From the NCBI GenBank assembly GCA_944389085.1, contig CALXLB010000069.1, forward strand, positions 1 to 64,000: a stretch of 64,000 nucleotides of DNA, read 5' to 3'. Shown here in pieces: positions 1 to 64,000 of this stretch (its first letter is position 1; each line of letters begins with the position of its first letter). The stretch comes from an uncultured Spirochaetaceae bacterium. GTDB lineage: Bacteria > Spirochaetota > Spirochaetia > Sphaerochaetales > Sphaerochaetaceae. The notes under the pieces are model-generated. The model worked only from the letters and a program-made list of their open reading frames with translations. It had not been told where the DNA came from and ran no database searches. Both the position numbers and the translations under genes were made by a program.

Positions 1-112
1 ACTGGGACAGACTCCTGATGAAGCTCTAGGCTTAGAAGATATGTCGTCCTCAGTCCCATCAATTATATCGTTTATAACCCCATGTTATGGGATTTATTGT
101 TAGGAGGTTGAT
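1..112. other. Left-edge intergenic or gene tail
   Basis: One plus-strand frame is open from the window edge to a TAG at 101-103 and could be the last 33 codons of an upstream gene, but no family is recognisable and the peptide is too short to judge. A weak inverted repeat (CCCAT at 80-84, ATGGG at 87-91) followed by T-rich sequence could be a poor terminator. AGGAGG at 102-107 is the ribosome site of the next gene. Confidence 0.3.
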
Positions 113-955
113 ATGAAAAAAGAGTTATTGTTCGACAGAATGCTATCACTGGTTCTTATTGTTGCGATTCTTGTCTCATCCTGTTCTCTGCCGCAGTCAG
201 GTCCTGGTGCTATATCATCGACAGCATTGGTTTCTGCCTCTGGCCGTGCAATTGATATCTATCTCGATGATATCAGGAGCTTTGTCGAGGAGGATCTTGA
301 TTCAAGAGGTATTCTTGATAATGTTGATGGCTATGAAGTGGCTACACGCACAATCGGAGAAGAGAATGGCCGTGATTATCTTGAATTCACTCTGGAGACT
401 TCACGTTTTGAAAGTACTGATGATGTTTTCGCAGCCGCTGAGGGGCTTTTGCCTGATGATGAGCTGGAAGCAATAAAAGAACAGGTCTCTGAGGCAGAGA
501 CAAGATTGTTTCAGGCTGTTGAAGAAAAGGCGAGGATATTATCACCGGAACAGCAGGAGGAATTTTATAATGACCTTACTGTCCTTGTGATAAAAAGTTC
601 CGTACTCCTTACAGCTTCCATAGTCTATTCCCTTGTCCCTGATACTGTCCTATGGGGAAAGGTCACAGCCGCTTCGGCTATTGCCATTGCTTCCGGTGTT
701 CTTGCTGCCACGATCATGGCTGTTGCGGAGCATTACAGGACAGATATGGATCTGGATGAGACATTTCTGGAATGGCTTGATGATGTAGCAAAGGAGCCTG
801 CTGTTTACTGGGGGCTGGCTTCTTCTGTGATAGCAATCAGCCAGTCACTCCAGCGTGGTCCTGTCGTAACATCTATAATCCTTGCCATTTTCACAGTTTT
901 CGGTGTGACAGAAGATGCCAAAGCTATGCTGGAAAAATACAATTTCAGCGCTTGA
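113..955 (+). CDS. Hypothetical lipoprotein with C-terminal hydrophobic segments
   Basis: I do not recognise the family. The 280-residue product begins with a lysine-rich N-region, a hydrophobic stretch and a lipobox ending at Cys24 (LVSSC), so it should be lipidated and exported. Residues about 40-160 are acidic and probably helical. Two hydrophobic stretches near 168-212 and 230-262 could be membrane segments or a buried core, which is unusual for a lipoprotein. The start is supported by AGGAGG six bases upstream. It precedes peptidase T but is separated by about 40 bases holding that gene's own promoter, so it is probably a separate unit. No function can be assigned. Confidence 0.75.
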   Translation: MKKELLFDRMLSLVLIVAILVSSCSLPQSGPGAISSTALVSASGRAIDIYLDDIRSFVEEDLDSRGILDNVDGYEVATRTIGEENGRDYLEFTLETSRFESTDDVFAAAEGLLPDDELEAIKEQVSEAETRLFQAVEEKARILSPEQQEEFYNDLTVLVIKSSVLLTASIVYSLVPDTVLWGKVTAASAIAIASGVLAATIMAVAEHYRTDMDLDETFLEWLDDVAKEPAVYWGLASSVIAISQSLQRGPVVTSIILAIFTVFGVTEDAKAMLEKYNFSA

Positions 956-963
956 TGCTTCTG

Positions 964-992
964 TTCACCAATAGCGGTAAATGTGGGATAAT
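964..992 (+). promoter_or_regulatory. Promoter of pepT, leaderless layout
   Basis: TTCACC (964-969), a 17-base spacer and GATAAT (987-992) make a sigma-70-type promoter. The -10 ends six bases before the ATG at 999, so transcription should begin at or next to the start codon. There is no Shine-Dalgarno before 999. The layout recurs at several other genes in the window. Confidence 0.6.
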
Positions 993-998
993 CTCCAT

Positions 999-2216
999 AT
1001 GAGAAAATTTGCAGACCTTTTGGACAGATTCGTTTCTTATACAGCATTCGATACTATGAGCAACAGTGCTCTCTGCGGGAAAAAGCGTCCTACAGCTGAT
1101 GGTGAGGAAGAGCTTCTTCTTCATCTGAAATCAGAACTTGAGGCATTGGGGCTTGAAGTCTATTATGGTAAGGAAAAGGTAGTTGCAGGAAAACTTAAAG
1201 GCAACAGTGATGGCGAGCCTGTTGCTTTCATGGCTCATGTTGATACAGCGGATGATGTTCCAGGAAATGGTGTCAAAGCCATGGTCTGGCCTGATTATGA
1301 TGGGTCAGATATCGTTCTTGATGGTATAACAATAGAGAGAAAAACAAATCCAGATCTTGGGAATTATATCGGTGGTACTATCATAACCAGCAGCGGTGAT
1401 ACACTCCTTGGAGCTGATGATAAAGCTGGGGTTGCTATCATCATGGAAGCCCTTGGCTATCTTGTTTCCCATCCAGAGATCAGGCATCCCGATATTGAAG
1501 TCTTCTTCACCCCTGATGAAGAGACTGGCAGCGGCATGTCAGAGTTCCCATATGAGAAGATGGAAAGCCGTATCTGCTATACCTTTGATGGAGGAAGGGA
1601 AGGCGAGGTGGAGACAGAGTGTTTCAATGCAGCTTCCGTCAGATTCTCCATTCATGGTACGGTCTTCCATTTCGGAGATGCCCGTGGCCGCATGCATAAT
1701 GCCCTTACGGCTGCTGCTCATATTGTTACAGCACTTCCTGGCTCTGAGAGTCCTGAAGCAACTGATGGTCGCTATGGGTATTACTGTCCCACCGATATTA
1801 AAGGGACTGCAGGCGAAGCAGAGCTTTCCGTTATCATACGTGATTTTTCTGAAGAGAATTTCGAGCGCCGTCTGAAAGCCCTTCAGGCATTGGCGGAGTC
1901 AATCGGGCTGCTCCATGGTGTCTCCATCGAAACTGATGCTGATATCCAGTATCGGAACATGGCGAAAGCGAACAGCCAGAGGCCGGAGGCTCTTGAGGCT
2001 GTCTATAAAGCTGCGGAAAAACTGTCAATAAAGCTGGAAGAGACGCTTATCAGGGGCGGTACTGATGGAGCTGCTTTAGCTTATAATGGAATAGCCTCTC
2101 CGAATATCTTCACAGGAGCGCATAATATGCACTCACTGACAGAGTGGGTTGCTCTGGAAGCTATGGAGAGAGGAACAGAGCTCATGCTTGCCATTATAGA
2201 GGAAATGGTCCGATGA
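999..2216 (+). CDS. pepT: Peptidase T (tripeptide aminopeptidase, M20B)
   Basis: Zinc aminopeptidase that removes the N-terminal residue of tripeptides in the cytoplasm. The 405-residue product aligns along its length with the E. coli enzyme. The di-zinc ligands are visible: His80 (FMAHVDT), Asp140 (LLGADDKAG), Glu174 with the catalytic Glu beside it (TPDEETG), Asp197 (YTFDGG) and a His near 375 (FTGAHNMHS). The His that contacts substrate is kept, but HPG is changed to HFG. An ATG at 981 is in frame, but homology and the promoter ending at 992 both favour the start at 999. The stop overlaps the start of the next gene (ATGA), which implies co-translation. Confidence 0.95.
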   Translation: MRKFADLLDRFVSYTAFDTMSNSALCGKKRPTADGEEELLLHLKSELEALGLEVYYGKEKVVAGKLKGNSDGEPVAFMAHVDTADDVPGNGVKAMVWPDYDGSDIVLDGITIERKTNPDLGNYIGGTIITSSGDTLLGADDKAGVAIIMEALGYLVSHPEIRHPDIEVFFTPDEETGSGMSEFPYEKMESRICYTFDGGREGEVETECFNAASVRFSIHGTVFHFGDARGRMHNALTAAAHIVTALPGSESPEATDGRYGYYCPTDIKGTAGEAELSVIIRDFSEENFERRLKALQALAESIGLLHGVSIETDADIQYRNMAKANSQRPEALEAVYKAAEKLSIKLEETLIRGGTDGAALAYNGIASPNIFTGAHNMHSLTEWVALEAMERGTELMLAIIEEMVR

Positions 2217-3172
2217 GGAAGTTACTGCTTGTATCCCTGCTGCTGATGATTCTTTCTCCTCTTGCGGCTTCGCATATCATATCCGATGGAACACTTCCTG
2301 ATGATGTCTTGTCCTCTTTATCTGTTTCTGTCGGAAAGGAAACATGGGGGAGGGGAGATTTGGTTGCAGAAGCCTCTTCATACAGTGAAGAGCATTTTGA
2401 TGATGATCTTATTCTTGCCTCCTTCATGCTTTCATATGGTGAGAAGGAAGTTCTTCTTGAATTCAGCGGAAGCGGAAGAACTGATCTTCTGGAGTCCCTC
2501 GAAAGGGAGATACACAATCTGCTCTTCTATGAGGAATCTCTTTATAGCGATAGCGATATCATTCTCGGTTATGCTCTTCCTGCATCGTATTCAGTATCTG
2601 ATGATCTGGGGCTGAGAAGAGGTACGAGGCTGAATGCCATTGATAGTCTTGGAAAGACCAGAGCAGTCTTTGAAGTAGAGGAAACCTTTCCCTCCGCAAC
2701 TGTTCTGGAGCCTCTCTATCTTGATGTCCCATATCCAGGGATGACGCTGGAAAAGGCAGGTGCCTGGAGAGTCTCTGCAAGTGCTTCTGCGGGCTTTGAT
2801 TTCTCTTCTCCTGATATTCTTTCTATGGTTTCCATTGGACGTACTGACCTGATTTATCCATTTGTTCCGATAATAAGTGCAGCGTACAGATATTCAGATG
2901 GGAAGAACTATGCTTATGGTGGAATCGGAATTGAAGCATATCTGGATATCTGGAGGATTTTTCCAGACGTGAGTTTCACGCTTCTTGAAGAGGGGCGTAT
3001 CGGAGCTAATGCCTCTGTTCTTCTTGGAGCTTCAGATACGGGTTTTGACTGGATCGGAGTCTTTTCAGTTTTCTATGAACACAGGGCCCTGCCATCTTTT
3101 TTCTGGCGTCTCGGATACGAGAACATGCAGGGGAAACATATGTTCCTTCTCTCCATGGGAGGTGATTTTTGA
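2213..3172 (+). CDS. Hypothetical exported, possibly outer-membrane protein
   Basis: Unrecognised family of 319 residues. It opens with a clear signal peptide (MRKLLLVSLLLMILSPLAAS) without a lipobox cysteine. The second half alternates polar and hydrophobic residues, is rich in Tyr, Gly and Phe, and ends in Phe, as outer-membrane beta-barrels often do, so an outer-membrane location is inferred. The start overlaps the pepT stop in an ATGA junction. The next gene, an LPP20-like lipoprotein, begins inside its last codons, so the three are probably one transcript. The pairing with an envelope lipoprotein suggests an envelope role, but nothing more specific is supported. Confidence 0.7.
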   Translation: MRKLLLVSLLLMILSPLAASHIISDGTLPDDVLSSLSVSVGKETWGRGDLVAEASSYSEEHFDDDLILASFMLSYGEKEVLLEFSGSGRTDLLESLEREIHNLLFYEESLYSDSDIILGYALPASYSVSDDLGLRRGTRLNAIDSLGKTRAVFEVEETFPSATVLEPLYLDVPYPGMTLEKAGAWRVSASASAGFDFSSPDILSMVSIGRTDLIYPFVPIISAAYRYSDGKNYAYGGIGIEAYLDIWRIFPDVSFTLLEEGRIGANASVLLGASDTGFDWIGVFSVFYEHRALPSFFWRLGYENMQGKHMFLLSMGGDF

Positions 3173-4530
3173 AAAAGATACTTCTTCTTCTCCTCTCTCT
3201 GGTTTTTCTCTTCTCCTGCTCCTCCTTCACATCGACAGAAGGTCCCTCCTGGACAAGAGAGCCACCTCATCCGGCAGGATATGTGGTATTTGTAGGTTCT
3301 GGAGTCGGTACTGACAGTGCTTCGGCACGTGCTGCTGCTTATCGTGACATCCTTACGCAGCTGGGGGAAGGGCTGGGATATGATGCTGTCTCTCTTTATT
3401 ACAGAATATTGCTATCTACAGATTCAATACCGGATCTTGAGGCTTTCATAGTCAATACATATACAGCTCCTGCAACAGGCGGCGTCTCCTGGTTCGCTAT
3501 GCTCGAGATTCCTCAGGACCGTTATCAGAGCAGTATCAGTGCAGAATATACGGCAGCCATCGAGCGGACGGAGAGAATCGGGGATTTTCTCTCAACGGCG
3601 ATGGAGAGATATAGAGCCAACAGGGATACCGATACGATTATAGCTGTACTCAATGCGCTCTCTCTATCGCTGGATGGTGCTGTGATGGATGAGGAATATG
3701 CTCCAGAAAGGATTCTGTCCATGGCAGAGGAGTATCTTGCCAATCTTGAAATTGATGTGCAATACGGGGAAGGGGACGATGTCACTGTCCATTTAAGCAG
3801 GGCAAAAGGTATTTTCCATCCACCGGTCGTAAGTGCTCTTGTAAACGCTTCTTACCAGATGCTGGATGGAGATGGTGAATATATAGAGACATCTTTCACT
3901 TTGCTTACTGACAGCAGAGGCAATGCTCATTTCTTCAGAACAAATCCATATATGCTACGCAGCGGCAGAATCATATTTTCCGCTTCCATTCCAGATGCTC
4001 TGCTTGATGAGATAGAAGCAAAGGCTCCGGAGGGTTTCCTTGATGATTTCAAAGACCTGCTTCAGGCTTCTGCTGTAGAATACAGCTATACAGACAGCGG
4101 TATTCTATCTCCGGAGCATACTGTTGTGGGAATCGCTGAATATGCTGAGGATGGTACGGAAATCAAGGGGATGTCCGCAAAGGGAAGCTTCTCTCAGTAT
4201 CTGGAAAGTTCTTTGGCGGGAAACTATTTCATTGTCAGTGCATCCGGAGAGGATGAATCTGATGTGCTTGGTTATCTGAAGCGGACATATCCCGGAATGG
4301 ACGAGTACATCCTGCTTCGTACAGGAATAGCAGGATATGAGGATGGGGCTGGAAAAGTCTTTGCCAGAGCCGATGGCCGTCTGGCTTTCTATCATGCAGA
4401 TGATCAGGATCCTTATATCGTCAGAGAGCTTTCTGTATCCGGCAGCGGTGATGATAGGGAAGAGGCTACAGCAGCAGCCTTTTCCCGTTCTGGTACAGCT
4501 GCTGCTGGCATGTTCCTCTCAGAACTCTGA
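3169..4530 (+). CDS. LPP20-like lipoprotein
   Basis: The 453-residue product has a lipoprotein signal with lipobox Cys at residue 17. A segment near 40-75 (VGSGVGTDSASARAAAYRD) has the small, alanine-rich pattern of LPP20/FlgT-type domains, which are common in spirochaete envelope lipoproteins of uncertain function. The rest is beta-rich and unrecognised. The start is a TTG at 3169, chosen because GGGAGG lies six bases upstream and the lipobox follows. It overlaps the preceding gene by four bases. Its 3' end overlaps the convergent endonuclease IV gene by 12 bases. A second protein with the same N-terminal pattern lies at 18755-20917. Confidence 0.75.
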   Translation: MKKILLLLLSLVFLFSCSSFTSTEGPSWTREPPHPAGYVVFVGSGVGTDSASARAAAYRDILTQLGEGLGYDAVSLYYRILLSTDSIPDLEAFIVNTYTAPATGGVSWFAMLEIPQDRYQSSISAEYTAAIERTERIGDFLSTAMERYRANRDTDTIIAVLNALSLSLDGAVMDEEYAPERILSMAEEYLANLEIDVQYGEGDDVTVHLSRAKGIFHPPVVSALVNASYQMLDGDGEYIETSFTLLTDSRGNAHFFRTNPYMLRSGRIIFSASIPDALLDEIEAKAPEGFLDDFKDLLQASAVEYSYTDSGILSPEHTVVGIAEYAEDGTEIKGMSAKGSFSQYLESSLAGNYFIVSASGEDESDVLGYLKRTYPGMDEYILLRTGIAGYEDGAGKVFARADGRLAFYHADDQDPYIVRELSVSGSGDDREEATAAAFSRSGTAAAGMFLSEL

Positions 4531-5346
4531 AAGCAGTCTGATCTCTTCCTTCCACCGTGTCTCGTCCGGCGTCTCAAGGATCAGAGGAATGTTCTCTGTT
4601 GCTCTGTGCCGGACTATGGTAAGAAAGGCTTCTTTCCCGATCAGGCCCAGACCAATGCTTTCGTGTCTGTCCTTATGTGAGCTCAAAGGGACTTTCGAAT
4701 CGTTGAGGTGCATGCCGAGGAGCTTTTCTCCACCGAATCGTGATACGAAATCATCAAGGATTTTCCCGGCATGCTCTTTCACGTTATAGCCAGCTCCGAA
4801 AAGGTGCGCTGTGTCGAGCGTGAATCCGACCCTGTCTTTCTGGATGGTATATGAGAGTATCTTATCCAGTTCTTCGAAAGTCGATCCGAGTATTGTCCCG
4901 GCTCCTGCGGTGTTTTCGATGGCAATCTTTATTCCATCCACTTCTCTGAGAACTTCATCAATCATACCAGCTGAACGTTTCATCCCATCAGAGGCCTCTC
5001 CTTCTTTATATGCTCCAGGGTGGATGTTTATGACATTCAGTCCCAGTGAAGCGGTCCGTCTGGCTTCATCGATGAAGAGATTGAGGGATTTCTCTCTGAG
5101 AACTGGGTCTGGTGTTGCTGGATTGATCAGATAACCCGCATGAGGGAGTACAGAGGATGGGGAGAAGCCATATTTCTCCAGATTCTCTCTGAATGCTTCC
5201 GCATCGCTTTCTTTCAGCGCAGGAGCACTCCAGATTCTCTGATTCTTCGTGAAGATGGCGAAACCTGTTGCACCTAGTTCATGTGCACGTTCTGCAGATA
5301 GAGCTATGTTGTCTTTTATGGAGACATGGGGTCCGATGAAACGCAT
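4519..5346 (-). CDS. nfo: Endonuclease IV (AP endonuclease)
   Basis: Zinc-dependent apurinic/apyrimidinic endonuclease of base-excision repair. The 275-residue product matches the E. coli length and all metal ligands can be read: His69 (LPHAGYL), His109 (NIHPGAY), Glu144 (IENTAG), Asp178 and His181 (LDTAHLFGAGY), His213 (GMHLNDSK), Asp226 and His228 (DRHESIG) and Glu258 (LILETP). The frame extends 18 codons further upstream, but homology puts the start at MRFIGPHVS, six bases after a promoter -10 and without a ribosome site. It is divergent from the PreP peptidase and convergent with the LPP20-like gene, and so stands as a single-gene unit. Confidence 0.95.
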   Translation of the reverse strand: MRFIGPHVSIKDNIALSAERAHELGATGFAIFTKNQRIWSAPALKESDAEAFRENLEKYGFSPSSVLPHAGYLINPATPDPVLREKSLNLFIDEARRTASLGLNVINIHPGAYKEGEASDGMKRSAGMIDEVLREVDGIKIAIENTAGAGTILGSTFEELDKILSYTIQKDRVGFTLDTAHLFGAGYNVKEHAGKILDDFVSRFGGEKLLGMHLNDSKVPLSSHKDRHESIGLGLIGKEAFLTIVRHRATENIPLILETPDETRWKEEIRLLSEF

Positions 5347-5352
5347 GCTGTG

Positions 5353-5381
5353 AGGGTAGGACAGAGAGGGAGGTCTGTCAA
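5353..5381 (-). promoter_or_regulatory. Promoter of nfo, leaderless layout
   Basis: Read on the minus strand, a perfect TTGACA (5381-5376), 17 bases and TACCCT (5358-5353) are followed by exactly six bases and then the nfo ATG at 5346. No Shine-Dalgarno precedes the start. The -10 matches only 3 of 6 consensus bases, while the -35 is perfect. Confidence 0.6.
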
Positions 5382-5384
5382 CTC

Positions 5385-5413
5385 TTGAGAAACGTCGCAC
5401 TCTCGTTTATCTT
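5385..5413 (+). promoter_or_regulatory. Promoter of the PreP peptidase gene, leaderless layout
   Basis: TTGAGA (5385-5390), 17 bases and TATCTT (5408-5413), then six bases to the ATG at 5420. It overlaps the divergent nfo promoter region, so the two may compete for polymerase. The bases before the ATG are pyrimidine-rich (CTTCTTCTC), which excludes a normal ribosome site. Confidence 0.55.
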
Positions 5414-5419
5414 CTTCTC

Positions 5420-8287
5420 ATGCAGCAATTCAAAGTAGGTGACCGCTTTGCCGGCTTTATCGTGAAGAATATTTCAGCACTTCCTGACTATAAAGCTGAA
5501 GGTATATTCCTGGAACATGAGAAGACAGGTTTCATAGCATATTACGTGAAGACGGATGATAGCGAAAAGTTCTTTTCCTATACTTCTTATACCCCGCCAG
5601 AGAATAGCAAGGGTATTCCTCATATCATTGAGCACACTGTGCTCTCCGGAAGCAGGAAGTATCCTGTCAAAGATCCGTTCATGATTCTTGTGCGCAACAG
5701 CTGCAATACATTCCTCAATGCTCTGACAGGTGTTGACAGAACTTATTTCCCTGCCGCTTCCACGGTGGAAAAGGATCTGAAAAATCTTTTCTCTGTTTAT
5801 ACAGATGCGGTTTTCTCACCGCTGCTGAGGGAAGAGACATTCATGCAGGAAGGGATAAGGATATCATCTTCCGGGGGGATGCACTTTGAAGGTGTTGTCT
5901 TTTCCGAGATGCTGGGTGAAATGGCTGAGCATGAGTTCGTACTTGCTTCAGCCTCTACGAAACCGCTTTTCGGCACATCTCCGTACCAGTTTGAGTCAGG
6001 GGGAGATGCAAGGGAAATCTGCAAGCTGACATATGATGAATACCTGGATTTCTACAAAAGACATTATGTTCCAGCAAATCTTTCCCTCTTTCTCTATGGG
6101 GATATGGATATCGTACCGCTTCTTACACTTCTCGATGAGGAATATCTCTCAACGCGTGAAGCGGGGGAGAAGATAACGCGTACAGGCCTGACAGCAAGAT
6201 GGACTGAACCGCGATTATATGAGACGGTCTCTGCTGCGGAAGATGAGGAAGGATGGTCCTCTGTAATGCTTTCCTGGCTTCTTGGTGATAATGCGAAGCC
6301 GGGAGAGAGCACTCTCCTGTCGCTCATTGTCGATATCCTTCTCGGGTCTCCTGGCTGTCCTCTTTATAAAGCTATTGCTGAGTCTGATCTTGGCAAGGAT
6401 CTTTCTACAGAGAGCGGTATGAGTTCAAGCTATCGGGAACTGGTGTTCTCTGCAGGTTTCTCATCCTCTGATCCTTCAGATGCCAGAAAAATCGAAGCAT
6501 TCATACTCTCGGCCCTCAGGGAGATTGCTTCAAGAGGGCTGGACAGGAAAGCTGTGGAAGCGGCTATAAGGAGAATGGAGTTCTCACTGAAGGAGATTCC
6601 CGGCGGAATCCCGCAGGGAATGAGACTCTTCTTCCAGGCAGAGAAAGGTCTGACCTTCGGGACAGATCCGGCACTCTTTCTTTCCCCTTCAGCTGTGATT
6701 GAGGATATAAGGAAGGCCTGGAAGGATAATCCACGCTTCTTTGAAGACTGGATCATGGATAATCTTGTAGATAATCCACACAGGCTTCTTACGATTGTCC
6801 GCAAGGATCCGGGCGAAGGGAAGGCCATCGAGGAAGCTATTGGAAAAGTACTTGAAGAGCGCAGGAATGAGTACTCGGAAGAAAAGGAGAAGCGTTTCAA
6901 TGTTTTCCAGACAACTCCTGATTCTCCTGCTTCTGTGGCTTCGATTCCGCGCCTTACCAGGGAGGACCTGCCGTATTCATTCGATAGGATAGGACACACA
7001 TACATAGATGGAGTTGTGGCAGCTCCTATGGCCTCAGGAGGAATTGTCTATACAGATCTTGTCTTCGATATCTCTGATTTCAGCTACAGAGAGCTGGATG
7101 CAGTAAATGTCCTTGCTAGGCTTTTTTCCATGTGTAATCTGCCTGATATGAACTATTCGGATTTCTCTACAGCTCTGCGTTTCGTCTCCGGTGGATATGC
7201 TTTTTATGTTGAATCCGGTTCAACTTCCGATGGAAAGGAGAAAGTTTTCTTTGTCTGCCGATTGAAGTCCTTGCCTGATCTGCAGTGGGAAGGTCTGGAT
7301 CTTTTTATGAAGCTGCTGTTTGAAGGAATCATCACAGATGAGGCGAGAATCAAGGCGGCCTTGACAGATATCTCGACTGATTTCTCCAGTTCTGTGGTAC
7401 AGAGCGGTCATACATATGCATCGGCTCTGGCAGCTTCTGCGCTTTCTCCTTCGCTTTATATTGGAGAAAGGCTTTCAGGCGTCACCTGCTGGTATACGAT
7501 TGCACAGATGCTGAACGGAGACCTGAAGGCATTGGGCAAGGAGATGGAAGATGTAAGGGCAAGAATGCTTGCGAGAGAGCGGATGATGATCCATGTGACA
7601 ACGGATAGCGATCTTATTGGAAGAGCTGTCGATACAGCTTCATCATTCAGAGGCCGGTTCCCGGAAGGCAGAGGTGTTGGAAAGTATGAGCATGTCTTGC
7701 CGCCTTCTGCCCGTTTCAAGGCCCGTACACTCTCTTCATCTGTTTCATTCACCGCCATCTCCTGCCGGGCTCCCGGATTCTCTGATCCGCTTTCTTCCAA
7801 GGAGAGAATATTCCTTTCCATTATTTCCCAGACATTCCTCTGGACTGCTGTGAGAGAGAAAGGGGGCGCATATGGAGCGGGAGCTTATCTTGATAACTGT
7901 GAGCGTATCTTCACTTTCTATTCATACCGCGATCCGCGCCTTGATGACACGATAAAGGATTTCCTTGCCTCAGGAACAGAGAGCGGTATCACCGCAGAAA
8001 GGCTGGAAGATGCTGTAATCGGAGTACTTGCCAGAGATCTGAAGCCTATGGCTCCTGCTGTCCGTTCTCTTGTGGATATCAGGCGGCTTCTTTATCGTAT
8101 CAGCGATAGCGAAAGAGAGCGTATCAGGAAGGAGATTCTCTCTCTGTCTGTTGAAGATGTGCAGGAAGGGGGCAGAAAGCTGAAAGAGGAGCTGGATGAG
8201 GGATGCTGGATGGCAGCCTGCATCGGGGATAAAAAAGCGGTTGAGGCCTCTGAATTTCCGTGGCAGGCAGAGAGTCTGCCTCTGTAA
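5420..8287 (+). CDS. PreP/Cym1-type M16C metallopeptidase
   Basis: Large M16C zinc peptidase of the presequence-protease family, which degrades short unfolded peptides inside a closed chamber. At 955 residues it has the usual four-domain size. The inverted zinc motif HxxEH is at 68-72 (HIIEH) and is followed by the family-typical GSRKYPVKDPF. A distal Glu ligand lies near residue 160 (VFSEMLGEMAEHE). The C-terminal half has the YGAGAYLDNC-type substrate-binding loop. No signal peptide is seen, so it should act in the cytoplasm. The start is fixed by the family-typical N-terminus (FKVGDRFAGF) and the promoter six bases upstream. It is the only gene in its unit before glpK's own promoter. Confidence 0.92.
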   Translation: MQQFKVGDRFAGFIVKNISALPDYKAEGIFLEHEKTGFIAYYVKTDDSEKFFSYTSYTPPENSKGIPHIIEHTVLSGSRKYPVKDPFMILVRNSCNTFLNALTGVDRTYFPAASTVEKDLKNLFSVYTDAVFSPLLREETFMQEGIRISSSGGMHFEGVVFSEMLGEMAEHEFVLASASTKPLFGTSPYQFESGGDAREICKLTYDEYLDFYKRHYVPANLSLFLYGDMDIVPLLTLLDEEYLSTREAGEKITRTGLTARWTEPRLYETVSAAEDEEGWSSVMLSWLLGDNAKPGESTLLSLIVDILLGSPGCPLYKAIAESDLGKDLSTESGMSSSYRELVFSAGFSSSDPSDARKIEAFILSALREIASRGLDRKAVEAAIRRMEFSLKEIPGGIPQGMRLFFQAEKGLTFGTDPALFLSPSAVIEDIRKAWKDNPRFFEDWIMDNLVDNPHRLLTIVRKDPGEGKAIEEAIGKVLEERRNEYSEEKEKRFNVFQTTPDSPASVASIPRLTREDLPYSFDRIGHTYIDGVVAAPMASGGIVYTDLVFDISDFSYRELDAVNVLARLFSMCNLPDMNYSDFSTALRFVSGGYAFYVESGSTSDGKEKVFFVCRLKSLPDLQWEGLDLFMKLLFEGIITDEARIKAALTDISTDFSSSVVQSGHTYASALAASALSPSLYIGERLSGVTCWYTIAQMLNGDLKALGKEMEDVRARMLARERMMIHVTTDSDLIGRAVDTASSFRGRFPEGRGVGKYEHVLPPSARFKARTLSSSVSFTAISCRAPGFSDPLSSKERIFLSIISQTFLWTAVREKGGAYGAGAYLDNCERIFTFYSYRDPRLDDTIKDFLASGTESGITAERLEDAVIGVLARDLKPMAPAVRSLVDIRRLLYRISDSERERIRKEILSLSVEDVQEGGRKLKEELDEGCWMAACIGDKKAVEASEFPWQAESLPL

Positions 8288-8298
8288 GTTTTTTATTG

Positions 8299-8307
8299 TG
8301 ATATAAT
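8299..8307 (+). promoter_or_regulatory. Extended -10 promoter of glpK
   Basis: TGATATAAT at 8299-8307 is an extended -10 element (TGn plus a perfect TATAAT). No good -35 is visible, which is expected for extended -10 promoters. Seven bases separate it from the ATG at 8315 and there is no Shine-Dalgarno, so the mRNA should be leaderless or nearly so. Confidence 0.6.
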
Positions 8308-8314
8308 TCTTTCT

Positions 8315-9826
8315 ATGAAGTATATCGGCGCCATAGATCAGGGGACGACAAGTACCCGTTTCATGATATTCGACAGCGAAGGCAATATTGTCTCCTCTGC
8401 CCAGATGGAGCACAGGCAGATTTTCCCTCGGCCAGGCTGGGTTGAGCATGATGCTGAGGAAATCTGGAATAATACCTGTGCTGTGATGAAAACAGCTCTG
8501 GAGCGGGCAGGACTTGATGGTTCTAAGCTCTCTGCTATCGGCATTACAAACCAGCGTGAGACTGTTGTTCCGTTTTCAAAGAAGACAGGCAGGCCTCTTT
8601 ACAATGCCATTGTCTGGCAGGATCTCAGGGGGGAGGAGTACATAAAGAAGCTCTCTCTGTCCTTCCCGGAAGATAAGCTGAGGGAGAAGACAGGTCTGCT
8701 TTATTCTCCTTATTTCTCTGCCAGTAAAATACGCTGGCTTCTGGATAATGTACCTGAAGTGAGAGGTGCGGCGGAGCGGAACGAGATCGTCTTCGGCACA
8801 ATTGACTCCTATCTCGTTTCAAAACTGACCTCTTCACGTGCTGTTGTGACAGATGTGACTAATGCATCCCGCTATATGCTGATGGATATCCGTACAGGAG
8901 ACTGGGATGCTGAGATGCTATCCCTTACAGGTATAAGGAAAGAATGGCTTCCTGAGATTGTCTCATCATCTGGAGTTGTCTATGGCGTGACAGACAGGGA
9001 AGGACCAGCTGGAGCAGAGGTTCCCGTTGCCGGTATCCTTGGAGATCAGCAGGCGGCGCTTTTCGGACAGGCCTGTTTCTCTAAAGGTGAATCGAAGTGC
9101 ACATATGGAACCGGGTGCTTCATGCTGAGCAATATCGGCACCGAGCCTTGCTTTTCATCCCATGGGCTTCTGACGACCGTTGCCTACCGTATCGGAAAAG
9201 AGAAGATGTGCTATGCCTTTGAAGGTTCTGTAGCTGTTGCAGGCTCGCTGGTGCAGTGGACCCGTGATCAGCTGAAGATGGTTTCTTCTCCGCAGGAGCT
9301 CGACGCGCTTGCCGCTTCTGTCCCTGATAACGGCGGTGTGTATATCGTTCCTGCTTTCTCCGGCCTATTCGCTCCATACTGGCGCAGTGATGCCCGTGGT
9401 GTGATTGCAGGTCTGACAGGGTATGCCACAAGAGCTCATATATGCCGTGCTGTTCTTGAAGCAACGGCATTTCAGGCCAATGACATTTTCTCTGTAATGG
9501 AAAAAGACAGCGGTATTTCCATCAGTGAGCTTAAGGTTGATGGCGGAATGACGAATTCAGTTCCTCTGATGGCTTTCCAGGCTGATATCCTGCGTGTTCC
9601 TGTCATAAGGCCGCAGATAGTGGAGACTACATCGCTTGGTGCCTGCTATGCGGCAGGCCTGACCATCGGAGTATGGGATAGTACCCAGACGCTGCGCCGA
9701 TATTGGAAAGAACAAATGAGATGGCTTCCTGTAATGGATGACAAGGAGAGGGAAAAAAAGGTAGGATTCTGGCAGAAGGCTGTCAGGTGCACCCTTGGCT
9801 GGATGCCCTCTGATAAGGAGTGTTGA
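8315..9826 (+). CDS. glpK: Glycerol kinase
   Basis: Phosphorylates glycerol to glycerol-3-phosphate with ATP. The 503-residue product is a full FGGY-family kinase. The N-terminal phosphate-binding loop (AIDQGTTSTRF), the conserved WQD, YGTGCF and the C-terminal VDGGMTNS region are all present. The family length is about 500. It stands alone, without glpF or glpD, and its last bases carry AAGGAG for the next gene (cdaA), which begins just after its stop, so it may head the cdaA-priA transcript. Glycerol facilitator and dehydrogenase must lie elsewhere if glycerol is used. Confidence 0.95.
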   Translation: MKYIGAIDQGTTSTRFMIFDSEGNIVSSAQMEHRQIFPRPGWVEHDAEEIWNNTCAVMKTALERAGLDGSKLSAIGITNQRETVVPFSKKTGRPLYNAIVWQDLRGEEYIKKLSLSFPEDKLREKTGLLYSPYFSASKIRWLLDNVPEVRGAAERNEIVFGTIDSYLVSKLTSSRAVVTDVTNASRYMLMDIRTGDWDAEMLSLTGIRKEWLPEIVSSSGVVYGVTDREGPAGAEVPVAGILGDQQAALFGQACFSKGESKCTYGTGCFMLSNIGTEPCFSSHGLLTTVAYRIGKEKMCYAFEGSVAVAGSLVQWTRDQLKMVSSPQELDALAASVPDNGGVYIVPAFSGLFAPYWRSDARGVIAGLTGYATRAHICRAVLEATAFQANDIFSVMEKDSGISISELKVDGGMTNSVPLMAFQADILRVPVIRPQIVETTSLGACYAAGLTIGVWDSTQTLRRYWKEQMRWLPVMDDKEREKKVGFWQKAVRCTLGWMPSDKEC

Positions 9827-10648
9827 GTGTTTGAGGTCTTTGCCACACTGAGTGTTACCGATTATCTGAGAATGTTGGTTGAGGTTGCTGTTCTCACTTT
9901 TGTCATCTACAGATTCTATCTGGCAATCTCTGATACCAAGGCTACAGAGGTCCTCGGTATGCTCTTTGCGCTTGTCGTCATCTATCTGCTGTGCAGGGCG
10001 CTGGAGCTGGATGTGCTTACTTCAATACTCAATATTGCCGCAGTACCGGTCCTGATGCTTCTCTGCGTCTTCTACCATCCAGAACTCAGAAGGGCTTTTT
10101 CCTCTTCCTTCTCGCGTAAATCGAGGCTTTTCCGAGGCCAGCAGACTACAGGGGATCAGATTGATTCCATTCTCAATGCCTGCAATATTCTCGTCGAGAA
10201 GAAAAGAGGTGCGCTCATTGTCTTCCCCCGTCATACGGATATACAGTCAATTCTGGAGTCTGGTACGAAGCTGAATGCAGATCTGTCATCAACGCTGATA
10301 CTCACCATCTTCGATCATGATACGCCTCTGCATGATGGAGCCTGTGTCGTGCAAGGCGGTCGTATCACATATGCAGCCTGTTACCTTCCGCTTTCTGAGC
10401 AGAGGAATATCAAGGCGACATTCGGAACAAGACACAGAGCATCCCTTGGACTTGCTGAAGAGTCAGATGCAGTCATTCTTGTAGTTTCCGAGGAAACCGG
10501 GGCTATCTCTTTGTCATATAATGCCAATATATATTACGATCTCTCTTCTGAGACGATAAAGAAGACGCTTCTCAAGCTTCTCAGTTACAGGGATGTGCTT
10601 CCAGAAGAGAGACAGAGACAGGAATCAGTGGAGGGAGAAAACGCATGA
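9827..10648 (+). CDS. cdaA: Diadenylate cyclase CdaA (c-di-AMP synthase)
   Basis: Membrane diadenylate cyclase making the second messenger c-di-AMP from two ATP. Three hydrophobic segments lie within residues 15-83. The DAC domain follows with the catalytic Asp-Gly-Ala at 170-172 (LHDGACVV) and Arg-His-Arg at 202-204 (GTRHRASLG). Its 273 residues match the CdaA class rather than DisA. The start is a GTG preceded six bases upstream by AAGGAG inside the glpK end. It overlaps ybbR by four bases, the classical cdaA-cdaR pairing. The usual third partner, glmM, is absent here and acpS follows instead. Confidence 0.93.
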   Translation: MFEVFATLSVTDYLRMLVEVAVLTFVIYRFYLAISDTKATEVLGMLFALVVIYLLCRALELDVLTSILNIAAVPVLMLLCVFYHPELRRAFSSSFSRKSRLFRGQQTTGDQIDSILNACNILVEKKRGALIVFPRHTDIQSILESGTKLNADLSSTLILTIFDHDTPLHDGACVVQGGRITYAACYLPLSEQRNIKATFGTRHRASLGLAEESDAVILVVSEETGAISLSYNANIYYDLSSETIKKTLLKLLSYRDVLPEERQRQESVEGENA

Positions 10649-11037
10649 AGAACAAGATAATTTCCATCGCCCTTCAGAACTGGATTCCTAAAATCTTCTC
10701 ATTCCTGATTGCGCTTTTCATCGTGCTTTCCGTGCGTTTCATGAATGTGAACGACCGTGTGGTTACATTGCCTCTTGATGTCGTGCTTCCTGAGAACTAT
10801 CAGGCTGTATCTCTGGTTCCTGAAACGATTGATGTCGTTATAACAGGTCCTGACAGCATTATCTATCTTGTAGATCCTGCGGAGATCGAGGCAAAAGCTG
10901 ATTTCTCTTCGGTCTCAGGTCCTGGCATAGAGAGAGTACCGGTCATGCTTGAGTATCGTGATGATATCTATACACGTGATGGTCTTGTTGTCAGTGCAAG
11001 CCCTTCGAGTGTGAGAATCCTTTTTGAGGAGATGTGA
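10645..11037 (+). CDS. YbbR-domain protein, short CdaR-like regulator
   Basis: The 130-residue product has one N-terminal membrane segment (about 14-34) and a single YbbR domain in the extracytoplasmic part (from LPLDVVLPENY through VSASPSSVRILF). CdaR proteins of Bacillota usually carry several YbbR repeats and modulate CdaA at the membrane. Here only one repeat is present, which is a real size difference rather than a truncation, since the stop runs directly into acpS. The start ATG overlaps the cdaA stop and is preceded by GGAGGGAG. A regulatory or structural partner role for CdaA is inferred from the pairing. Confidence 0.85.
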   Translation: MKNKIISIALQNWIPKIFSFLIALFIVLSVRFMNVNDRVVTLPLDVVLPENYQAVSLVPETIDVVITGPDSIIYLVDPAEIEAKADFSSVSGPGIERVPVMLEYRDDIYTRDGLVVSASPSSVRILFEEM

Positions 11038-11390
11038 TGATCCGCGGCATCGGTGTTGATATCGCAGCGACCGAACGCTTTGAGAATATGGGGGAGCGTT
11101 TATTGTCCAGACTTTTTACAGAGGAGGAGATAAAAGCAGCTCCGGCCAGTCCTGCTGAGTATTTCGCTTCACGGTTTGCCGCAAAAGAGGCCTTTGCCAA
11201 AGCATTGGGCACAGGTATCAGGGGATTTTCTCTTTCAGAGATTACTGTGCGGGAAGATGAGCATGGTAAGCCTTATTTTTTCCTTACAGGCAGGGCTGAA
11301 GCACTTGCTTCCGGCTTTATTCTGCACCTTTCTCTCAGCCATGAGAAGGAAGCTGCTGTAGCTATGGTGGTTGCCGAGTATGCGCAGTGA
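11037..11390 (+). CDS. acpS: Holo-acyl-carrier-protein synthase
   Basis: Transfers 4'-phosphopantetheine from CoA to apo-ACP for fatty acid synthesis. The 117-residue length is normal. The family's two motifs are visible: GIGVDIAATERF at residues 4-15 with the Mg-binding Asp, and RFAAKEAFAKALG near 46-58 with the second metal-binding Glu. A GTG at 11034 is also possible, but the ATG at 11037 gives the canonical MIRGIGVDI start and overlaps the ybbR stop (TGATG). Confidence 0.93.
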   Translation: MIRGIGVDIAATERFENMGERLLSRLFTEEEIKAAPASPAEYFASRFAAKEAFAKALGTGIRGFSLSEITVREDEHGKPYFFLTGRAEALASGFILHLSLSHEKEAAVAMVVAEYAQ

Positions 11391-12222
11391 CTGGAATCGT
11401 CCTGAAACTTATAGCTTGCCGGGAGAAGGAGAGAAGCGCATTATGCTCCGTCTTTCCTACGATGGATCCTTCTTCCATGGCTGGCAGGCTCAGGGGAATG
11501 CACCTTCCGTGCAGGGAACTCTTTCTCAGGTCCTTACTGAAATTCTGAAGAAAGAGACAGTTGTATATGGTTCTGGCAGAACAGATGCAGGGGTACACGC
11601 TCTTTCACAGGTCTGCCATTTTGATACATCATCTTCGATTGCAGCTGAAAAGTATCGTGTGATTCTCAATACAAAGCTTCCGAAGAGTATCAGAGTGCTG
11701 TCTTCCCAAGAGGCTCCGGAGGGCTTTCATGCTCGTTTTTCAACGATGTCGAGGGAGTACTGGTATCTGATAAAAGCTGCAGAGGACATGCTTCCCTGGG
11801 ATGATGGAAGGATTGCGATGTTCAAGGAACTTCCTCCTTTTGATCTTCTGCAGTCCTATGCCTCTCTTATTGTAGGTACCCATGATTTCACTACATTCGC
11901 TTCTGCCAGGGATCAATCTCTGTCAAAGGTAAGGGACATCTATCTTTCCCAATGGGATATCATATACGATGTATTCGGCACTCAGATACTGCGCTACAGG
12001 ACAGCAGGTAATGCTTTTCTCTATCATCAGGTGAGGAGTATGGTAGGAACGATGGTCTATGCATCTTTATCAGGAGAGGCATGTGAAGCATTCAGGACAA
12101 GGCTTGAAAGCAGATCAAGGGAGATGGCACTGCGTACAGCTTCTCCTGCAGGGCTGTATCTGGCAGATGTAAGCTATGATCCGGAGAAGTACCAATGGTT
12201 TGAGGAGCAATATGGCAGATAA
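11380..12222 (+). CDS. truA: tRNA pseudouridine(38-40) synthase
   Basis: Converts uridines 38-40 of the tRNA anticodon arm to pseudouridine. The catalytic Asp lies in GSGRTDAGVHAL, and the LSYDGSFFHGWQ N-terminal strand and the YHQVRSMVGTMV helix near residue 210 are family hallmarks. The start is uncertain. The ATG at 11380 lies inside the acpS end and gives a 280-residue protein with about 20 extra N-terminal residues. The ATG at 11443, preceded by AAGGAG, would begin just before the conserved strand. The next gene starts within its final codons. Confidence 0.92.
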   Translation: MRSDWNRPETYSLPGEGEKRIMLRLSYDGSFFHGWQAQGNAPSVQGTLSQVLTEILKKETVVYGSGRTDAGVHALSQVCHFDTSSSIAAEKYRVILNTKLPKSIRVLSSQEAPEGFHARFSTMSREYWYLIKAAEDMLPWDDGRIAMFKELPPFDLLQSYASLIVGTHDFTTFASARDQSLSKVRDIYLSQWDIIYDVFGTQILRYRTAGNAFLYHQVRSMVGTMVYASLSGEACEAFRTRLESRSREMALRTASPAGLYLADVSYDPEKYQWFEEQYGR

Positions 12223-12898
12223 TCTTACAAAATCTCTTTTCATGTCCATGCTCGATGATGCCGAACGTATTGCCCTCTCAGATCCTGATGGGGAGCGTGT
12301 ACCATATACATCCTATTCTCTGAAAGACAGGAATGAGAGCAAGGTTCCTGAGGTCAGAAATCCTCTGGATGATCTTTATAAGAGAGCTGCCTCCTGCCAT
12401 GCATGCCATGCATTTGAATCAAGAAGAATCTTTGCCGATCCAGTGAGGAAAACAGGGGCGAAGGTCCTTTTCATTGCTCCGTATCCGGAGAATGAGATGA
12501 TATTCTCTCCTGAGTCTCTGGGCATTTTCAAAGCATGGTGGAGGCTTTCCCTGCTGCTTGAAGAAGGCGAGTGGGCACTCACTACTCTGATAAAGTGTCC
12601 TGTATCGGCGTTCTCATATGAATCTGCCGTAGCATGCCGTTCTTTCCTGAGGGAGGAGATGATGCTGCTCAAACCCCAGTCTCTGGTGCTTCTTGGCTCT
12701 GATACTGCAAGATTCATGACGAGACGTGGCGATGATATGGATGGGCTAAGGCTGAGGCGTTTCAGTATCAATCACATTCCTTCCTATGTGACATATTCGC
12801 CTTCGGAGTACCTTCATGATTCTTCACTGAAGAGATCAATCTGGCAGGATATGCTGTTCATCAGGAAGGAGCTCGGGACGGAGGAGCGCTGTAAGTGA
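12212..12898 (+). CDS. Uracil-DNA-glycosylase-like protein with four Fe-S-type cysteines, degenerate active site
   Basis: Looks like a family 4-type uracil-DNA glycosylase relative of 228 residues. The four cysteines expected to hold a 4Fe-4S cluster are Cys62, Cys65 (ASCHACHAFESRR), Cys129 (LIKCP) and Cys142 (ACRSFLREEMMLLKP). The LVLLGSDTARFM strand also matches. However, the family's GExPG catalytic loop is replaced by IAPYPENE (88-95), and the HPS motif reads SPS at 196-198, so classical uracil excision may be lost. It could bind or process another lesion. The start at 12212 overlaps truA and has GAGGAG four bases upstream. It overlaps priA by four bases. Confidence 0.7.
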   Translation: MADNLTKSLFMSMLDDAERIALSDPDGERVPYTSYSLKDRNESKVPEVRNPLDDLYKRAASCHACHAFESRRIFADPVRKTGAKVLFIAPYPENEMIFSPESLGIFKAWWRLSLLLEEGEWALTTLIKCPVSAFSYESAVACRSFLREEMMLLKPQSLVLLGSDTARFMTRRGDDMDGLRLRRFSINHIPSYVTYSPSEYLHDSSLKRSIWQDMLFIRKELGTEERCK

Positions 12899-14859
12899 GA
12901 TATGCTACTGTGCTTCTGAATCTGCCCTACGAAGCCTCTTACAGCTATATTATTCCCCCTTCCCTTGCATCCGATGCTGTTTTCGGCGTACGCGTTGTTG
13001 TTCCATTCGGCAGAAGACGGATGACAGGTTTTGTAATCTCCGTAAGCGATGTCAGGCCTGCCGGGGACTATGAGCTGAAAACTATTGAGAGAGTTATAGA
13101 TAAAAGTCCTGTTTTCACAGAGAATCTTCTGGATCTTGCGTTCTGGATGAAGACGATGTACTTCTCTCCTGTGGGGCTTAATCTCTCTTCTATGATTCCA
13201 TCTGGTCGCCGTGAGAGCGAGATCAGCCCTTTTTATGAGCCTTCATCATTCTCTCCGATTGAGAATCTCTCTCCGGGTCAGGAACATGCGCTTTCCGTGC
13301 TGAGGACGTCAGGTGATAAGATCTTCTACATATTCGGTATAACAGGTTCAGGAAAGAGCGAGGTATATCTCAGAAGGGCGGAGGATATCATCAGGGAAGG
13401 CAAGCAGGTATTGTACATGGTACCGGAGATCACTCTCTCTGAGCAGCTTTCCGATGAAGTCTATACGCGTTTTTCCGGCCGTGTCGCTATATTGCATTCA
13501 TCCCTTACTCCCTCCCAGCGGCTGAAAGCATGGAATGCAATCATGTCGGGAGATATAGATATTGTCATCGGAGCCAGGAGCAGCGTTTTTGCGCCATTCA
13601 GGAATCTGGGGCTTATTATCATTGATGAAGAGCACGAGACTTCATATAAATCCGGGACCGCACCGCGTTATCATGCAAGACAGGTAGCAGAATACCGCAG
13701 GGCAAAAGAAGATGCTGCCCTGATAATGGGATCTGCGACTCCTTCGCTTGAAGCCTGGAAGATGATGGAGAACCATAAGATCCACAGGATAGATATGAGG
13801 GAGCGGATCGGGGAAGGAAAGTATCCTCGCGTTGATATCGTGAACTGCCTGAAAGAGAAACGGAATATAACACCGGTGCTGGAAGAGGCTATAAGAAAGG
13901 CTCTCTCGGAAAAACGCGGTGTCATTCTCTTTCTCAACAGACGTGGTTACACATATAACTATGTCTGTGCCGAATGCGGCCATGTGATTACCTGCCCGAA
14001 TTGCTCTGTGTCTCTTACTTATCATAAGAAAGAACAGCGTCTTGTCTGTCATACATGCGGCTTTTCAGAGCCATTGGTGACAGTCTGTCCAGAGTGCCGC
14101 TCACGTGACCTCTCTCCGCATGGGTTCGGAACAGAGAACGTGGAAGAGGAGGCTAGATCTCTCTTTCCGTTTGCCCGCATCGCCAGACTTGATACTGACA
14201 CAGCGGAAAAGAAGGGAAAGACACAGGAGATACTCCAGGGCTTCCGCAGCGGTCATATTGATATACTTCTGGGGACTCAGATGATAGCCAAGGGTCTTAA
14301 TTTTCCTCTTGTCTCGCTTGTTGGTGTTCTGAATGCCGACTCTTCTCTCTCCATCCCTGATTTCAGGGCTTCTGAACGTACTTTCTGCCTTCTGCATCAG
14401 GTCGCAGGAAGGGCAGGACGCTACCATGACGACGGCTATGTCATTATCCAGACAACACAGCCTTTCCATCCTGCTGTAGCTGCTGCTCAGGATGGAAGCG
14501 TTGAACAGTTCTATAGAAAAGAGCTCGAAGAACGCAAAGCTACGTTATTTCCTCCCTTCTCACGTCTGCTGAACCTGACTGTCCGGGGAAAGAATGAGGA
14601 GTATGTCTCCCAGTATGCAGAACAGCTTGAAAAAGATGCCTTTGAACTCGCAAAAAGCGGTGGCTGGAAAGATATCGAGATATTCTCTTCTTCTCCTTGC
14701 CTCATAGCCCGTAAAGCACAGTTCTACAGGTATCATGTGCTTCTGCGTTCTGCCAGTGCCGCGCAGCTTTTGAATTTCGCGCATTTGCTCCTCGATAACC
14801 GCAAGATTCCATCGTCGTTGCATCTGGAGATAGATATGGATCCTGTCTCACTGATGTGA
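12895..14859 (+). CDS. priA: Primosomal protein N' (replication restart helicase)
   Basis: Superfamily 2 helicase that reloads the replisome at stalled forks. In the 654-residue product the N-terminal DNA-binding domain is followed by Walker A GITGSGKS (148-155), the DEEH box (243-246) and an eight-cysteine zinc region near 363-400 (CAECGHVITCPNC, then CHTCG and CPECR). It is somewhat shorter than the E. coli protein (732), as is usual outside Proteobacteria. The GTG start at 12895 overlaps the previous stop and has GGAGGAG nine bases upstream. It ends the glpK-to-priA chain. Confidence 0.95.
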   Translation: MRYATVLLNLPYEASYSYIIPPSLASDAVFGVRVVVPFGRRRMTGFVISVSDVRPAGDYELKTIERVIDKSPVFTENLLDLAFWMKTMYFSPVGLNLSSMIPSGRRESEISPFYEPSSFSPIENLSPGQEHALSVLRTSGDKIFYIFGITGSGKSEVYLRRAEDIIREGKQVLYMVPEITLSEQLSDEVYTRFSGRVAILHSSLTPSQRLKAWNAIMSGDIDIVIGARSSVFAPFRNLGLIIIDEEHETSYKSGTAPRYHARQVAEYRRAKEDAALIMGSATPSLEAWKMMENHKIHRIDMRERIGEGKYPRVDIVNCLKEKRNITPVLEEAIRKALSEKRGVILFLNRRGYTYNYVCAECGHVITCPNCSVSLTYHKKEQRLVCHTCGFSEPLVTVCPECRSRDLSPHGFGTENVEEEARSLFPFARIARLDTDTAEKKGKTQEILQGFRSGHIDILLGTQMIAKGLNFPLVSLVGVLNADSSLSIPDFRASERTFCLLHQVAGRAGRYHDDGYVIIQTTQPFHPAVAAAQDGSVEQFYRKELEERKATLFPPFSRLLNLTVRGKNEEYVSQYAEQLEKDAFELAKSGGWKDIEIFSSSPCLIARKAQFYRYHVLLRSASAAQLLNFAHLLLDNRKIPSSLHLEIDMDPVSLM

Positions 14860-14860
14860 G

Positions 14861-14889
14861 TTGACGATTTTTTCTCTTCTTGCAATCAT
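14861..14889 (+). promoter_or_regulatory. Promoter of the DUF3842 gene, leaderless layout
   Basis: TTGACG (14861-14866), 17 bases and AATCAT (14884-14889), then six bases to the ATG at 14896. The -35 begins two bases after the priA stop. No Shine-Dalgarno is present. Confidence 0.6.
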
Positions 14890-14895
14890 CTTGCT

Positions 14896-15312
14896 ATGGA
14901 AATTCTTGTCATAGATGGGCAGGGTGGAGGCCTGGGAAAGGCTGTCGTTGCTGCTCTCCGTTCTCATTTTCCTTCTGCTGTCATCAACGCTGTGGGAACA
15001 AACAGCATTGCTACGCAGCGCATGCTTTCCTCTGGGGCGGATCATGGTGCAACGGGTGAGAATCCTGTGAGGGTGTTGTCAAGGAGCGCTGATCTGATTG
15101 TAGGACCTATAGGGATCTGCATTCCAGACAGTATGTATGGCGAGGTTACCGAGGCGATGGCTGCAGCTGTCGGACAGGCCCGGGCCCGGCGTATTCTGAT
15201 ACCTGTGAATATCTGCGGGAATATCGTGGTGGGTGTACCAGATACATCGCTTTCTGTTATGATAGATGGTGTAATAAAAGCAGCAGAAGCTGTACTGAAG
15301 CCTGAAGGTTAA
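14896..15312 (+). CDS. DUF3842 family protein
   Basis: The 138-residue protein matches the pattern of DUF3842, a small family of unknown function. It opens with a Rossmann-like glycine-rich strand (MEILVIDGQGGGLGKAV). The GTNSIAT segment near 35-41, the GPIGICIPDSMYGE stretch and the NICGNIVVGVPD end are conserved-looking. It precedes the ECF transporter genes by 44 bases and may be co-transcribed with them, which would suggest a cofactor-related role, but this is context only. Confidence 0.8.
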   Translation: MEILVIDGQGGGLGKAVVAALRSHFPSAVINAVGTNSIATQRMLSSGADHGATGENPVRVLSRSADLIVGPIGICIPDSMYGEVTEAMAAAVGQARARRILIPVNICGNIVVGVPDTSLSVMIDGVIKAAEAVLKPEG

Positions 15313-15356
15313 TCTTTAAATCGATAGCTGTGTCCAGAAGGGCACTGGAACGCAAA

Positions 15357-16163
15357 ATGCCGCAGATCAAAGCGGAAGATGTCTCATTCTCATATGGCAC
15401 GAAAGATGTGCTTTCATCTGTAAGTCTTTCCATTGATGGTCCCTCTTTTGTTGCTTTTCTCGGAGCCAATGGTTCTGGAAAATCTACTTTCGTGCGCCTT
15501 ATCGATGGCCTCCTTCCGCTTAAGCGCGGAGAGATCACTGTCAATGGCATGTCACTTAAGGATGGGAAGAAGCTCTATGACATCAGAAAGGAGATAGGAT
15601 TCGTCTTTCAGGATCCTGACAGCCAGTTTGTCTCTCCTTTATTGGCAGATGATGTGGCATTCGGTCCTGAGAATTATGGCTTTGATGAGAAGGAGAGAGA
15701 TGACAGTGTCAGCCGCAGTCTTTCTCTTACAGGACTTGAGACGTATAAGAACCGTCTGATTGAAACGCTTTCAGGAGGAGAGAAGGAGAGAGCGCAGCTT
15801 GCCGGCGTAATTGCACTTTCTCCATCCATTCTTATCTTTGATGAGGCTTTTGCCATGCTTGACGGGGATGGAGAGGAAAAACTGATGACACTTATCTCGC
15901 ATTTCCGTGAGAACAGAATCATCATAATGATTACCCATGATGTTCTCTCAGCGCTCTGGGCAGACAGGGTTGTCCTGTTTTCCGGGGGCAGGATCGTGAA
16001 GGATGGCAAGCCAAGAGAAATTCTCTGCGATGCGGATTATCTTATGCAGATAGGGATAAAGCCTACGCTTCCATCCGTGATTGCATCGAAGATGAGAGAT
16101 ATGGGAGTAGAAACAGGGTGTGTGGTCACCAGAGATGAGCTGGAGGTGCTGCTGTGGAACTGA
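15357..16163 (+). CDS. ECF transporter ATPase A1 subunit
   Basis: One of two ATPases of an energy-coupling-factor vitamin importer. Walker A is GANGSGKS, the Q-loop FQDPDSQFV is the EcfA1 type, the signature is LSGGEKERAQLAG, and Walker B is ILIFDEAF with the switch His in ITHD. A GTG at 15330 would add nine residues, but the start at 15357 (MPQIKAEDVSFSYG) matches the family. No strong ribosome site is visible. It overlaps the next ATPase gene by 10 bases. Length 268 residues. Confidence 0.9.
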   Translation: MPQIKAEDVSFSYGTKDVLSSVSLSIDGPSFVAFLGANGSGKSTFVRLIDGLLPLKRGEITVNGMSLKDGKKLYDIRKEIGFVFQDPDSQFVSPLLADDVAFGPENYGFDEKERDDSVSRSLSLTGLETYKNRLIETLSGGEKERAQLAGVIALSPSILIFDEAFAMLDGDGEEKLMTLISHFRENRIIIMITHDVLSALWADRVVLFSGGRIVKDGKPREILCDADYLMQIGIKPTLPSVIASKMRDMGVETGCVVTRDELEVLLWN

Positions 16164-16888
16164 AACTGGAGCATGCAGCATTCACACAGGATGATTTCAC
16201 CATCTCTGATATCTCCCTTACCTTGCACGGTGGTATATCTCTTCTTACGGGGAAAAGCGGAGCTGGCAAGACAACGCTGCTTCTGATGCTTTCCTCCCTT
16301 GTTGTCCTCAAGGAGGGCACATTGAGTCTGGATGGAAGAATTCTCACGTCCCATGACAGTCATATCGGCATCATCTTCCAGTATCCGGAACGGCAGCTTT
16401 TTGCATCTACCGTTCTCCTCGATACATCTTACGCCCTCCGTGCCAGAGGCATCGGGAGGAGGGAGGCTGAAGAGCGAGCTAAAGAGGCTTTGAAGGAAGT
16501 CGCAATCGATGAGAGCAAATGGAATGAATCTCCATTCGCCCTCTCCGGTGGAGAGAGAAGGAGAGTTGCTATTGCTGGCACATTGATTTCTGATCCAGAT
16601 GTATTGCTGATGGATGAACCAACTGTCGGTATCGATGGCTATGGGTATGAGAGATTCCTGGATATCCTGGAGAAACTGAAGAGGCGTGGAAAGACAGTGC
16701 TTATTGCCACCCATGATGAGAATCTTGAGGAGTATGCAGAGCGGGTTATTGTGATGGATGGGGGACGGATCGTCCGTGACAGTAAAAGCAGATCCTGGCT
16801 TTCATTTCTTGCATCACGCCTTTCCACCTCTTGTGATATCGAGGCAGTTGCAGAGGCGGCTGTGGAGAAAGTGAGGGGCCTGAGATGA
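16154..16888 (+). CDS. ECF transporter ATPase A2 subunit
   Basis: Second ATPase of the ECF module, 244 residues. Walker A is GKSGAGKTT, the Q-loop FQYPERQLF is typical of EcfA2, the signature is LSGGERRRVAIAG, Walker B is VLLMDEPT and the switch His is in ATHD. It starts with GTG at 16154, six bases after GGAGGT within the A1 gene. A1 and A2 should form the heterodimer that drives EcfT. The stop overlaps the ecfT start (ATGA). Confidence 0.92.
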   Translation: MELKLEHAAFTQDDFTISDISLTLHGGISLLTGKSGAGKTTLLLMLSSLVVLKEGTLSLDGRILTSHDSHIGIIFQYPERQLFASTVLLDTSYALRARGIGRREAEERAKEALKEVAIDESKWNESPFALSGGERRRVAIAGTLISDPDVLLMDEPTVGIDGYGYERFLDILEKLKRRGKTVLIATHDENLEEYAERVIVMDGGRIVRDSKSRSWLSFLASRLSTSCDIEAVAEAAVEKVRGLR

Positions 16889-17679
16889 ATATGCTTGGGT
16901 TTTATCAGAGGGGAGATTCGGTATTGCATTGCATCTCGCCATCTTCTTTGGTCACCTCATACTTCATTCTGCTCATTGCAGTTGTGATGCTTTCATCTTC
17001 ACTTCCTGGCATAGTGCTTTCCATCCTTCTGATAATCATTCTCTACAGCTACGGAGGAATAGCCCTTCTTCCGGCTGTCAGGGCGCTTTGGCGTTTCAGG
17101 GCTTTCATGATCACGATATTCCTGATGAATGCATTCTTTCAGCCAGCGGCAGAACCTCTCTTTTCCTGGTGGATCATCACGCTGTCGTCTGATGGGATGA
17201 TGATTGGTCTAAGGATGATTGCCACGATTGTCCTTGTGACACTTCTCTCATCGCTGCTGACTGCCGTTGCCACACCGCTGAAGATAACAGATGGGCTGAG
17301 AGCGCTTCTGCATCCGTTCTCTTATCTGCATTTAAGGACTGATGAGATTGCTTTGATCATTTCTATTGCCATCACGATGATTCCTGTTCTTGCAAGAGAA
17401 GGCAGATACATCATGCTTTCGTCACGTTCCCGGGGCTTTGCAGTACATGGGAATAAGATCAAGGAAAGAGTTTTATCGTTTGTTCCCCTCGTTCTTCCTC
17501 TCTTTCTTTCTGCTTTCAGGAAAGCTGATGATCTCACATCTGCCATGGAAGCAAGAGGCTACAGAGGCGAGTATGGGAGAAAACGGAAAAAGGTACATTA
17601 TGCGAAAGCTGATGTTCTTTCGATAATCCTTTCGATTCTGGTTTTTGCAGGCGCTGCTGCGCTTGGAGGAGTATATTGA
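16885..17679 (+). CDS. ECF transporter transmembrane T subunit
   Basis: The 264-residue integral membrane coupling subunit has about five hydrophobic segments in residues 20-165 and one at the C-terminus. The two short charged signatures that contact the ATPases are present as SSRSRGFAV near 181-189 and AMEARGYRG near 218-226. The first has SRG rather than ARG. It starts in an ATGA overlap with the A2 gene and ends in the start of the S component. Confidence 0.9.
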   Translation: MNMLGFYQRGDSVLHCISPSSLVTSYFILLIAVVMLSSSLPGIVLSILLIIILYSYGGIALLPAVRALWRFRAFMITIFLMNAFFQPAAEPLFSWWIITLSSDGMMIGLRMIATIVLVTLLSSLLTAVATPLKITDGLRALLHPFSYLHLRTDEIALIISIAITMIPVLAREGRYIMLSSRSRGFAVHGNKIKERVLSFVPLVLPLFLSAFRKADDLTSAMEARGYRGEYGRKRKKVHYAKADVLSIILSILVFAGAAALGGVY

Positions 17680-18203
17680 TGTCTGTGCTTAAAAGATCAC
17701 TCACTTGTGCAGTCTGTATAGCACTCTGTGTAGTGCTTCCGATGGTTTTCCATGCTATTCCGAATGGCGGTGTTCTCTTTTCTCCGATGCATCTGCCTGT
17801 CCTTCTCTGTGGTATCGTTGCAGGCTGGTGCTCAGGTGTTATCTGCGGTATTGCGGGGCCATTGCTTTCATTTCTCTTTACAGGAATGCCAGGACTTCCG
17901 ATGCTGCCTCAGATGATGACTGAACTTGGCTGTTATGGCTTTTTTGCAGGACTGATGATGGTATTTCTTCACAAAAGAAGATGCGGTGTCATCATAAGCT
18001 TGCTGGTAGCTATGATTGCCGGCCGTATCGTGGCAGGACTTGCCAGGGCTTTCATCTTCACCCCCGGTGCCATGACGCTTCCGATCTGGATTACCAGTTA
18101 TTTCGTCTCATGTCTGCCTGCCATCATCATGCAGCTTGTTCTCATTCCCCTGATTTATGCCGCTCTGGAAAAGACAGGCTTTACTGAGAAGGAACAGGGA
18201 TGA
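17679..18203 (+). CDS. ECF transporter substrate-binding S component, substrate unknown
   Basis: The 174-residue, very hydrophobic protein has five or six membrane segments. The FSPMHLPVLLCGIVAGW and LTGMPGLPMLPQMM-type stretches resemble the general ECF S-component family (PF12822 style). S components bind one vitamin or trace compound. Nothing in the sequence identifies which one, and no riboswitch precedes the operon. The ATG at 17679 overlaps the T gene stop, with GGAGGA eight bases upstream. It overlaps a P-loop kinase gene, which suggests that the imported compound is phosphorylated on entry. Confidence 0.85.
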   Translation: MSVLKRSLTCAVCIALCVVLPMVFHAIPNGGVLFSPMHLPVLLCGIVAGWCSGVICGIAGPLLSFLFTGMPGLPMLPQMMTELGCYGFFAGLMMVFLHKRRCGVIISLLVAMIAGRIVAGLARAFIFTPGAMTLPIWITSYFVSCLPAIIMQLVLIPLIYAALEKTGFTEKEQG

Positions 18204-18784
18204 GGGCATTGGATGAGATTATCTGCAATTTGGCACCTAGTGTCAGAGTTATTGCCATCGATGGACGTTCTGCTTCAGGCAAGACAACACTGGCAGCGGA
18301 GCTTGCGATGGTAACAGGAGGCAGTGTCATTCATATGGATGATTTCTTTCTTCCTCCTGCTCTCAGGACGGAAGAGAGATTTCATGAAGCTGGAGGGAAT
18401 GTGCATTATGAGAGGTTCATTGATGAAGTTCTTCCCGGTCTTGAAAGCCATAGTAAGTTTCTGTATCACCGTTTTGATTGTTCGAAAATGGATTATGATG
18501 AGTCTCTGCTCTCAATCGATGCCTCTGGAATTGTCATTGTAGAAGGTGCATACAGTCTCAGCCCCCGGTTTGGACGTTACTATGATTTATCTGTTTTCCT
18601 TGATATAGAACCGGAGGAACAGATCAGGAGAATCATGAAACGCAATGGAGAAGAGAAGGCGAAGGTCTTCCAATCACGCTGGATACCTCTAGAGGAGGCT
18701 TATTTCAAAACATATGGTGTCGAGAAGAATGCAGATCTGAGATTCTCTTCGCTCTCAGAAGAGCATGCCCAGAGAGATTCCTAA
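18200..18784 (+). CDS. Uridine-kinase-like P-loop kinase
   Basis: The 194-residue protein has Walker A GRSASGKTT near residues 22-30, a DDFF motif (HMDDFFLPP near 48-56), the Asp/Tyr segment HYERFIDEVL, and IVEGAYSL near 115, the pattern of the uridine kinase/phosphoribulokinase superfamily. That superfamily also contains pantothenate and nicotinamide-riboside kinases, so the substrate is open. Because the gene overlaps the ECF S component by four bases, trapping of the imported vitamin or nucleoside is a reasonable inference. Its last 30 bases overlap the convergent gene at 18755. Confidence 0.75.
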   Translation: MRALDEIICNLAPSVRVIAIDGRSASGKTTLAAELAMVTGGSVIHMDDFFLPPALRTEERFHEAGGNVHYERFIDEVLPGLESHSKFLYHRFDCSKMDYDESLLSIDASGIVIVEGAYSLSPRFGRYYDLSVFLDIEPEEQIRRIMKRNGEEKAKVFQSRWIPLEEAYFKTYGVEKNADLRFSSLSEEHAQRDS

Positions 18785-20917
18785 AGAGAAGAAGAGATCT
18801 GAAATTCCATATGTCATGCCAGTCAGATCCGGGCTCGTCAGCGATATATCCACCCCACCTATGAATGCTGGTCCTTGCTTCTCTCCCCTGAATGCGATAT
18901 CGGCTCTTATATCCCCCGTCAGATGGGTTCCGCCATTGAATCTCGTGTCTACGCCAAAACCGAATCCGAGAATACATAATCCACGGCGGCCTGCAGAAAA
19001 GACACCATTAACGTATGGCAGAAGACGCAGGCCCAGCATGTGGGTTTCCCGTATCAGTTTATAGCTGCCTGCCATATCCTCCATCTTGCTGAAAGCCCAG
19101 TATGTACCCAGATTGATTGAGAAATTCAGTGCATCGGAAGAGGTCGGAATGAACAGCTCAGCTGAAGCTCCTATCGATATACTGGTCTTCAGATGCTCGG
19201 TTGGAATACCGAAAAGACCATCTGCAGTGATAGCTATCGGATATCTCTTTCCGAGCAGCTCGGAGAATGACTGGATGCCTTCCTTCGCATCATTGTCACT
19301 GATCATGCCATTGTCGTAGACAGATATGTCGAGAAGATCCGTATTGGTTCCATAGCTGAATGAGTATGTTCTGTTTATTGTTTCTCTGTATATAGAGTCT
19401 GTCTCTCCAGGTCGTTTGATGGCATATTCCGTGATTGTGGCTGTGTATTTATTGTTGCTGGCATTTGCCTTGATTCTCAGTTTGGCTTCAATGGTGAAAG
19501 AACTCGGGTAGTCTTCGAAGATCTCAATCCATTCATCTGCGATACTGTAGATGGCTTCCCCTTCGATATCCTGCCAGAAGTCATCAACGACCCAGTCGAA
19601 GAGTGGAATCCTGAAGGTGAAGGCCAGCGTAGTATCAGCAACAGGAATGTATGCACTTCCGTAGAAGACGTAATTCTCCGTATCGAAATCCGAGGCCTTT
19701 ATGACTGTCGTGATTCCTGAACCGCGGTTTGTGACTGTGAATGTCTTTGTGTTCAGCTCGTCGATTATCGGGAGTGCGTTCTCTGTGATGATTTCAAACT
19801 GGCCCTTGACTGTGCTGTATGCCGTATCAGAGGCTGTTTCATAGAATTTCCTGCGGCTTTCTATCAGCTTCTCAGCCTGCTGGATTCTGGCTTCTTCCAT
19901 ACCCTCTTTAGGACGTCCTTTCTCATCGAGCTGGGTTTTTGCATAAGGCCTGTTCAGAACGCTCTGCATGGTTGTTTTGCTCTCTGAATCGTAACTCGAC
20001 TCGATATCATGGAGGGTGGCGTTAACAGAATCCTTGAGAGCTTTGAAAGAGGCTCTGTCCGCTTCGATTATGTTCATCAGCGATGAGAATGATTCCTCTG
20101 CAGGAATGGCTGTGGATGATATACCGAATGATGATGAGAAAGCTTCAGCTGATGTCTTTATTGATTGTTCGATTGTCTGCAGACGCAGGTTGTAGTCATT
20201 TTCATTAGCCTTCTGCAGCTCATCCTGATAACGGATGTTCTCTTCGAGTTCTTTCCTCGCTTCTTTCAGTCTCGCTTCGCCCTCTGCGGTGATGATCTGC
20301 AGTGAACTCTGCCTTTCAAGTTCCTTGATGGTCAGATCGAGCGAGTTGTTCTCTTTTGAGAGAAGGTTGCTGTATTCAGCTTCAATCTCGACACGGTTGA
20401 AATCGAGAGGGGAGAGTTCGTATCTGCCGGGTGCAAGCTGGGCGATGACTTCTCTGTCCGTCTCATATTTCTTCATTGAAGAGATAAGAGTTCTGTACAG
20501 CTCGAGTTTCTCTTCATCGCTTTTGCCGGAATCTATCATCGTGCGGATATTCGGTATGGATTTCCTCAGCTCCTGCACTTCCAGATAGTAAGCTTCTGCA
20601 TCGCTTTCATCCAATGTCGAAGTGGCTTTGAAGCTATCTCCTTCTTTCCGGACAGTTTTCTCTTCTCCTTTTATCTCGATTGAAGAGTACTGTACGGATC
20701 CTGTACTCAGTGAATAGGTATCGCTGCCGTTTCCATAATCACTGGTTGAAGTGTATATGAGAGATGAGATGCTTATCGAGAACTGGGAGATCAGATCGCG
20801 TCTGGCGTTCTCAAGAGCTTCTTCCGGCGTATCGCCATAGCCTGTTCCTGTCATTGTTCTTGCATGGACTGCTGCAATCGAGAGCAGAAGAAATATGGTA
20901 AGAAGGGCTTTCCGCAT
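18755..20917 (-). CDS. Large exported LPP20-like protein with coiled coil and barrel-like C-terminus
   Basis: The 720-residue product has a signal peptide (residues 1-19, cleavage near VHA-RT). An LPP20/FlgT-like N-terminal pattern follows (GTGYGDTPEEALENARRDL, 24-42). Residues about 160-330 are a charged helical region, probably coiled coil. From about 560 the sequence becomes glycine- and aromatic-rich with alternating residues and ends in Phe, resembling an outer-membrane barrel. This combination is not one I recognise. It shares the N-terminal type with the lipoprotein at 3169. The start overlaps the stop of the lipoprotein gene upstream, so the pair is likely co-transcribed. Confidence 0.75.
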   Translation of the reverse strand: MRKALLTIFLLLSIAAVHARTMTGTGYGDTPEEALENARRDLISQFSISISSLIYTSTSDYGNGSDTYSLSTGSVQYSSIEIKGEEKTVRKEGDSFKATSTLDESDAEAYYLEVQELRKSIPNIRTMIDSGKSDEEKLELYRTLISSMKKYETDREVIAQLAPGRYELSPLDFNRVEIEAEYSNLLSKENNSLDLTIKELERQSSLQIITAEGEARLKEARKELEENIRYQDELQKANENDYNLRLQTIEQSIKTSAEAFSSSFGISSTAIPAEESFSSLMNIIEADRASFKALKDSVNATLHDIESSYDSESKTTMQSVLNRPYAKTQLDEKGRPKEGMEEARIQQAEKLIESRRKFYETASDTAYSTVKGQFEIITENALPIIDELNTKTFTVTNRGSGITTVIKASDFDTENYVFYGSAYIPVADTTLAFTFRIPLFDWVVDDFWQDIEGEAIYSIADEWIEIFEDYPSSFTIEAKLRIKANASNNKYTATITEYAIKRPGETDSIYRETINRTYSFSYGTNTDLLDISVYDNGMISDNDAKEGIQSFSELLGKRYPIAITADGLFGIPTEHLKTSISIGASAELFIPTSSDALNFSINLGTYWAFSKMEDMAGSYKLIRETHMLGLRLLPYVNGVFSAGRRGLCILGFGFGVDTRFNGGTHLTGDIRADIAFRGEKQGPAFIGGVDISLTSPDLTGMTYGISDLFFSLGISLGMLF

Positions 20918-22230
20918 CAGATGGCTCCTTGATAAGTGATTGTGTAATTTCCCGGCAGGTTCCTCTTTGCGTTTATTGAGATATCGGCACCATTGAGGAG
21001 GATACGCAGCTTTGCCTTCTCCTCAATTGTATTGGAGCTTGCGCTTTTGGTCCGTATAATCTGGAAATCCTTGATAACGACAGTAGAACCATCGAAAAAG
21101 AATTCCTTGTAACCTGCATCTTCGGCATTCCGTGTCATGTTCAGTTCTTTTATTCCCTGTGTCTTTCCCTCTTTCAGGGCAGAAGCAGCTGTATAAAGGA
21201 TAGATTGCACGAACTGAGATGGATTTGCTGTTCCTCCGGAGATAGCCTCGGAGACATAGACACGCAATGCTTGGCTCTCATCATAGAGCATGGCTGAATC
21301 TATATGGTTGCCGTCTGCTTCTATTATTCCATTCAGAGACAATGAGCCATATCTGAAGTCTTCAAGAACAATCTGTATCCTGTCACTGTTATAGGTATCG
21401 TTCCAGCTTTCATTGTCCTTCCTGGGATAACTATTGACAGCTTCATTGAGGATCTTCAGCGCAGTATCATCTGTGATGGTCATGCCTGAAGAGCCTGATC
21501 CATCGAAAGGCTCAATGAAGAATTCATTGATTGTATAGCCGCTTGAGCTTCCACTCCGGCTTGCAGCAACGAAGACACGTTCCGCGCCATTATTTGCATT
21601 GATGGAAATCTTTTCAGTCAGATTGGAACCGCTGGAGGCAGAGAACACGATATTCACTCTGTCTATAGTGAAAGATGTGACATATCCATTGCTATCATCT
21701 GCAGAGAAGGAACCTGTAATATTCCTCTCGACTGTGAAGCGTGATACACCATCTGTATTCTGTAAGGTTGATAATTCTGTATGGGAGGTTATCGGGGTGA
21801 TGAAATTCAGTATATCAAAACCTATTATATCTTGAGCAGAGCTGTTGGATAAGGAGAGAGAACCATCATCGGCTCTGAGGGAGTAGGTTATCTCAAACTT
21901 GCTTGATACAGGGTTCGTAAAGCTTACCGTTCCGGAGACTGTCCCATCATATTGCTCGAGGCCATTGCTTATAGAAACAGGAACATGGGAATATGTTACA
22001 GTTACATAGTCTCCTTCATTCATATTTCTCCATCCGACATTGTGCTGAGATGTGTAAGCGGAAGTCAGAGAGTTTATATAGTACTGGGCTTTATCGTTAT
22101 CTTCTGCTATCCCGGACAGGATAGAATCATTTTTCCCTGTATTCATAATGTCTGTCGTAGAGACGATGCAGGAGGAACATATGACTGAAAATAAAAGCAA
22201 TGCAGATAGTATAAATGGTTTTCCCCTCAA
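20917..22230 (-). CDS. Hypothetical lipoprotein with two copies of an unrecognised domain
   Basis: The 437-residue product has a signal peptide with candidate lipobox cysteines at 18 and 21 (SVICSSC). Two related segments can be seen. One begins near AQYYINSLTSAY with a W-R-N-M-N-E-G-D step. The other begins near ALKILNEAVNSYP with a matching W-N-D-T step. The second ends IIRTKSASSNTIEEKAKLRI. The same pattern occurs once in the neighbouring lipoprotein at 22276. The start is a TTG at 22230 with GAGGGTG just upstream. A strong promoter lies at 22251-22279, so it is transcribed independently of the upstream gene. Confidence 0.7.
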   Translation of the reverse strand: MRGKPFILSALLLFSVICSSCIVSTTDIMNTGKNDSILSGIAEDNDKAQYYINSLTSAYTSQHNVGWRNMNEGDYVTVTYSHVPVSISNGLEQYDGTVSGTVSFTNPVSSKFEITYSLRADDGSLSLSNSSAQDIIGFDILNFITPITSHTELSTLQNTDGVSRFTVERNITGSFSADDSNGYVTSFTIDRVNIVFSASSGSNLTEKISINANNGAERVFVAASRSGSSSGYTINEFFIEPFDGSGSSGMTITDDTALKILNEAVNSYPRKDNESWNDTYNSDRIQIVLEDFRYGSLSLNGIIEADGNHIDSAMLYDESQALRVYVSEAISGGTANPSQFVQSILYTAASALKEGKTQGIKELNMTRNAEDAGYKEFFFDGSTVVIKDFQIIRTKSASSNTIEEKAKLRILLNGADISINAKRNLPGNYTITYQGAI

Positions 22231-22250
22231 TTTTTCACCCTCGGGGAAGA

Positions 22251-22279
22251 ATTATAGTATTAAAAGCTTTCCCTGTCAG
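22251..22279 (-). promoter_or_regulatory. Promoter of the two-domain lipoprotein gene
   Basis: On the minus strand CTGACA (22279-22274), 17 bases and a perfect TATAAT (22256-22251). Transcription should begin near 22244, leaving a short leader with the GAGGGTG ribosome site before the TTG start at 22230. Confidence 0.7.
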
Positions 22280-23103
22280 CTTACTGTGGCAGAAAGAATT
22301 GTATAGCTTTTCTCACCTTTCACTTTAGCAGCTGTGATTGTAATGGTCTCAAAGCTGTTTGAGATTACAAGTTCGATTCTCTCCTCAAGATCAGAGACAG
22401 CAGATGTCTTTGTCCTTGTTACTACCATCTTGCTGACATTGTAGTGGCTTATGTCGCCTTTTGTGTTCTCTGCATCAAAGCCGAAGGAGTTTGCATTTGC
22501 CGCATCGCGGGTAAGAGTGAATGAAGTCAGATATCCGGAATAGTAATCTTCATACAATCTTGATTCGATCACCTCGATGATTAAATTCGCGATAGAAGGA
22601 ACAACTTTTTCCTGATTGCTTATCACTGGATTGGAGCCAATGGTCTGTCCCGCTATGTAATAAGTATTACCATTATCTGTGTCTTCAAAATAAGCGGAGG
22701 ATATGATATTGCTGTCTTCGCTTATTGTGGCTTCGCAATTGCCGGTGATATCATTGATATAGATATAATAGTAATCGAAATAATCACTATATCTTTGAAC
22801 AGGATATTCCTCCAAGGTAAATGCTATCTCATCGCCATCGATGAAGTCTTCCCAGTCATTATTCCCGATTGGATATTCTCCCACTGCGATATTCAGATAA
22901 TATCTTGCTTTGCTATCAGAGAGAGTCTTGTTTCCCTCTTCTGATGGAGTGTCAGGAACAATGGGGTCGCTTTCATCTGGATTCTCCTCTGCGGGTGTGT
23001 CTGGATGCGGGGTATTCCCATCTATGATTTCACTCGATTGTGAGAATTCGCAGGAAAAGAGCATGAAGAATGCAAGAAGCAGTATTGAGAATTTTCTGAA
23101 CAT
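22276..23103 (-). CDS. Hypothetical lipoprotein with one copy of the same domain
   Basis: The 275-residue lipoprotein has Cys18 in the lipobox (MLFSC). A low-complexity linker rich in Asp, Glu and Pro (about 25-60) precedes a domain beginning ARYYLNIAVGEYP with a W-E-D-F-I-D-G-D step and ending VVTRTKTSAVSDLEERIEL. These landmarks match both halves of the next gene. No known family is recognised. The start is set at MFRKFS because the in-frame upstream extension lies in the divergent def promoter region. A GGGGG run sits seven bases before the ATG. Confidence 0.7.
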   Translation of the reverse strand: MFRKFSILLLAFFMLFSCEFSQSSEIIDGNTPHPDTPAEENPDESDPIVPDTPSEEGNKTLSDSKARYYLNIAVGEYPIGNNDWEDFIDGDEIAFTLEEYPVQRYSDYFDYYYIYINDITGNCEATISEDSNIISSAYFEDTDNGNTYYIAGQTIGSNPVISNQEKVVPSIANLIIEVIESRLYEDYYSGYLTSFTLTRDAANANSFGFDAENTKGDISHYNVSKMVVTRTKTSAVSDLEERIELVISNSFETITITAAKVKGEKSYTILSATVS

Positions 23104-23121
23104 GGTGTTACCCCCAGGAAA

Positions 23122-23150
23122 AGTATAGCCAGATGAGGGTTGTTGGGCAA
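23122..23150 (-). promoter_or_regulatory. Promoter of the one-domain lipoprotein gene
   Basis: On the minus strand TTGCCC (23150-23145), 17 bases and TATACT (23127-23122). It is divergent from the def promoter about 20 bases away. Confidence 0.55.
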
Positions 23151-23169
23151 ATTCTTTTATTGTCACGCC

Positions 23170-23198
23170 TTGTCAAGAAAAGTGAGGCAGTATACCAT
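23170..23198 (+). promoter_or_regulatory. Promoter of def, leaderless layout
   Basis: TTGTCA (23170-23175), 17 bases and TACCAT (23193-23198), then six bases to the ATG at 23205. No Shine-Dalgarno precedes the start, and an in-frame upstream ORF extension lies before the promoter. Confidence 0.55.
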
Positions 23199-23204
23199 CG
23201 GGCC

Positions 23205-23717
23205 ATGTTGGATATATATAAACTTGGAGACGATGTCCTGAGAGAGGAATGCTCCGATATCAAAGAATTCGATGAAGCTCTGAAAATGCTTGCAGATGCG
23301 ATGATAGATACGCTTGAGGAAGCCGATGGCGTTGGCCTTGCAGGTCCTCAGATCGGTGTTTCAAAGAAGATTTTCGTTGTTCATATCAGAGGAAATGAAC
23401 CAATTGTCTTCATCAACCCTGAAATTACGGGGACAAGCATGGAGACTGGTGTTTATGAAGAGGGATGTCTTTCCATTCCTGGTGTTTACCACGATGTCAT
23501 AAGGCCATTGAGAGTCTCTATCCAGGCTCAGGATGTCAAAGGAAAATTCTTCAACATCGATGCAGACGGGCTTCTGGCAAGAGTCATACAGCATGAGAAT
23601 GATCATCTGCATGGAAAACTCTATATCGATCATCTTGAAGAGAGAGAACGGGATAAGGTGGTTCATCAGTACGAGAAGAAGAACAGAATCCGCCGCCGCC
23701 AGAAATCGAGGGTCTGA
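23205..23717 (+). CDS. def: Peptide deformylase
   Basis: Removes the formyl group from new polypeptides. The three family motifs are present in the 170-residue product: GVGLAGPQIG (42-51), EGCLSIPG with the metal-binding Cys88, and the QHENDHLHG helix with His130, Glu131 and His134. The start at 23205 gives the canonical MLDIYKLGDDVLRE beginning. The frame is open 24 codons further upstream, but that extension is outside the family. The stop overlaps fmt (TGATG), the common def-fmt pair. The C-terminus is a basic tail. Confidence 0.95.
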   Translation: MLDIYKLGDDVLREECSDIKEFDEALKMLADAMIDTLEEADGVGLAGPQIGVSKKIFVVHIRGNEPIVFINPEITGTSMETGVYEEGCLSIPGVYHDVIRPLRVSIQAQDVKGKFFNIDADGLLARVIQHENDHLHGKLYIDHLEERERDKVVHQYEKKNRIRRRQKSRV

Positions 23718-24643
23718 TGAGAATAGTATTCGCTGCCACCGGAGAGATTGCGCTTCCGCTTCTGGATGCACTGAACGAGAGAAATCTTATAGCGCTTGTG
23801 CTTACTGCTCCTGATGCCCCGGGAAAAAGAGGGAAGGGCCTGATTCCTTCGCCCATCAAGAAGAGAGCTCTGGAGCTTGGGCTTGAGGTGTATCAGCCTT
23901 TGTCCATAAAAAAGGAAGCAAGGGAACACATCGCATCGTATGGTGCCGATACGCTTCTTTCATTCTGCTACGGTAAGATTTTCGGCCCCCGTTTCCTCTC
24001 CATCTTCAGCGAGACATTCAATGTGCATCCATCGCTTCTGCCGCTTCACCGTGGTCCTTCTCCTGTTTATCAGGCTGTGCGTGATGGAGACCGGAAGACA
24101 GGGATAGCGTTGCAGAAAATCGGGCTCGGCATCGATGAAGGGGATATCTATGGTCTTCTTCCTCTCGAGCTTGATGGAACGGAGACCGAGGAATCGCTTT
24201 CTGAGCGTGTCGCTTCTCTTGTTCCGTCTTTTGTGCTTCCCATTCTCCTTGATGAGGGGCGGAAAGCAATTCCGCAGAGCGGAGAGCCTACATTTACATC
24301 TTTTGTCTCCAAAGATGATGGCAGGATTGATTTCTCTGCAGGAGCGGAACGTGTTCATGCTCAGATCAGAGCATGTTATCCATGGCCGAAGGCTTATGCA
24401 CTTCTGGACGGTGTCCCCCTCTATCTTACAGGTGTATATGGCAGCGGTTTTGCAATTGAGAAATGCCATGTCAGTGAAGCATGTGGTACGATAGTATCAC
24501 TGGAGAAGGGAAAAGGATTGAAGATAGCACTCCCTGATGGGTATATCTATGTCACAAAAGTGCTGCCACCGATGAAGAAGGAGATGGATGCCGCTTCCTT
24601 CATAAACGGCAGACGTGATGCCATTGGCAGAGTGCTTTCATAA
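23717..24643 (+). CDS. fmt: Methionyl-tRNA formyltransferase
   Basis: Formylates initiator Met-tRNA with 10-formyl-THF. The 308-residue product has the N-terminal formyltransferase fold with catalytic Asn and His in FNVHPSLLPLHRG (near 99-111), Asp in LGIDEGDIYG (near 137), and the KRGKGLIPSP loop. The C-terminal OB-like domain is present (DFSAGAERVHAQIRACYPWP). It overlaps def by one base and is followed by AAGGAGGAG for the patatin gene. Confidence 0.95.
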   Translation: MRIVFAATGEIALPLLDALNERNLIALVLTAPDAPGKRGKGLIPSPIKKRALELGLEVYQPLSIKKEAREHIASYGADTLLSFCYGKIFGPRFLSIFSETFNVHPSLLPLHRGPSPVYQAVRDGDRKTGIALQKIGLGIDEGDIYGLLPLELDGTETEESLSERVASLVPSFVLPILLDEGRKAIPQSGEPTFTSFVSKDDGRIDFSAGAERVHAQIRACYPWPKAYALLDGVPLYLTGVYGSGFAIEKCHVSEACGTIVSLEKGKGLKIALPDGYIYVTKVLPPMKKEMDAASFINGRRDAIGRVLS

Positions 24644-24655
24644 GGAGGAGTTGAT

Positions 24656-26839
24656 TTGAGGAAAAAACATCTTCTCTTGCTGCTGGTATTATTGCTGTCG
24701 ATGACATCTCTCAGTGCTTCTGTCTTCCGTCCAAGATTTGCACTTGTGCTCTCTGGAGGCGGAGCTAAGGGCATGGCTCATATCCCTGTCCTCAAGGAGC
24801 TCGATAAAAGAGGCATTGTCCCTGATATCGTCATCGGAACCAGTATGGGAGCTGTCCTTGGAAGTTTTTATGCTGCCGGATACTCTGGTGAAGAGCTTGA
24901 GAAGATTGTTCTTGAAACAGATCTGATGAGTTATTTCCTCCATCTTTATGCCATCAGAGGCTCGGAGGTGATAACCAGTCCATTTACCGACTATGATACT
25001 AATATCCTCACAGTTGAGTTCGGTTCTTCAGGGTTCGGTGCCTCCAATGGTCTGATTGATGATCAGTATATAAACGGGCTTCTGAGGAAGTATCTTTCCA
25101 AAGTGCTTTCCGTGAAGGATTTCGATGACCTTTCCATTCCTTTCAGGGCTGTCGGTGCTGATATAACAAATAACAGGAAGGTCGTTTTCGCATCCGGTTC
25201 ACTGTTCGATGCTGTCAGAGCTTCGATGGCCATCCCCGTCGTCTTTGCCCCTGTACGTCTTGAGGACGGAAGCTATATAGTCGATGGAGGGCTGGAAGAT
25301 AACCTGCCCACTGATATAGCAAGGGACCTTGGAGCTGATATCGTCCTTGCTGTCGATGTCAACGATGCCCGTCATATCCATGGAGAGCATAAAAATGATA
25401 TGACAACACTCTCCGGTACCTTCAGCCAGCTTTCTGATTATCTTACAGAGCCTTCTTCTGCCGCAAATTATGCCAAGGCTGATTGGGTTATTGTCCCTGA
25501 TACTACCGGATATTCATCCCTTGGTTTCGGTGATACTGCCGGTATTCTTGAAAAAGGAGAGGAGGCAGTAGCTGCCAATATGGATGTCTTCGACGAACTT
25601 GAGAAGCGTCTTGAGAAGTGGCTGCCGATGGAGCGTACCAGTTATAGTGAGATTGCTTCCCCTGAAATCGAGCGTGTTGTGACAGATACAGTCATTCCTC
25701 TCTCCGCGATACCTGACCTCCGTTCTTTTGAAGGACGGTCGATGGATTTTGATACGATAGGAGAATTTGAGACAGTTCTCGATGACATCCGCCGCCATGA
25801 AGGACTGAAAGCCGTAACATATGAGATACATGATGGTGTGATTTCCGTGGAAGGAGAACGTTATCCATCGCTTTCTGGCAGTGTTTATGTCGGACTTTCC
25901 GGCGGGGTTGGTATCAGATACGATGGATCTGATGACAGTGCTCCTTATTTTGCATACACTCCGGTTTTCACGATTTCCGGCAAGATGACGCTGCTGCCGC
26001 GTCTTGAATTGACATATGGTGTTATTGTCGGTAATGGAATTGAACTGGAGGCCGGTGTTTCATATCCTTTCCTCTCCTCTGCGTTCCTGTATGGTGATCT
26101 GGGAATCAAATACGGACAGCTGTCATATCTGTCGATACCAGGGACAGGCGAGTATGCCTACAGCAATGATATATCGCTTTCATTGAAAGGCGGTATCGGG
26201 TGGATTCCTCTTAGGGATATGAGGCTGGATTTAATAGCGGGGCTTGATTATACATATCTCAGTTCAAGGGCCTTTGCGAATGGTCATTTTATCCATCCAT
26301 ATGCAGGCGCCGGCTTCGTTTACGACATTTATGATAGCTCAGATGCATCTAGCAATGGCTTTGAAGCTACAGTGACGCTGGAAGCTGGCGGTGATTTTCC
26401 CCGTCCGTCCCTTGCGTATGCCATTAACGCAGAGCTCTTCGGTGTCTTTGGTCCCACTGATATCTTCAAATTCATCATCGAAGCTGAGACAGCCTCCATC
26501 AGGAGAGCTGCAGAACTGTCCTGTGCATACGTCTCTACAGCTCTGGGAGAGAAGGCTGCAGATTATATTCATGTCATGGGCGGTATAAGGCTGCCCCTGC
26601 CGTATTCGATTTTCCTCGATGCCGGTGTCTTCTTTGATCTCTATGGTGGTTATTATGATGAAGCAGCTGCTGCTTCCGGGAGAAACCTGGTGCCTTATTC
26701 AGAGCTTTTCGAAGCTGATCATGGTATGGATATCGGGGGATATGTCGCTGCTGGTATTGCAACTTCATTCGGGCAGATAACAGCAGGCCTCTATATCTCT
26801 GCAACTCCCCGTGTCTCTTTCATGGTTGGTATAAAGTGA
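24656..26839 (+). CDS. Patatin-like phospholipase fused to an outer-membrane barrel (type Vd autotransporter type)
   Basis: The 727-residue product has a signal peptide (to about residue 21). The patatin domain shows the oxyanion hole SGGGAKG near 32-38, nucleophile GTSMG near 61-65 and catalytic DGG (VDGGLEDN near 208). A short POTRA-like linker lies near 350-400. The remainder is a repeating Tyr/Gly-rich pattern typical of a 16-strand barrel. This order (patatin, POTRA, barrel) is that of PlpD/FplA-type type Vd autotransporters, lipases displayed on the outer membrane. It starts with TTG, five bases after AAGGAGGAG. It overlaps the next gene by one base. Confidence 0.85.
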   Translation: MRKKHLLLLLVLLLSMTSLSASVFRPRFALVLSGGGAKGMAHIPVLKELDKRGIVPDIVIGTSMGAVLGSFYAAGYSGEELEKIVLETDLMSYFLHLYAIRGSEVITSPFTDYDTNILTVEFGSSGFGASNGLIDDQYINGLLRKYLSKVLSVKDFDDLSIPFRAVGADITNNRKVVFASGSLFDAVRASMAIPVVFAPVRLEDGSYIVDGGLEDNLPTDIARDLGADIVLAVDVNDARHIHGEHKNDMTTLSGTFSQLSDYLTEPSSAANYAKADWVIVPDTTGYSSLGFGDTAGILEKGEEAVAANMDVFDELEKRLEKWLPMERTSYSEIASPEIERVVTDTVIPLSAIPDLRSFEGRSMDFDTIGEFETVLDDIRRHEGLKAVTYEIHDGVISVEGERYPSLSGSVYVGLSGGVGIRYDGSDDSAPYFAYTPVFTISGKMTLLPRLELTYGVIVGNGIELEAGVSYPFLSSAFLYGDLGIKYGQLSYLSIPGTGEYAYSNDISLSLKGGIGWIPLRDMRLDLIAGLDYTYLSSRAFANGHFIHPYAGAGFVYDIYDSSDASSNGFEATVTLEAGGDFPRPSLAYAINAELFGVFGPTDIFKFIIEAETASIRRAAELSCAYVSTALGEKAADYIHVMGGIRLPLPYSIFLDAGVFFDLYGGYYDEAAAASGRNLVPYSELFEADHGMDIGGYVAAGIATSFGQITAGLYISATPRVSFMVGIK

Positions 26840-27837
26840 TGTATACCAGATGGAATACTTACTCATCCTATCTGAAGAAAAAGTATGGTGTTCCTGTCTA
26901 CAGGATAGGTGTGGATGCTGGTTTCTCTTGTCCTAACCGCGATGAAAACCGGCATGGCGGATGTGCATTCTGTGATGGTACCGGTTCTATCGCTGTGTAT
27001 CAGAGGTCTGCTGAATCCGGATACAGAAGAAGTGCTGATTACGATGCAGTGAAAGCCGATACGATTCTGCCGCGTCTGCTCTCAATGAGGGAGCAGATAG
27101 CAAGAGGAGAGGAATTCCTGCGCCGCCGTTACAAAGCTGAGCGGTTCATCCTTGATTTCCAGTCCTGGACGAATACTTATGATACACCGGAGAATCTGCG
27201 GCGCATTTACGATGAAGGGCTTTCGCAGATGGATGCGGCTGAGCTTATCGTCTCAACCCGTCCGGATACGGTTCCGGAGCCTGTGCTGGATCTTCTCTCC
27301 TCATATATAACTCCTGAGCGTGATGTCTGGGTGGAATTCGGACTTCAGAGCGCCTCCGATGAGACACTGCAGATTATCAGGAGAGGTCATAGCGTGGCTG
27401 TTTATGCCGACGCTGTGGAACGTGCAAGACAGCATGGGCTTAAAGTCTCTACTCATGTAATTCTAGGACTTCCCGGAGAGGGCCGGGATGAATTCATAAG
27501 GACAGCAGAATGCATTAATGCCGTCCAAAGCGATGCTGTCAAAGTGCATAATCTCCATATTACCGGAGGAACAGCTCTGCAGGATGAGTATCTTTCTGGT
27601 AATATTACTGTGATGTCTGAAGAACGTACGCTGGAAGCAACGGAGCTTTTTCTCAGACATCTTGATGGGGATATCATCATAGAGCGGCTTGTCTCAGAGA
27701 CGCCATACCACAGGCTTCTGGCCCCCAGGGTATTCCCTGACAAATCAAAATTCCTCAGGCATCTTGAGGAGAGGATGGAGAGAAATGGAACCAGACAGGG
27801 CGATCTCGCGGGTCGTGCATGCGATAATAGAAGCTGA
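26839..27837 (+). CDS. Radical SAM protein, YhcC family (TIGR01212-like)
   Basis: The 332-residue radical SAM protein has the family's spaced cluster motif SCPNRDENRHGGCAFC near residues 29-44 (first Cys, then CxxC), which distinguishes YhcC from canonical CxxxCxxC proteins. The family's reaction is not established. The ATG at 26839 overlaps the patatin stop. A GTG at 26836 is also in frame. The C-terminus overlaps the next gene by 53 bases. Confidence 0.85.
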   Translation: MYTRWNTYSSYLKKKYGVPVYRIGVDAGFSCPNRDENRHGGCAFCDGTGSIAVYQRSAESGYRRSADYDAVKADTILPRLLSMREQIARGEEFLRRRYKAERFILDFQSWTNTYDTPENLRRIYDEGLSQMDAAELIVSTRPDTVPEPVLDLLSSYITPERDVWVEFGLQSASDETLQIIRRGHSVAVYADAVERARQHGLKVSTHVILGLPGEGRDEFIRTAECINAVQSDAVKVHNLHITGGTALQDEYLSGNITVMSEERTLEATELFLRHLDGDIIIERLVSETPYHRLLAPRVFPDKSKFLRHLEERMERNGTRQGDLAGRACDNRS

Positions 27838-28609
27838 AAGAAAGCTTCCCTCCGATGTCTTTGAATGTATCAACTCTGCAGTCCCTTCCGGTGGAAAAGC
27901 TGAAAGCGTGATGAATGCGATAAAGCAGAACCTTGAGATAGCTTCCCGTTGTAATCTGCCTATGTGTCAGGATACCGGTGTTTTCTGGTGTCTTGCCTCC
28001 ATTGGCAGGAATTCCGGTGTCTCGCTTCCCTTGATTGAGAGTGTCATAAACTCAGCTGCTGCTGAAGCTGCGGAGAAAGGTTTTCTTCGTAAGAGTGTTG
28101 TCTCCGAGCCTTATAAAGCACGCAAAAACACAGAGACGAATCTTCCTCCGTTCATTTACTATGAGCTGACGGATGGCGATGCAGTTGAGCTTTCATTCCT
28201 GCTTAAGGGCTTTGGCTCTGAAAACTGCTCCAGTATAAGGATGCTGCGTCCGACAGAGGGAGAGGACGGTGTTGTGAAAGCTGTGGTGGAGATGATGAAA
28301 GAAGCGGGAGGAAAGCCGTGCCCGCCTGTATTTCTTGGGGTCGGAATCGGTGGAACTATGGACAGAGCTGCATTTCTTTCCAAGAAAGCATTCTTCAGAG
28401 AGAGTATGGATGCAGAACTTTCCGCTCGTATCCTTTCCAGTGTCAATGAGCTTGGAATAGGTCCGGGGGGACTTGGGGGCTATCCTACGGCTCTTGGTGT
28501 CTCTTTGCTTTACGAGCCGACACATATAGCAGGATTACCTGTAGCTCTCACTGTCAATTGCTGGGCTGAAAGAAAGGCCGTGATCAGGTTCGAGAGGGGG
28601 GAGTTATGA
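27785..28609 (+). CDS. Class I fumarate hydratase, alpha subunit
   Basis: N-terminal half of an oxygen-sensitive 4Fe-4S hydro-lyase of the fumarase/L-tartrate dehydratase family. The three cluster cysteines appear in MCQDTGVFW, SENCSS and KPCPPVFLGVGIGG. The 274-residue length fits the alpha subunit of two-subunit enzymes. Reversible fumarate-malate hydration is most likely, with tartrate dehydratase as an alternative. The ATG at 27785 follows GGAGAG and is chosen because the upstream frame lies entirely within the radical SAM gene. It overlaps the beta subunit by four bases. Confidence 0.88.
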   Translation: MEPDRAISRVVHAIIEAERKLPSDVFECINSAVPSGGKAESVMNAIKQNLEIASRCNLPMCQDTGVFWCLASIGRNSGVSLPLIESVINSAAAEAAEKGFLRKSVVSEPYKARKNTETNLPPFIYYELTDGDAVELSFLLKGFGSENCSSIRMLRPTEGEDGVVKAVVEMMKEAGGKPCPPVFLGVGIGGTMDRAAFLSKKAFFRESMDAELSARILSSVNELGIGPGGLGGYPTALGVSLLYEPTHIAGLPVALTVNCWAERKAVIRFERGEL

Positions 28610-29130
28610 GAAAAACGCTTGTTCTTCCATATTCTGATGATGCGATTCTCTCTATCAAGGCTGGGGATGATGTGCTTCTCTCTGGCGTGTTATATGTCGG
28701 CAGGGATCAGGTCCATAAGAAACTCTATGAAGCTTTGGAAAACGGAGAGCCCCTTCCTTTTGATTTTTCAGGTAATGCAATCTACTATATGGGGCCAAGC
28801 CCTGCTCCTGAAGGCTTTGTCATAGGAGCGGCAGGACCTACTACAAGCGCAAGGATGGATCGTTTCTCTCCCCGCTTGATAGAATCAGGGCTCCGTGTCA
28901 TGGTCGGGAAAGGCCCGAGAAGCAAGAGCGTTGCCGAGGGTATTGCTGAGCATAAAGGTCTTTACCTTCAGGCTTATGGTGGCTGCGGTGCGCTCTATTC
29001 CTCCTGTATCCTCTCTGCAGAGACTGTAGCTTATCCTGAACTGGGACCTGAGGCATTGCTGCGTCTTTCTGTAAAGGATTTCCCTGCAATCTGCATTATT
29101 GATTCGTCTGGTGATATCTGGCGTGGGTAG
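28606..29130 (+). CDS. Class I fumarate hydratase, beta subunit
   Basis: The 174-residue swivelling-domain partner of the alpha subunit. Family landmarks are SGVLYVGRDQVHKKL near 26-40, YYMGPSPAP near 61, GAAGPTTSARMD near 75 and MVGKGPRSK near 99. It starts in an ATGA overlap with the alpha gene, so the two are translationally coupled. The final 30 bases overlap the start region of the MFS gene. Confidence 0.9.
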   Translation: MRKTLVLPYSDDAILSIKAGDDVLLSGVLYVGRDQVHKKLYEALENGEPLPFDFSGNAIYYMGPSPAPEGFVIGAAGPTTSARMDRFSPRLIESGLRVMVGKGPRSKSVAEGIAEHKGLYLQAYGGCGALYSSCILSAETVAYPELGPEALLRLSVKDFPAICIIDSSGDIWRG

Positions 29131-30259
29131 GCTTCTTCTTTTCCTGCTTCCACAGACATTGTCATTGCTGGGTTCATTGCTGGCCCAGTACGGGATAATC
29201 TGGACGCTTACACTCAGATATTCCTCTGGTAAGGTATTGCTAGCCGCAACGCTGGCTTCTTTTGTTCCGCAGATTCTTCTGATGCTTCTTGCGGGGAGAG
29301 CTGCCGACAGAAGAGGGCGCAAAGCGGTATTGATTGTCTCAGACCTTCTTTCTGCTCTTACTGCACTGATTCTTGCCATGAATGCTGAGAATACATTCAT
29401 GATGATTGCATCGCTATCTCTCCGTTCTGCTTTTGCCGGAGTGCAGACTCCTGCTGTAGATTCTGCGATTCCATTCCTTGCTGAGAGTGAAAAGCTTGAG
29501 AGAGCCAATGGACTGAAAGCCCTTCTGTCGTCTGCTGTGATGCTGCTTTCTCCTGTGATTGCAGGCTTACTCCTGCCTCTGACGGGGCTTGTGTCGCTTC
29601 TGCTTCTGGATGTACTGAGTGCAGCTGTGGCGATACTGCTGCTCCTTCCATTTCATGTTCCTGAATATGAGATGAAAGAGGAAAACATACACGGAGGCAT
29701 TTTCTTGTTTCTGCGTAGCCATGAACTGAGGCGGATTCTGCTTTTTCATGGGATTGCACTCTTTCTGATAGCTCCGGGGGCGACATTGACGCCGCTATTC
29801 GTTGATCGGATTTATTCGTCATCTCCTCTTGCGCTATCTGCTTCCGAGGCAACATATAGCTTGGGAATGATTCTCGGCGGTATGCTCATTGCTTTTGCGG
29901 GGGATCAGAAGGGCAGGCGAGGAATCATCATTGCTCTTCTGTTTTATGCTCTGATGCTGCTGGGAATGTCTCTTTCGCCTGTTTTCTGGGGATATCTTAT
30001 CTGCAATCTTATCATTGGGGTAATCTCTCCAGGATACACTGCGCTGATGACAGCGGAAGTACAGCGACGTACTGCTGAAAGCCAGATGGGGATGTCAATG
30101 GCTTTGCTCTCTGCTGTAAGTACGGCAGCAGTTCCTCTGGGAATGATTCTTTTTGCTCCTCTTGCTGATATCATGGCAATAAGAGGTGTGTTCATGGCTG
30201 CGGGTATAGCTCTTATTATATTCATAGTCTCAGGGCACCATCTGCTGGAGGCGGAATGA
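29099..30259 (+). CDS. MFS efflux-type transporter
   Basis: The 386-residue protein has about twelve hydrophobic segments and a loop motif AGRAADRRGRKAVL between segments 2 and 3, typical of major facilitator drug/H+ antiporters of the MefA type. The substrate is not predictable. The start is uncertain: TTG at 29099 and GTG at 29111 or 29123 all lie within the fumarase beta gene. The stop overlaps the next gene (ATGA). Confidence 0.8.
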   Translation: MIRLVISGVGRLLLFLLPQTLSLLGSLLAQYGIIWTLTLRYSSGKVLLAATLASFVPQILLMLLAGRAADRRGRKAVLIVSDLLSALTALILAMNAENTFMMIASLSLRSAFAGVQTPAVDSAIPFLAESEKLERANGLKALLSSAVMLLSPVIAGLLLPLTGLVSLLLLDVLSAAVAILLLLPFHVPEYEMKEENIHGGIFLFLRSHELRRILLFHGIALFLIAPGATLTPLFVDRIYSSSPLALSASEATYSLGMILGGMLIAFAGDQKGRRGIIIALLFYALMLLGMSLSPVFWGYLICNLIIGVISPGYTALMTAEVQRRTAESQMGMSMALLSAVSTAAVPLGMILFAPLADIMAIRGVFMAAGIALIIFIVSGHHLLEAE

Positions 30260-30627
30260 GGATATTGCTTTTCTTCTGGGAGAGCCCTCAGATTGTGCTG
30301 GGCTTTGTTATCCGGATATTCACAAGAGGAACTTTGATGCAGAAAAGAGGAAGAGTCCGCGTATTTTCCTGGCCCCTCTCTTCATCCATCTCTCTTGGAT
30401 GGTTCTGTTTTGTTCCTCGTTATGCCTCTGATTCAGTGATAGCGCATGAACTTGGGCATACTATTCAGAGTCTGTATCTGGGGCCGCTGTATCTTGTTGT
30501 GGTGGGCTTGCCATCGTTTGTCTGGGCTTCTCTTTTTTCATTGAGAATCATCGGTGGGGATTATTTCTCATTTTATACGGAAAAGTGGGCGGAAAGACTC
30601 AGTAAAAACTTTAAAAAGGCCAATTAA
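30256..30627 (+). CDS. Small membrane protein with HELGH zinc-peptidase-like motif
   Basis: The 123-residue protein has hydrophobic segments near 5-20, 40-55 and 75-97. The sequence AHELGHTIQSLYLGPLY near residues 63-79 contains HExxH followed by Gln, and the C-terminal part reads FYTEKWAERL. The HExxH helix is typical of zinc metalloproteases, but the protein is very small and no third zinc ligand is obvious apart from the Glu in TEKW. I do not recognise a named family. It starts in an ATGA overlap with the MFS gene and ends the def operon. Confidence 0.65.
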   Translation: MRILLFFWESPQIVLGFVIRIFTRGTLMQKRGRVRVFSWPLSSSISLGWFCFVPRYASDSVIAHELGHTIQSLYLGPLYLVVVGLPSFVWASLFSLRIIGGDYFSFYTEKWAERLSKNFKKAN

Positions 30628-30714
30628 ATGCGTGAAATGGATATTTTTTGCTTTACCGGTGAAAAACTTTGAGCTAATCTTTCTTCTGGGGGTGGAAGAT
30701 AAGGGGCAACTTGA

Positions 30715-31452
30715 ATGCTGAAGAAAGTTATTTTGCTGCTCTTTTCTGCTGTTCTTATTGTTTCATGCAGCAGAGGTATAGCTGTTTCAGCAGATGAGGA
30801 AGCTATACCGGAAACTTCCGGAGGTGTCTACTCTTTAGGAAAGCCGTCAGAGCTGGAAGATTCTTTCAGCTATGTATTTGGTTATATGCTTGCATCGAGC
30901 GCTGGCGTTTATAGGGATATTGATTATCAGTATGTGGCACGCGGTGTTCTCGATTATAGTTCAGGTTCACCATTCTTCACAGCAGATGAGATGTCTCGTA
31001 TTTCTTCTGAGTATCAGCGTAATGCGATGGCTGAAGCACAGAAACGCTTTGGCGCTATAAGCAAGGAGAATCTCACTGCTGCGGAGAGTTTCCTGAAGGT
31101 AAATGGACAGCGTAATGGCGTTGTCACAACTGATTCAGGATTGCAATATGAGATTTTAGAATCTGGGAGCGGGGAAGAAGCCCGTGCTGATTCCACGGTA
31201 AAAATCCATTACAAGCTCACATTGCTTGATGGTACTCTAGCTGATTCTTCCTATGAGAGAGGAGAACCTTCGGTTTTCCAGCTCTCTGACGTTATTGAAG
31301 GTTTCAGAGAGGGTGTTGCTTTGATGCGGGAAGGAGACAGGTATCGTTTCTGGGTTCCTCCAGAGCTTGGATATGGCTTGAACGCACCTTCCGGGATTGG
31401 CCCGAATGCATTGCTCATTTTTGATGTGAATCTAATCAGTGTCGTGGATTGA
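30715..31452 (+). CDS. FKBP-type peptidyl-prolyl isomerase lipoprotein
   Basis: The 245-residue lipoprotein has Cys18 in the lipobox (LIVSC). An N-terminal dimerisation-like segment (SYVFGYMLASSAG and following, about 44-110) is followed by an FKBP domain from about 140 (KIHYKLTLLDGTLADSSYERGEP through LGYGLNAPSGIGPNALLIF). This is the Mip/FkpA layout, a periplasmic or surface proline isomerase. AAGGGG lies nine bases before the ATG. A strong terminator follows at 31470, so it ends its own unit. Confidence 0.9.
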   Translation: MLKKVILLLFSAVLIVSCSRGIAVSADEEAIPETSGGVYSLGKPSELEDSFSYVFGYMLASSAGVYRDIDYQYVARGVLDYSSGSPFFTADEMSRISSEYQRNAMAEAQKRFGAISKENLTAAESFLKVNGQRNGVVTTDSGLQYEILESGSGEEARADSTVKIHYKLTLLDGTLADSSYERGEPSVFQLSDVIEGFREGVALMREGDRYRFWVPPELGYGLNAPSGIGPNALLIFDVNLISVVD

Positions 31453-31469
31453 TGCTGTAATTATTTGAG

Positions 31470-31498
31470 AAGCTCCTGACCTAGGAGCTTTTTTATTT
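31470..31498 (+). terminator. Intrinsic terminator after the FKBP gene
   Basis: Perfect eight-base stem AAGCTCCT (31470-31477) and AGGAGCTT (31483-31490) with a five-base loop, followed by a T-rich run to 31498. Confidence 0.9.
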
Positions 31499-31518
31499 GT
31501 CTTTTTATAAGAATTTCC

Positions 31519-31584
31519 TTGACATCGGTCGTTTCCATGATAAACTTATCATCGTAAAAACGAAATACTTTCGTAAATACGAAA
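31519..31584 (+). promoter_or_regulatory. Promoter and nested IclR-type operator of the galactonate cluster
   Basis: TTGACA (31519-31524), 16 bases and TAAACT (31541-31546) form the likely promoter, overlapping an inverted repeat ATGATAA-AC-TTATCAT (31537-31552). Downstream lie nested repeats: ACGAAA (31560-31565), TTTCGT (31569-31574) and ACGAAA (31579-31584), so the middle element pairs with either neighbour. Their position just after the expected start site suits a regulator that blocks its own transcription. Binding by the adjacent IclR protein is inferred. Confidence 0.6.
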
Positions 31585-31600
31585 CAAGATGGAGTTGAGC

Positions 31601-32353
31601 ATGCATTCACCTACGATGAGAGTTATTGCCATTCTTAACCTTGTGGCCAGCCATAATGGGGAGTTGACTCTCAGTGGTATTGCAAAGGCTCTTACCATTC
31701 CGAGCAGTACGATTTATCCGATACTTGGTACGCTGGTTGAGACATCATTTCTGGATATCAATCCTGAAAAAAAGACTTATTCGATAGGACTGCGCTGCTT
31801 TCTTTCTGGAATGCCGTTCATTGTCTCAAACAATTCGTTCTCTTCTATCTCTACGATTCTTAATGAGCTCACAGCCCAGACAGGAGAGACAACACACTTC
31901 AGTAGGCTTGATGGTGGAGATGTGCTCTATCTTCTGAAGGTTGAGTCTCCTCAACCTATTCGTATGTATTCAGCCTTAGGAAAGACGTTGCCTGCATATG
32001 GTACAGCTCTTGGAAAAGCGTTGCTTTCAGATTTCTCCCTGAATGATCTGAAGAGAATCTATCCAGACGGATTGCAACCGATGACTGATAATACAATCAC
32101 CGATTTCAACGTCCTCAAAAAACAGCTGGATGATGTTAAGAAGACAGGATTCGCTTATGAATGCGAGGAATCCAACATAGGAGTGAGATGTATTGCCCGT
32201 CCGATTCATAAGAATGGGAAGGTTGCAGCTGCAATCAGTGTAGGTGTTCCGGTTTTCAGGTACACGGAAGAAAAGAGAAAGAAAATCGAATCCTTGTTGA
32301 TAGAGGCTTCAGAGAAGATAGAGGAAATAGTTCCTTATCTTGATTACGTTTGA
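31601..32353 (+). CDS. IclR-family regulator of the galactonate cluster
   Basis: The 250-residue protein has an N-terminal winged helix-turn-helix (TLSGIAKALTIPSSTIYPIL) and a C-terminal ligand-binding domain with the family landmarks PAYGTALGKALLSD and GFAYECEESNIGVRCIA. The start at 31601 has GGAG six bases upstream and gives the same MH-PT-RV beginning as the paralogue at 40889. An in-frame ATG at 31589 is less likely. As first gene of a galactonate operon it probably senses a sugar acid or keto-deoxy intermediate. Confidence 0.88.
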   Translation: MHSPTMRVIAILNLVASHNGELTLSGIAKALTIPSSTIYPILGTLVETSFLDINPEKKTYSIGLRCFLSGMPFIVSNNSFSSISTILNELTAQTGETTHFSRLDGGDVLYLLKVESPQPIRMYSALGKTLPAYGTALGKALLSDFSLNDLKRIYPDGLQPMTDNTITDFNVLKKQLDDVKKTGFAYECEESNIGVRCIARPIHKNGKVAAAISVGVPVFRYTEEKRKKIESLLIEASEKIEEIVPYLDYV

Positions 32354-32364
32354 TGGAGGAAGTG

Positions 32365-33513
32365 ATGAAAATAACACACATCAACCTGTATATTGTTCCG
32401 CCAAGATGGCTTTTCCTGGAAATGGAGACTGATGAAGGAATAACAGGATGGGGTGAGCCTGTAATTGAAGGTAGAGCTGCGACTGTGAAGACTGCTGTGC
32501 AGGAGCTGGAAAGATATCTCATCGGAAATGATCCTATGAAGATAGAGGATATCTGGCAGGCCATGTACAGAACAGGATTCTACCGTGGTGGTCCTGAGGT
32601 TATGAGTGCCATTGCTGGTATTGATCAGGCCCTTTGGGATATTAAAGGCAAATATTATGGGGCTCCTGTCTATGACCTGATTGGTGGTAAGTGCCGCGAT
32701 AAACTGCGTGTGTATAGCTGGGTCGGAGGGGACAGGCCCGGAGATCTTGAGAATGGTGTAAAAGCACTCTGGGAAAGTGGCTGTACAGCTGTGAAGATGA
32801 ACGGCACGGAAGAGATGCATTACATCGATAGCTATAGCAAGATCGATGAAGTATGCAAGCGTGTTCAGACTATCATGGATACTATGGGCGATAAGATGGA
32901 TATCGCGGTTGATTTCCATGGCAGAGTTCACAAGACAATGGCCAAAGTACTGGCACATGCTCTCGAACCATATCATCTGATGTTCATTGAAGAGCCTGTA
33001 CTGCCTCAGAACAATGAAGCTCTCCGTGAGATTTCAAATCACACTTCGACTCCTATAGCTACGGGGGAGAGGATGTTCAGCAGATGGGATTTCAAGTCTC
33101 TCTTCGAAGCAGGATATGCAGATATTATCCAGCCTGATCTGTCCCATGCTGGTGGAATAAGCGAAGTAAAGAAGATATCGGCAATGGCAGAGGCCTATGA
33201 CATGGCTGTTGCTCCTCATTGTCCGCTGGGGCCGATTGCACTTTCTGCTTGTGTTCAGCTTGATGCATGCACGCCAAATGTTTTCATACAGGAACAGAGT
33301 CTTGGAATTCATTACAACAAAGGTACAGACCTTCTGGATTATCTTGTGGATCCATCTGTGTTCAGATTCAAGGATGGATTTATTGAAATACCAGATAAAC
33401 CCGGACTCGGTATAGAAATTGATAAACAGCGTGTTGTGGAAGCAGCTGTAAAGGGCCATGACTGGAAGAATCCAGTATGGAGAAACTATGACGGCACGAT
33501 TGCCGAATGGTGA
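32365..33513 (+). CDS. dgoD: D-galactonate dehydratase
   Basis: Enolase-superfamily enzyme converting D-galactonate to 2-keto-3-deoxygalactonate. The 382-residue product follows the E. coli DgoD sequence closely through long blocks (GWGEPVIEGRA, AIAGIDQALWDIKGK, YSWVGGDRP, QPDLSHAGGI, LGIHYNKG). Metal and catalytic residues are present: DFHG (Asp, His), FIEEP (Glu), GERMFSR (Glu) and the APHCPLGP His. GGAGGAAG precedes the ATG at 32365. This is one of the most secure substrate assignments in the window. Confidence 0.95.
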   Translation: MKITHINLYIVPPRWLFLEMETDEGITGWGEPVIEGRAATVKTAVQELERYLIGNDPMKIEDIWQAMYRTGFYRGGPEVMSAIAGIDQALWDIKGKYYGAPVYDLIGGKCRDKLRVYSWVGGDRPGDLENGVKALWESGCTAVKMNGTEEMHYIDSYSKIDEVCKRVQTIMDTMGDKMDIAVDFHGRVHKTMAKVLAHALEPYHLMFIEEPVLPQNNEALREISNHTSTPIATGERMFSRWDFKSLFEAGYADIIQPDLSHAGGISEVKKISAMAEAYDMAVAPHCPLGPIALSACVQLDACTPNVFIQEQSLGIHYNKGTDLLDYLVDPSVFRFKDGFIEIPDKPGLGIEIDKQRVVEAAVKGHDWKNPVWRNYDGTIAEW

Positions 33514-33519
33514 TGGAAT

Positions 33520-34176
33520 ATGGATGTAGTTTCGTTTATCAAAGAAAATAAGATAGTTGCTATTTCAAGACGGGTGAAACCTGAGAAGATGGTAGATACT
33601 GCAAGAGCACTCTCTGCAGGCGGTATCAGGCTTCTTGAGATCACGTTTGATCAGTCTTCTGCCACATGTATTTCCGATACAGCTTCAGCTATTTCAGCTG
33701 TAAAGAAGGAACTTGGAGACAGGATCTGCGTTGGCGCAGGAACTGTCCTTACAGTTGAGCAGGCGGAAGCTGCACATAGCGCAGGAGCGGATTTCGCTCT
33801 TTCTCCAGATACCAATGTTGCTGTGATTGAAGCAGTGAAGAATCTTGGAATGGTTTCTGTGCCTGGAGCATTCACTTCATCAGAGATACTTACTGCATGG
33901 GATGCCGGAGCCGATATTGTTAAATTGTTTCCGGCTGGAATCCTTGGCATGCCTTATATGAAAGCTATCAGAGGCCCTATCAGCCATGTACCACTAATGG
34001 CAGTTGGCGGTGTTGATGAGAATAATGTCTCCTCATTCCTTGCCGGTGGGTTCTGCAGCTGTGGAATAGGTTCAAATCTAGTCAGGAATGATCTGATTGC
34101 CGCTGGTGATTTCCAGCAATTGACAGATATTGCTGCTGTTTTCGTCAAAGCTGCTATGCAGAAGCAAGGAGAATGA
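33520..34176 (+). CDS. dgoA: 2-dehydro-3-deoxy-6-phosphogalactonate/gluconate aldolase
   Basis: Class I aldolase splitting 2-keto-3-deoxy-6-phosphogalactonate into pyruvate and glyceraldehyde-3-phosphate. The 218-residue TIM barrel has the Schiff-base Lys in IVKLFPAGILG near 139-149, the GAGTVLTVEQA phosphate region near 74 and the AVGGVDENN end. On sequence alone KDPG and KDPGal aldolases are hard to tell apart. The dgoD neighbour favours galactonate. It begins seven bases after the dgoD stop and ends two bases before dgoK. Confidence 0.88.
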   Translation: MDVVSFIKENKIVAISRRVKPEKMVDTARALSAGGIRLLEITFDQSSATCISDTASAISAVKKELGDRICVGAGTVLTVEQAEAAHSAGADFALSPDTNVAVIEAVKNLGMVSVPGAFTSSEILTAWDAGADIVKLFPAGILGMPYMKAIRGPISHVPLMAVGGVDENNVSSFLAGGFCSCGIGSNLVRNDLIAAGDFQQLTDIAAVFVKAAMQKQGE

Positions 34177-34177
34177 A

Positions 34178-35200
34178 ATGGGTAAAGTGATTTGTTTCGG
34201 TGAATTGATGCTGCGTCTCAACCCGTCAGGTTATCTTCGTATCGTCCAGGCTGAGAACTTTGAAGCCTCATATGCTGGCGGAGAGGCTAATGTTGCGGTT
34301 TCCCTTGCTAACTATGGCGAAGATGCGGCTTTCGTTTCCGTGATTCCAGATAACCTCGTGGGGCAGAGCGCTGTTAATTCTCTCCGCCGCTGGGGCGTAG
34401 ATACTTCCCTGATAAAAAGAAGCGGAGATAGGCTTGGAATTTACTTTGTCGAGAAAGGTGCTAGCCAGAGGGCATCAAAAGTCATTTATGACAGAAAGTA
34501 TTCCGCAGTCTCACTCTCAGAGCCTTCTGATTATGACTGGAAGAGTATTTTCCATGGAGCTGACTGGTTCCATTTCACAGGCATAACACCGGCACTCAGC
34601 GATAATCTTGCACAAGTATGCCTTGATGCTTGCCGTGCGGCAAAAGAGGCTGGAGTGACTATCAGCTGTGATCTGAATTACAGGAAGAATCTGTGGTCAA
34701 GAGAAAAAGCCCGTGAGGTCATGGGTACGCTTGTTCCTTATGTGGATGTTCTGATTGCAAATGAAGAAGATGCCGCTGATGTCTTCGGCATAACAGCTGA
34801 GAACACGGATGTCGATGCCGGCTCGATCAGTGCCTCCGGTTATGAGAAAGTTGCCACTGAACTTTCAAGACGATTTGGCTGCAAGGCTGTGGCTATCACA
34901 CTCCGTGGATCGATTTCTGCCAATGACAATAACTGGGCAGGAATGCTTTACTCTGGCGGAAAAAGCTATCTTTCAAAGAATTATCTGATTCATATCGTGG
35001 ATAGAGTAGGCGGTGGAGACAGCTTCGGAGGAGCTTTGATTCATGCTCTTCACAGCGGTTATGACAAGCAGAAAGCAATAGAGTTTGCTGTTGCTGCTTC
35101 ATGCTTGAAGCAGACTATAGAAGAGGATTTCAACCATGTCTCGGAGAGCGAGGTTGAATCATTGATGAATGGGAATGGAACTGGCAGAGTCCAGCGCTGA
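34178..35200 (+). CDS. 2-keto-3-deoxy-galactonate/gluconate kinase (PfkB family)
   Basis: The 340-residue ribokinase-family enzyme phosphorylates the keto-deoxy acid made by DgoD. PfkB landmarks are AGGEANVAVSLANYG near 30-44 and the catalytic DRVGGGDSFGGALIHAL near 275-291. E. coli DgoK is of a different fold, so this is a KdgK-type kinase recruited to the dgo pathway. AAGGAG lies six bases before the ATG at 34178. The reading frame extends further upstream but only into dgoA. Confidence 0.85.
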   Translation: MGKVICFGELMLRLNPSGYLRIVQAENFEASYAGGEANVAVSLANYGEDAAFVSVIPDNLVGQSAVNSLRRWGVDTSLIKRSGDRLGIYFVEKGASQRASKVIYDRKYSAVSLSEPSDYDWKSIFHGADWFHFTGITPALSDNLAQVCLDACRAAKEAGVTISCDLNYRKNLWSREKAREVMGTLVPYVDVLIANEEDAADVFGITAENTDVDAGSISASGYEKVATELSRRFGCKAVAITLRGSISANDNNWAGMLYSGGKSYLSKNYLIHIVDRVGGGDSFGGALIHALHSGYDKQKAIEFAVAASCLKQTIEEDFNHVSESEVESLMNGNGTGRVQR

Positions 35201-35211
35201 TGTATAAAAAA

Positions 35212-35225
35212 CAGGCTTTAGCCTG
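35212..35225 (+). other. Intercistronic hairpin before the sugar-binding protein gene
   Basis: CAGGCT and AGCCTG form a six-base perfect inverted repeat with a two-base centre, ending just before the AGGAGG ribosome site (35228-35233) of the binding-protein gene. There is no T-run, so it is not a terminator. It may be a processing or 5' stabilising element separating the enzyme genes from the transporter. Confidence 0.5.
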
Positions 35226-35238
35226 GTAGGAGGAAAAA

Positions 35239-36531
35239 ATGAAAAGAGGTTTGATTGCAATCGCACTCGCACTTCTTGCTGTCTCGATGGTTTTCGCAGG
35301 AGGTTCAACCGAAGCCGAAGATGGACAGAAGACAATTACTGTATGGGCATGGGATGATAATTTCAATGTTGCCGTCATGAAAGAGGCTGCTGAAGTTTAT
35401 GCTCAGGTTAACCCGGATTCAGGTGTAACCATCAATGTTGAGAGCTTCTCAAAGGAAGATGTTTTCGTAAAGCTCCAGACTGGCCTTGCTGGTGGTGGAA
35501 CAGCGGGACTTCCTGATATCGTTCTTCTTGAGGATTATGTTGCAGGCAAGTATCTGAACACTTTCCCAGGTTCTTTCGTTGATATAACAGATCTTTTCGA
35601 TTTCTCACAGTTCCTGCAGTTCAAGGTAGATGCAGTATCAATGGATGGAAGAGTTTACGGACTTCCGTTTGATACAGGTGCTGCTGCTCTGTACTATCGC
35701 CTGGATCTGATTGAACAGGCTGGATATACAGAAGAGGATATGCAGAATCTGACATGGGATGAGTTCATCGAGATTGGAAAGGATGTTCTTGATAAGACTG
35801 GTATCCCGATGATTGTCGAGATTGCAAACAACAAGACAACACTTGTCCGTGCTATCATGCAGTCCTGCGGTGAGTGGTACTTTGATAAGAATGGTGATAT
35901 CAGTATCACTAACAATAATGCTCTCAGAGCTGCTATGGAGATTCTGCTTGAGATGAGAGATTCCGGTATTCTCTATGAGGCAGAGAGCACAGAAGGCAGA
36001 GCAGCCGCTCTCAACAATGGCAGAGTTGCTTCTGTTGTAAATGCTCCATGGTTCATCTCTTCACTCCGCCAGGCTGAAGATCAGTCAGGTCTCTGGAGAG
36101 CTGCAAGAATACCAAGGATTGCAGATATCCCTGAGTCTATCAATGCTTCTAACGTCGGTGGTTCAAGCTGGTATGTCCTGGCAAATTCCGATGTGAAGGA
36201 TGAGGCTATTGAATTCCTGCAGACAGTATGGCAGGGAAATACAGATTTCTATGACACCATCATGCTCAATCAGGGCGCAATGGGATCATATATCCCTGGA
36301 TATTCAACTGCAGTATATGATGCTGAGGATTCATTCTTCGGTGGACAGAAGATCAATGCACTCTTTGCTGAGATTCTCCCAGAGGTTATTCCTGTCAACT
36401 ATGGTGGATATGTTGCAGAGGCTAACGATGCCATCACAACAGCTCTTGCAAACCTCTTTGCAGGAAGAACAGATATTGATGGAGCACTTGCCCAGGCAGA
36501 TGCTCAGCTTCACAACCAGTTAGGTAGATAA
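35239..36531 (+). CDS. ABC sugar importer, solute-binding protein
   Basis: The 430-residue family 1 extracellular binding protein has a signal peptide ending SMVFAGGSTEAE, the form common in spirochaete sugar-binding proteins, without a lipobox Cys. The mature part begins TITVWAWDDNFNVAVMKEAA as in maltose/oligosaccharide binders. AGGAGG is five bases before the ATG. Context (dgo enzymes before it, beta-galactosidase after the permeases) points to a galactoside or galactonate-containing saccharide, but the ligand cannot be read from sequence. Hairpins flank the gene on both sides. Confidence 0.9.
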   Translation: MKRGLIAIALALLAVSMVFAGGSTEAEDGQKTITVWAWDDNFNVAVMKEAAEVYAQVNPDSGVTINVESFSKEDVFVKLQTGLAGGGTAGLPDIVLLEDYVAGKYLNTFPGSFVDITDLFDFSQFLQFKVDAVSMDGRVYGLPFDTGAAALYYRLDLIEQAGYTEEDMQNLTWDEFIEIGKDVLDKTGIPMIVEIANNKTTLVRAIMQSCGEWYFDKNGDISITNNNALRAAMEILLEMRDSGILYEAESTEGRAAALNNGRVASVVNAPWFISSLRQAEDQSGLWRAARIPRIADIPESINASNVGGSSWYVLANSDVKDEAIEFLQTVWQGNTDFYDTIMLNQGAMGSYIPGYSTAVYDAEDSFFGGQKINALFAEILPEVIPVNYGGYVAEANDAITTALANLFAGRTDIDGALAQADAQLHNQLGR

Positions 36532-36541
36532 TTTTAAGTTC

Positions 36542-36569
36542 CTTCCCGGATGATTTTCCGTCCGGGAAG
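36542..36569 (+). other. Intercistronic hairpin after the sugar-binding protein gene
   Basis: Perfect nine-base stem CTTCCCGGA/TCCGGGAAG around a ten-base loop, not followed by a T-run and lying just before the permease ribosome site GGAGG (36576-36580). Such hairpins after binding-protein genes commonly protect upstream mRNA and raise binding-protein level over permease level. Confidence 0.65.
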
Positions 36570-36587
36570 CTAATCCGGAGGTTTTGG

Positions 36588-37472
36588 ATGATTGGAAGAA
36601 AAAAGGCAGGCCCGAGTTACAATAAATACGGATGGGCATTCATATCTATAGCTTTTGCTCTCTATCTCATGTTTACTATTTATCCAGCAGTTGCTTCTTT
36701 GAAGCTTTCATTTGAGAGTTTTCAGGCAGGAAAATACTCATTTGCTGGTCTGGCTAATTACAAGAGAATGTTCGGTGACGCCATATTCTTCCAGTCACTC
36801 AAGAATACATTCCTTTATATGATAATCCAGGTGCCTGTTATGTTGTTCATGGCCTTAATCATTGCGACGCTACTGAACAGTACGGCACTTCGCATGAAGG
36901 GCTTTTTCAGAACTTCAATATTCCTCCCATGTGTCACATCGCTTGTAGCTTATTCAATTCTCTTCAAGATGATGTTCTCACTTGATGGAATCGTGAATAT
37001 GGTTCTGATGAAGCTTGGTATTCTTGATGCACCTTATCAGTATCTTCAGGATTCAACATGGGCAAGAGCAATCGTTATCATAGCCATGCTCTGGAGATGG
37101 ACAGGTTACAATGTCATCTTCTATCTTGCAGCTCTCCAGAATATTCCAAAAGAGACATTTGAAGCTGCAAAGGTAGATGGTGCAAACGCTGTACAGACAT
37201 TCTTCAAAATAACAGTGCCTCAGCTCAAACCGATAATCCTGCTGACTGCAATTATGTCGACAAATGGAACATTGCAGCTTTTTGATGAGACAATGAATAT
37301 CACGCAGGGAGGTCCAGCGAACTCAACGCTGACGATTTCACAGTACATATATAACCAGTCCTTCGTCTATGCACCGAATTTTGGCTATGCTTCTGCTATT
37401 TCCTATGTGGTCGTATTCCTGATGATCATTCTGGCTATATTGCAGTTCAGTGTAGCTGGCAAGAAAGACTGA
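36588..37472 (+). CDS. ABC sugar importer permease (MalF/UgpA type)
   Basis: The 294-residue membrane protein has six hydrophobic segments and the cytoplasmic EAA loop reading EAAKVDGANAVQTFFKITVP near 194-213, which docks the ATPase. GGAGG precedes the ATG by seven bases. It pairs with the next permease. No ATP-binding gene is in the cluster, so a shared MsmK/UgpC-type ATPase encoded elsewhere must energise it. Confidence 0.92.
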   Translation: MIGRKKAGPSYNKYGWAFISIAFALYLMFTIYPAVASLKLSFESFQAGKYSFAGLANYKRMFGDAIFFQSLKNTFLYMIIQVPVMLFMALIIATLLNSTALRMKGFFRTSIFLPCVTSLVAYSILFKMMFSLDGIVNMVLMKLGILDAPYQYLQDSTWARAIVIIAMLWRWTGYNVIFYLAALQNIPKETFEAAKVDGANAVQTFFKITVPQLKPIILLTAIMSTNGTLQLFDETMNITQGGPANSTLTISQYIYNQSFVYAPNFGYASAISYVVVFLMIILAILQFSVAGKKD

Positions 37473-37483
37473 GGAGGTTGATG

Positions 37484-38308
37484 ATGACGAAAGATAAATG
37501 CTTGAAAATAACGGGAAGGGTTATTCTCCATATCGTGCTTCTTTTTGCTGTGTTCATTTCTATTTTCCCATTCTTCTGGATGATTACCGGCGCTACAAAC
37601 AAAAGTGTTGATATCACATCGGGAACAATGTGGTTTGGCAGCAATCTGGAAGCAAACTGGGCAAATCTGAGAGATACCGCGAATGTGCTGAGGATTGCAT
37701 GGAATACCATCTCGACGACAGTAATCTATACAGTGCTTTCCGTTCTGATCTGTGCCATGGCAGGCTATGGTTTTGAGAAGTTCCCATCGAAGGGTAAGAC
37801 GATTGTTTATGGTGCTTTTCTTTTTTCGATGATGATACCATTCTCAGCTCAGATGATACCGCTTTTCAGAATGGCTTCATCTGTGAATATGCTTAATTCG
37901 CATATTGCTATCATCCTTCCGACAATAGCAATGCCATTCCTTGTCTTCTTCTTCAGACAGAATTTCCAGTCTTATCCGACAGAGCTGATTGAAGCGGCAA
38001 GAGTCGATGGGGCAAACGAGTTTGTGATCTTCTTCCGCTTGGTGATGATGCCGATGAAATCAACATTCGCGGCTGCTGCAATCTACGCTTTCATGAAGCA
38101 GTGGAATAATTATCTCTGGCCGCTTATCGTCATTCAGACAAATGACAAGAAAACGTTCACATTGCTGCTTTCATCACTGGCTTCAGCATACTACGTTGAT
38201 TATGGTCAGCTGATGCTGGCAATCGTTCTGGCTACATTGCCTATCATTGTCGTATTCCTGACAATGCAGAAGCAGTTCGTTGAAGGTATAACAGGATCTT
38301 CGAAATAA
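37484..38308 (+). CDS. ABC sugar importer permease (MalG/UgpE type)
   Basis: The 274-residue second permease has six hydrophobic segments and an EAA loop reading EAARVDGANEFVIFFRLVMM near 167-186. GAGGAGG lies six bases before the ATG at 37484. In-frame TTG 37478 and ATG 37481 are alternatives but sit too close to the ribosome site. The beta-galactosidase gene begins 13 bases after its stop. Confidence 0.92.
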   Translation: MTKDKCLKITGRVILHIVLLFAVFISIFPFFWMITGATNKSVDITSGTMWFGSNLEANWANLRDTANVLRIAWNTISTTVIYTVLSVLICAMAGYGFEKFPSKGKTIVYGAFLFSMMIPFSAQMIPLFRMASSVNMLNSHIAIILPTIAMPFLVFFFRQNFQSYPTELIEAARVDGANEFVIFFRLVMMPMKSTFAAAAIYAFMKQWNNYLWPLIVIQTNDKKTFTLLLSSLASAYYVDYGQLMLAIVLATLPIIVVFLTMQKQFVEGITGSSK

Positions 38309-38321
38309 AGATGGAGTTTTT

Positions 38322-40718
38322 ATGAGAGAATACAATATTGATGCTTCAGATATCGTTAGCAGATATTACGACTGCCCTATAGGAATGAGGGGCTCTGATG
38401 ATAAGGGAAATACTCTTGATATAGGAAACTGCTTCCTGCGAATGAATGGCAATCCATGGTTCGCTGTCTGTGGTGAGGCCCATTTCTCCCGAATCAATGA
38501 GAAGCTTTGGGAAGATGAAATCATCAAGATGAAGCTGGGTGGACTCAATATAATTGCCAGCTATATTTTCTGGATTCATCATGAAGAGATTGAGGGTGAG
38601 TTCGACTGGAGTGGTAATAAGGATCTTAGAAAATTCATTGAGCTGTGCAAGAAGCATGGTATGTATGTTATTCTTCGCATTGGTCCATTCTCTCATGGCG
38701 AATGCCGCAATGGCGGTTTCCCTGACTGGCTCTATGGCAGGCCATTTGATCTTCGTTCCAATGATCCGGAGTATCTTAGGTATACAAAACGTTTCTACAG
38801 CGAAATCGCTAAACAGGCTAAGGGCCTTCTTTTCAAAGATGGAGGTCCAGTCATAGGCGTTCAGCTTGAGAATGAGTATGAACATGCTTCGTGTCCTTGG
38901 GAAATGACGACTGAAAACAGTAGAGAGTGGGTTGTCAGCGGGCATGATGGACGCTCACATATGGAAATACTGCGTAAACTTGCTGAAGAGGTCGGATTTG
39001 ATGTTCCTTTGTATACAACGACTGCCTGGGGCGGTGCTTGTGCTCCGGAAGATGTTGTATTCCCGCTCTGGGGTGGTTATGCTTTCCGTCCGTGGATATT
39101 CTATGATGGGAAGCTGAAGGAACATCCTGCTACTGCAGAGTATCTTTATGGTGATTTCCATTCCAATAGTGCTCCAAAGTACTATAATTTCGATCCTGAG
39201 TATCCTGCAGAGGATTATCCATATGCCTGCTGTGAGATGGGCGGTGGAATGCAGGTTTATTATCCTTATCGGTTCCAGCTGCCATATGAAAGCGTAGGAG
39301 CGCTTGCACAGGTCAAAGTCGGAAGCGGTTGTAATTTCCTTGGATACTATATGTATCATGGCGGTACGCATCCGAAAGGGAAGCTGGTTCCATATCTCAA
39401 CGAATGTGATGTGCCCAAGTTCTCTTATGATTATCAGGCACCGCTAGGAGAGTTCGGCCAGGTCAGACCTTCATTCCATATGCTTAAGCTGCAGCATCTT
39501 TTCTATAGAGAATTTGCAGATGTTTTCGCTTTGACGAAGACAAAACTTTCAAAGGAAGCAGAAGTTCAGCAGCCAGAGGATACTGAGACATTGCGTTATG
39601 TCGTGCGTGTTGATAATGCAGGAAGAGGCTTCCTCTTCATAAACAATTATCAGGATCATGCCAAACTGGTGGAACAAAAGGATTTCGCTGTTACTGTGAA
39701 CACAAAACAGGGAAGTCTGAGAATCCCGGAGACTGGTAGCCTGAATCTAGCAGAGGGCGCTTTTGCTATTCTTCCGCTTCATCTCATTCTGTCTCCTGTG
39801 GAAATCAGATATGCAACAGTACAGCCTGTCACAAAGATGGAACACAATGGTCTTCCAGTATATCTTTTCACTGCTGTTGCTGGCATGAATGCTGAAATTG
39901 TTTTTGAAGGAAACATTGCTATCAAGGCCGTGTCGGGATGTCAGGCAGAAAGCAATAGGCTGGAAATCTCTGCAGATGGTGGTCTGGCTGAGGTTTCCTC
40001 TGAAAACGGAAGTTGCATGATTCAGGTTCTTTCCGTTGATGAATCTATGTGTCTCTGGCAGGTTGACGAGGCTGAGAGAAAACTGTTCCTTTCCCCTGTG
40101 CCTGTCCTGCTGAAAGATGGTAAGTATTATCTGGAATATCGTTCTGGCATGGATTGCCGCGTTGGCATTGCTTTCTCCGATGCTGAGAGTATTAACATTT
40201 CTGGACAGGTTCTGATGAAGAGCGGGGAGAAAGGCATTTTCACTCTTTATTCTTCATATAGGGAAAATGAGATGGGCTCCATTGATTTCAAGGACTGCAG
40301 TTCCAAGAATGATGGAAAGGAGACAATGCTCAAGCGTCCCGTCGTCGGAAGTCCTGTAAAATCCACAAAGGTTGTGAATGCAAGGGCAGTGATGCATTTC
40401 TCAGCTGACGACTTCAAGGATGCAAAACAGCTGATTCTTGAAATTGAATATGAAGGTGATGTCGGTTATGCATTCATAAATGGCAGGATGTTCCATGATA
40501 ATTTCTCCAATGGCAGAGCCTGGGAAATCGACCTTATGCCATATAAGGAAGAAATATTGGCAAATGGCATGTATATCTATATTTCACCTCATAAAGAAGG
40601 TTCCTACATAGACAGCAGTTCTGCCATGGCTGCTATGGTGGAAGTTGCCGGAAAGGAGACTGCAAGGTTGATTTCCGTCAGTTCTTACCGCGTGGAAAAT
40701 CTGGAATTTTCTTTCTGA
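38322..40718 (+). CDS. Glycoside hydrolase family 35 beta-galactosidase
   Basis: The 798-residue product has a GH35 TIM barrel in the first 340 residues: GEAHFSRINEKLWEDEI near 50, FSHGECRNGGFPDWL near 124, the acid/base Glu in GVQLENEYEH near 188 and a likely nucleophile Glu in CCEMGGGMQ near 306. The C-terminal part is beta-rich. No signal peptide is seen, so it should hydrolyse galactosides inside the cell after ABC import. The nucleophile context differs from the usual TEFW of plant and animal enzymes, as in many bacterial GH35 members. A terminator follows at 40739. Confidence 0.88.
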   Translation: MREYNIDASDIVSRYYDCPIGMRGSDDKGNTLDIGNCFLRMNGNPWFAVCGEAHFSRINEKLWEDEIIKMKLGGLNIIASYIFWIHHEEIEGEFDWSGNKDLRKFIELCKKHGMYVILRIGPFSHGECRNGGFPDWLYGRPFDLRSNDPEYLRYTKRFYSEIAKQAKGLLFKDGGPVIGVQLENEYEHASCPWEMTTENSREWVVSGHDGRSHMEILRKLAEEVGFDVPLYTTTAWGGACAPEDVVFPLWGGYAFRPWIFYDGKLKEHPATAEYLYGDFHSNSAPKYYNFDPEYPAEDYPYACCEMGGGMQVYYPYRFQLPYESVGALAQVKVGSGCNFLGYYMYHGGTHPKGKLVPYLNECDVPKFSYDYQAPLGEFGQVRPSFHMLKLQHLFYREFADVFALTKTKLSKEAEVQQPEDTETLRYVVRVDNAGRGFLFINNYQDHAKLVEQKDFAVTVNTKQGSLRIPETGSLNLAEGAFAILPLHLILSPVEIRYATVQPVTKMEHNGLPVYLFTAVAGMNAEIVFEGNIAIKAVSGCQAESNRLEISADGGLAEVSSENGSCMIQVLSVDESMCLWQVDEAERKLFLSPVPVLLKDGKYYLEYRSGMDCRVGIAFSDAESINISGQVLMKSGEKGIFTLYSSYRENEMGSIDFKDCSSKNDGKETMLKRPVVGSPVKSTKVVNARAVMHFSADDFKDAKQLILEIEYEGDVGYAFINGRMFHDNFSNGRAWEIDLMPYKEEILANGMYIYISPHKEGSYIDSSSAMAAMVEVAGKETARLISVSSYRVENLEFSF

Positions 40719-40738
40719 TTCTCCTTTTCCCATTTTTT

Positions 40739-40780
40739 GCAGGGTACACAGTAATAATTGTGGCCCTGCTTTCTCTTTTT
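40739..40780 (+). terminator. Terminator after the GH35 gene
   Basis: GCAGGG (40739-40744) pairs with CCCTGC (40764-40769), with an inner CACA/TGTG helix, followed by a T-rich tract to 40780. It ends the galactonate-galactoside transcript. The rest of the 170-base gap up to 40888 is AT-rich and probably contains the second iclR promoter, but no clear -35/-10 pair is visible. Confidence 0.75.
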
Positions 40781-40888
40781 GTGGCATTCACACGTCAGCA
40801 AAGATATTATAAAGAATATATCGGGTTTTGATATTTCCTTCTTTCTTGTGTACAGGAAGTGGAAGAGCTTTCTTGCCGAGGTGTTATT

Positions 40889-41638
40889 ATGCATAAGCCA
40901 ACTTGGAGAGTCATCTCTATTCTTAATTATGTTTCATCGAACAAGGGTGTCACTCTTGTTGAATGTACCAATGCTCTAGGTATACCAGTTGGTACAATCT
41001 ATCCGATACTGCAGACACTGGTAGACCTTCAGTATCTGGCGTATGACAACTCATCAAGGAAATATACGACAGGCCTTCGTCTTTTTCTGGCAGGTTCTGT
41101 ATATGCGACTGGAGAAAACGGATATGAATCAATCAGGGAAATACTCCGTCAGTCTGCTGAGAAAAGCGGAGGAGAAACAATGCATCTTGCAAAGCTGGAA
41201 GGTGGCAATGTCCTGTATGTCATAAAGGTAGAATCAACACAGTCTGTGAGGACCTATTCCGCTGTCGGTGCAATCCTGCCAGCGTATGGAACATCATTGG
41301 GTAAAGCTCTGTTGTCAGATTTATCGCTTGAGGCAATCAAGAAGCTGTATCCAGATGGCCTTAAACCTATCACGCGTAATACCATCACGTCTTTCGATGT
41401 CCTCATGGAACAGCTGGAGGAAATCAGACGCACCGGCTTCGCCTATGAGTGCGAGGAAAGCAATTATGATGTCCGGTGTATTGCCCGTCCGCTACGGGTT
41501 AATGGCCATGTCGTTGCTGCCATTTCAGTCGCTATGCCCATCTTCAGATATTCTGCTGAGAAGAAGGAACGGATAGAGAAAGAGCTTATAAACGCTGGAA
41601 ATCAGATTGAGAAGATACTGCCATATATGTCTCTATGA
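40889..41638 (+). CDS. Second IclR-family regulator, paralogue of the first
   Basis: The 249-residue protein is clearly homologous along its whole length to the regulator at 31601: both begin MH-PT-RVI-ILN and share LPAYGT-LGKALLSD, YPDGL-P-T-NTIT and GFAYECEESN. The winged helix differs (VECTNALGIPVGTIYPILQ), so operator recognition may differ. The start is supported by GAGG eight bases upstream. A longer GTG-initiated frame at 40859 is unlikely. The 3' end overlaps the convergent phosphatase by six bases. Confidence 0.87.
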   Translation: MHKPTWRVISILNYVSSNKGVTLVECTNALGIPVGTIYPILQTLVDLQYLAYDNSSRKYTTGLRLFLAGSVYATGENGYESIREILRQSAEKSGGETMHLAKLEGGNVLYVIKVESTQSVRTYSAVGAILPAYGTSLGKALLSDLSLEAIKKLYPDGLKPITRNTITSFDVLMEQLEEIRRTGFAYECEESNYDVRCIARPLRVNGHVVAAISVAMPIFRYSAEKKERIEKELINAGNQIEKILPYMSL

Positions 41639-42301
41639 TCTGAGTATTTCTATAATCTCACCATAGGAAGTGGCTGAGTATGTGGCTGTTTCTGCTTTCT
41701 TGCCAGATGGGGAGAAGAAGATGGAAGCAATACCAGCATTGTTTGCGCCTTTTATGTCACTGGTTAGGCTGTCTCCGATAACTACGCACTTCTCTTTCTC
41801 TGTGTGCAGTGTGGAAAGCACATAATCAAAGAAGCGTGGATCTGGTTTTGCCCATCCGATTTCCTGACTGATGAAGATATGGCTGAAGAAGCGGGCTGTA
41901 TTGGTTCTCTTTATGCGTTCCTTCTGTACTCTGGCAATGCCATTGGTTATGAGAGAAAGATCGAAAGAGGAGAGGCTTTCAAGAAACTCGACTGCCCCAG
42001 GAAGCATGATTCCCTCTTCTCCGAGATATGTGGAGTAGAGATTGCCCGCTTCTACAGGGTTCTCGTTGATATCCGCTCTCTGGAAAAAGAGGCGGAAGCG
42101 TTCACTTTCCAGTGCTTCCAGTGTCAGCTGGCCTCTTTCATACATTGTCCAGCAATCCAGATTGCCATCATGGTAAACAGGAAGGAGGCTTTCGGGAATC
42201 TTATAGTGGCAAAAGAGCCTTGTAAGAGCTGCCTTTTCCGTTGCGCTGAAGTCATAAAGAGTATTATCTGCATCGAAGAGAAGATATTGCCATTTAGCCA
42301 T
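41633..42301 (-). CDS. HAD phosphatase, YjjG type (nucleoside 5'-monophosphatase)
   Basis: The 222-residue HAD hydrolase has motif I FDADNTLYDF near 8-17, motif II LITNG near 118, the AKPDPRFFDYVL lysine region near 151 and motif III VIGDSLTSDI near 174. The order and wording match E. coli YjjG, a house-cleaning pyrimidine 5'-nucleotidase. Two start codons are possible, ATG at 42307 or at 42301. The second gives the canonical MAKWQYLLFDAD beginning. It is divergent from DUF308. Confidence 0.87.
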   Translation of the reverse strand: MAKWQYLLFDADNTLYDFSATEKAALTRLFCHYKIPESLLPVYHDGNLDCWTMYERGQLTLEALESERFRLFFQRADINENPVEAGNLYSTYLGEEGIMLPGAVEFLESLSSFDLSLITNGIARVQKERIKRTNTARFFSHIFISQEIGWAKPDPRFFDYVLSTLHTEKEKCVVIGDSLTSDIKGANNAGIASIFFSPSGKKAETATYSATSYGEIIEILRS

Positions 42302-42378
42302 ATCCATATGTTAGACAAAAGTGCAAAAAGGTAAAATAGTATCTTCCCCTGAACCGATTCCTTGATGATACTTTGTAT

Positions 42379-42945
42379 ATGAAGAAATATTTGCCGCTCC
42401 TCATATCTGGGGCATTGATGATTTTCACAGGTTTCTACATGATACTCCGTCCGGATGGATTCCTGACGGTCGTTATTTCCATATTCGGTGTATATCTCAT
42501 AATAGATGCGGTGAGAACGCTCCTGCTTCTGCGCCGGATGGGGGATAAAGCCGGTCGTACTTTCCTTGGAGTTTCCACAGGCAAAGCCATTCTGAATCTT
42601 GTCCTTGGAATCCTCGTTGTAATAATAGCACTTCTAGTTCCCCGCCTGATACCGACCCTTGTCGTCTATATCGCAGCTGCAGCCTTTCTCATCACAGGGG
42701 TTGTCGATCTCTTTGATCTGATTGCTCTTTCCAGGATGGATTTCATCTGGCCGGGAATGGGGCTGGAGACTGTGCTTTCCTTCGTCTTTTCTCTGGTTCT
42801 CTTTCTCTTCCCGAATTTCCTTACAGGAGTCGTGATGACGCTTTTTGCAGCTATCCTTCTGGCCTCTGGGGCTTTGATGATCTATGGAGCTATCTCACAG
42901 CTTGTCTTTACAAGGAGGATTACAAAACTGGAAGAATTGGATTGA
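42379..42945 (+). CDS. DUF308 (HdeD-like) membrane protein
   Basis: The 188-residue protein has six hydrophobic segments in a repeated pattern (GALMIFTGFYMI, then GVYLIIDAVRTL, and so on), the hallmark of DUF308/HdeD family proteins. Their role is unknown beyond an acid-resistance link in E. coli. The ATG at 42379 is preferred to the TTG at 42373. A weak -10 (GATACT, 42367-42372) lies exactly six bases upstream and there is no ribosome site. Confidence 0.8.
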   Translation: MKKYLPLLISGALMIFTGFYMILRPDGFLTVVISIFGVYLIIDAVRTLLLLRRMGDKAGRTFLGVSTGKAILNLVLGILVVIIALLVPRLIPTLVVYIAAAAFLITGVVDLFDLIALSRMDFIWPGMGLETVLSFVFSLVLFLFPNFLTGVVMTLFAAILLASGALMIYGAISQLVFTRRITKLEELD

Positions 42946-42961
42946 GGAGTCTCTCTTTTTA

Positions 42962-42990
42962 TTGACTCTCATTCTTTCTTAAGCTACCGT
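42962..42990 (+). promoter_or_regulatory. Promoter of the his operon leader
   Basis: TTGACT (42962-42967), 17 bases and TACCGT (42985-42990), then six bases to the ATG of the leader peptide at 42997. The -10 is weak (3 of 6). No Shine-Dalgarno lies before the leader start, so the leader peptide itself appears to be translated from a leaderless mRNA end. Confidence 0.55.
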
Positions 42991-42996
42991 TTTTAC

Positions 42997-43044
42997 ATGG
43001 AAAGAAGAAACGGACATATCCATCATCATCTCATTCGATCATGA
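42997..43044 (+). CDS. hisL: Histidine operon leader peptide
   Basis: A 15-codon ORF reads MERRNGHIHHHLIRS and stops at TGA 43042-43044. Four of the five codons from 43015 to 43029 are His (CAT). This, its position directly before an attenuator and hisG, and the absence of any other ORF there identify it as a regulatory leader peptide. Ribosome stalling at the His codons during histidine shortage would cover RNA segment 1. Confidence 0.88.
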   Translation: MERRNGHIHHHLIRS

Positions 43045-43102
43045 CTGAGCCATGATGGGTAACCCTTTGTACAAGGCCTCCCCGATGGCGGGAGGTTTTT
43101 TC
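43017..43102 (+). promoter_or_regulatory. Histidine attenuator (alternative RNA pairings and terminator)
   Basis: Segment 1 (43017-43026, over the His codons) pairs with segment 2 (43052-43061). Segment 2 can instead pair with segment 3: GCCAT 43049-43053 with ATGGC 43085-43089, and GGG 43057-43059 with CCC 43081-43083. Segment 3 can also form the terminator: CCTCCC 43077-43082 with GGGAGG 43090-43095, then a T-run to 43102. Stalling at His codons frees 2:3 and gives read-through. Translation to the stop covers segment 2 and allows the 3:4 terminator. This is the classical his/trp attenuation logic. Confidence 0.88.
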
Positions 43103-43121
43103 TTTTCCTTAGGAGGTTGAT

Positions 43122-43982
43122 ATGGAGAGGACAATCAGCATTGCCGTACAGAAAAGCGGAAGATTATCGGAAAAAAGCCTTGATCTGATCAGGAGCTGTG
43201 GCATTGATTTCTATGCAGACAGCAGGGTGCTTAAAGCTTCTGCTTCTGGATTCCCCCTTGATTTTCTCTTTGTCCGCGATGATGACATACCTCAATATGT
43301 TGCGGACGGTGTGGCTGATATCGGTATTGTCGGCAGAAATGAATATGACGAATCCGGCCTTTCTCTGAGTGTGGTCAGGGATCTGAAATTCGCTTCATGC
43401 CGTCTCTCTGTAGCAGTGCCACGTGGCTTTGATTATAAAGGACTGAAGTCATTGGAGGGGAAGAGAATAGCCACTTCATACCCGAGAATCCTCACTCGTA
43501 TACTTGAAGAGAATGGAGTAAAGGCAACTCCGGTGGTTGTTTCCGGTTCTGTGGAAATCACAGTTGATGTCGGAATAGCAGATGCTATCGCTGATCTGGT
43601 TTCTACCGGTACAACACTGAAGATGAATGGTCTGGAGGAGGCAGAGTGCATTTACCGTTCATCTGCCATCATGATAGCCCGTCCTGATATGAGCGATGAG
43701 AAAAAGATGCTGCTTGCACGTCTTCTTGAACGGATCGATGCTGTGATGATGGCACGTCATAAGAAATATATCCTCTTCAACCTCCCTGCAGACAGAACAG
43801 AGAGAGCTGCTGCTATCATAGGTGGTATGAAAAGCCCTACAGTAACGCCATTGATGGACAAAGGATGGGTCTCCGTTCAGTCTGCTGTCGATGAGGACAG
43901 GTTCTGGGCTGTCTTCGAGGAATTGAGAAAGCTTGGGGCTGAAGGCATCCTTGTCATGAGTATCGAGAAGATGACGGAGTGA
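43122..43982 (+). CDS. hisG: ATP phosphoribosyltransferase, long form
   Basis: First enzyme of histidine synthesis, joining ATP and PRPP. The 286-residue product is the long form, with the PRPP-binding segment LVSTGTTLKMNGL near 162-174 and a C-terminal ACT-like regulatory domain (MKSPTVTPLMDKGW to the end) that gives feedback inhibition by histidine, so no HisZ is needed. AGGAGG lies five bases before the ATG, which separates it from the attenuator. It begins the hisGDCBHAF(IE) series. Confidence 0.95.
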   Translation: MERTISIAVQKSGRLSEKSLDLIRSCGIDFYADSRVLKASASGFPLDFLFVRDDDIPQYVADGVADIGIVGRNEYDESGLSLSVVRDLKFASCRLSVAVPRGFDYKGLKSLEGKRIATSYPRILTRILEENGVKATPVVVSGSVEITVDVGIADAIADLVSTGTTLKMNGLEEAECIYRSSAIMIARPDMSDEKKMLLARLLERIDAVMMARHKKYILFNLPADRTERAAAIIGGMKSPTVTPLMDKGWVSVQSAVDEDRFWAVFEELRKLGAEGILVMSIEKMTE

Positions 43983-43985
43983 GTA

Positions 43986-45269
43986 ATGTATATTGCATTT
44001 TCAGATTACGATAAGAAATTACTGGAGCGTCCATCGCAGGATGCAAGAGAGAAGGAAGAGGCTGTCAGAGCCATCATCGAGGATGTCAGAGTCCATGGAG
44101 ACAGTGCTCTTCTCTCCTATGCAGAACGCTTTGATGGATGTGCTCCTTCCTCGCTTTATGCAACCGATGAGGAATTTGATGAGGCAGAAAGGCTTGTTCC
44201 AGCGGAGCTTAAAACAGCTATTAACAGAGCAATGAAGAATATACGGACATTCCATGAAGCTCAGATGCCTAAGGGGGAGATGGTAGAGACAGAGAAAGGT
44301 GTCAGGTGCTGGAGGAAAATCGTTCCTATCAGCAGAGTGGGACTTTATGTTCCCGGGGGAACAGCCCCTCTTTTCTCTACAGTTCTGATGCTTGCTGTTC
44401 CTGCTTCTGTTGCAGGCTGCAGGTCTGTCATTCTGGCAACTCCTGCCAGAAACGGAAGTGTCAGTCCTGTGATTCTCTACGCCGCGAAGGCTGCAGGTGT
44501 TGATAAAGTTCTGAAGATAGGGGGCGCACAGGCGATTGCGGCACTTTCATATGGTACAGAAAGCGTACCTGCCTGCGGTAAGATCTTCGGACCTGGCAAC
44601 AGCTATGTTACAGAAGCAAAACGCCAGGTATCACAGCATACAGCCATCGATATGATTGCAGGTCCGTCAGAGGTTATGGTCTGTGTTGATAAGACCTCCA
44701 ACCCTGCATTTGCCGCGTCCGACCTCCTTTCGCAGGCTGAGCATGGACGTGACAGCCAGGTAATGCTTGTCATACGCTCTGAAAGCAGGGAAGAGGCTTA
44801 TTCAATCTATGAAAAGATAGAAGATGCTATCGGGAAGGAACTGGAGCGGATCGGACGCCATGAATACATGCTTCCATCTCTTTCACATTCATATGCTTTC
44901 CCTTCTTATTCAGATGATGATCTTGCTGCTATCATCAATGAATATGCTCCTGAGCATCTGATTCTCTCAACGGAAAATGCTGATGAACTGCTTCAGAAAG
45001 TCGAGAATGCCGGTTCTGTGTTCCTTGGCAGCTATACACCGGAGTCTGCAGGAGACTATGCCTCAGGGACAAATCATACGCTTCCGACGTCGGGCTGGGC
45101 TGTCTCATCATCAGGTGTTTCTCTTGATTCGTTTATCAAGAAGATCACTGTACAGGAAATCACTGAAGAAGGACTTTCTTCTCTTGGAAAGACAATAGAA
45201 TGCATGGCAGAGGCTGAGGGACTGGAAGCCCACAGCTATGCTGTCAAAGTGAGGCTTGGCCATGATTGA
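43986..45269 (+). CDS. hisD: Histidinol dehydrogenase
   Basis: Last enzyme of the pathway, oxidising L-histidinol to L-histidine with two NAD+. The 427-residue product has the conserved VPGGTAPLFSTVLMLAVPA, the GPGNSYVTEAKRQV segment and the zinc/catalytic stretch LLSQAEHGRDSQV. The late catalytic His lies in NEYAPEHLIL. Spacing of three bases from hisG and overlap with hisC indicate tight coupling. Confidence 0.96.
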   Translation: MYIAFSDYDKKLLERPSQDAREKEEAVRAIIEDVRVHGDSALLSYAERFDGCAPSSLYATDEEFDEAERLVPAELKTAINRAMKNIRTFHEAQMPKGEMVETEKGVRCWRKIVPISRVGLYVPGGTAPLFSTVLMLAVPASVAGCRSVILATPARNGSVSPVILYAAKAAGVDKVLKIGGAQAIAALSYGTESVPACGKIFGPGNSYVTEAKRQVSQHTAIDMIAGPSEVMVCVDKTSNPAFAASDLLSQAEHGRDSQVMLVIRSESREEAYSIYEKIEDAIGKELERIGRHEYMLPSLSHSYAFPSYSDDDLAAIINEYAPEHLILSTENADELLQKVENAGSVFLGSYTPESAGDYASGTNHTLPTSGWAVSSSGVSLDSFIKKITVQEITEEGLSSLGKTIECMAEAEGLEAHSYAVKVRLGHD

Positions 45270-46302
45270 GAGACTTCTGAATCCATGGATAAGAGATTTG
45301 ATTCCATATAGTTCAGCCAGGAGCGAGTTCTCGGCTCCTGCCGATATCCTTCTGGATGCCAATGAAAGCTGGGAAGGTGGAAACAGCGGTATCAACAGAT
45401 ACCCGGATCCTCTGGCGCTGAAGCTGAGAAAGAAGATGGAAGAAGTTCTTTCTCTTCCTCTATCTATGACGGCAATCGGTAATGGATCTGATGAGATAAT
45501 CGATATGCTTATCCGCATGTTCTGCATTCCCGGTAAGGATTCTATATTGATAGAACGTCCTACTTATGGAACGTACTCTGTCTTTGCCCATACATCCGGA
45601 GTTGATGTAATCAATGTGATGCTGACACCGTCTCTGGATCTCGATGCTGATGCAATGCTGGAGACAATAGAGAGGAAAAAGCCGAAGATTGTCTTTATCT
45701 GTACACCGAATAATCCTACAGGGCGTGTCTATCCGCTATCTGTAATCAGGGCTATAGCAGAGGCTAATTCCGGTATTACGGCAATCGATGAAGCCTACTG
45801 TGACTTTGCTGATGGGTTTGAATCAGCAGTTTCCCTGATAAACAGCAATCCCCGTGTTGTTGTGCTCCGTACGCTCTCCAAAGCTTATGGTGTGGCAGGG
45901 GCCCGTCTTGGCATTCTTGTCTCCGATCCTGATGTCCAGCGCGTATTCATGAAAGCAAAGCCGCCATATAATGTCTCGTCGCTGTCTCAGGAGGCGGGGT
46001 ATAAAGCTCTCTGTGAAGCAGAGAAGGTGAGAGAGCGTGTGAGAGAGACAAAGGAGAGAAGAACCGCTTTCTCTTCCTATCTTGCTTCTCTGCCTTTCGT
46101 GGAAGAAGTCTTTCCATCGCAGGCTAATTTTGTGCTTATCAGGGTACAGAATGCAAAAGCGCTTTATGATTATCTTGTTTCCCGCAGTATCATCGTGAGA
46201 AATCGTTCATCCGAGCCTATGCTCGATAATACAATACGTATCACAATAGGGTCTGAAGAGGAGATGCAGGCGCTGAAGGAGGCTCTTGATGAGTGGAAAT
46301 GA
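45262..46302 (+). CDS. hisC: Histidinol-phosphate aminotransferase
   Basis: PLP enzyme transaminating imidazole-acetol phosphate. The 346-residue product has the PLP Lys in LRTLSKAYGVAGARLG near 212-227, PNNPTGRVYP near 153 and IDEAYCDF near 176. The start at 45262 lies inside the hisD end with GAGG seven bases upstream. The in-frame TTG at 45256 is unnecessary. It overlaps hisB by 14 bases. Confidence 0.94.
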   Translation: MIERLLNPWIRDLIPYSSARSEFSAPADILLDANESWEGGNSGINRYPDPLALKLRKKMEEVLSLPLSMTAIGNGSDEIIDMLIRMFCIPGKDSILIERPTYGTYSVFAHTSGVDVINVMLTPSLDLDADAMLETIERKKPKIVFICTPNNPTGRVYPLSVIRAIAEANSGITAIDEAYCDFADGFESAVSLINSNPRVVVLRTLSKAYGVAGARLGILVSDPDVQRVFMKAKPPYNVSSLSQEAGYKALCEAEKVRERVRETKERRTAFSSYLASLPFVEEVFPSQANFVLIRVQNAKALYDYLVSRSIIVRNRSSEPMLDNTIRITIGSEEEMQALKEALDEWK

Positions 46303-47425
46303 GAGAAAAAAGGTGCTTTTCATAGATCGTGATGGCGTGATTGTCAAAGAGCAGCAGGTTGATAGCTATGAGAAGATAGAATACATCCCCCATGTATTTG
46401 AAGCACTGAGGGAGATATCAAAGCATTCTGATTATCTTCTCGTGATGGTTTCAAATCAGGATGGGGTAGGTACTGTCAGCTTTCCTTTTGAGGAGTTCTC
46501 TGGGCCTGCTGAGCGGATTTTCTCCACTCTGAAAGGTGAAGGTATCGTTTTCGACAACATAAATATCGATCTCTCCATGCCGGAGGAGAATCTTAGGACA
46601 AGGAAGCCTGGGACAGCGATGATCGATTCCTATCGCGGGGAGCTTTATGATATGTCTTCCTCATTCATGATTGGAGACAGGCTGACAGATATGATACTTG
46701 CAAAGAACATGGGGTGCAGAGGCTTTCTGCTTGCTCCTTCCTCTCTTGTGGTACCTGAGGAGCTGAAAGAGACCGTCGCATTGCAGAGCGATAATTGGCT
46801 TGATATCGCAAGCTACCTTCTCTCCGATGAGACTCTCCGTCACAGAAAGGCAGAGATTGTCAGGAAGACAAAGGAGACGGATATATTACTTTCTGTCGAT
46901 CTGGATGGGACGGGTGAAGGGCATATTGCTACAGGTATTGGTTTTTTCGATCATATGCTCGATCAGGTTGTCAGACACTCCCGCTTTGATATCACAGGAA
47001 ATGTAAAAGGCGATCTGTACGTTGATATGCATCACACAGCGGAGGATACAGCCCTCGCTCTCGGAGAGGCTGTACTGAAGGCTTTGGGGGACAAAAAAGG
47101 TATCGAGCGGTATGGCTTTGAAATTGTTCCCATGGATGATACAGCCGCCACTGTCGCCATCGATTTCTCTGGCCGGCCTGAGCTTTTGTGGGATGTGCAG
47201 TTCCAGCTGGAGTATATAGGGGAATTCCCCTCAGAGCTGATTGTCCATTTCTTCCGGTCTTTCTCAGCAGCAGCACGCTGTAACCTCTATATGAAAGCAA
47301 CTGGCGGCGGAAACAGCCATCATACTGCGGAAGCTCTGTTCAAAGCTTTTGCCAGAGCGATGAGGAAGGCTGTCAGAAGAATTCCCGGTGATGTCCGTGT
47401 GGCAAGCACGAAGGGAGTCTTATGA
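46289..47425 (+). CDS. hisB: Bifunctional histidinol-phosphatase/imidazoleglycerol-phosphate dehydratase
   Basis: The 378-residue fusion has the two domains in the enterobacterial order. The N-terminal HAD histidinol phosphatase has FIDRDGVIV near 10-18, VSNQDGVGT and IGDRLTD. The C-terminal dehydratase begins at about 190 (RKTKETDILLSVDLDG) with manganese-binding HHTAEDTALALGE and SHHTAEALFKAF. The E. coli zinc-knuckle Cys/His residues of the phosphatase (CPH...CDC) are absent: the matching stretch reads IDLSMPEENLRTRKP. The start at 46289 has AAGGAGG six bases upstream inside hisC. Confidence 0.95.
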   Translation: MSGNERKKVLFIDRDGVIVKEQQVDSYEKIEYIPHVFEALREISKHSDYLLVMVSNQDGVGTVSFPFEEFSGPAERIFSTLKGEGIVFDNINIDLSMPEENLRTRKPGTAMIDSYRGELYDMSSSFMIGDRLTDMILAKNMGCRGFLLAPSSLVVPEELKETVALQSDNWLDIASYLLSDETLRHRKAEIVRKTKETDILLSVDLDGTGEGHIATGIGFFDHMLDQVVRHSRFDITGNVKGDLYVDMHHTAEDTALALGEAVLKALGDKKGIERYGFEIVPMDDTAATVAIDFSGRPELLWDVQFQLEYIGEFPSELIVHFFRSFSAAARCNLYMKATGGGNSHHTAEALFKAFARAMRKAVRRIPGDVRVASTKGVL

Positions 47426-48012
47426 TTGCTGTAATACGATACAATGCCGGCAATGTCCTCTCTGTCATGAATGCACTCTCACGCCTGGGTGCAGATGCTG
47501 TGCTTACAGATGACAGGAGTATCATCGAGACTGCTGACAAAGTGATCTTTCCAGGCGTCGGTGAAGCTTCTTCTGCGATGGCCCATCTGAAGAGAACAGG
47601 AATGGCTGAGGTGATAAAAAGCCTGAAGCAGCCATTTCTTGGAATATGCCTTGGAATGCAGCTTATGTGTTCCTATTCAGAGGAAGGAAACACTGAAGGC
47701 TTGGGGATTTTCCCTGAGAGGGTCAGGGAGTTTCCGCGTTCCCGTGGTTATAAGATTCCGCATGTCGGCTGGAACACCATCTCAGATCTGAAGGGACCAC
47801 TTTATAAAACGACTGCTGAAAACAGCTATGTTTACTTTGTCCATTCGTACTATGTTCCTCTTTCGGAGAATACTACAGCACGCTGTAGCTATGATGATAT
47901 GGATTTCTCCGCTTCCCTTTCATATGGCAACTTCCATGGTATGCAGTTCCATCCGGAGAAAAGCGGCAGCGAGGGAGAGAAGCTGCTCCGTTCCTTTCTG
48001 GAGGATGTATGA
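47422..48012 (+). CDS. hisH: Imidazole glycerol phosphate synthase, glutaminase subunit
   Basis: The 196-residue class I glutamine amidotransferase supplies ammonia to HisF. The nucleophile Cys lies in LGICLGMQLM near 73-82 and the His-Glu pair in MQFHPEKSG near 174-182. The oxyanion PGVGEA region is near residue 49. It starts in an ATGA overlap with hisB and overlaps hisA by four bases. Confidence 0.95.
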   Translation: MIAVIRYNAGNVLSVMNALSRLGADAVLTDDRSIIETADKVIFPGVGEASSAMAHLKRTGMAEVIKSLKQPFLGICLGMQLMCSYSEEGNTEGLGIFPERVREFPRSRGYKIPHVGWNTISDLKGPLYKTTAENSYVYFVHSYYVPLSENTTARCSYDDMDFSASLSYGNFHGMQFHPEKSGSEGEKLLRSFLEDV

Positions 48013-48734
48013 TAGTGATTCCAGCTATAGATATTATCGATGGCTCTCCTGTCAGATTGAAGGCCGGTGATTATTCTCAGAAGACCCGGTACGGTCTCGA
48101 TGCCGTTGAAGTGGCCAAAGCATTTGAGGATGGTGGCCTGAAACGGCTGCATCTCGTTGATCTGGATGCGGCCGCTGGGCAGAAAGACAATCTCCGGGTT
48201 CTGGAAAAGATTGCTTCAAATACCTCTCTCATAATCGATTTCGGTGGAGGCATAAGGACAAGAGATGCTGTAAAGCGAGCCTTTGAGGCAGGAGCGGACT
48301 TTGTAAATGTAGGTTCTGCTGCTGTAAAAAAGCCGGAGGAAGTACTTTCCTGGAATCAGGAATGGCCTGGCCGCGTTATACTTTCTGCTGACCTGAAGGA
48401 TGGCAAGGTCGCCGTTTCTGGCTGGACGGAGAATACGGATGTGGACGGCATCGGTTTCCTTTCCAGTTTCTTTTCAGAGGGTATAGAGGAAGCTGCTGTT
48501 ACAGACATTGCGAAAGACGGGATGCTCTCTGGTCCGTCATTGGAGCTTTATGAAGAGATTCTCAATCATCTCCCATCCCTTCGTCTGATAGCTTCCGGCG
48601 GGGTCTCTTCAGTGTCCGATCTGGAGAATCTGAATAGGGCTGGCCTCTATGCGGCCATTGTCGGTAAAGCATTTTATGAAGGGCATATTTCCATCAGGGA
48701 AATGAAGGAGGCTGAATGCTTGCCCGCAGAATAA
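48009..48734 (+). CDS. hisA: ProFAR isomerase (phosphoribosylformimino-AICAR-phosphate isomerase)
   Basis: The 241-residue beta/alpha barrel isomerises ProFAR to PRFAR. The catalytic Asp pair is in PAIDIIDG (residue 8) and [12 protein letters not shown] near 165, with phosphate-binding GGGIRT near 79 and ASGGVSS near 198. It overlaps hisH by four and hisF by 19 bases. The usual order hisH-hisA-hisF is kept. Confidence 0.95.
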
Positions 48735-49477
48735 TTCCCTGCCTTGATGTCAAAGATGGCAGGACAGTGAAAGGCATTAATTTCGTCAATCTCCGGGATG
48801 CGGGGTCCGCACTTGAGAATGCTGAATACTATTCCTCTCATGGAGCTGATGAACTTGTTTTTCTGGATATAACGGCAACTGTTGAGAATAGAAAGACCAT
48901 GGAGCATCTTGTACGTGATGTTGCATTCTCGATTTCCATTCCTTTCACTGTCGGAGGAGGGATAAAAGGTGAGGATGATGTGGATAGGCTTCTTGGAGCA
49001 GGCGCTGATAAGATTTCGGTAAATTCAGCGGCGCTCAGGAATCCTTCTCTTATCAACAGGCTTGCATCCCGTTTTGGATCGCAATGCATTGTCTTGGCTC
49101 TTGACGCTAAAGCAAATAATGCTCTTCCTTCTGGTTTTGAGGCTTTTGTAGATGGCGGAAGAACTCCTACAGGACTCGATGCACTTGAATGGGCAAGGGA
49201 GGCTGCAGACAGGGGAGCTGGTGAAATTCTTCTGACATCTATGGATAAGGATGGGACAAGAGATGGCTTTGCTGTTGACTTAACCAGGATAATCAGCGGT
49301 AATATTGATATTCCCGTTATTGCTTCTGGTGGTGCTGGGAAAATGTCAGATTTCAAGGAAATCTTCGAAGAAGGGAAAGCCGATGCCGCACTTGCCGCTT
49401 CAGTTTTTCACTTTCATGAGATAGATATTCCAGGGCTGAAAGGGTATCTGAGAGAGTCAGGGATTCCGGTCAGGTAG
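48716..49477 (+). CDS. hisF: Imidazole glycerol phosphate synthase, cyclase subunit
   Basis: The 253-residue barrel homologous to HisA cyclises PRFAR with ammonia from HisH. It has catalytic Asp residues in [16 protein letters not shown] (5-20) and [13 protein letters not shown] near 173, phosphate-binding [10 protein letters not shown] near 79 and VIASGGAG near 200. It starts 19 bases before the hisA stop. Confidence 0.96.
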
Positions 49478-49488
49478 AGGGGAGGCAT

Positions 49489-50097
49489 ATGACAATCGAT
49501 TTCGAGAAAGGCGGTGGACTTGTTCCAGCTGTTGTCCAGGATGCAGTGACCAGAAAAGTGCTTATGCTGGGCTACATGAATGAAGAGGCTTATAAGCTTA
49601 CGCTCGACCGTGGGCTTGTGACTTTTTTCTCTCGTTCACGCGGCAGAATCTGGACCAAGGGCGAGACAAGCGGGAATTTCCTTCAGGTGAGAGAGATTCT
49701 TGCCGATTGCGATGGTGATACGCTTCTTGTTAAAGCCATTCCATCAGGGCCTGTCTGCCATACAGGGGCTGATACATGCTTCGGTGAGGATAACCAGCCG
49801 ACTGAAGTCTCTTCTCCTGAGTTCCTTTTCTACCTTGAATCTGTAATCCGTGACAGGATGGCTAATCCTGTAGAAGGTTCATATACCAATCATCTCTTCT
49901 CACGCGGCCTGAACAGGATTGCCCAGAAAGTCGGAGAGGAAGCGGTTGAGCTGGTCATAGCTTCCAAGGATGATGATAAGGATCTCTTCCTTGGTGAGTG
50001 TGCGGATCTGATGTATCACTTCCTTGTCTTGCTTTCCCAGAAGGATTGCACTCTCTCTGAAGTTATTGATGTCCTGAAAGAGAGGCATTCCCGCTGA
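49489..50097 (+). CDS. hisI: Bifunctional phosphoribosyl-AMP cyclohydrolase/phosphoribosyl-ATP pyrophosphatase
   Basis: The 202-residue HisIE fusion performs steps 2 and 3 of the pathway. The N-terminal HisI domain has VLMLGYMNEEAY, FFSRSRGRIWTKGETSGN, and the metal-binding DCDGDTLL and GPVCHTGADTC. From about 108 the HisE domain has NRIAQKVGEEAVELVIA and the GECADLMYHFLVLL helix. GGGGAGG precedes the ATG. The TGA overlaps the start of the pentapeptide-repeat gene. Confidence 0.95.
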   Translation: MTIDFEKGGGLVPAVVQDAVTRKVLMLGYMNEEAYKLTLDRGLVTFFSRSRGRIWTKGETSGNFLQVREILADCDGDTLLVKAIPSGPVCHTGADTCFGEDNQPTEVSSPEFLFYLESVIRDRMANPVEGSYTNHLFSRGLNRIAQKVGEEAVELVIASKDDDKDLFLGECADLMYHFLVLLSQKDCTLSEVIDVLKERHSR

Positions 50098-50690
50098 TGG
50101 ATCTCATAAGCTCGCTTCAGGAAGAAGGTGAAGTGACAGATCTGGAAGAAAAAGATACTGATTACTCAGAAACAGATTTCTCTGGTGGCATCATCAGAGA
50201 TTCTTCTTTTTATTCAGTTTCTTTTTCTTCGTCTGTCTTCACTGATGCTGTGATTACCGACACTGTCTTCGATTCCTGTGATTTCTCAAATGCTGATTTC
50301 TCATCTGCTTCTTTCTTACGGGTAAGATTCCTTCATTGCAAGCTTACAGGGGCTGTTTTCTTCTCATCGCGCTTACGTAAAGTTGAGGCTGAAAGCATCT
50401 CTGCACGCTATATTTCATTCGACAGAGCAACGTTGGAAGATGTGAGTATAGATAATTCCGATCTTCACGATTCATCATTCACGGCTGTAAGCCATAAAAA
50501 ACTCTCGATTGTGGCATCAGATCTTTCCCGTTCTGATTTCCGCCATACACCGCTTTCTGGTATAGCTCTCACATCATCATCGCTCTCTGGCATAGCTCTT
50601 TCAGATAACGCTAAAGAACTAAAAGGTGCTGAACTTGATGTATCACAGGCTCTGGATATCGTGAGAGGAATGGGCGTTGAAGTAAAATAA
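50097..50690 (+). CDS. Pentapeptide-repeat protein coupled to the his operon
   Basis: The 197-residue protein contains tandem A(D/N)F-like five-residue repeats from about 16 to 155 (for example SETDFSGGIIRDSSFYSVSF and SNADFSSASFLRVRF), predicted to form a right-handed quadrilateral beta-helix. No signal peptide, so cytoplasmic. It starts in the TGATG overlap at the end of hisIE and so must be translated with the his genes, although no histidine role is known for this fold. Function unknown. Confidence 0.8.
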   Translation: MDLISSLQEEGEVTDLEEKDTDYSETDFSGGIIRDSSFYSVSFSSSVFTDAVITDTVFDSCDFSNADFSSASFLRVRFLHCKLTGAVFFSSRLRKVEAESISARYISFDRATLEDVSIDNSDLHDSSFTAVSHKKLSIVASDLSRSDFRHTPLSGIALTSSSLSGIALSDNAKELKGAELDVSQALDIVRGMGVEVK

Positions 50691-50693
50691 AAT

Positions 50694-50722
50694 TTGGATA
50701 GAGATGCAGCATATGGTACAAT
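50694..50722 (+). promoter_or_regulatory. Candidate promoter of the poly-G leader
   Basis: TTGGAT (50694-50699), 17 bases and TACAAT (50717-50722) just after the pentapeptide gene. A transcript would begin near 50729 and pass through the poly-G tract and the terminator at 50915 before reaching the lipoprotein gene. Confidence 0.45.
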
Positions 50723-50761
50723 TTGGTTGCTGGAGTCAATCTATGCTATTCGTACGCTGAA

Positions 50762-50878
50762 ATGGAGTGTGTTGTTCCCTTGAAAAGCTTTAAATGGTGG
50801 TATTTGGTAATGGTATTTTATGGGAAAACTGAATCGGCATGTTGCAGCCTCCTTCTGATTGTGTTGTGGGGGGGGTAA
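50762..50878 (+). other. Possible leader ORF ending at the poly-G tract
   Basis: An ATG at 50762 opens 38 codons that run through the G tract and stop at TAA 50876-50878. If the tract had nine Gs, the frame would stay open through the terminator hairpin to a TGA at 50968-50970, overlapping the GTG start of the lipoprotein gene. No ribosome site is visible and codon content is unconvincing, so it may be chance. Confidence 0.25.
50868..50875 (+). repeat. Poly-G tract (8 G) upstream of the leucine-rich-repeat lipoprotein
   Basis: Eight consecutive Gs, the second longest G/C run in the window. It also lies within the spacer of a second possible promoter (TTGTGG 50864-50869, 16 bases, TAATAT 50886-50891), so length changes could alter promoter spacing. 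Confidence 0.9.
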
Positions 50879-50914
50879 GTTGTTGTAATATAAGCATTTG
50901 GATCTGTATTCCGA

Positions 50915-50946
50915 AGACCTGTCTTGATTGTGGCAGGTCTTTTTTT
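50915..50946 (+). terminator. Intrinsic terminator inside the leader of the lipoprotein gene
   Basis: Perfect seven-base stem AGACCTG (50915-50921) and CAGGTCT (50934-50940) with a 12-base loop and a T-run to 50946. It may end the his transcript. Only 20 bases separate it from the next GTG, leaving no room for another promoter, so the downstream gene must be expressed by read-through or antitermination. Confidence 0.85.
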
Positions 50947-50966
50947 CATCAAGGAGGGCTCTTTTC

Positions 50967-52571
50967 GTGAAAAGAACCTGTTTCGTATTATCGCTGATAA
51001 TGCTTGTTTTCTCGTCATGTTATCAGACGACGGGTATTCCGCCAGTAATTCTTTTGCCATTTTCTGAATCTGCGGAATTTGAAGTCCAGTTTGCAAATCC
51101 GGCATTTGCTCCTTCTGAAGCTGTTCTTCCGGAGGTTGTTTCCGTAGAGAGTGGCAACAGCCTTGAAACACCTGGAAATCCAGTTTCATCTGATGATGAC
51201 TGGACATTTCTTGGATGGAGTACAGATTCTTCGACTTATGAGCTATGTGAATTTCCGATAACCATTGAAGAGGATATTGTCCTTTATGCAGTCTGGGCAA
51301 AGAAAACCATAACTCCTGCTGAACTCGATTCCATCTCTGATGGTTTAGCTTTGATGTATGACAGTACAAAGAATGGGTACATGCTGACCAGGATGTCATC
51401 ATTCGATTTTGAGACTGAGCATGAGTTCAAAGTTCCTGATGACGTAAATGGCGTTCCTGTTACATCTATTGTCCAATGGGCATTCAGCAAAGGATATGAT
51501 ACAGGTGATGGAGCAAAGTTTATAGGCGATATCGTGATTCCTCGGCATGTCAGGGAAATAGGACGTCAGGCGTTTACCAGCTGTACTGTGACGGATGGGG
51601 AATTGATTCTTCCTGAAGGGCTTGAGATTATCGGTGAAGGTGCTTTCCAGCGTCTTGATATTCAAGGGGATCTGACACTGCCTTCTTCTCTGAAATCCAT
51701 AGGTGATGGAGCTTTTGCTATGGTAGGTTTCAGTGGTCGTCTTACGATTCCTGCTTTTGACAGCAACCCATTCCCGACGGCAAGCGGTACGGTACAGGGG
51801 ATTACAGGGTCAGGTTTTACTGAAGCTGTGATACTCATGGAAGAAGAAACTCCTGGAGCAGTCCTTGTCGGTGCGCAAAGTCTTCAGCGCATTGCTCTCA
51901 GAAATGATATCAAGGAGATTGGAGATAGTGCATTCCTCAATGCCAAAGCACTTGAGCAGATTGAGTTCATCAGCCCTGATACCGATACAGATACATTCCT
52001 TTTCAGTGAAAAAGGCACGGAAATAGCATTCCCCGATACGCTTGAATCAATTGGTGCTGAGGCATTCACAGGAACAGCATTAGCAGGGAACATATATATC
52101 CCGAATGCTGAAATTGGCAACAGTGCTTTCTCCGGCACGAAAATCGAGAACCTGAGGCTTGGAAGTGGTGTCAGGAGCATCGGCAATAGAGCTTTTGAGA
52201 AATGTACAGATCTTGCTTCCTTGGATATTGCATCGGATTCTGCTTTGGAGGAAATCGGACAATTCGCCTTTTCTGGTTGTACTGAGATTACTGGAAACAT
52301 AATTCTTCCTGCCTCTTGTACCTTCATCGATATGCAGGCTTTTGCAAATTGCAGCAAGATAGAGAACATGGTGATAAAATCCTCAGCATGTCCTTTTAAT
52401 GGAGGAGAATATCCTTTCTTCTCCGGATGGATAGAAGGCCAGTCTGTCTGGTTTGAGAATATCTTGGAAGAAGATTCTGTGGCATGGCCATATGGCTGGG
52501 ATAAGAAGTATATCAATGGAGAAGACAGCATGGTGGATTTCCATTGGAAAGGAGAGAGCTTTTCGGAGTAA
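50967..52571 (+). CDS. BspA-like leucine-rich-repeat surface lipoprotein
   Basis: The 534-residue lipoprotein has Cys18 in the lipobox (VFSSC). Residues about 70-115 match a Listeria-Bacteroides (Flg_new) repeat (WTFLGWSTDS...LYAVWAKK). From about 140 to 500 there are at least eight BspA-type LRR_5 repeats (LPEGLEIIGEGAF, LPSSLKSIGDGAF, FPDTLESIGAEAF, VRSIGNRAFEKC), a fold used in adhesins. GTG start, eight bases after AAGGAGGG. The longer in-frame TTG at 50928 lies in the terminator. Expression must pass that terminator, and a poly-G tract lies upstream. Confidence 0.88.
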   Translation: MKRTCFVLSLIMLVFSSCYQTTGIPPVILLPFSESAEFEVQFANPAFAPSEAVLPEVVSVESGNSLETPGNPVSSDDDWTFLGWSTDSSTYELCEFPITIEEDIVLYAVWAKKTITPAELDSISDGLALMYDSTKNGYMLTRMSSFDFETEHEFKVPDDVNGVPVTSIVQWAFSKGYDTGDGAKFIGDIVIPRHVREIGRQAFTSCTVTDGELILPEGLEIIGEGAFQRLDIQGDLTLPSSLKSIGDGAFAMVGFSGRLTIPAFDSNPFPTASGTVQGITGSGFTEAVILMEEETPGAVLVGAQSLQRIALRNDIKEIGDSAFLNAKALEQIEFISPDTDTDTFLFSEKGTEIAFPDTLESIGAEAFTGTALAGNIYIPNAEIGNSAFSGTKIENLRLGSGVRSIGNRAFEKCTDLASLDIASDSALEEIGQFAFSGCTEITGNIILPASCTFIDMQAFANCSKIENMVIKSSACPFNGGEYPFFSGWIEGQSVWFENILEEDSVAWPYGWDKKYINGEDSMVDFHWKGESFSE

Positions 52572-52701
52572 CAGTGAAAGGGCATAACATTGCACTTCTC
52601 TTAGTTGTATTCCAATGCTTTCTTAAGTTCATATAACTGAACTTCAGGAATTATATTGCATGGATGAATCAGCAATGAACCTGAAATTGATTTCTGGTTC
52701 T

Positions 52702-52738
52702 GTTCTGAAAAATAATGGGCAGAACCAGAGTCCTGCCC
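52702..52738 (-). terminator. Terminator of the beta-helix lipoprotein gene
   Basis: On the minus strand GGGCAG (52738-52733) and CTGCCC (52722-52717) around a ten-base loop, followed by ATTATTTTTC. An overlapping alternative stem CTGGTTCTG (52694-52702) with CAGAACCAG (52720-52728) is also perfect. The remaining 52572-52749 gap holds one more seven-base inverted repeat (52625-52644) of unknown role. Confidence 0.6.
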
Positions 52739-52749
52739 AAAGGTATGCA

Positions 52750-55051
52750 TTACTGTTGAATGAAATCACCAGAAGGTTGCTTTTGCAACTGAACTTTACC
52801 GTCTGCACAGTGAACGGTGATAGTACTGATTGAATCAAGCTTATCAGAAGGAAGAAGCATGCTGAATGAACTTACTTCTGTGTTGAAATCAGCGTTGTAT
52901 ACATTTTTATCAACGAGAGTTGTGGAATACTCAATTTCGAACTTATAAACAACATCACCATTCTCATCAAACTTGAAAGGACTGTTGATGTTGATATTCT
53001 CTGTCACATCTCCAATCGTGTAGGAAATATATTCAACTTTCTTTGCTTCAGTGAGCGTTGCATTTGCAATCACTTTTCCGCTTGGTGTGAAAGATGTGGA
53101 CGAACCTGCTCCTCCTGATACCATAGCGCCAAATGAACCACCGCTGAATGTGATGCGGTCTTTATTGGAAGCATTACCGATATTGAAGCCATAATCAGCT
53201 CCAATGCTGCCACTGACTATACCGCCAGCAATTGTGAAAGCAGGCCTGAGCGTTGTTCCATTCTCTTCTGCGACAATAAATGCGGAGGCATTTTCAATAG
53301 TAGTATCGGTAAATGAGTAATTTCCTGTGAAAGACCCTCCATATATATTGAATGCGGAGAGATATGCAATTGCACCGTTACCATAGAGGGTATTGCCACT
53401 AAACTTGCCACCATAGATATTGAAGTATGAACCTCTGTTCTTCGCCTGTACAGCAAATAGGTTCATACCAGAGTTATTCGTGAATGTACAATCGTAGAGG
53501 CTGACAATCTCTCCAGGGCCTGATGTGCCTGATTCATAGATATAGATGGCAGCACCTGATTCCTGCCTTCCGTTTCGTGGATTCTCCAGTGACTTGTTGC
53601 CATCGAATTCAGAATTATAGATATTGAGTTTTACTGCACCGTTTACACAGATAGCACCACCGCAGTCTGCATAGTTGTTCTTGAAATCTGTTTCAAAGAT
53701 ATTTACAGTTGCCCAGCCGTTCTTTGTATTTTCAGGGCTTGGCCAATCATTGCCTCCTATAAGTTCTGTCCCTGTTTTGAGTAAGTACATTGCTCCTCCA
53801 AGGTAATCAGAACCTTTGACCAGGTCGCTGTTTTCGAATGACCCACCAACGAAGTTGAAGACATTTCCAGCAGCCAGTGAGATGTTGATTATTCTTTTTT
53901 TTGCGGCATCCGACTCCCATCTGTGACCGTTAAGATCGAATGTGACAGGTTTTGTCATGAAGGTTTGGTCCAAGCCATCGCCGCTGAAATTTTCTTTGAG
54001 GTCTTTTGTAATCTGGATATATACACCATCGTTGAAAGACATCTTTTTTGCAGCTGTATAGGCTTCAGTAACAGAATCATATTGTCCCATTGGTTTAGAA
54101 AGGGTAGGTCTAGCGTATTTCCCGTCTGTAATCGTCAGCGCTGCGTCATAAAGACTTGCCTTGATTTTCCTTGCGATGATGTCGATATTCGCATCATTGC
54201 CTTCTGCAACAGTTACAGTCAGTGTGTTGCTATCTTTGTCATATTCATAACCTTCTGGAGGGGTAAGAGTATCGTCATTGACATCATAGATCTTGTTACC
54301 ATTTCCATCTGTGATTATAGCTATCTCATCAGAACCAATTGCCTCGGTAAGATCCAATTCAATGTTCTGCCCCGGAGTTGCTACTGCTTTGATTTCCTCT
54401 CCATCCACATCGACGATGACTGTTTCATTGACGACTGTGAATGTATATGTGATTCCATTGCCGAAATCGATGGTATAGTCGCCTGCAACAGCTTTGGCTT
54501 TATCAATAGTGAGTGAGTAGGTGTTATTGCCTGATTCTGTGAGATTAATGCCTTCTGATGATGGGGTAATTTTAGGATATCCTGCTGGAACAGTTGGAGT
54601 ACTTGCATTGCCAAATGCCTTCAGGGAAATAGTACCAGTCATCTCCGGAGTTATTGAGCCATCGAAATCTGAAACTGCTCCGATTCCGTTGACTGTGACC
54701 TTTACCGGTTCGCTTTTCACGCCATTGATTTCTGCGATTATTTCAGCTTCTCCCGGTCCGACTGCGGTGATGAGTCCATCTTCAGAGACTGTTACGACGT
54801 CCGGATTGGAACTTGTCCAGGTTATATCTGCGGTAGAATCACCATTGGTCTGATAGGTGAGCTGGAAAGGCTCTTTTGGGTTTAAATATCCAGGTTGGTT
54901 TGTTATTGTGACGCTCCAGCTGGCATGACCATTGTCTGGTGGAAGAAGGATGACTTCTGAGCATGCTGATAGAGCAAGAATTACAAGGGAAAGGAGCAGG
55001 AGCTTAGCAAGCCAATACCCCCCCCCGTTGTGAACTGGTTCTGTTAAACAT
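52750..55051 (-). pseudogene. Phase-variable Big_2/beta-helix surface lipoprotein, out of frame as sequenced
   Basis: From the stop at 52750 the frame is open back past 55026. After the poly-G tract it encodes a signal peptide ending LVILALSAC (lipobox), a Big_2 immunoglobulin-like domain (ITWTSSNPDVVTVSEDG, then LITAVGPGEAEI) and a long right-handed beta-helix with Asn-Ile-Tyr-Gly-Gly and Phe-x-Gly-Asn steps. No start codon exists in this frame between the tract and a GTG at 54720, which would delete the signal. The only good start, ATG 55051 with AGGAG ten bases upstream, is one base out of frame because the tract has nine Gs. Eight would give an intact 766-residue lipoprotein. Probably a switched-off contingency gene rather than decay. 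Confidence 0.85.
55018..55026 (-). repeat. Poly-G tract (9 G on the coding strand) inside the signal-peptide region
   Basis: Nine consecutive Cs on the plus strand, the longest G/C run in the window. It sits eight codons after the ATG at 55051. With nine Gs the ATG frame ends at TAA 55006-55004 after 15 residues. With eight (or 11) it joins the lipoprotein frame. Confidence 0.95.
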
Positions 55052-55131
55052 TTCTTTATGACTCCTGTTTATATTGCGGCCATCATGATATCAGCAAGGA
55101 ACGTAAAAATACAAGGTCAGACTAAATATTA

Positions 55132-55491
55132 TCATTTTCCGACTGCAGCTGCAGACAGCTTCATAATACAATACTGATTCATGCTCACACCTTCTTCTCT
55201 TGCTTCCATGAAAATACGTTTATGCAATGATTTGGGTATTCTTAGTCTAATCTGCCCTGAAAAATGGAGTGCATAATCGGGTTCGGGGATTGGATCTTCA
55301 TGTTCCAATGCAGAACTCAGCCATGCTTTTTTCGCATCTTCAATGTTTTCGATTGCTTCGATGGTTGTTTTACCAGATGTAATACATCCTTCCAGTTCAG
55401 GACAGTAGGCAACATAGCAATTCTTTTCTGTATCTTTGATGAGTTCTGTCTTGTAAGGGAGGTTCATATAGTATTCAAGATTCTTTATCAT
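55132..55491 (-). CDS. hicB: HicB-family antitoxin
   Basis: The 119-residue antitoxin has the partial RNase-H-like HicB fold in residues 10-70 (YVAYCPELEGCITSGKTTIE) and a C-terminal ribbon-helix-helix (SGQIRLRIPKSLHKRIFMEA, then REEGVSMNQY), which should bind the operon operator. It overlaps the hicA gene by 17 bases, in the usual toxin-then-antitoxin order. Confidence 0.9.
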   Translation of the reverse strand: MIKNLEYYMNLPYKTELIKDTEKNCYVAYCPELEGCITSGKTTIEAIENIEDAKKAWLSSALEHEDPIPEPDYALHFSGQIRLRIPKSLHKRIFMEAREEGVSMNQYCIMKLSAAAVGK

Positions 55492-55723
55492 TCTCGTCCT
55501 CTTCTACCAGTTTCCTGACCATTTCAATATATATACGACCAATTGGTTTATGGCGTGGTATTGTGATTTTCCGCATTTTCTTCCGGAAAGTATAATGGCT
55601 GCTTCCCCCTCTTGGCTGGGATTCTTCATACCCATATGAGAGCAGAATCTTTCTGAGTTCTTCGAACGTCAGGTCATCAGAAATATTTCTCAGTTTCAGA
55701 AGGAGTTTTTCCCACTTTGACAT
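55475..55723 (-). CDS. hicA: HicA-family mRNA interferase toxin
   Basis: The 82-residue toxin has a double-stranded-RNA-binding-like fold. The catalytic His is in RGGSSHYTFRKK near 38-49 and the TIPRHKPIGR segment is typical. It is expected to cleave mRNA when HicB is lost. GGAG lies about ten bases before the ATG. The first genes downstream of it are hicB and then the phase-variable lipoprotein, all on the minus strand. Confidence 0.9.
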   Translation of the reverse strand: MSKWEKLLLKLRNISDDLTFEELRKILLSYGYEESQPRGGSSHYTFRKKMRKITIPRHKPIGRIYIEMVRKLVEEDENDKES

Positions 55724-55742
55724 TTTTCTTTATGTCTCCTTT

Positions 55743-55772
55743 ATTGTGACATGATGTCATATATGGTGTCAA
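55743..55772 (-). promoter_or_regulatory. hicAB promoter with palindromic operator
   Basis: On the minus strand a perfect TTGACA (55772-55767), 18 bases and CACAAT (55748-55743). The 13-base palindrome TGACATGATGTCA (55747-55759) lies in the spacer, a fitting site for HicB autorepression. The next 135 bases (55776-55910) show nothing else. Confidence 0.65.
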
Positions 55773-55910
55773 TAAATTTAATTACAACAGTCCGTACTTC
55801 CGCAATGAGTAGCAAGTCTGATTCGAGAAGACTGTGTAAATTGCTTTTTGAAGTAAATACGATTAATCAAAAATATATATGCAGCAAACTGAATTAGGGC
55901 GGGCTGGTGT

Positions 55911-56120
55911 TCATTCCCATGAAAATGACAGCCTTCTTTTCTTCTCTGCACAGTCCCTGAGATAGAGATTGATTAGATTCTGGTAGGATATCCCGACATC
56001 GGCCGCCTGTTCTTTGAAGTATTCTATTGCATCCGCGTCGATGCGGATTGTGATCTGTTTCTTAAGCTTCTTGGCATATGGGTTCTTGATGCCTTTGCTG
56101 AAATCGTAGTTATCCTTCAT
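55911..56120 (-). CDS. brnA: BrnA-type antitoxin
   Basis: The 69-residue protein has a ribbon-helix-helix C-terminal part (KKQITIRIDADAIEYFKEQA, then ADVGISYQNLINLYLRD) preceded by the family-typical YDFSKGIKNPYAK. It starts in an ATGA overlap with the toxin gene. In BrnTA modules the dimer neutralises BrnT and represses the operon. Confidence 0.88.
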   Translation of the reverse strand: MKDNYDFSKGIKNPYAKKLKKQITIRIDADAIEYFKEQAADVGISYQNLINLYLRDCAEKKRRLSFSWE

Positions 56121-56425
56121 TTTCTTCTCCTTCCTATCAGCTTTTCGTATTGCTTCCTTTCTTCTCTGTTCGCCTTGCGTGCTGATATGATTCTGATTTC
56201 TTCATCCTTTTGGCGATAGCAGTGGCAGTCAACAAGAATCCGGAAGAGATTGCTCATTCCTATCATCACGAAACGGTCTTCTTCAATGGAATGTTCATCA
56301 TCAGCTATCAGCAATGCTTCCTCATCATAGAACACTGTCAACGCCTCTTCGAAAGATACGGAATGCTTCCGTTCATTTGCCCGATTCTTCTTTGCATCCC
56401 AGGAAAATGAGATGTCCTTATTCAT
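56117..56425 (-). CDS. brnT: BrnT-type ribonuclease toxin
   Basis: The 102-residue RelE-fold toxin has family landmarks FSWDAKKNRANERKHSVSFE near 7-26, DRFVMIGMS near 50 and the C-terminal IRIISARKANREERKQYE. AAGGAGG lies close before the ATG. The promoter at 56438-56465 is AT-rich. Confidence 0.9.
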   Translation of the reverse strand: MNKDISFSWDAKKNRANERKHSVSFEEALTVFYDEEALLIADDEHSIEEDRFVMIGMSNLFRILVDCHCYRQKDEEIRIISARKANREERKQYEKLIGRRRK

Positions 56426-56437
56426 CTAGCCTCCTTA

Positions 56438-56465
56438 ATTATATAATAATTAAAAATTATTTCAA
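56438..56465 (-). promoter_or_regulatory. brnTA promoter
   Basis: On the minus strand TTGAAA (56465-56460), 16 bases and a perfect TATAAT (56443-56438). The surrounding AT-rich imperfect palindrome (about 56435-56453) is a plausible antitoxin operator. Confidence 0.6.
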
Positions 56466-56471
56466 ATATAT

Positions 56472-57155
56472 TTACATCAATCCATGTTCCAGGAATGAGT
56501 AGTACTTCTGGTCAGAGAAGACAATGTGATCGAGAATCCGGATTCCTAGGATATCTCCGCATTTTTTTAGCCGGCTGGTGACATCTTTGTCATCCTCAGA
56601 AGGCTCCACGTTGCCAGATGGATGGTTATGGGCGATTGCTATTGCCGCAGCTCTCTGCTTAAGCGGTTCTGAGAATACTTCTCTGGGATGTACGATTGTT
56701 CTGTTCAGAAGGCCTATGGTTGCTACAACTGTTCCGATGACTTCATGAGCTCCATTGAGCATGATGACTACAAGGTGCTCTTGCTGTCTTGAAGCAAAGT
56801 GCCTGATTTCATTGAAGATGTCACCGGGACTGACAATAGTCCTGCCTTTCCCTCTCACTCTCCGTCTTCCGAGCTCTAAAGCGGCATCGAGCGCGGATGC
56901 TTTTGCCTTGCCGATACCGGGAATGAGCATGATATCCTCAGTGCTGACGGAAGGATTCTTGTCAATTTTCTCCAGAAGTTCTCTGGCTATTTCATCGACA
57001 GGCCGCTTTGCATTCCCCGATCCTATGATCAGCATCAGAAGTTCTTCGTCTGTAAGAGCTGTCGGTCCAAGCCGTTCAAGCTTTTCCCTTGGTCTGTCCT
57101 CGGGAGGTGTCTCCCTCAATGTTGAATATGCAGTCTTTATTGTGTAATCACTCAT
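56472..57155 (-). CDS. radC: RadC-family JAB1/MPN protein
   Basis: The 227-residue protein has an N-terminal helix-hairpin-helix part (LIPGIGKAKASALDAALELG near 78-97) and a C-terminal JAB1/MPN metal domain with HNHPSGNVEPSEDD near 177-190 (HxHx7Sx2D). The family was once linked to DNA repair, but its real role is unsettled. The start is near a TATAGA element five bases upstream with CTGACA 19 bases further, but this spacing is not ideal. Confidence 0.9.
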   Translation of the reverse strand: MSDYTIKTAYSTLRETPPEDRPREKLERLGPTALTDEELLMLIIGSGNAKRPVDEIARELLEKIDKNPSVSTEDIMLIPGIGKAKASALDAALELGRRRVRGKGRTIVSPGDIFNEIRHFASRQQEHLVVIMLNGAHEVIGTVVATIGLLNRTIVHPREVFSEPLKQRAAAIAIAHNHPSGNVEPSEDDKDVTSRLKKCGDILGIRILDHIVFSDQKYYSFLEHGLM

Positions 57156-57200
57156 ACATATCTATACGGAATAAGTCTGCAATTTTGTCAGATTTTCCGC

Positions 57201-57206
57201 TAAAAT
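57201..57206 (+). promoter_or_regulatory. -10 element of the merR-like gene
   Basis: TAAAAT at 57201-57206 is followed by exactly six bases and the ATG at 57213, with no ribosome site. A matching -35 is poor, as expected for MerR-type or weak promoters. Confidence 0.45.
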
Positions 57207-57212
57207 CTTCTC

Positions 57213-57677
57213 ATGAAGCGATACAGAATAGGGGAGATAGCTGCTTTAAGCTCTCTTTCTGAGCGGACCATACGTTACTATGAAGAACAGGGATTGATCC
57301 GGGCCAGACGCTCAGAAGGCGGACAGCGATGGTATACAGATGAGGATCTTGTCTATCTGAAGAGAATCATCGAGCTTAAAGGCTTAGGTTTTTCATTGCA
57401 GGAAGTGAGAAGGATATTTGAGCTCAAAGATGCGGACAGAAGTGGAAATCTCAGGCGTGAGGCACTCCTTGCAGAGTATAGGAAGAAACTTGCAGCTGAC
57501 CTGGATAAGCTTGAAGAGCTGAAGAAGCATATAGATGAACTGGAGTGGCATGTGCATCAGCTGGAGAAGGCTGAAGATGGCTTCACTGAGTGTCCTGGAT
57601 CCCTTTGTGCATCATGCCAGTACCGTTCAAGGTGCACTTTCTTCCGCAGCGAGGGAGAGAAGCCACTCTCCGATTGA
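57213..57677 (+). CDS. MerR-family regulator with C-terminal cysteine cluster
   Basis: The 154-residue regulator has a MerR winged helix (YRIGEIAALSSLSERTIRYY near 4-23), a dimerisation coiled coil (about 90-120) and a C-terminal cluster ECPGSLCASCQYRSRC near 127-142 (Cx4Cx2Cx5C). The spacing recalls, but does not equal, the 2Fe-2S site of SoxR (Cx2CxCx5C), so an Fe-S or metal sensor is inferred. It is divergent from radC. Its final 51 bases overlap the convergent gene. Confidence 0.82.
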   Translation: MKRYRIGEIAALSSLSERTIRYYEEQGLIRARRSEGGQRWYTDEDLVYLKRIIELKGLGFSLQEVRRIFELKDADRSGNLRREALLAEYRKKLAADLDKLEELKKHIDELEWHVHQLEKAEDGFTECPGSLCASCQYRSRCTFFRSEGEKPLSD

Positions 57678-58472
57678 CAGCGACAGTTCTATTACAGATT
57701 CAGAGACACTTTGCGGGAGGGCTCTGGAAAAGAACATGCATTCATAGTTCAGATAACCTTCATAATGCTCCTTGAATGCTTTCATCACTTCTTCCCAGCA
57801 TATTGTGCCGAAGCCAGGCAGGAGATGCTGGTCGCTTTTGCCGTTATTGTCTGCAATATGTGTTGCTGTGAGGTAGTTCTGCGTTTTCCTGATGAATGAG
57901 ACTATATTCTCACCAGCCATATGGGCGTGTCCTGTATCCAGACAGATGCTGCATTCCGGATAGAGTGGTTTCACTATTTCAAGCAGAGAGTCTGCAGAGT
58001 ATATCTCGCTGGCTGTTTCCATGTTTTCTATTGCTAGCCGTATCGGCTGTTTCCGTCTTTTCAGAAGCGATGTGAAATACTCGATATTCTCTCTGATGCT
58101 TCCTTTGATCGGATGCACTACTATCTGGGGGATTCCAAGAGCTGCCGCATAATCCATCGAGAGCAGTATCTCCATATCCGATTTCTCTTTCTCTGTGTTA
58201 GAGAGCGATAGATAGTCTCTGGGATAGGGGGCATGTGCCTGTATATAGTCAATTCTATATTTATGCTTTTCTTCCTTCAGCTTCTCGATGTATTCCCATC
58301 CTTTATCTGTATTGAGTATGGAAGAAGGGTTCATCATCTCACAGAAGTTGAGATCTAGCACTCTGTAGCCAGAACTGGCATACAGGGGTATGAGAGTCTC
58401 CATTGTCCGTTTCCCTTCTCTTGAGAAGGCAACAAGGTTTGTATTAGACGAGATTCTGTCTTGCATAGTCAT
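57627..58472 (-). CDS. Sugar phosphate isomerase/epimerase-like TIM barrel protein
   Basis: The 281-residue AP-endonuclease-2-superfamily barrel has candidate metal ligands in IVVHPIKG (His near 120), LAIENMET (Glu near 149), SICLDTGHAHMAG (Asp and His near 179-182) and the late NYECMFF Glu. Such proteins interconvert keto and aldo sugars or inositols. The substrate is unknown. It starts 29 bases before the stop of the binding-protein gene and so belongs to that importer operon, implying that it acts on the imported compound. Confidence 0.75.
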   Translation of the reverse strand: MTMQDRISSNTNLVAFSREGKRTMETLIPLYASSGYRVLDLNFCEMMNPSSILNTDKGWEYIEKLKEEKHKYRIDYIQAHAPYPRDYLSLSNTEKEKSDMEILLSMDYAAALGIPQIVVHPIKGSIRENIEYFTSLLKRRKQPIRLAIENMETASEIYSADSLLEIVKPLYPECSICLDTGHAHMAGENIVSFIRKTQNYLTATHIADNNGKSDQHLLPGFGTICWEEVMKAFKEHYEGYLNYECMFFSRALPQSVSESVIELSLSIGEWLLSLAAEESAP

Positions 58473-59742
58473 CCAGTGCCTTCTGTACCGTGGCTTCCAT
58501 GTCGGAAACGGCCTGATCGATATCCTTCCCGTTTTCTGTCACATTCCTGATTTCACTCTGGAATGAGTAGTAGATCTGATAAGCAGATGGAAGCCAGACA
58601 CCAGTTACTTCTGGATTTGAAGCTTCTGTCTGCTCCATTGCAACTCTGAACTGCGGGTTATCGGCAAGGAACGCAATGTATTCAGGATTATCGCTCAGGG
58701 CTGTATTGACTGGCATATAACCGGTCTTTTCAGCCCATTCAAGCTGTACATCTTCAGATGAAAGGTACTCCAGTACTGTTTTCACAGCATCGGAAGAGGT
58801 GAATGAGAAGAGCGCTCCTCCTCCGATATTCACGCCGCCTGTAGCTTCTTCATCTGTCTTTGGAACGAATGCTGTTCCTACCTCGAATCTGCCGGCAACT
58901 GTATTGAGTACTGTGGAAAGATTGGAAGATGAGGCGAGCATTGTTGCAGTCCGTCCTGCAGCGAACTCGGTGCTGACGCCTGATGTGATGTTATTCACAT
59001 ATCCTGTATCGTAGAGGGATTTCCAGTGTACGAGGAAATTGCGGAATGTTCCTTCTTTCCCAAAGAGCACCGTCCTTGGTGTTCCAGTGTGTCCGTTTGC
59101 CTCGTCAACAAAGTATGACAAACCTTTCTGGGCGCCGATGAATGCTCCAAGCTCATATGTCGCAGGTACGCCGGCAAAGGCATATCTTGTGACGTTGCCT
59201 GAACTGTCTTTCTCGCCCAGAAGCGGTGCGATGGATGTGAATTCGTCGAGAGTCTCCGGCGGAGTAAGCGAGAGTGAATCGAAGAGCGTCTTATTGTAAT
59301 AGAGCAGCAGAGAAGAGGCATTGAACGGTATTGCCAGAAGGCCGCGTTCCGACATCAGAGATTCAATTGCTGCCGGCATTATATCAGAGGTGTCCACTCC
59401 AAGCTCTTCAGGAAGGACAAGGTAGTCGGAATTCATCATATCAAGGGCTGCTGTGGCATCGAACTGTGCGATATCAGGAAGTGTGGACGTATCGGCAGCG
59501 GCTGCTGCTTTTACCTTTGTCAGCACATCGTTGGCAGAACCTTGATAGATAGCCTCTATTTCTATGCCTTTTTCCTCTCCGACTGTCTCATTGAAGCGAT
59601 CTACAATATCGTCAAAAGCTGTGCCGATGGCTCCGGAATTCGAATGCCAGATTATCACTGTATTCCCGCTTTCGCTGCTGCCCCCGGCGAAGAGCGAGAG
59701 ACATGCTAGTGCTACAAGTGATATTGAAATCAGTTTTTTCAT
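58444..59742 (-). CDS. ABC importer solute-binding protein (UgpB-like)
   Basis: The 432-residue family 1 binding protein has a signal peptide ending LSLFAGGSSES. Features near YQGSANDVLTKVKAAAAADT, PDIAQFDATAALDM, GGVNIGGGALF and WAEKTGYMPVN resemble glycerol-phosphate binding proteins. The ligand is not certain. The start at 59742 has GGAG seven bases upstream. A 14-codon upstream extension is not needed. Last of the transporter genes before the isomerase. Confidence 0.87.
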   Translation of the reverse strand: MKKLISISLVALACLSLFAGGSSESGNTVIIWHSNSGAIGTAFDDIVDRFNETVGEEKGIEIEAIYQGSANDVLTKVKAAAAADTSTLPDIAQFDATAALDMMNSDYLVLPEELGVDTSDIMPAAIESLMSERGLLAIPFNASSLLLYYNKTLFDSLSLTPPETLDEFTSIAPLLGEKDSSGNVTRYAFAGVPATYELGAFIGAQKGLSYFVDEANGHTGTPRTVLFGKEGTFRNFLVHWKSLYDTGYVNNITSGVSTEFAAGRTATMLASSSNLSTVLNTVAGRFEVGTAFVPKTDEEATGGVNIGGGALFSFTSSDAVKTVLEYLSSEDVQLEWAEKTGYMPVNTALSDNPEYIAFLADNPQFRVAMEQTEASNPEVTGVWLPSAYQIYYSFQSEIRNVTENGKDIDQAVSDMEATVQKALDDYARQNLV

Positions 59743-59794
59743 ATATTCTCCTCTCTGTTCTGCTTTGGATTCAATATTGTCCATGTGTTCTTTC

Positions 59795-60601
59795 TCATGC
59801 TGTTATTCTTCCCTGCAGGGCTTTTTCTATTGATTTTCTTCCCCATGCCAGAAGTATGAGGAATGGGACTGTGATTACGATAATGGAGGCAAACTGTGCG
59901 CCGTATTCTCCTTCTTCTGCGAATCCCAGCATGGTGATGCCGACCTGTACTGTTCTCATCTTCGGTCTTGTTGTCACCAGAAGCGGCCAGAGATAGCTGT
60001 TGAAGGAATTTATGAAAGCCTGGATGAAGATTGCCGCTGTGCTTGGCACGGTCAGCGGTATGAGAATCGAGAGTATGTATCTATAATCTCTGCAGCCATC
60101 AATTCTGGCGGCATCATATATGTCTTTATCGGTGGAGAGGTATGCTCCGATGGTTATCAGCATGGCTGAGGCGGAGAAGACAGATGGCAGTACTATTCCC
60201 AGATAGCTGTCAATCAGTGAAAGGCGGGCTATCGTAATGTAATTCTCATAAAGCAGAGCATCTGATGGTATGAAAAGCGTGGAAAGGAGCAGGGGAAGGA
60301 GTATCTTCTGTCCTTTGAAGCGCAGATGTGTGAATGCAAATGCAGCTGCAATGGATATTGCAGTGCGCAGGAATGCTGTCATGGTCGCGGTAGCAAGCGA
60401 ATTGAGCACATAGCGTCCGAAGTAACGATGAGAGAGTGCAAGGCTGTAATTGTGCAGCGAGAATGATGATGGCAGCAGCTTTGCATTCTCTGCGGTGAAA
60501 TCCTGCGGAGTGAAAAAGGATGCTGAAAAAGCATAAAGCACAGGGAAGAGTATCAGCAGGGAGAGAATTATGATGAGTGCGGGTCTGGCAATCTTAGACA
60601 T
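59795..60601 (-). CDS. ABC importer permease (UgpE/MalG type)
   Basis: The 268-residue protein has six hydrophobic segments and an EAA-like loop reading DAARIDGCRDYRYILSILIP near 162-181. It overlaps the first permease gene by eight bases. The ATPase is absent here, as in the other importer of this window, which points to one shared ATPase elsewhere. Confidence 0.9.
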   Translation of the reverse strand: MSKIARPALIIILSLLILFPVLYAFSASFFTPQDFTAENAKLLPSSFSLHNYSLALSHRYFGRYVLNSLATATMTAFLRTAISIAAAFAFTHLRFKGQKILLPLLLSTLFIPSDALLYENYITIARLSLIDSYLGIVLPSVFSASAMLITIGAYLSTDKDIYDAARIDGCRDYRYILSILIPLTVPSTAAIFIQAFINSFNSYLWPLLVTTRPKMRTVQVGITMLGFAEEGEYGAQFASIIVITVPFLILLAWGRKSIEKALQGRITA

Positions 60602-61439
60602 CTCTCCTCCTTCTTGAAATGATGGACATGATGAGAATTGAGAAGAGTACCATCAGTACGGCTATCGTAGTGCCTGCCGCCCTGTTTCCGCTGCGGAAAG
60701 CTTCCAGATAGTAATAATACATGATTGTCTCTGTTGACCTGAATGGCCCGCCTTCTGTAAGGACCATGACAGGGGCTGAAATCATAATCGCATCTTTGAG
60801 TGCCATGAATATGACAGCAGAAAGCATGTTCTGTATGGCTGGAAGCTCGATCCTGAAAAACAATGTCAGACCGGAAGCCCCATCTATTTCCGCGGCTTCT
60901 ATGATGCTTTTGTCCGTTCCTCTGAACTGGGAGAGAAGCAGTAGGTAATCGAAGGCAAAGTCAAGGAAAATGCCCAGAATGACAAGAACAATCATTGCAG
61001 GTATGCTTTCATCCAGCCAGGCAATACTGAGACCGAAGATACGGTTTATGATGCTTACTCTTCCCCGGAATATCTCTTTGAAAATAAGGGCAAGAGCGGA
61101 CAGGGAGAATGCAAGCGGGGTGATGAAAATATACTCTGCGGCAGCAGTGAATCTTCTCTTTGTCTTCAGCAGTGCAGCTGCCAGTAAAGTTATAGCGGTA
61201 TTCAGGGGCAGAAAAAGCACTGTAAACAGCAGGGTATGTTTCACACTGGACAGGAATGCCTGGTCCCGGAAGAGTGAGATGTAGTTATCAAGCCCGGCAA
61301 ACCCCAGAATCCTGCCTTGCTGTGAAATGGTAAGAAATGAACCTATGAAAGCTTTGCCAAGCGGTATGAAGCAGAAGAGCAGCGCTAGAAGCAGAGCTGG
61401 GGCAAGATATAGAAATGCTTTCAGGCTGTTTTCTTTCAT
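60594..61439 (-). CDS. ABC importer permease (UgpA/MalF type)
   Basis: The 281-residue protein has six hydrophobic segments and an EAA loop reading EAAEIDGASGLTLFFRIELP. The ATG at 61439 is preferred. A TTG at 61478 would add 13 residues that overlap the operator-like repeats. No ribosome site precedes either. First gene of the importer operon. Confidence 0.88.
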   Translation of the reverse strand: MKENSLKAFLYLAPALLLALLFCFIPLGKAFIGSFLTISQQGRILGFAGLDNYISLFRDQAFLSSVKHTLLFTVLFLPLNTAITLLAAALLKTKRRFTAAAEYIFITPLAFSLSALALIFKEIFRGRVSIINRIFGLSIAWLDESIPAMIVLVILGIFLDFAFDYLLLLSQFRGTDKSIIEAAEIDGASGLTLFFRIELPAIQNMLSAVIFMALKDAIMISAPVMVLTEGGPFRSTETIMYYYYLEAFRSGNRAAGTTIAVLMVLFSILIMSIISRRRRDV

Positions 61440-61672
61440 AACGTAAGATAATTTACGTAAAAATACTTTGATATTCAAGAGAATATATTATTTATTTTCT
61501 TTTATAGCAATAAAATATCTTACAAATATAAACTTAACGTAAAGTTTTGTTTTGTTAAGTTTGCTATATGTATTCTTTGTTTTTCCTTCTTATTCTCAGA
61601 AAACTCAACTTCATGATGGATAATTACTTACAAAGCGACTAAAATCTATATATACCTTGGTAGGAGGAGAGA
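61440..61672. promoter_or_regulatory. Divergent regulatory region with ACGTAA repeats
   Basis: This AT-rich 233-base gap separates the importer operon from the nucleotidyltransferase gene. It holds an inverted repeat ACGTAA (61441-61446)-N6-TTACGT (61453-61458), whose second half is part of the palindrome TTTACGTAAA (61452-61461), and a third ACGTAA at 61537-61542. A separate nine-base inverted repeat AAACTTAAC (61530-61538)/GTTAAGTTT (61554-61562) overlaps the last. These look like operators for one regulator. No regulator gene is adjacent. Confidence 0.5.
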
Positions 61673-62584
61673 ATGAAACCAACGCTTCTTGTAATGGCTG
61701 CGGGACTCGGTTCCCGTTATGGTGGAGTAAAACAGATTGATGCAGTAGGTATGCATGGGGAAACGCTCCTTGATTTCGGCGTCTACGATGCTGCACATGC
61801 TGGATATGGCAAGGTCGTTTTTATCATAAGGAAAGATATCGAAAAGGATTTCAGGGAGAGACTCTTTGACAGAATCGCACGCAACATGGATGCTGACTAT
61901 GTCTTCCAGGACAGGACAGCGCTCCTGACAGAAGAGGAAGCTGCAGCTTCTGTTGACCGCAAGAAGCCATGGGGAACAATCCAGGCTATCCTCTGTGCAA
62001 AAGATGCAGTCAAGACTCCATTCACGGTTATCAACGCAGATGATTACTATGGCCGCAGTGCTTACAGCATTCTTGGTGATTACCTTGCAACTCTTTCAAA
62101 TGAAGATACGACACATGCAATGGTAGGTTTCACTCTTAAGAATACAATGAGCCCATCCGGTTCTGTTTCCAGAGCAATCTGTGTAATCAAGGATGGAGTT
62201 CTCGTATCCATGGAAGAGAACACGAAGATTGAATACACTGCAGATGGTGGTGTCGTTTCCCATATGCCATCCGGTGATGTGACGCTCACAGGAGAGGAGC
62301 CTGTATCAATGAACTTCTTCGGCTTCACTCCGAAAGCCTTTGAGAGCTTCATGGTATATTGGGAGAATTTCAAGAAAGTGAATATAAAGGAAGCTAAGGT
62401 TGAGTGTCTTCTTCCGAATGGTGTCTCAGAACTGGTTACATCCGGTCAGGGCTCTGTGAAGGTCTTCACGACTCCAGACAAGTGGTTTGGTATGACATAT
62501 CCGGAAGATAAGGCAAATGTCATGGCTGAACTGAAGAGAAAGATCGAGTCCGGCTATTATCCTGAGAAGCTCTGGGAAAAATAA
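61673..62584 (+). CDS. Sugar nucleotidyltransferase-like protein
   Basis: The 303-residue NTP-transferase fold has the glycine-rich activation loop MAAGLGSRYGGVKQ (8-21) and the metal-binding INADDYYGR near 121. The C-terminal part has the family TPDKWFGMTYPEDK stretch. It should transfer a nucleotide to a sugar phosphate or similar substrate, but the substrate is not evident. AGGAGG shortly before the ATG is a strong ribosome site. It converges on yitT with one base between stops. Confidence 0.82.
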   Translation: MKPTLLVMAAGLGSRYGGVKQIDAVGMHGETLLDFGVYDAAHAGYGKVVFIIRKDIEKDFRERLFDRIARNMDADYVFQDRTALLTEEEAAASVDRKKPWGTIQAILCAKDAVKTPFTVINADDYYGRSAYSILGDYLATLSNEDTTHAMVGFTLKNTMSPSGSVSRAICVIKDGVLVSMEENTKIEYTADGGVVSHMPSGDVTLTGEEPVSMNFFGFTPKAFESFMVYWENFKKVNIKEAKVECLLPNGVSELVTSGQGSVKVFTTPDKWFGMTYPEDKANVMAELKRKIESGYYPEKLWEK

Positions 62585-62585
62585 T

Positions 62586-63491
62586 TCAGTGCTTTGTCAC
62601 GTCGCTTGAGTGGGCTATATTCTCTATAGGGGTATAGCCCTCTCCAAGTACCTGATAAGTCTCCTGGATAACCATGAAAGCTCTTTCATCAAGCGCATGC
62701 ACACATCGCGTCAGCTTTGAGATATCCTGATTTGGTATGACTGTCATCAGCATAGGCCTTGACTGGTCTGTGAAGAATCCTTTTGCATCAAGTACAGTTG
62801 CACCTCTCTCAAGTTCTGAAGTGATATAGGTGCCGATTTCCTCGGTTTTATCTGAGATGATATATACTGTCTTTGCCTGATTTGTTCCCGCTGAAAGAAC
62901 AACATTGTTTACAGCCAGTCCTGTGATATAAGCGACAACTATAGCGATGAGCGCATTTTCTATTCCGAAGAACAATGCAGAAACTGCAATGATTATTGCA
63001 TCTACGATGAATAATGAAGTTCCCAGTGTCAGCGGTGTATAGCGTGCGATGATCTGGGCAATTATATCTGTGCCTCCTGTGTTTGATCCTGATTTCATCA
63101 CCAGTCCCATTCCCAGTCCGGAAATCACGCCCCCGTAGAGAGCTGAAAGCCAGAGCGACATCTCTTTTGAATAATCGAGGATGCCATCAGACCCTAAGAG
63201 ATAGCTCCATACCCATGTGAAGACGGAAAGAAGAAGTGAGCCAAGAAGTGTCCTGAAGCCATATTGCTTTCCGAATAGTTTCATTCCGATGAGAAAAATC
63301 GGGATGGTCATTACAATCATCGAAGTTCCAAGATCCCAGCCTAGAGTATGGTAAAGAATCGTAGATATACCAGAAACTCCGCCCGGAGCAAGTCTTGCAG
63401 GATTGAGGAATACGGTAACTGCCAGTGCTGTTGCTGCAGAACCTATTATGATGTAAAGGTAATCAATAGCTGTTCTTGTGCTCTGCCTCAT
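62586..63491 (-). CDS. YitT-family membrane protein (DUF161/DUF2179)
   Basis: The 301-residue protein has five to six hydrophobic segments (residues 10-200) with the repeated NPARLAPGGVSGI and SGSNTGGTDIIAQIIA motifs of DUF161, followed by a cytoplasmic DUF2179 domain (AKTVYIISDKTEEIGTYI, then ERGATVLDAKGFFT). Function is unknown. A CATATT lies seven bases before the ATG with TTGCAG 18 bases further upstream and no ribosome site, another near-leaderless layout. Confidence 0.87.
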   Translation of the reverse strand: MRQSTRTAIDYLYIIIGSAATALAVTVFLNPARLAPGGVSGISTILYHTLGWDLGTSMIVMTIPIFLIGMKLFGKQYGFRTLLGSLLLSVFTWVWSYLLGSDGILDYSKEMSLWLSALYGGVISGLGMGLVMKSGSNTGGTDIIAQIIARYTPLTLGTSLFIVDAIIIAVSALFFGIENALIAIVVAYITGLAVNNVVLSAGTNQAKTVYIISDKTEEIGTYITSELERGATVLDAKGFFTDQSRPMLMTVIPNQDISKLTRCVHALDERAFMVIQETYQVLGEGYTPIENIAHSSDVTKH

Positions 63492-63530
63492 GAAGGAGAA
63501 TATGCCTCATTCCATTTGTCTTCTGCAAGC

Positions 63531-64000
63531 TCAGCCCAGTTTCTCCGGCACTGTGAAATGTTCCATTTCCAGTCTTGTGAGAATATTCTCTATATTATCA
63601 TCAGCAATCAGGAGTCTTCTGACTTCCTCTGAAATGAAACCTTCCGCCACTCCTTTATCAATCATCTGAATGAATGGGTCCCAGTATCCTGCAGTATTCA
63701 GCAGTGCTATGTTCTTGTTGTGATATCCCAGCTGTCTCCAGGTGTAGATTTCACTGATTTCCTCAATCGTTCCTATCCCTCCGCTCATTGCAATGAAAGC
63801 ATCTGCTTTCTCATACATGGTTTTCTTTCTTTCATGCATGTCCTTGACGATGAGTATCTCACTTTCTACGGGCCTGAGCCTGACAGATGGCAGATTCATA
63901 GCTTCTGGAAGGACTCCGATGACATGTCCGCCTGCGTCGTGGATTGTGGATGCTATTACTCCCATCAGACCTTTCGCTCCTCCTCCGTAGACAAGGGCTA
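63531..64000 (-). CDS. LOG-family (TIGR00730-like) protein, 5' end outside the window
   Basis: The reading frame runs to the window edge. The visible part begins LVYGGGAKGLMGVIA, the typical nucleotide-binding loop, and continues with MHERKKTMYEKADAFIAMSGG. LOG proteins are cytokinin riboside-monophosphate phosphoribohydrolases, and their signature PGGxGTxxE reads SGGIGTIEE here, so Pro is replaced by Ser while the Thr and Glu are kept. The N-terminus is missing only because the window ends. Confidence 0.87.
   Translation of the reverse strand, partial: ALVYGGGAKGLMGVIASTIHDAGGHVIGVLPEAMNLPSVRLRPVESEILIVKDMHERKKTMYEKADAFIAMSGGIGTIEEISEIYTWRQLGYHNKNIALLNTAGYWDPFIQMIDKGVAEGFISEEVRRLLIADDNIENILTRLEMEHFTVPEKLG

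Follow-up and report, generated by a model that had tools for sequence, protein, structure and literature searches.

The window analysed here, a stretch of 64,000 nucleotides, comprises positions 1 to 64,000 of contig CALXLB010000069.1 in the assembly (GCA_944389085.1) of an uncultured Spirochaetaceae bacterium. On its reverse strand, a ribosome-binding site (AGGAG, 55062..55066) is located ten bases 5' of an ATG start codon (55049..55051), which is followed by a tract of nine Gs (55018..55026) that separates the start codon from the hydrophobic core of a signal peptide. In the allele as assembled, the frame of the ATG runs into a stop codon at 55004..55006 and encodes a peptide of 15 residues (MFNRTSSQRGGVLAC), that is, the gene is presently in the OFF state. 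A lipoprotein is encoded by an open frame on the same strand (52750..55026) that is out of frame with the ATG; it comprises 758 codons when counted from the first G, 755 of which lie past the tract, and ends with a stop codon at 52752-52750. Directly 3' of this stop codon, a terminator-like stem-loop of 10 pairs with a T-rich tail was found on the reverse strand (52716..52739; consensus match only). In the lipoprotein frame, neither the 42 nt 5' of the tract nor the region from the tract through the lipobox contained an ATG, GTG or TTG, and the earliest start-like codon is a GTG at 54720, well downstream of the signal. Upstream of the gene, no sequence was conspicuous as a sigma-70-like promoter, and an Rfam search of the window gave no match. 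Direct reading agreed exactly with the first-pass annotation as to the AGGAG, the ten-base gap, the ATG at 55051, the nine Gs at 55026-55018 and the stop after 15 residues, and upheld its claim that the lipoprotein frame has no alternative start before the lipobox; the 766 residues it had given for an eight-G allele are consistent with an open frame of 758 codons.

The N-terminal part of the lipoprotein frame encodes the hydrophobic core of a signal peptide and a lipobox (YWLAKLLLLSLVILALSAC, 54961..55017, reverse strand), the latter, LSAC at 54972-54961, being recognised in the translation by inspection and pattern. As in bacterial lipoproteins, the hydrophobic signal ends in the lipobox cysteine (LLLLSLVILALSAC), and acylation is predicted. 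Further downstream, a Big_2 (bacterial Ig-like) domain is encoded (54730..54855, reverse strand; Pfam PF02368, E=8.8e-9), and thus the lipobox and the Big_2 domain reported before are indeed present in the out-of-frame reading. The β-helix reported along with them was not demonstrated: a Chlam_PMP repeat was matched weakly in Pfam (E=0.036 in this protein, 0.0007 in the orthologue of genome G026), an AlphaFold model made without alignment was uninformative (mean pLDDT 42), and matches to PDB entries were limited to Ig-like domains. A search for the protein among named records gave no match.

The repeat lies within the coding region and has a unit of one nucleotide and not of three or a multiple thereof, by which the length of the tract sets the frame, and past the repeat the OFF allele retains its frame intact over all 755 codons; both are features of translational contingency loci. 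We read the nine-G tract as a translational phase-variation (contingency) switch that was assembled in its OFF allele, with a probability of roughly 0.84. Replication slippage on the tract would alter the number of Gs; in-frame lengths would yield a lipoprotein that is secreted, anchored by lipid and equipped with an Ig-like domain, and at other lengths translation would end as a short peptide. Such a switch would presumably be reversible, its product exposed at the surface, and its benefit could be an escape from the immune system or from phages, or a varied attachment. Loss of mismatch repair was considered as a source of instability and rejected, since MutS was found in the genus; with MutS present, slippage may be slow.

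Switches of this architecture are known from Neisseria, where the repeats of pilC, opa and nalP are located in or near the leader region. In pilC, hpuA and nalP, a G or C homopolymer within the gene of a surface protein decides whether the protein is read in frame, as would apply here, whereas opa uses CTCTT repeats. The spirochaete set differs from the switches of Neisseria in that it belongs to another phylum, involves unrelated proteins and is nearly confined to lipoproteins. The frames of the haemoglobin receptors of Neisseria contain poly-G as well (PMC3786947). Genic tracts of Neisseria comprise 9-20 G or 9-13 C (PMC5953494), and nine Gs are at the short end of the tracts known to switch.

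Orthologues of the lipoprotein gene were found in three genomes of the genus, and the gene is absent in most species. The orthologue of G026 is 41% identical. It has ten Gs at the equivalent place and two ATGs in frame with the tract, but is frameshifted after 515 codons; in the orthologues of G062 and G033 the tract is interrupted by an A (GGGAGGGG and GGGGAGGG) and out of frame. An intact in-frame (ON) allele was thus not present among the three orthologues. The first-pass annotation had named inactivating mutations in relatives as speaking against a switch, and in this orthologue group such mutations were encountered in part, namely the interrupted tracts of G062 and G033 and the frameshift of G026. 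The sequences indicate that the position of the switch is conserved, and the missing intact ON orthologue is the main weakness of the reading. The broken, out-of-frame tracts in two of the three orthologues, the internal frameshift in the third and the patchy occurrence of the gene would also fit a decaying pseudogene, in which the frameshift at the G run inactivated the gene for good and does not act as a reversible switch. We consider this unlikely, given that the 758 codons are free of stops and that a comparison with the G026 orthologue (dN 0.56, dS 2.5, the latter saturated) shows constraint on the frame, which evolves as a coding sequence. Moreover, 28 further lipoprotein genes have both a tract at this position and an intact frame, and one third of these genes are in frame.

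Together with the gene described here, 29 lipoprotein genes of the genus were found to carry a tract of G8-11 between ATG and lipobox. They were collected by a search for a ribosome-binding site, an ATG and then a G tract, plus later additions, and include two genes of the same genome on contigs C53 and C71. The reversed-pattern control of this search was discarded and the frequency of lipoprotein signals was used in its place, since a promoter tract with TA and GGAGG behind it fits the pattern when read backwards. Ten of the 29 genes are in frame and 19 are out of frame, which is near the 1:2 ratio that free drift of the frame would give. Together, the 19 out-of-frame genes have 7,624 codons without a stop; a long-standing loss would not have left them so. 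The position of the tract is kept while its length differs between copies and relatives, as expected of contingency loci, although two orthologues of the present gene have an interruption. One gene has ten Gs in G017 (OFF) and nine in G002 (ON), the two species differing by dN 0.16 and dS 0.35, and in a second pair nine Gs (G010, ON) are opposed to ten (G024, OFF). In G035, three paralogues whose 66-nt flanks are identical have tracts of 9, 10 and 11 Gs; all these sequences are assembly consensuses, of which the multi-copy ones could be mis-assembled. The phase-variation reading of the first-pass annotation is supported by this recurrence of in-frame and out-of-frame tracts at one position.

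The intact frames of the out-of-frame alleles are also compatible with transcriptional or ribosomal slippage, by which the nine-G allele would always make some full-length protein and the tract would act as a leaky dimmer and not as an all-or-none switch. RNA polymerase can indeed slip on long homopolymers. However, reversible switching predicts intact OFF alleles equally well, the interrupted tracts of G062 and G033, although out of frame, would not slip, and the variation in length exists in the DNA itself, which makes a dimmer quite improbable.

The nine-G tract is located downstream of the ribosome-binding site and the ATG and not between a −35 and a −10 element, and thus differs from tracts of the porA/tprL type. 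At other loci of the same genome, G tracts do occupy promoter spacers, with the layout TTGACA, approximately 10 nt, G8-12 and TAnnnT. A search for TTGACA, a gap and at least eight Gs retrieved 229 sites, which are spread over 33 of 48 genomes of the genus with up to 14 sites per genome, and none with the reversed pattern; elsewhere in the class the pattern is sporadic. In Bullifex porci, a relative that can be cultivated, one site of the promoter type was found. In the 123 sites that were read in spirochaete loci, TAnnnT directly follows the tract in 112 (background 1.5%), and the tract ends 15-23 nt from the −35 element, most often at 19 nt. Lipoproteins are encoded by 107 of the 113 ORFs downstream of promoter tracts (~95%), compared to 4 of the 71 ORFs preceded by a ribosome-binding site in the window. 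In the present genome, promoter copies with near-identical flanks carry 8, 9 and 11 Gs, so that both the use of G tracts by lipoprotein promoters and the differing lengths among near-identical copies are in line with phase variation.

The window contains a second G tract (50868..50875, forward strand), a run of eight Gs directly before TAAGTT. It lies 91 nt 5' of a convergent gene and has no clear −35 element; judged by its position, it is possibly part of a promoter spacer. The convergent gene (50967..52571, forward strand) encodes a putative lipoprotein with the lipobox FSSC and BspA-type leucine-rich repeats (Pfam LRR_5, E=9.7e-43), and it ends ~180 bases away from where the nine-G lipoprotein gene ends. 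The layout TTGACA-Gn-TAnnnT was also observed in assemblies labelled Clostridia, Firmicutes or Bacilli (L140, L144, L231, L185, L151, L213, L127 and L183), often with several sites per contig and before secreted proteins; TAnnnT follows the tract in all 46 sites that were read outside spirochaetes.

In the genome under study, 14 runs of at least nine Gs were counted and ~5 were expected from a first-order model. This ~3-fold excess is modest and weak by itself; the placement of the runs is the strong evidence. Among 29 distinct tracts of at least eight Gs in this genome, ten are located in a promoter spacer, and a further three lie before a gene and have a match resembling a −10 or −35 element. 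Lipoprotein frames have a tract at their start in three cases, and phage baseplate-like frames in two. The remaining 11 have no assignment, one being a further promoter copy that is cut by the end of a contig. Besides the tract described here, the tracts at lipoprotein starts are those on C53 (eight Gs, in frame) and C71 (nine Gs, out of frame).

Since homopolymers are prone to error and the assembly is fragmented (112 contigs), the nine-G length could be an artefact of sequencing or assembly and the true tract in frame in all cells. Against this, many independent assemblies have in-frame and out-of-frame lengths at one position in a ratio of about 1:2, pairs of species differ in tract length, and general errors would not prefer lipoprotein starts and −35/−10 spacers. 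Such an error is thus highly improbable, and the contingency switch is retained as the explanation of the locus. The locus would be part of a genus-wide set of lipoprotein genes with G tracts of two kinds, translational ones between start codon and lipobox and transcriptional ones in the −35/−10 spacer.

The promoter sites of the genus have the architecture of the variable promoter poly-G of tprL, Tp0126 and tprE/G/J of Treponema pallidum and of porA of Neisseria, in contrast to the nine-G tract, which is in a coding region; further, the targets in the genus are lipoproteins and not Tpr outer-membrane proteins as in T. pallidum. A lipoprotein coat subject to combinatorial phase variation would resemble the Vlp/Vpma systems of Mycoplasma, but these use recombination, whereas the spirochaete set uses poly-G tracts. 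In variable lipoproteins of Mycoplasma, poly-A promoter spacers occur as an alternative to recombination. For tprL, a change between 8 and 10 Gs in the promoter changes activity, and the tract of porA lies between −35 and −10 (PMC7864442). Combinatorial variation of the lipoprotein coat by Vlp/Vpma is described in PMC11868660.

The genus consists mostly of uncultured spirochaetes and includes Candidatus Ornithospirochaeta stercoravium and Ca. O. stercoripullorum; the species of Candidatus Ornithospirochaeta are from chicken faeces, and NCBI places the genus in Spirochaetia. In the literature covered, Candidatus Ornithospirochaeta is mentioned most in a study of the chicken gut. A single locus of this kind is a known type of switch; the interesting part is the genus-wide scale and the near-exclusive choice of lipoproteins. 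It is likely that throughout the genus, including Ca. Ornithospirochaeta, the lipoprotein coat is a combinatorial lottery, in which many lipoprotein genes of a genome are each governed by a G tract, in the −35/−10 spacer or between start and lipobox, and each cell displays a different mix. If true, animal-associated spirochaetes that are not known as pathogens would possess an extensive set of genes that vary in phase by poly-G, almost all of them for lipoproteins. The genus appears to carry up to 14 promoter-type tracts per genome in addition to the coding ones, nearly all on lipoproteins. In the literature searched, no paper on phase variation in this genus was found. A recent review asks whether many phase-variable loci are truly restricted to pathogens or whether this is a bias of the databases (PMC11868660), and with the many lipoprotein G tracts of the genus, this question can be put directly to metagenome reads that already exist. 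Annotation pipelines will label genes of this kind as pseudogenes or overlook their signal peptides.

Some further observations were made on the G runs of this genome (G000). Nearly all runs of at least eight Gs are followed by TA, even outside −10 hexamers, which was not seen in G017 and G035. The promoters of one multi-copy lipoprotein family (MKKSILIGVLAALMLFAFTAC...) are near-identical; this family is often located at contig ends (C15, C54, C68, C90, C98, C101 and others), and the assembly therefore probably undercounts it. The two phage baseplate-like frames (Gp10_C, Pfam PF21939) are neighbours on L032, each with a nine-G tract just before it (2790-2798 and 2111-2119, reverse strand), a placement that suggests G-tract switching of phage tail parts.
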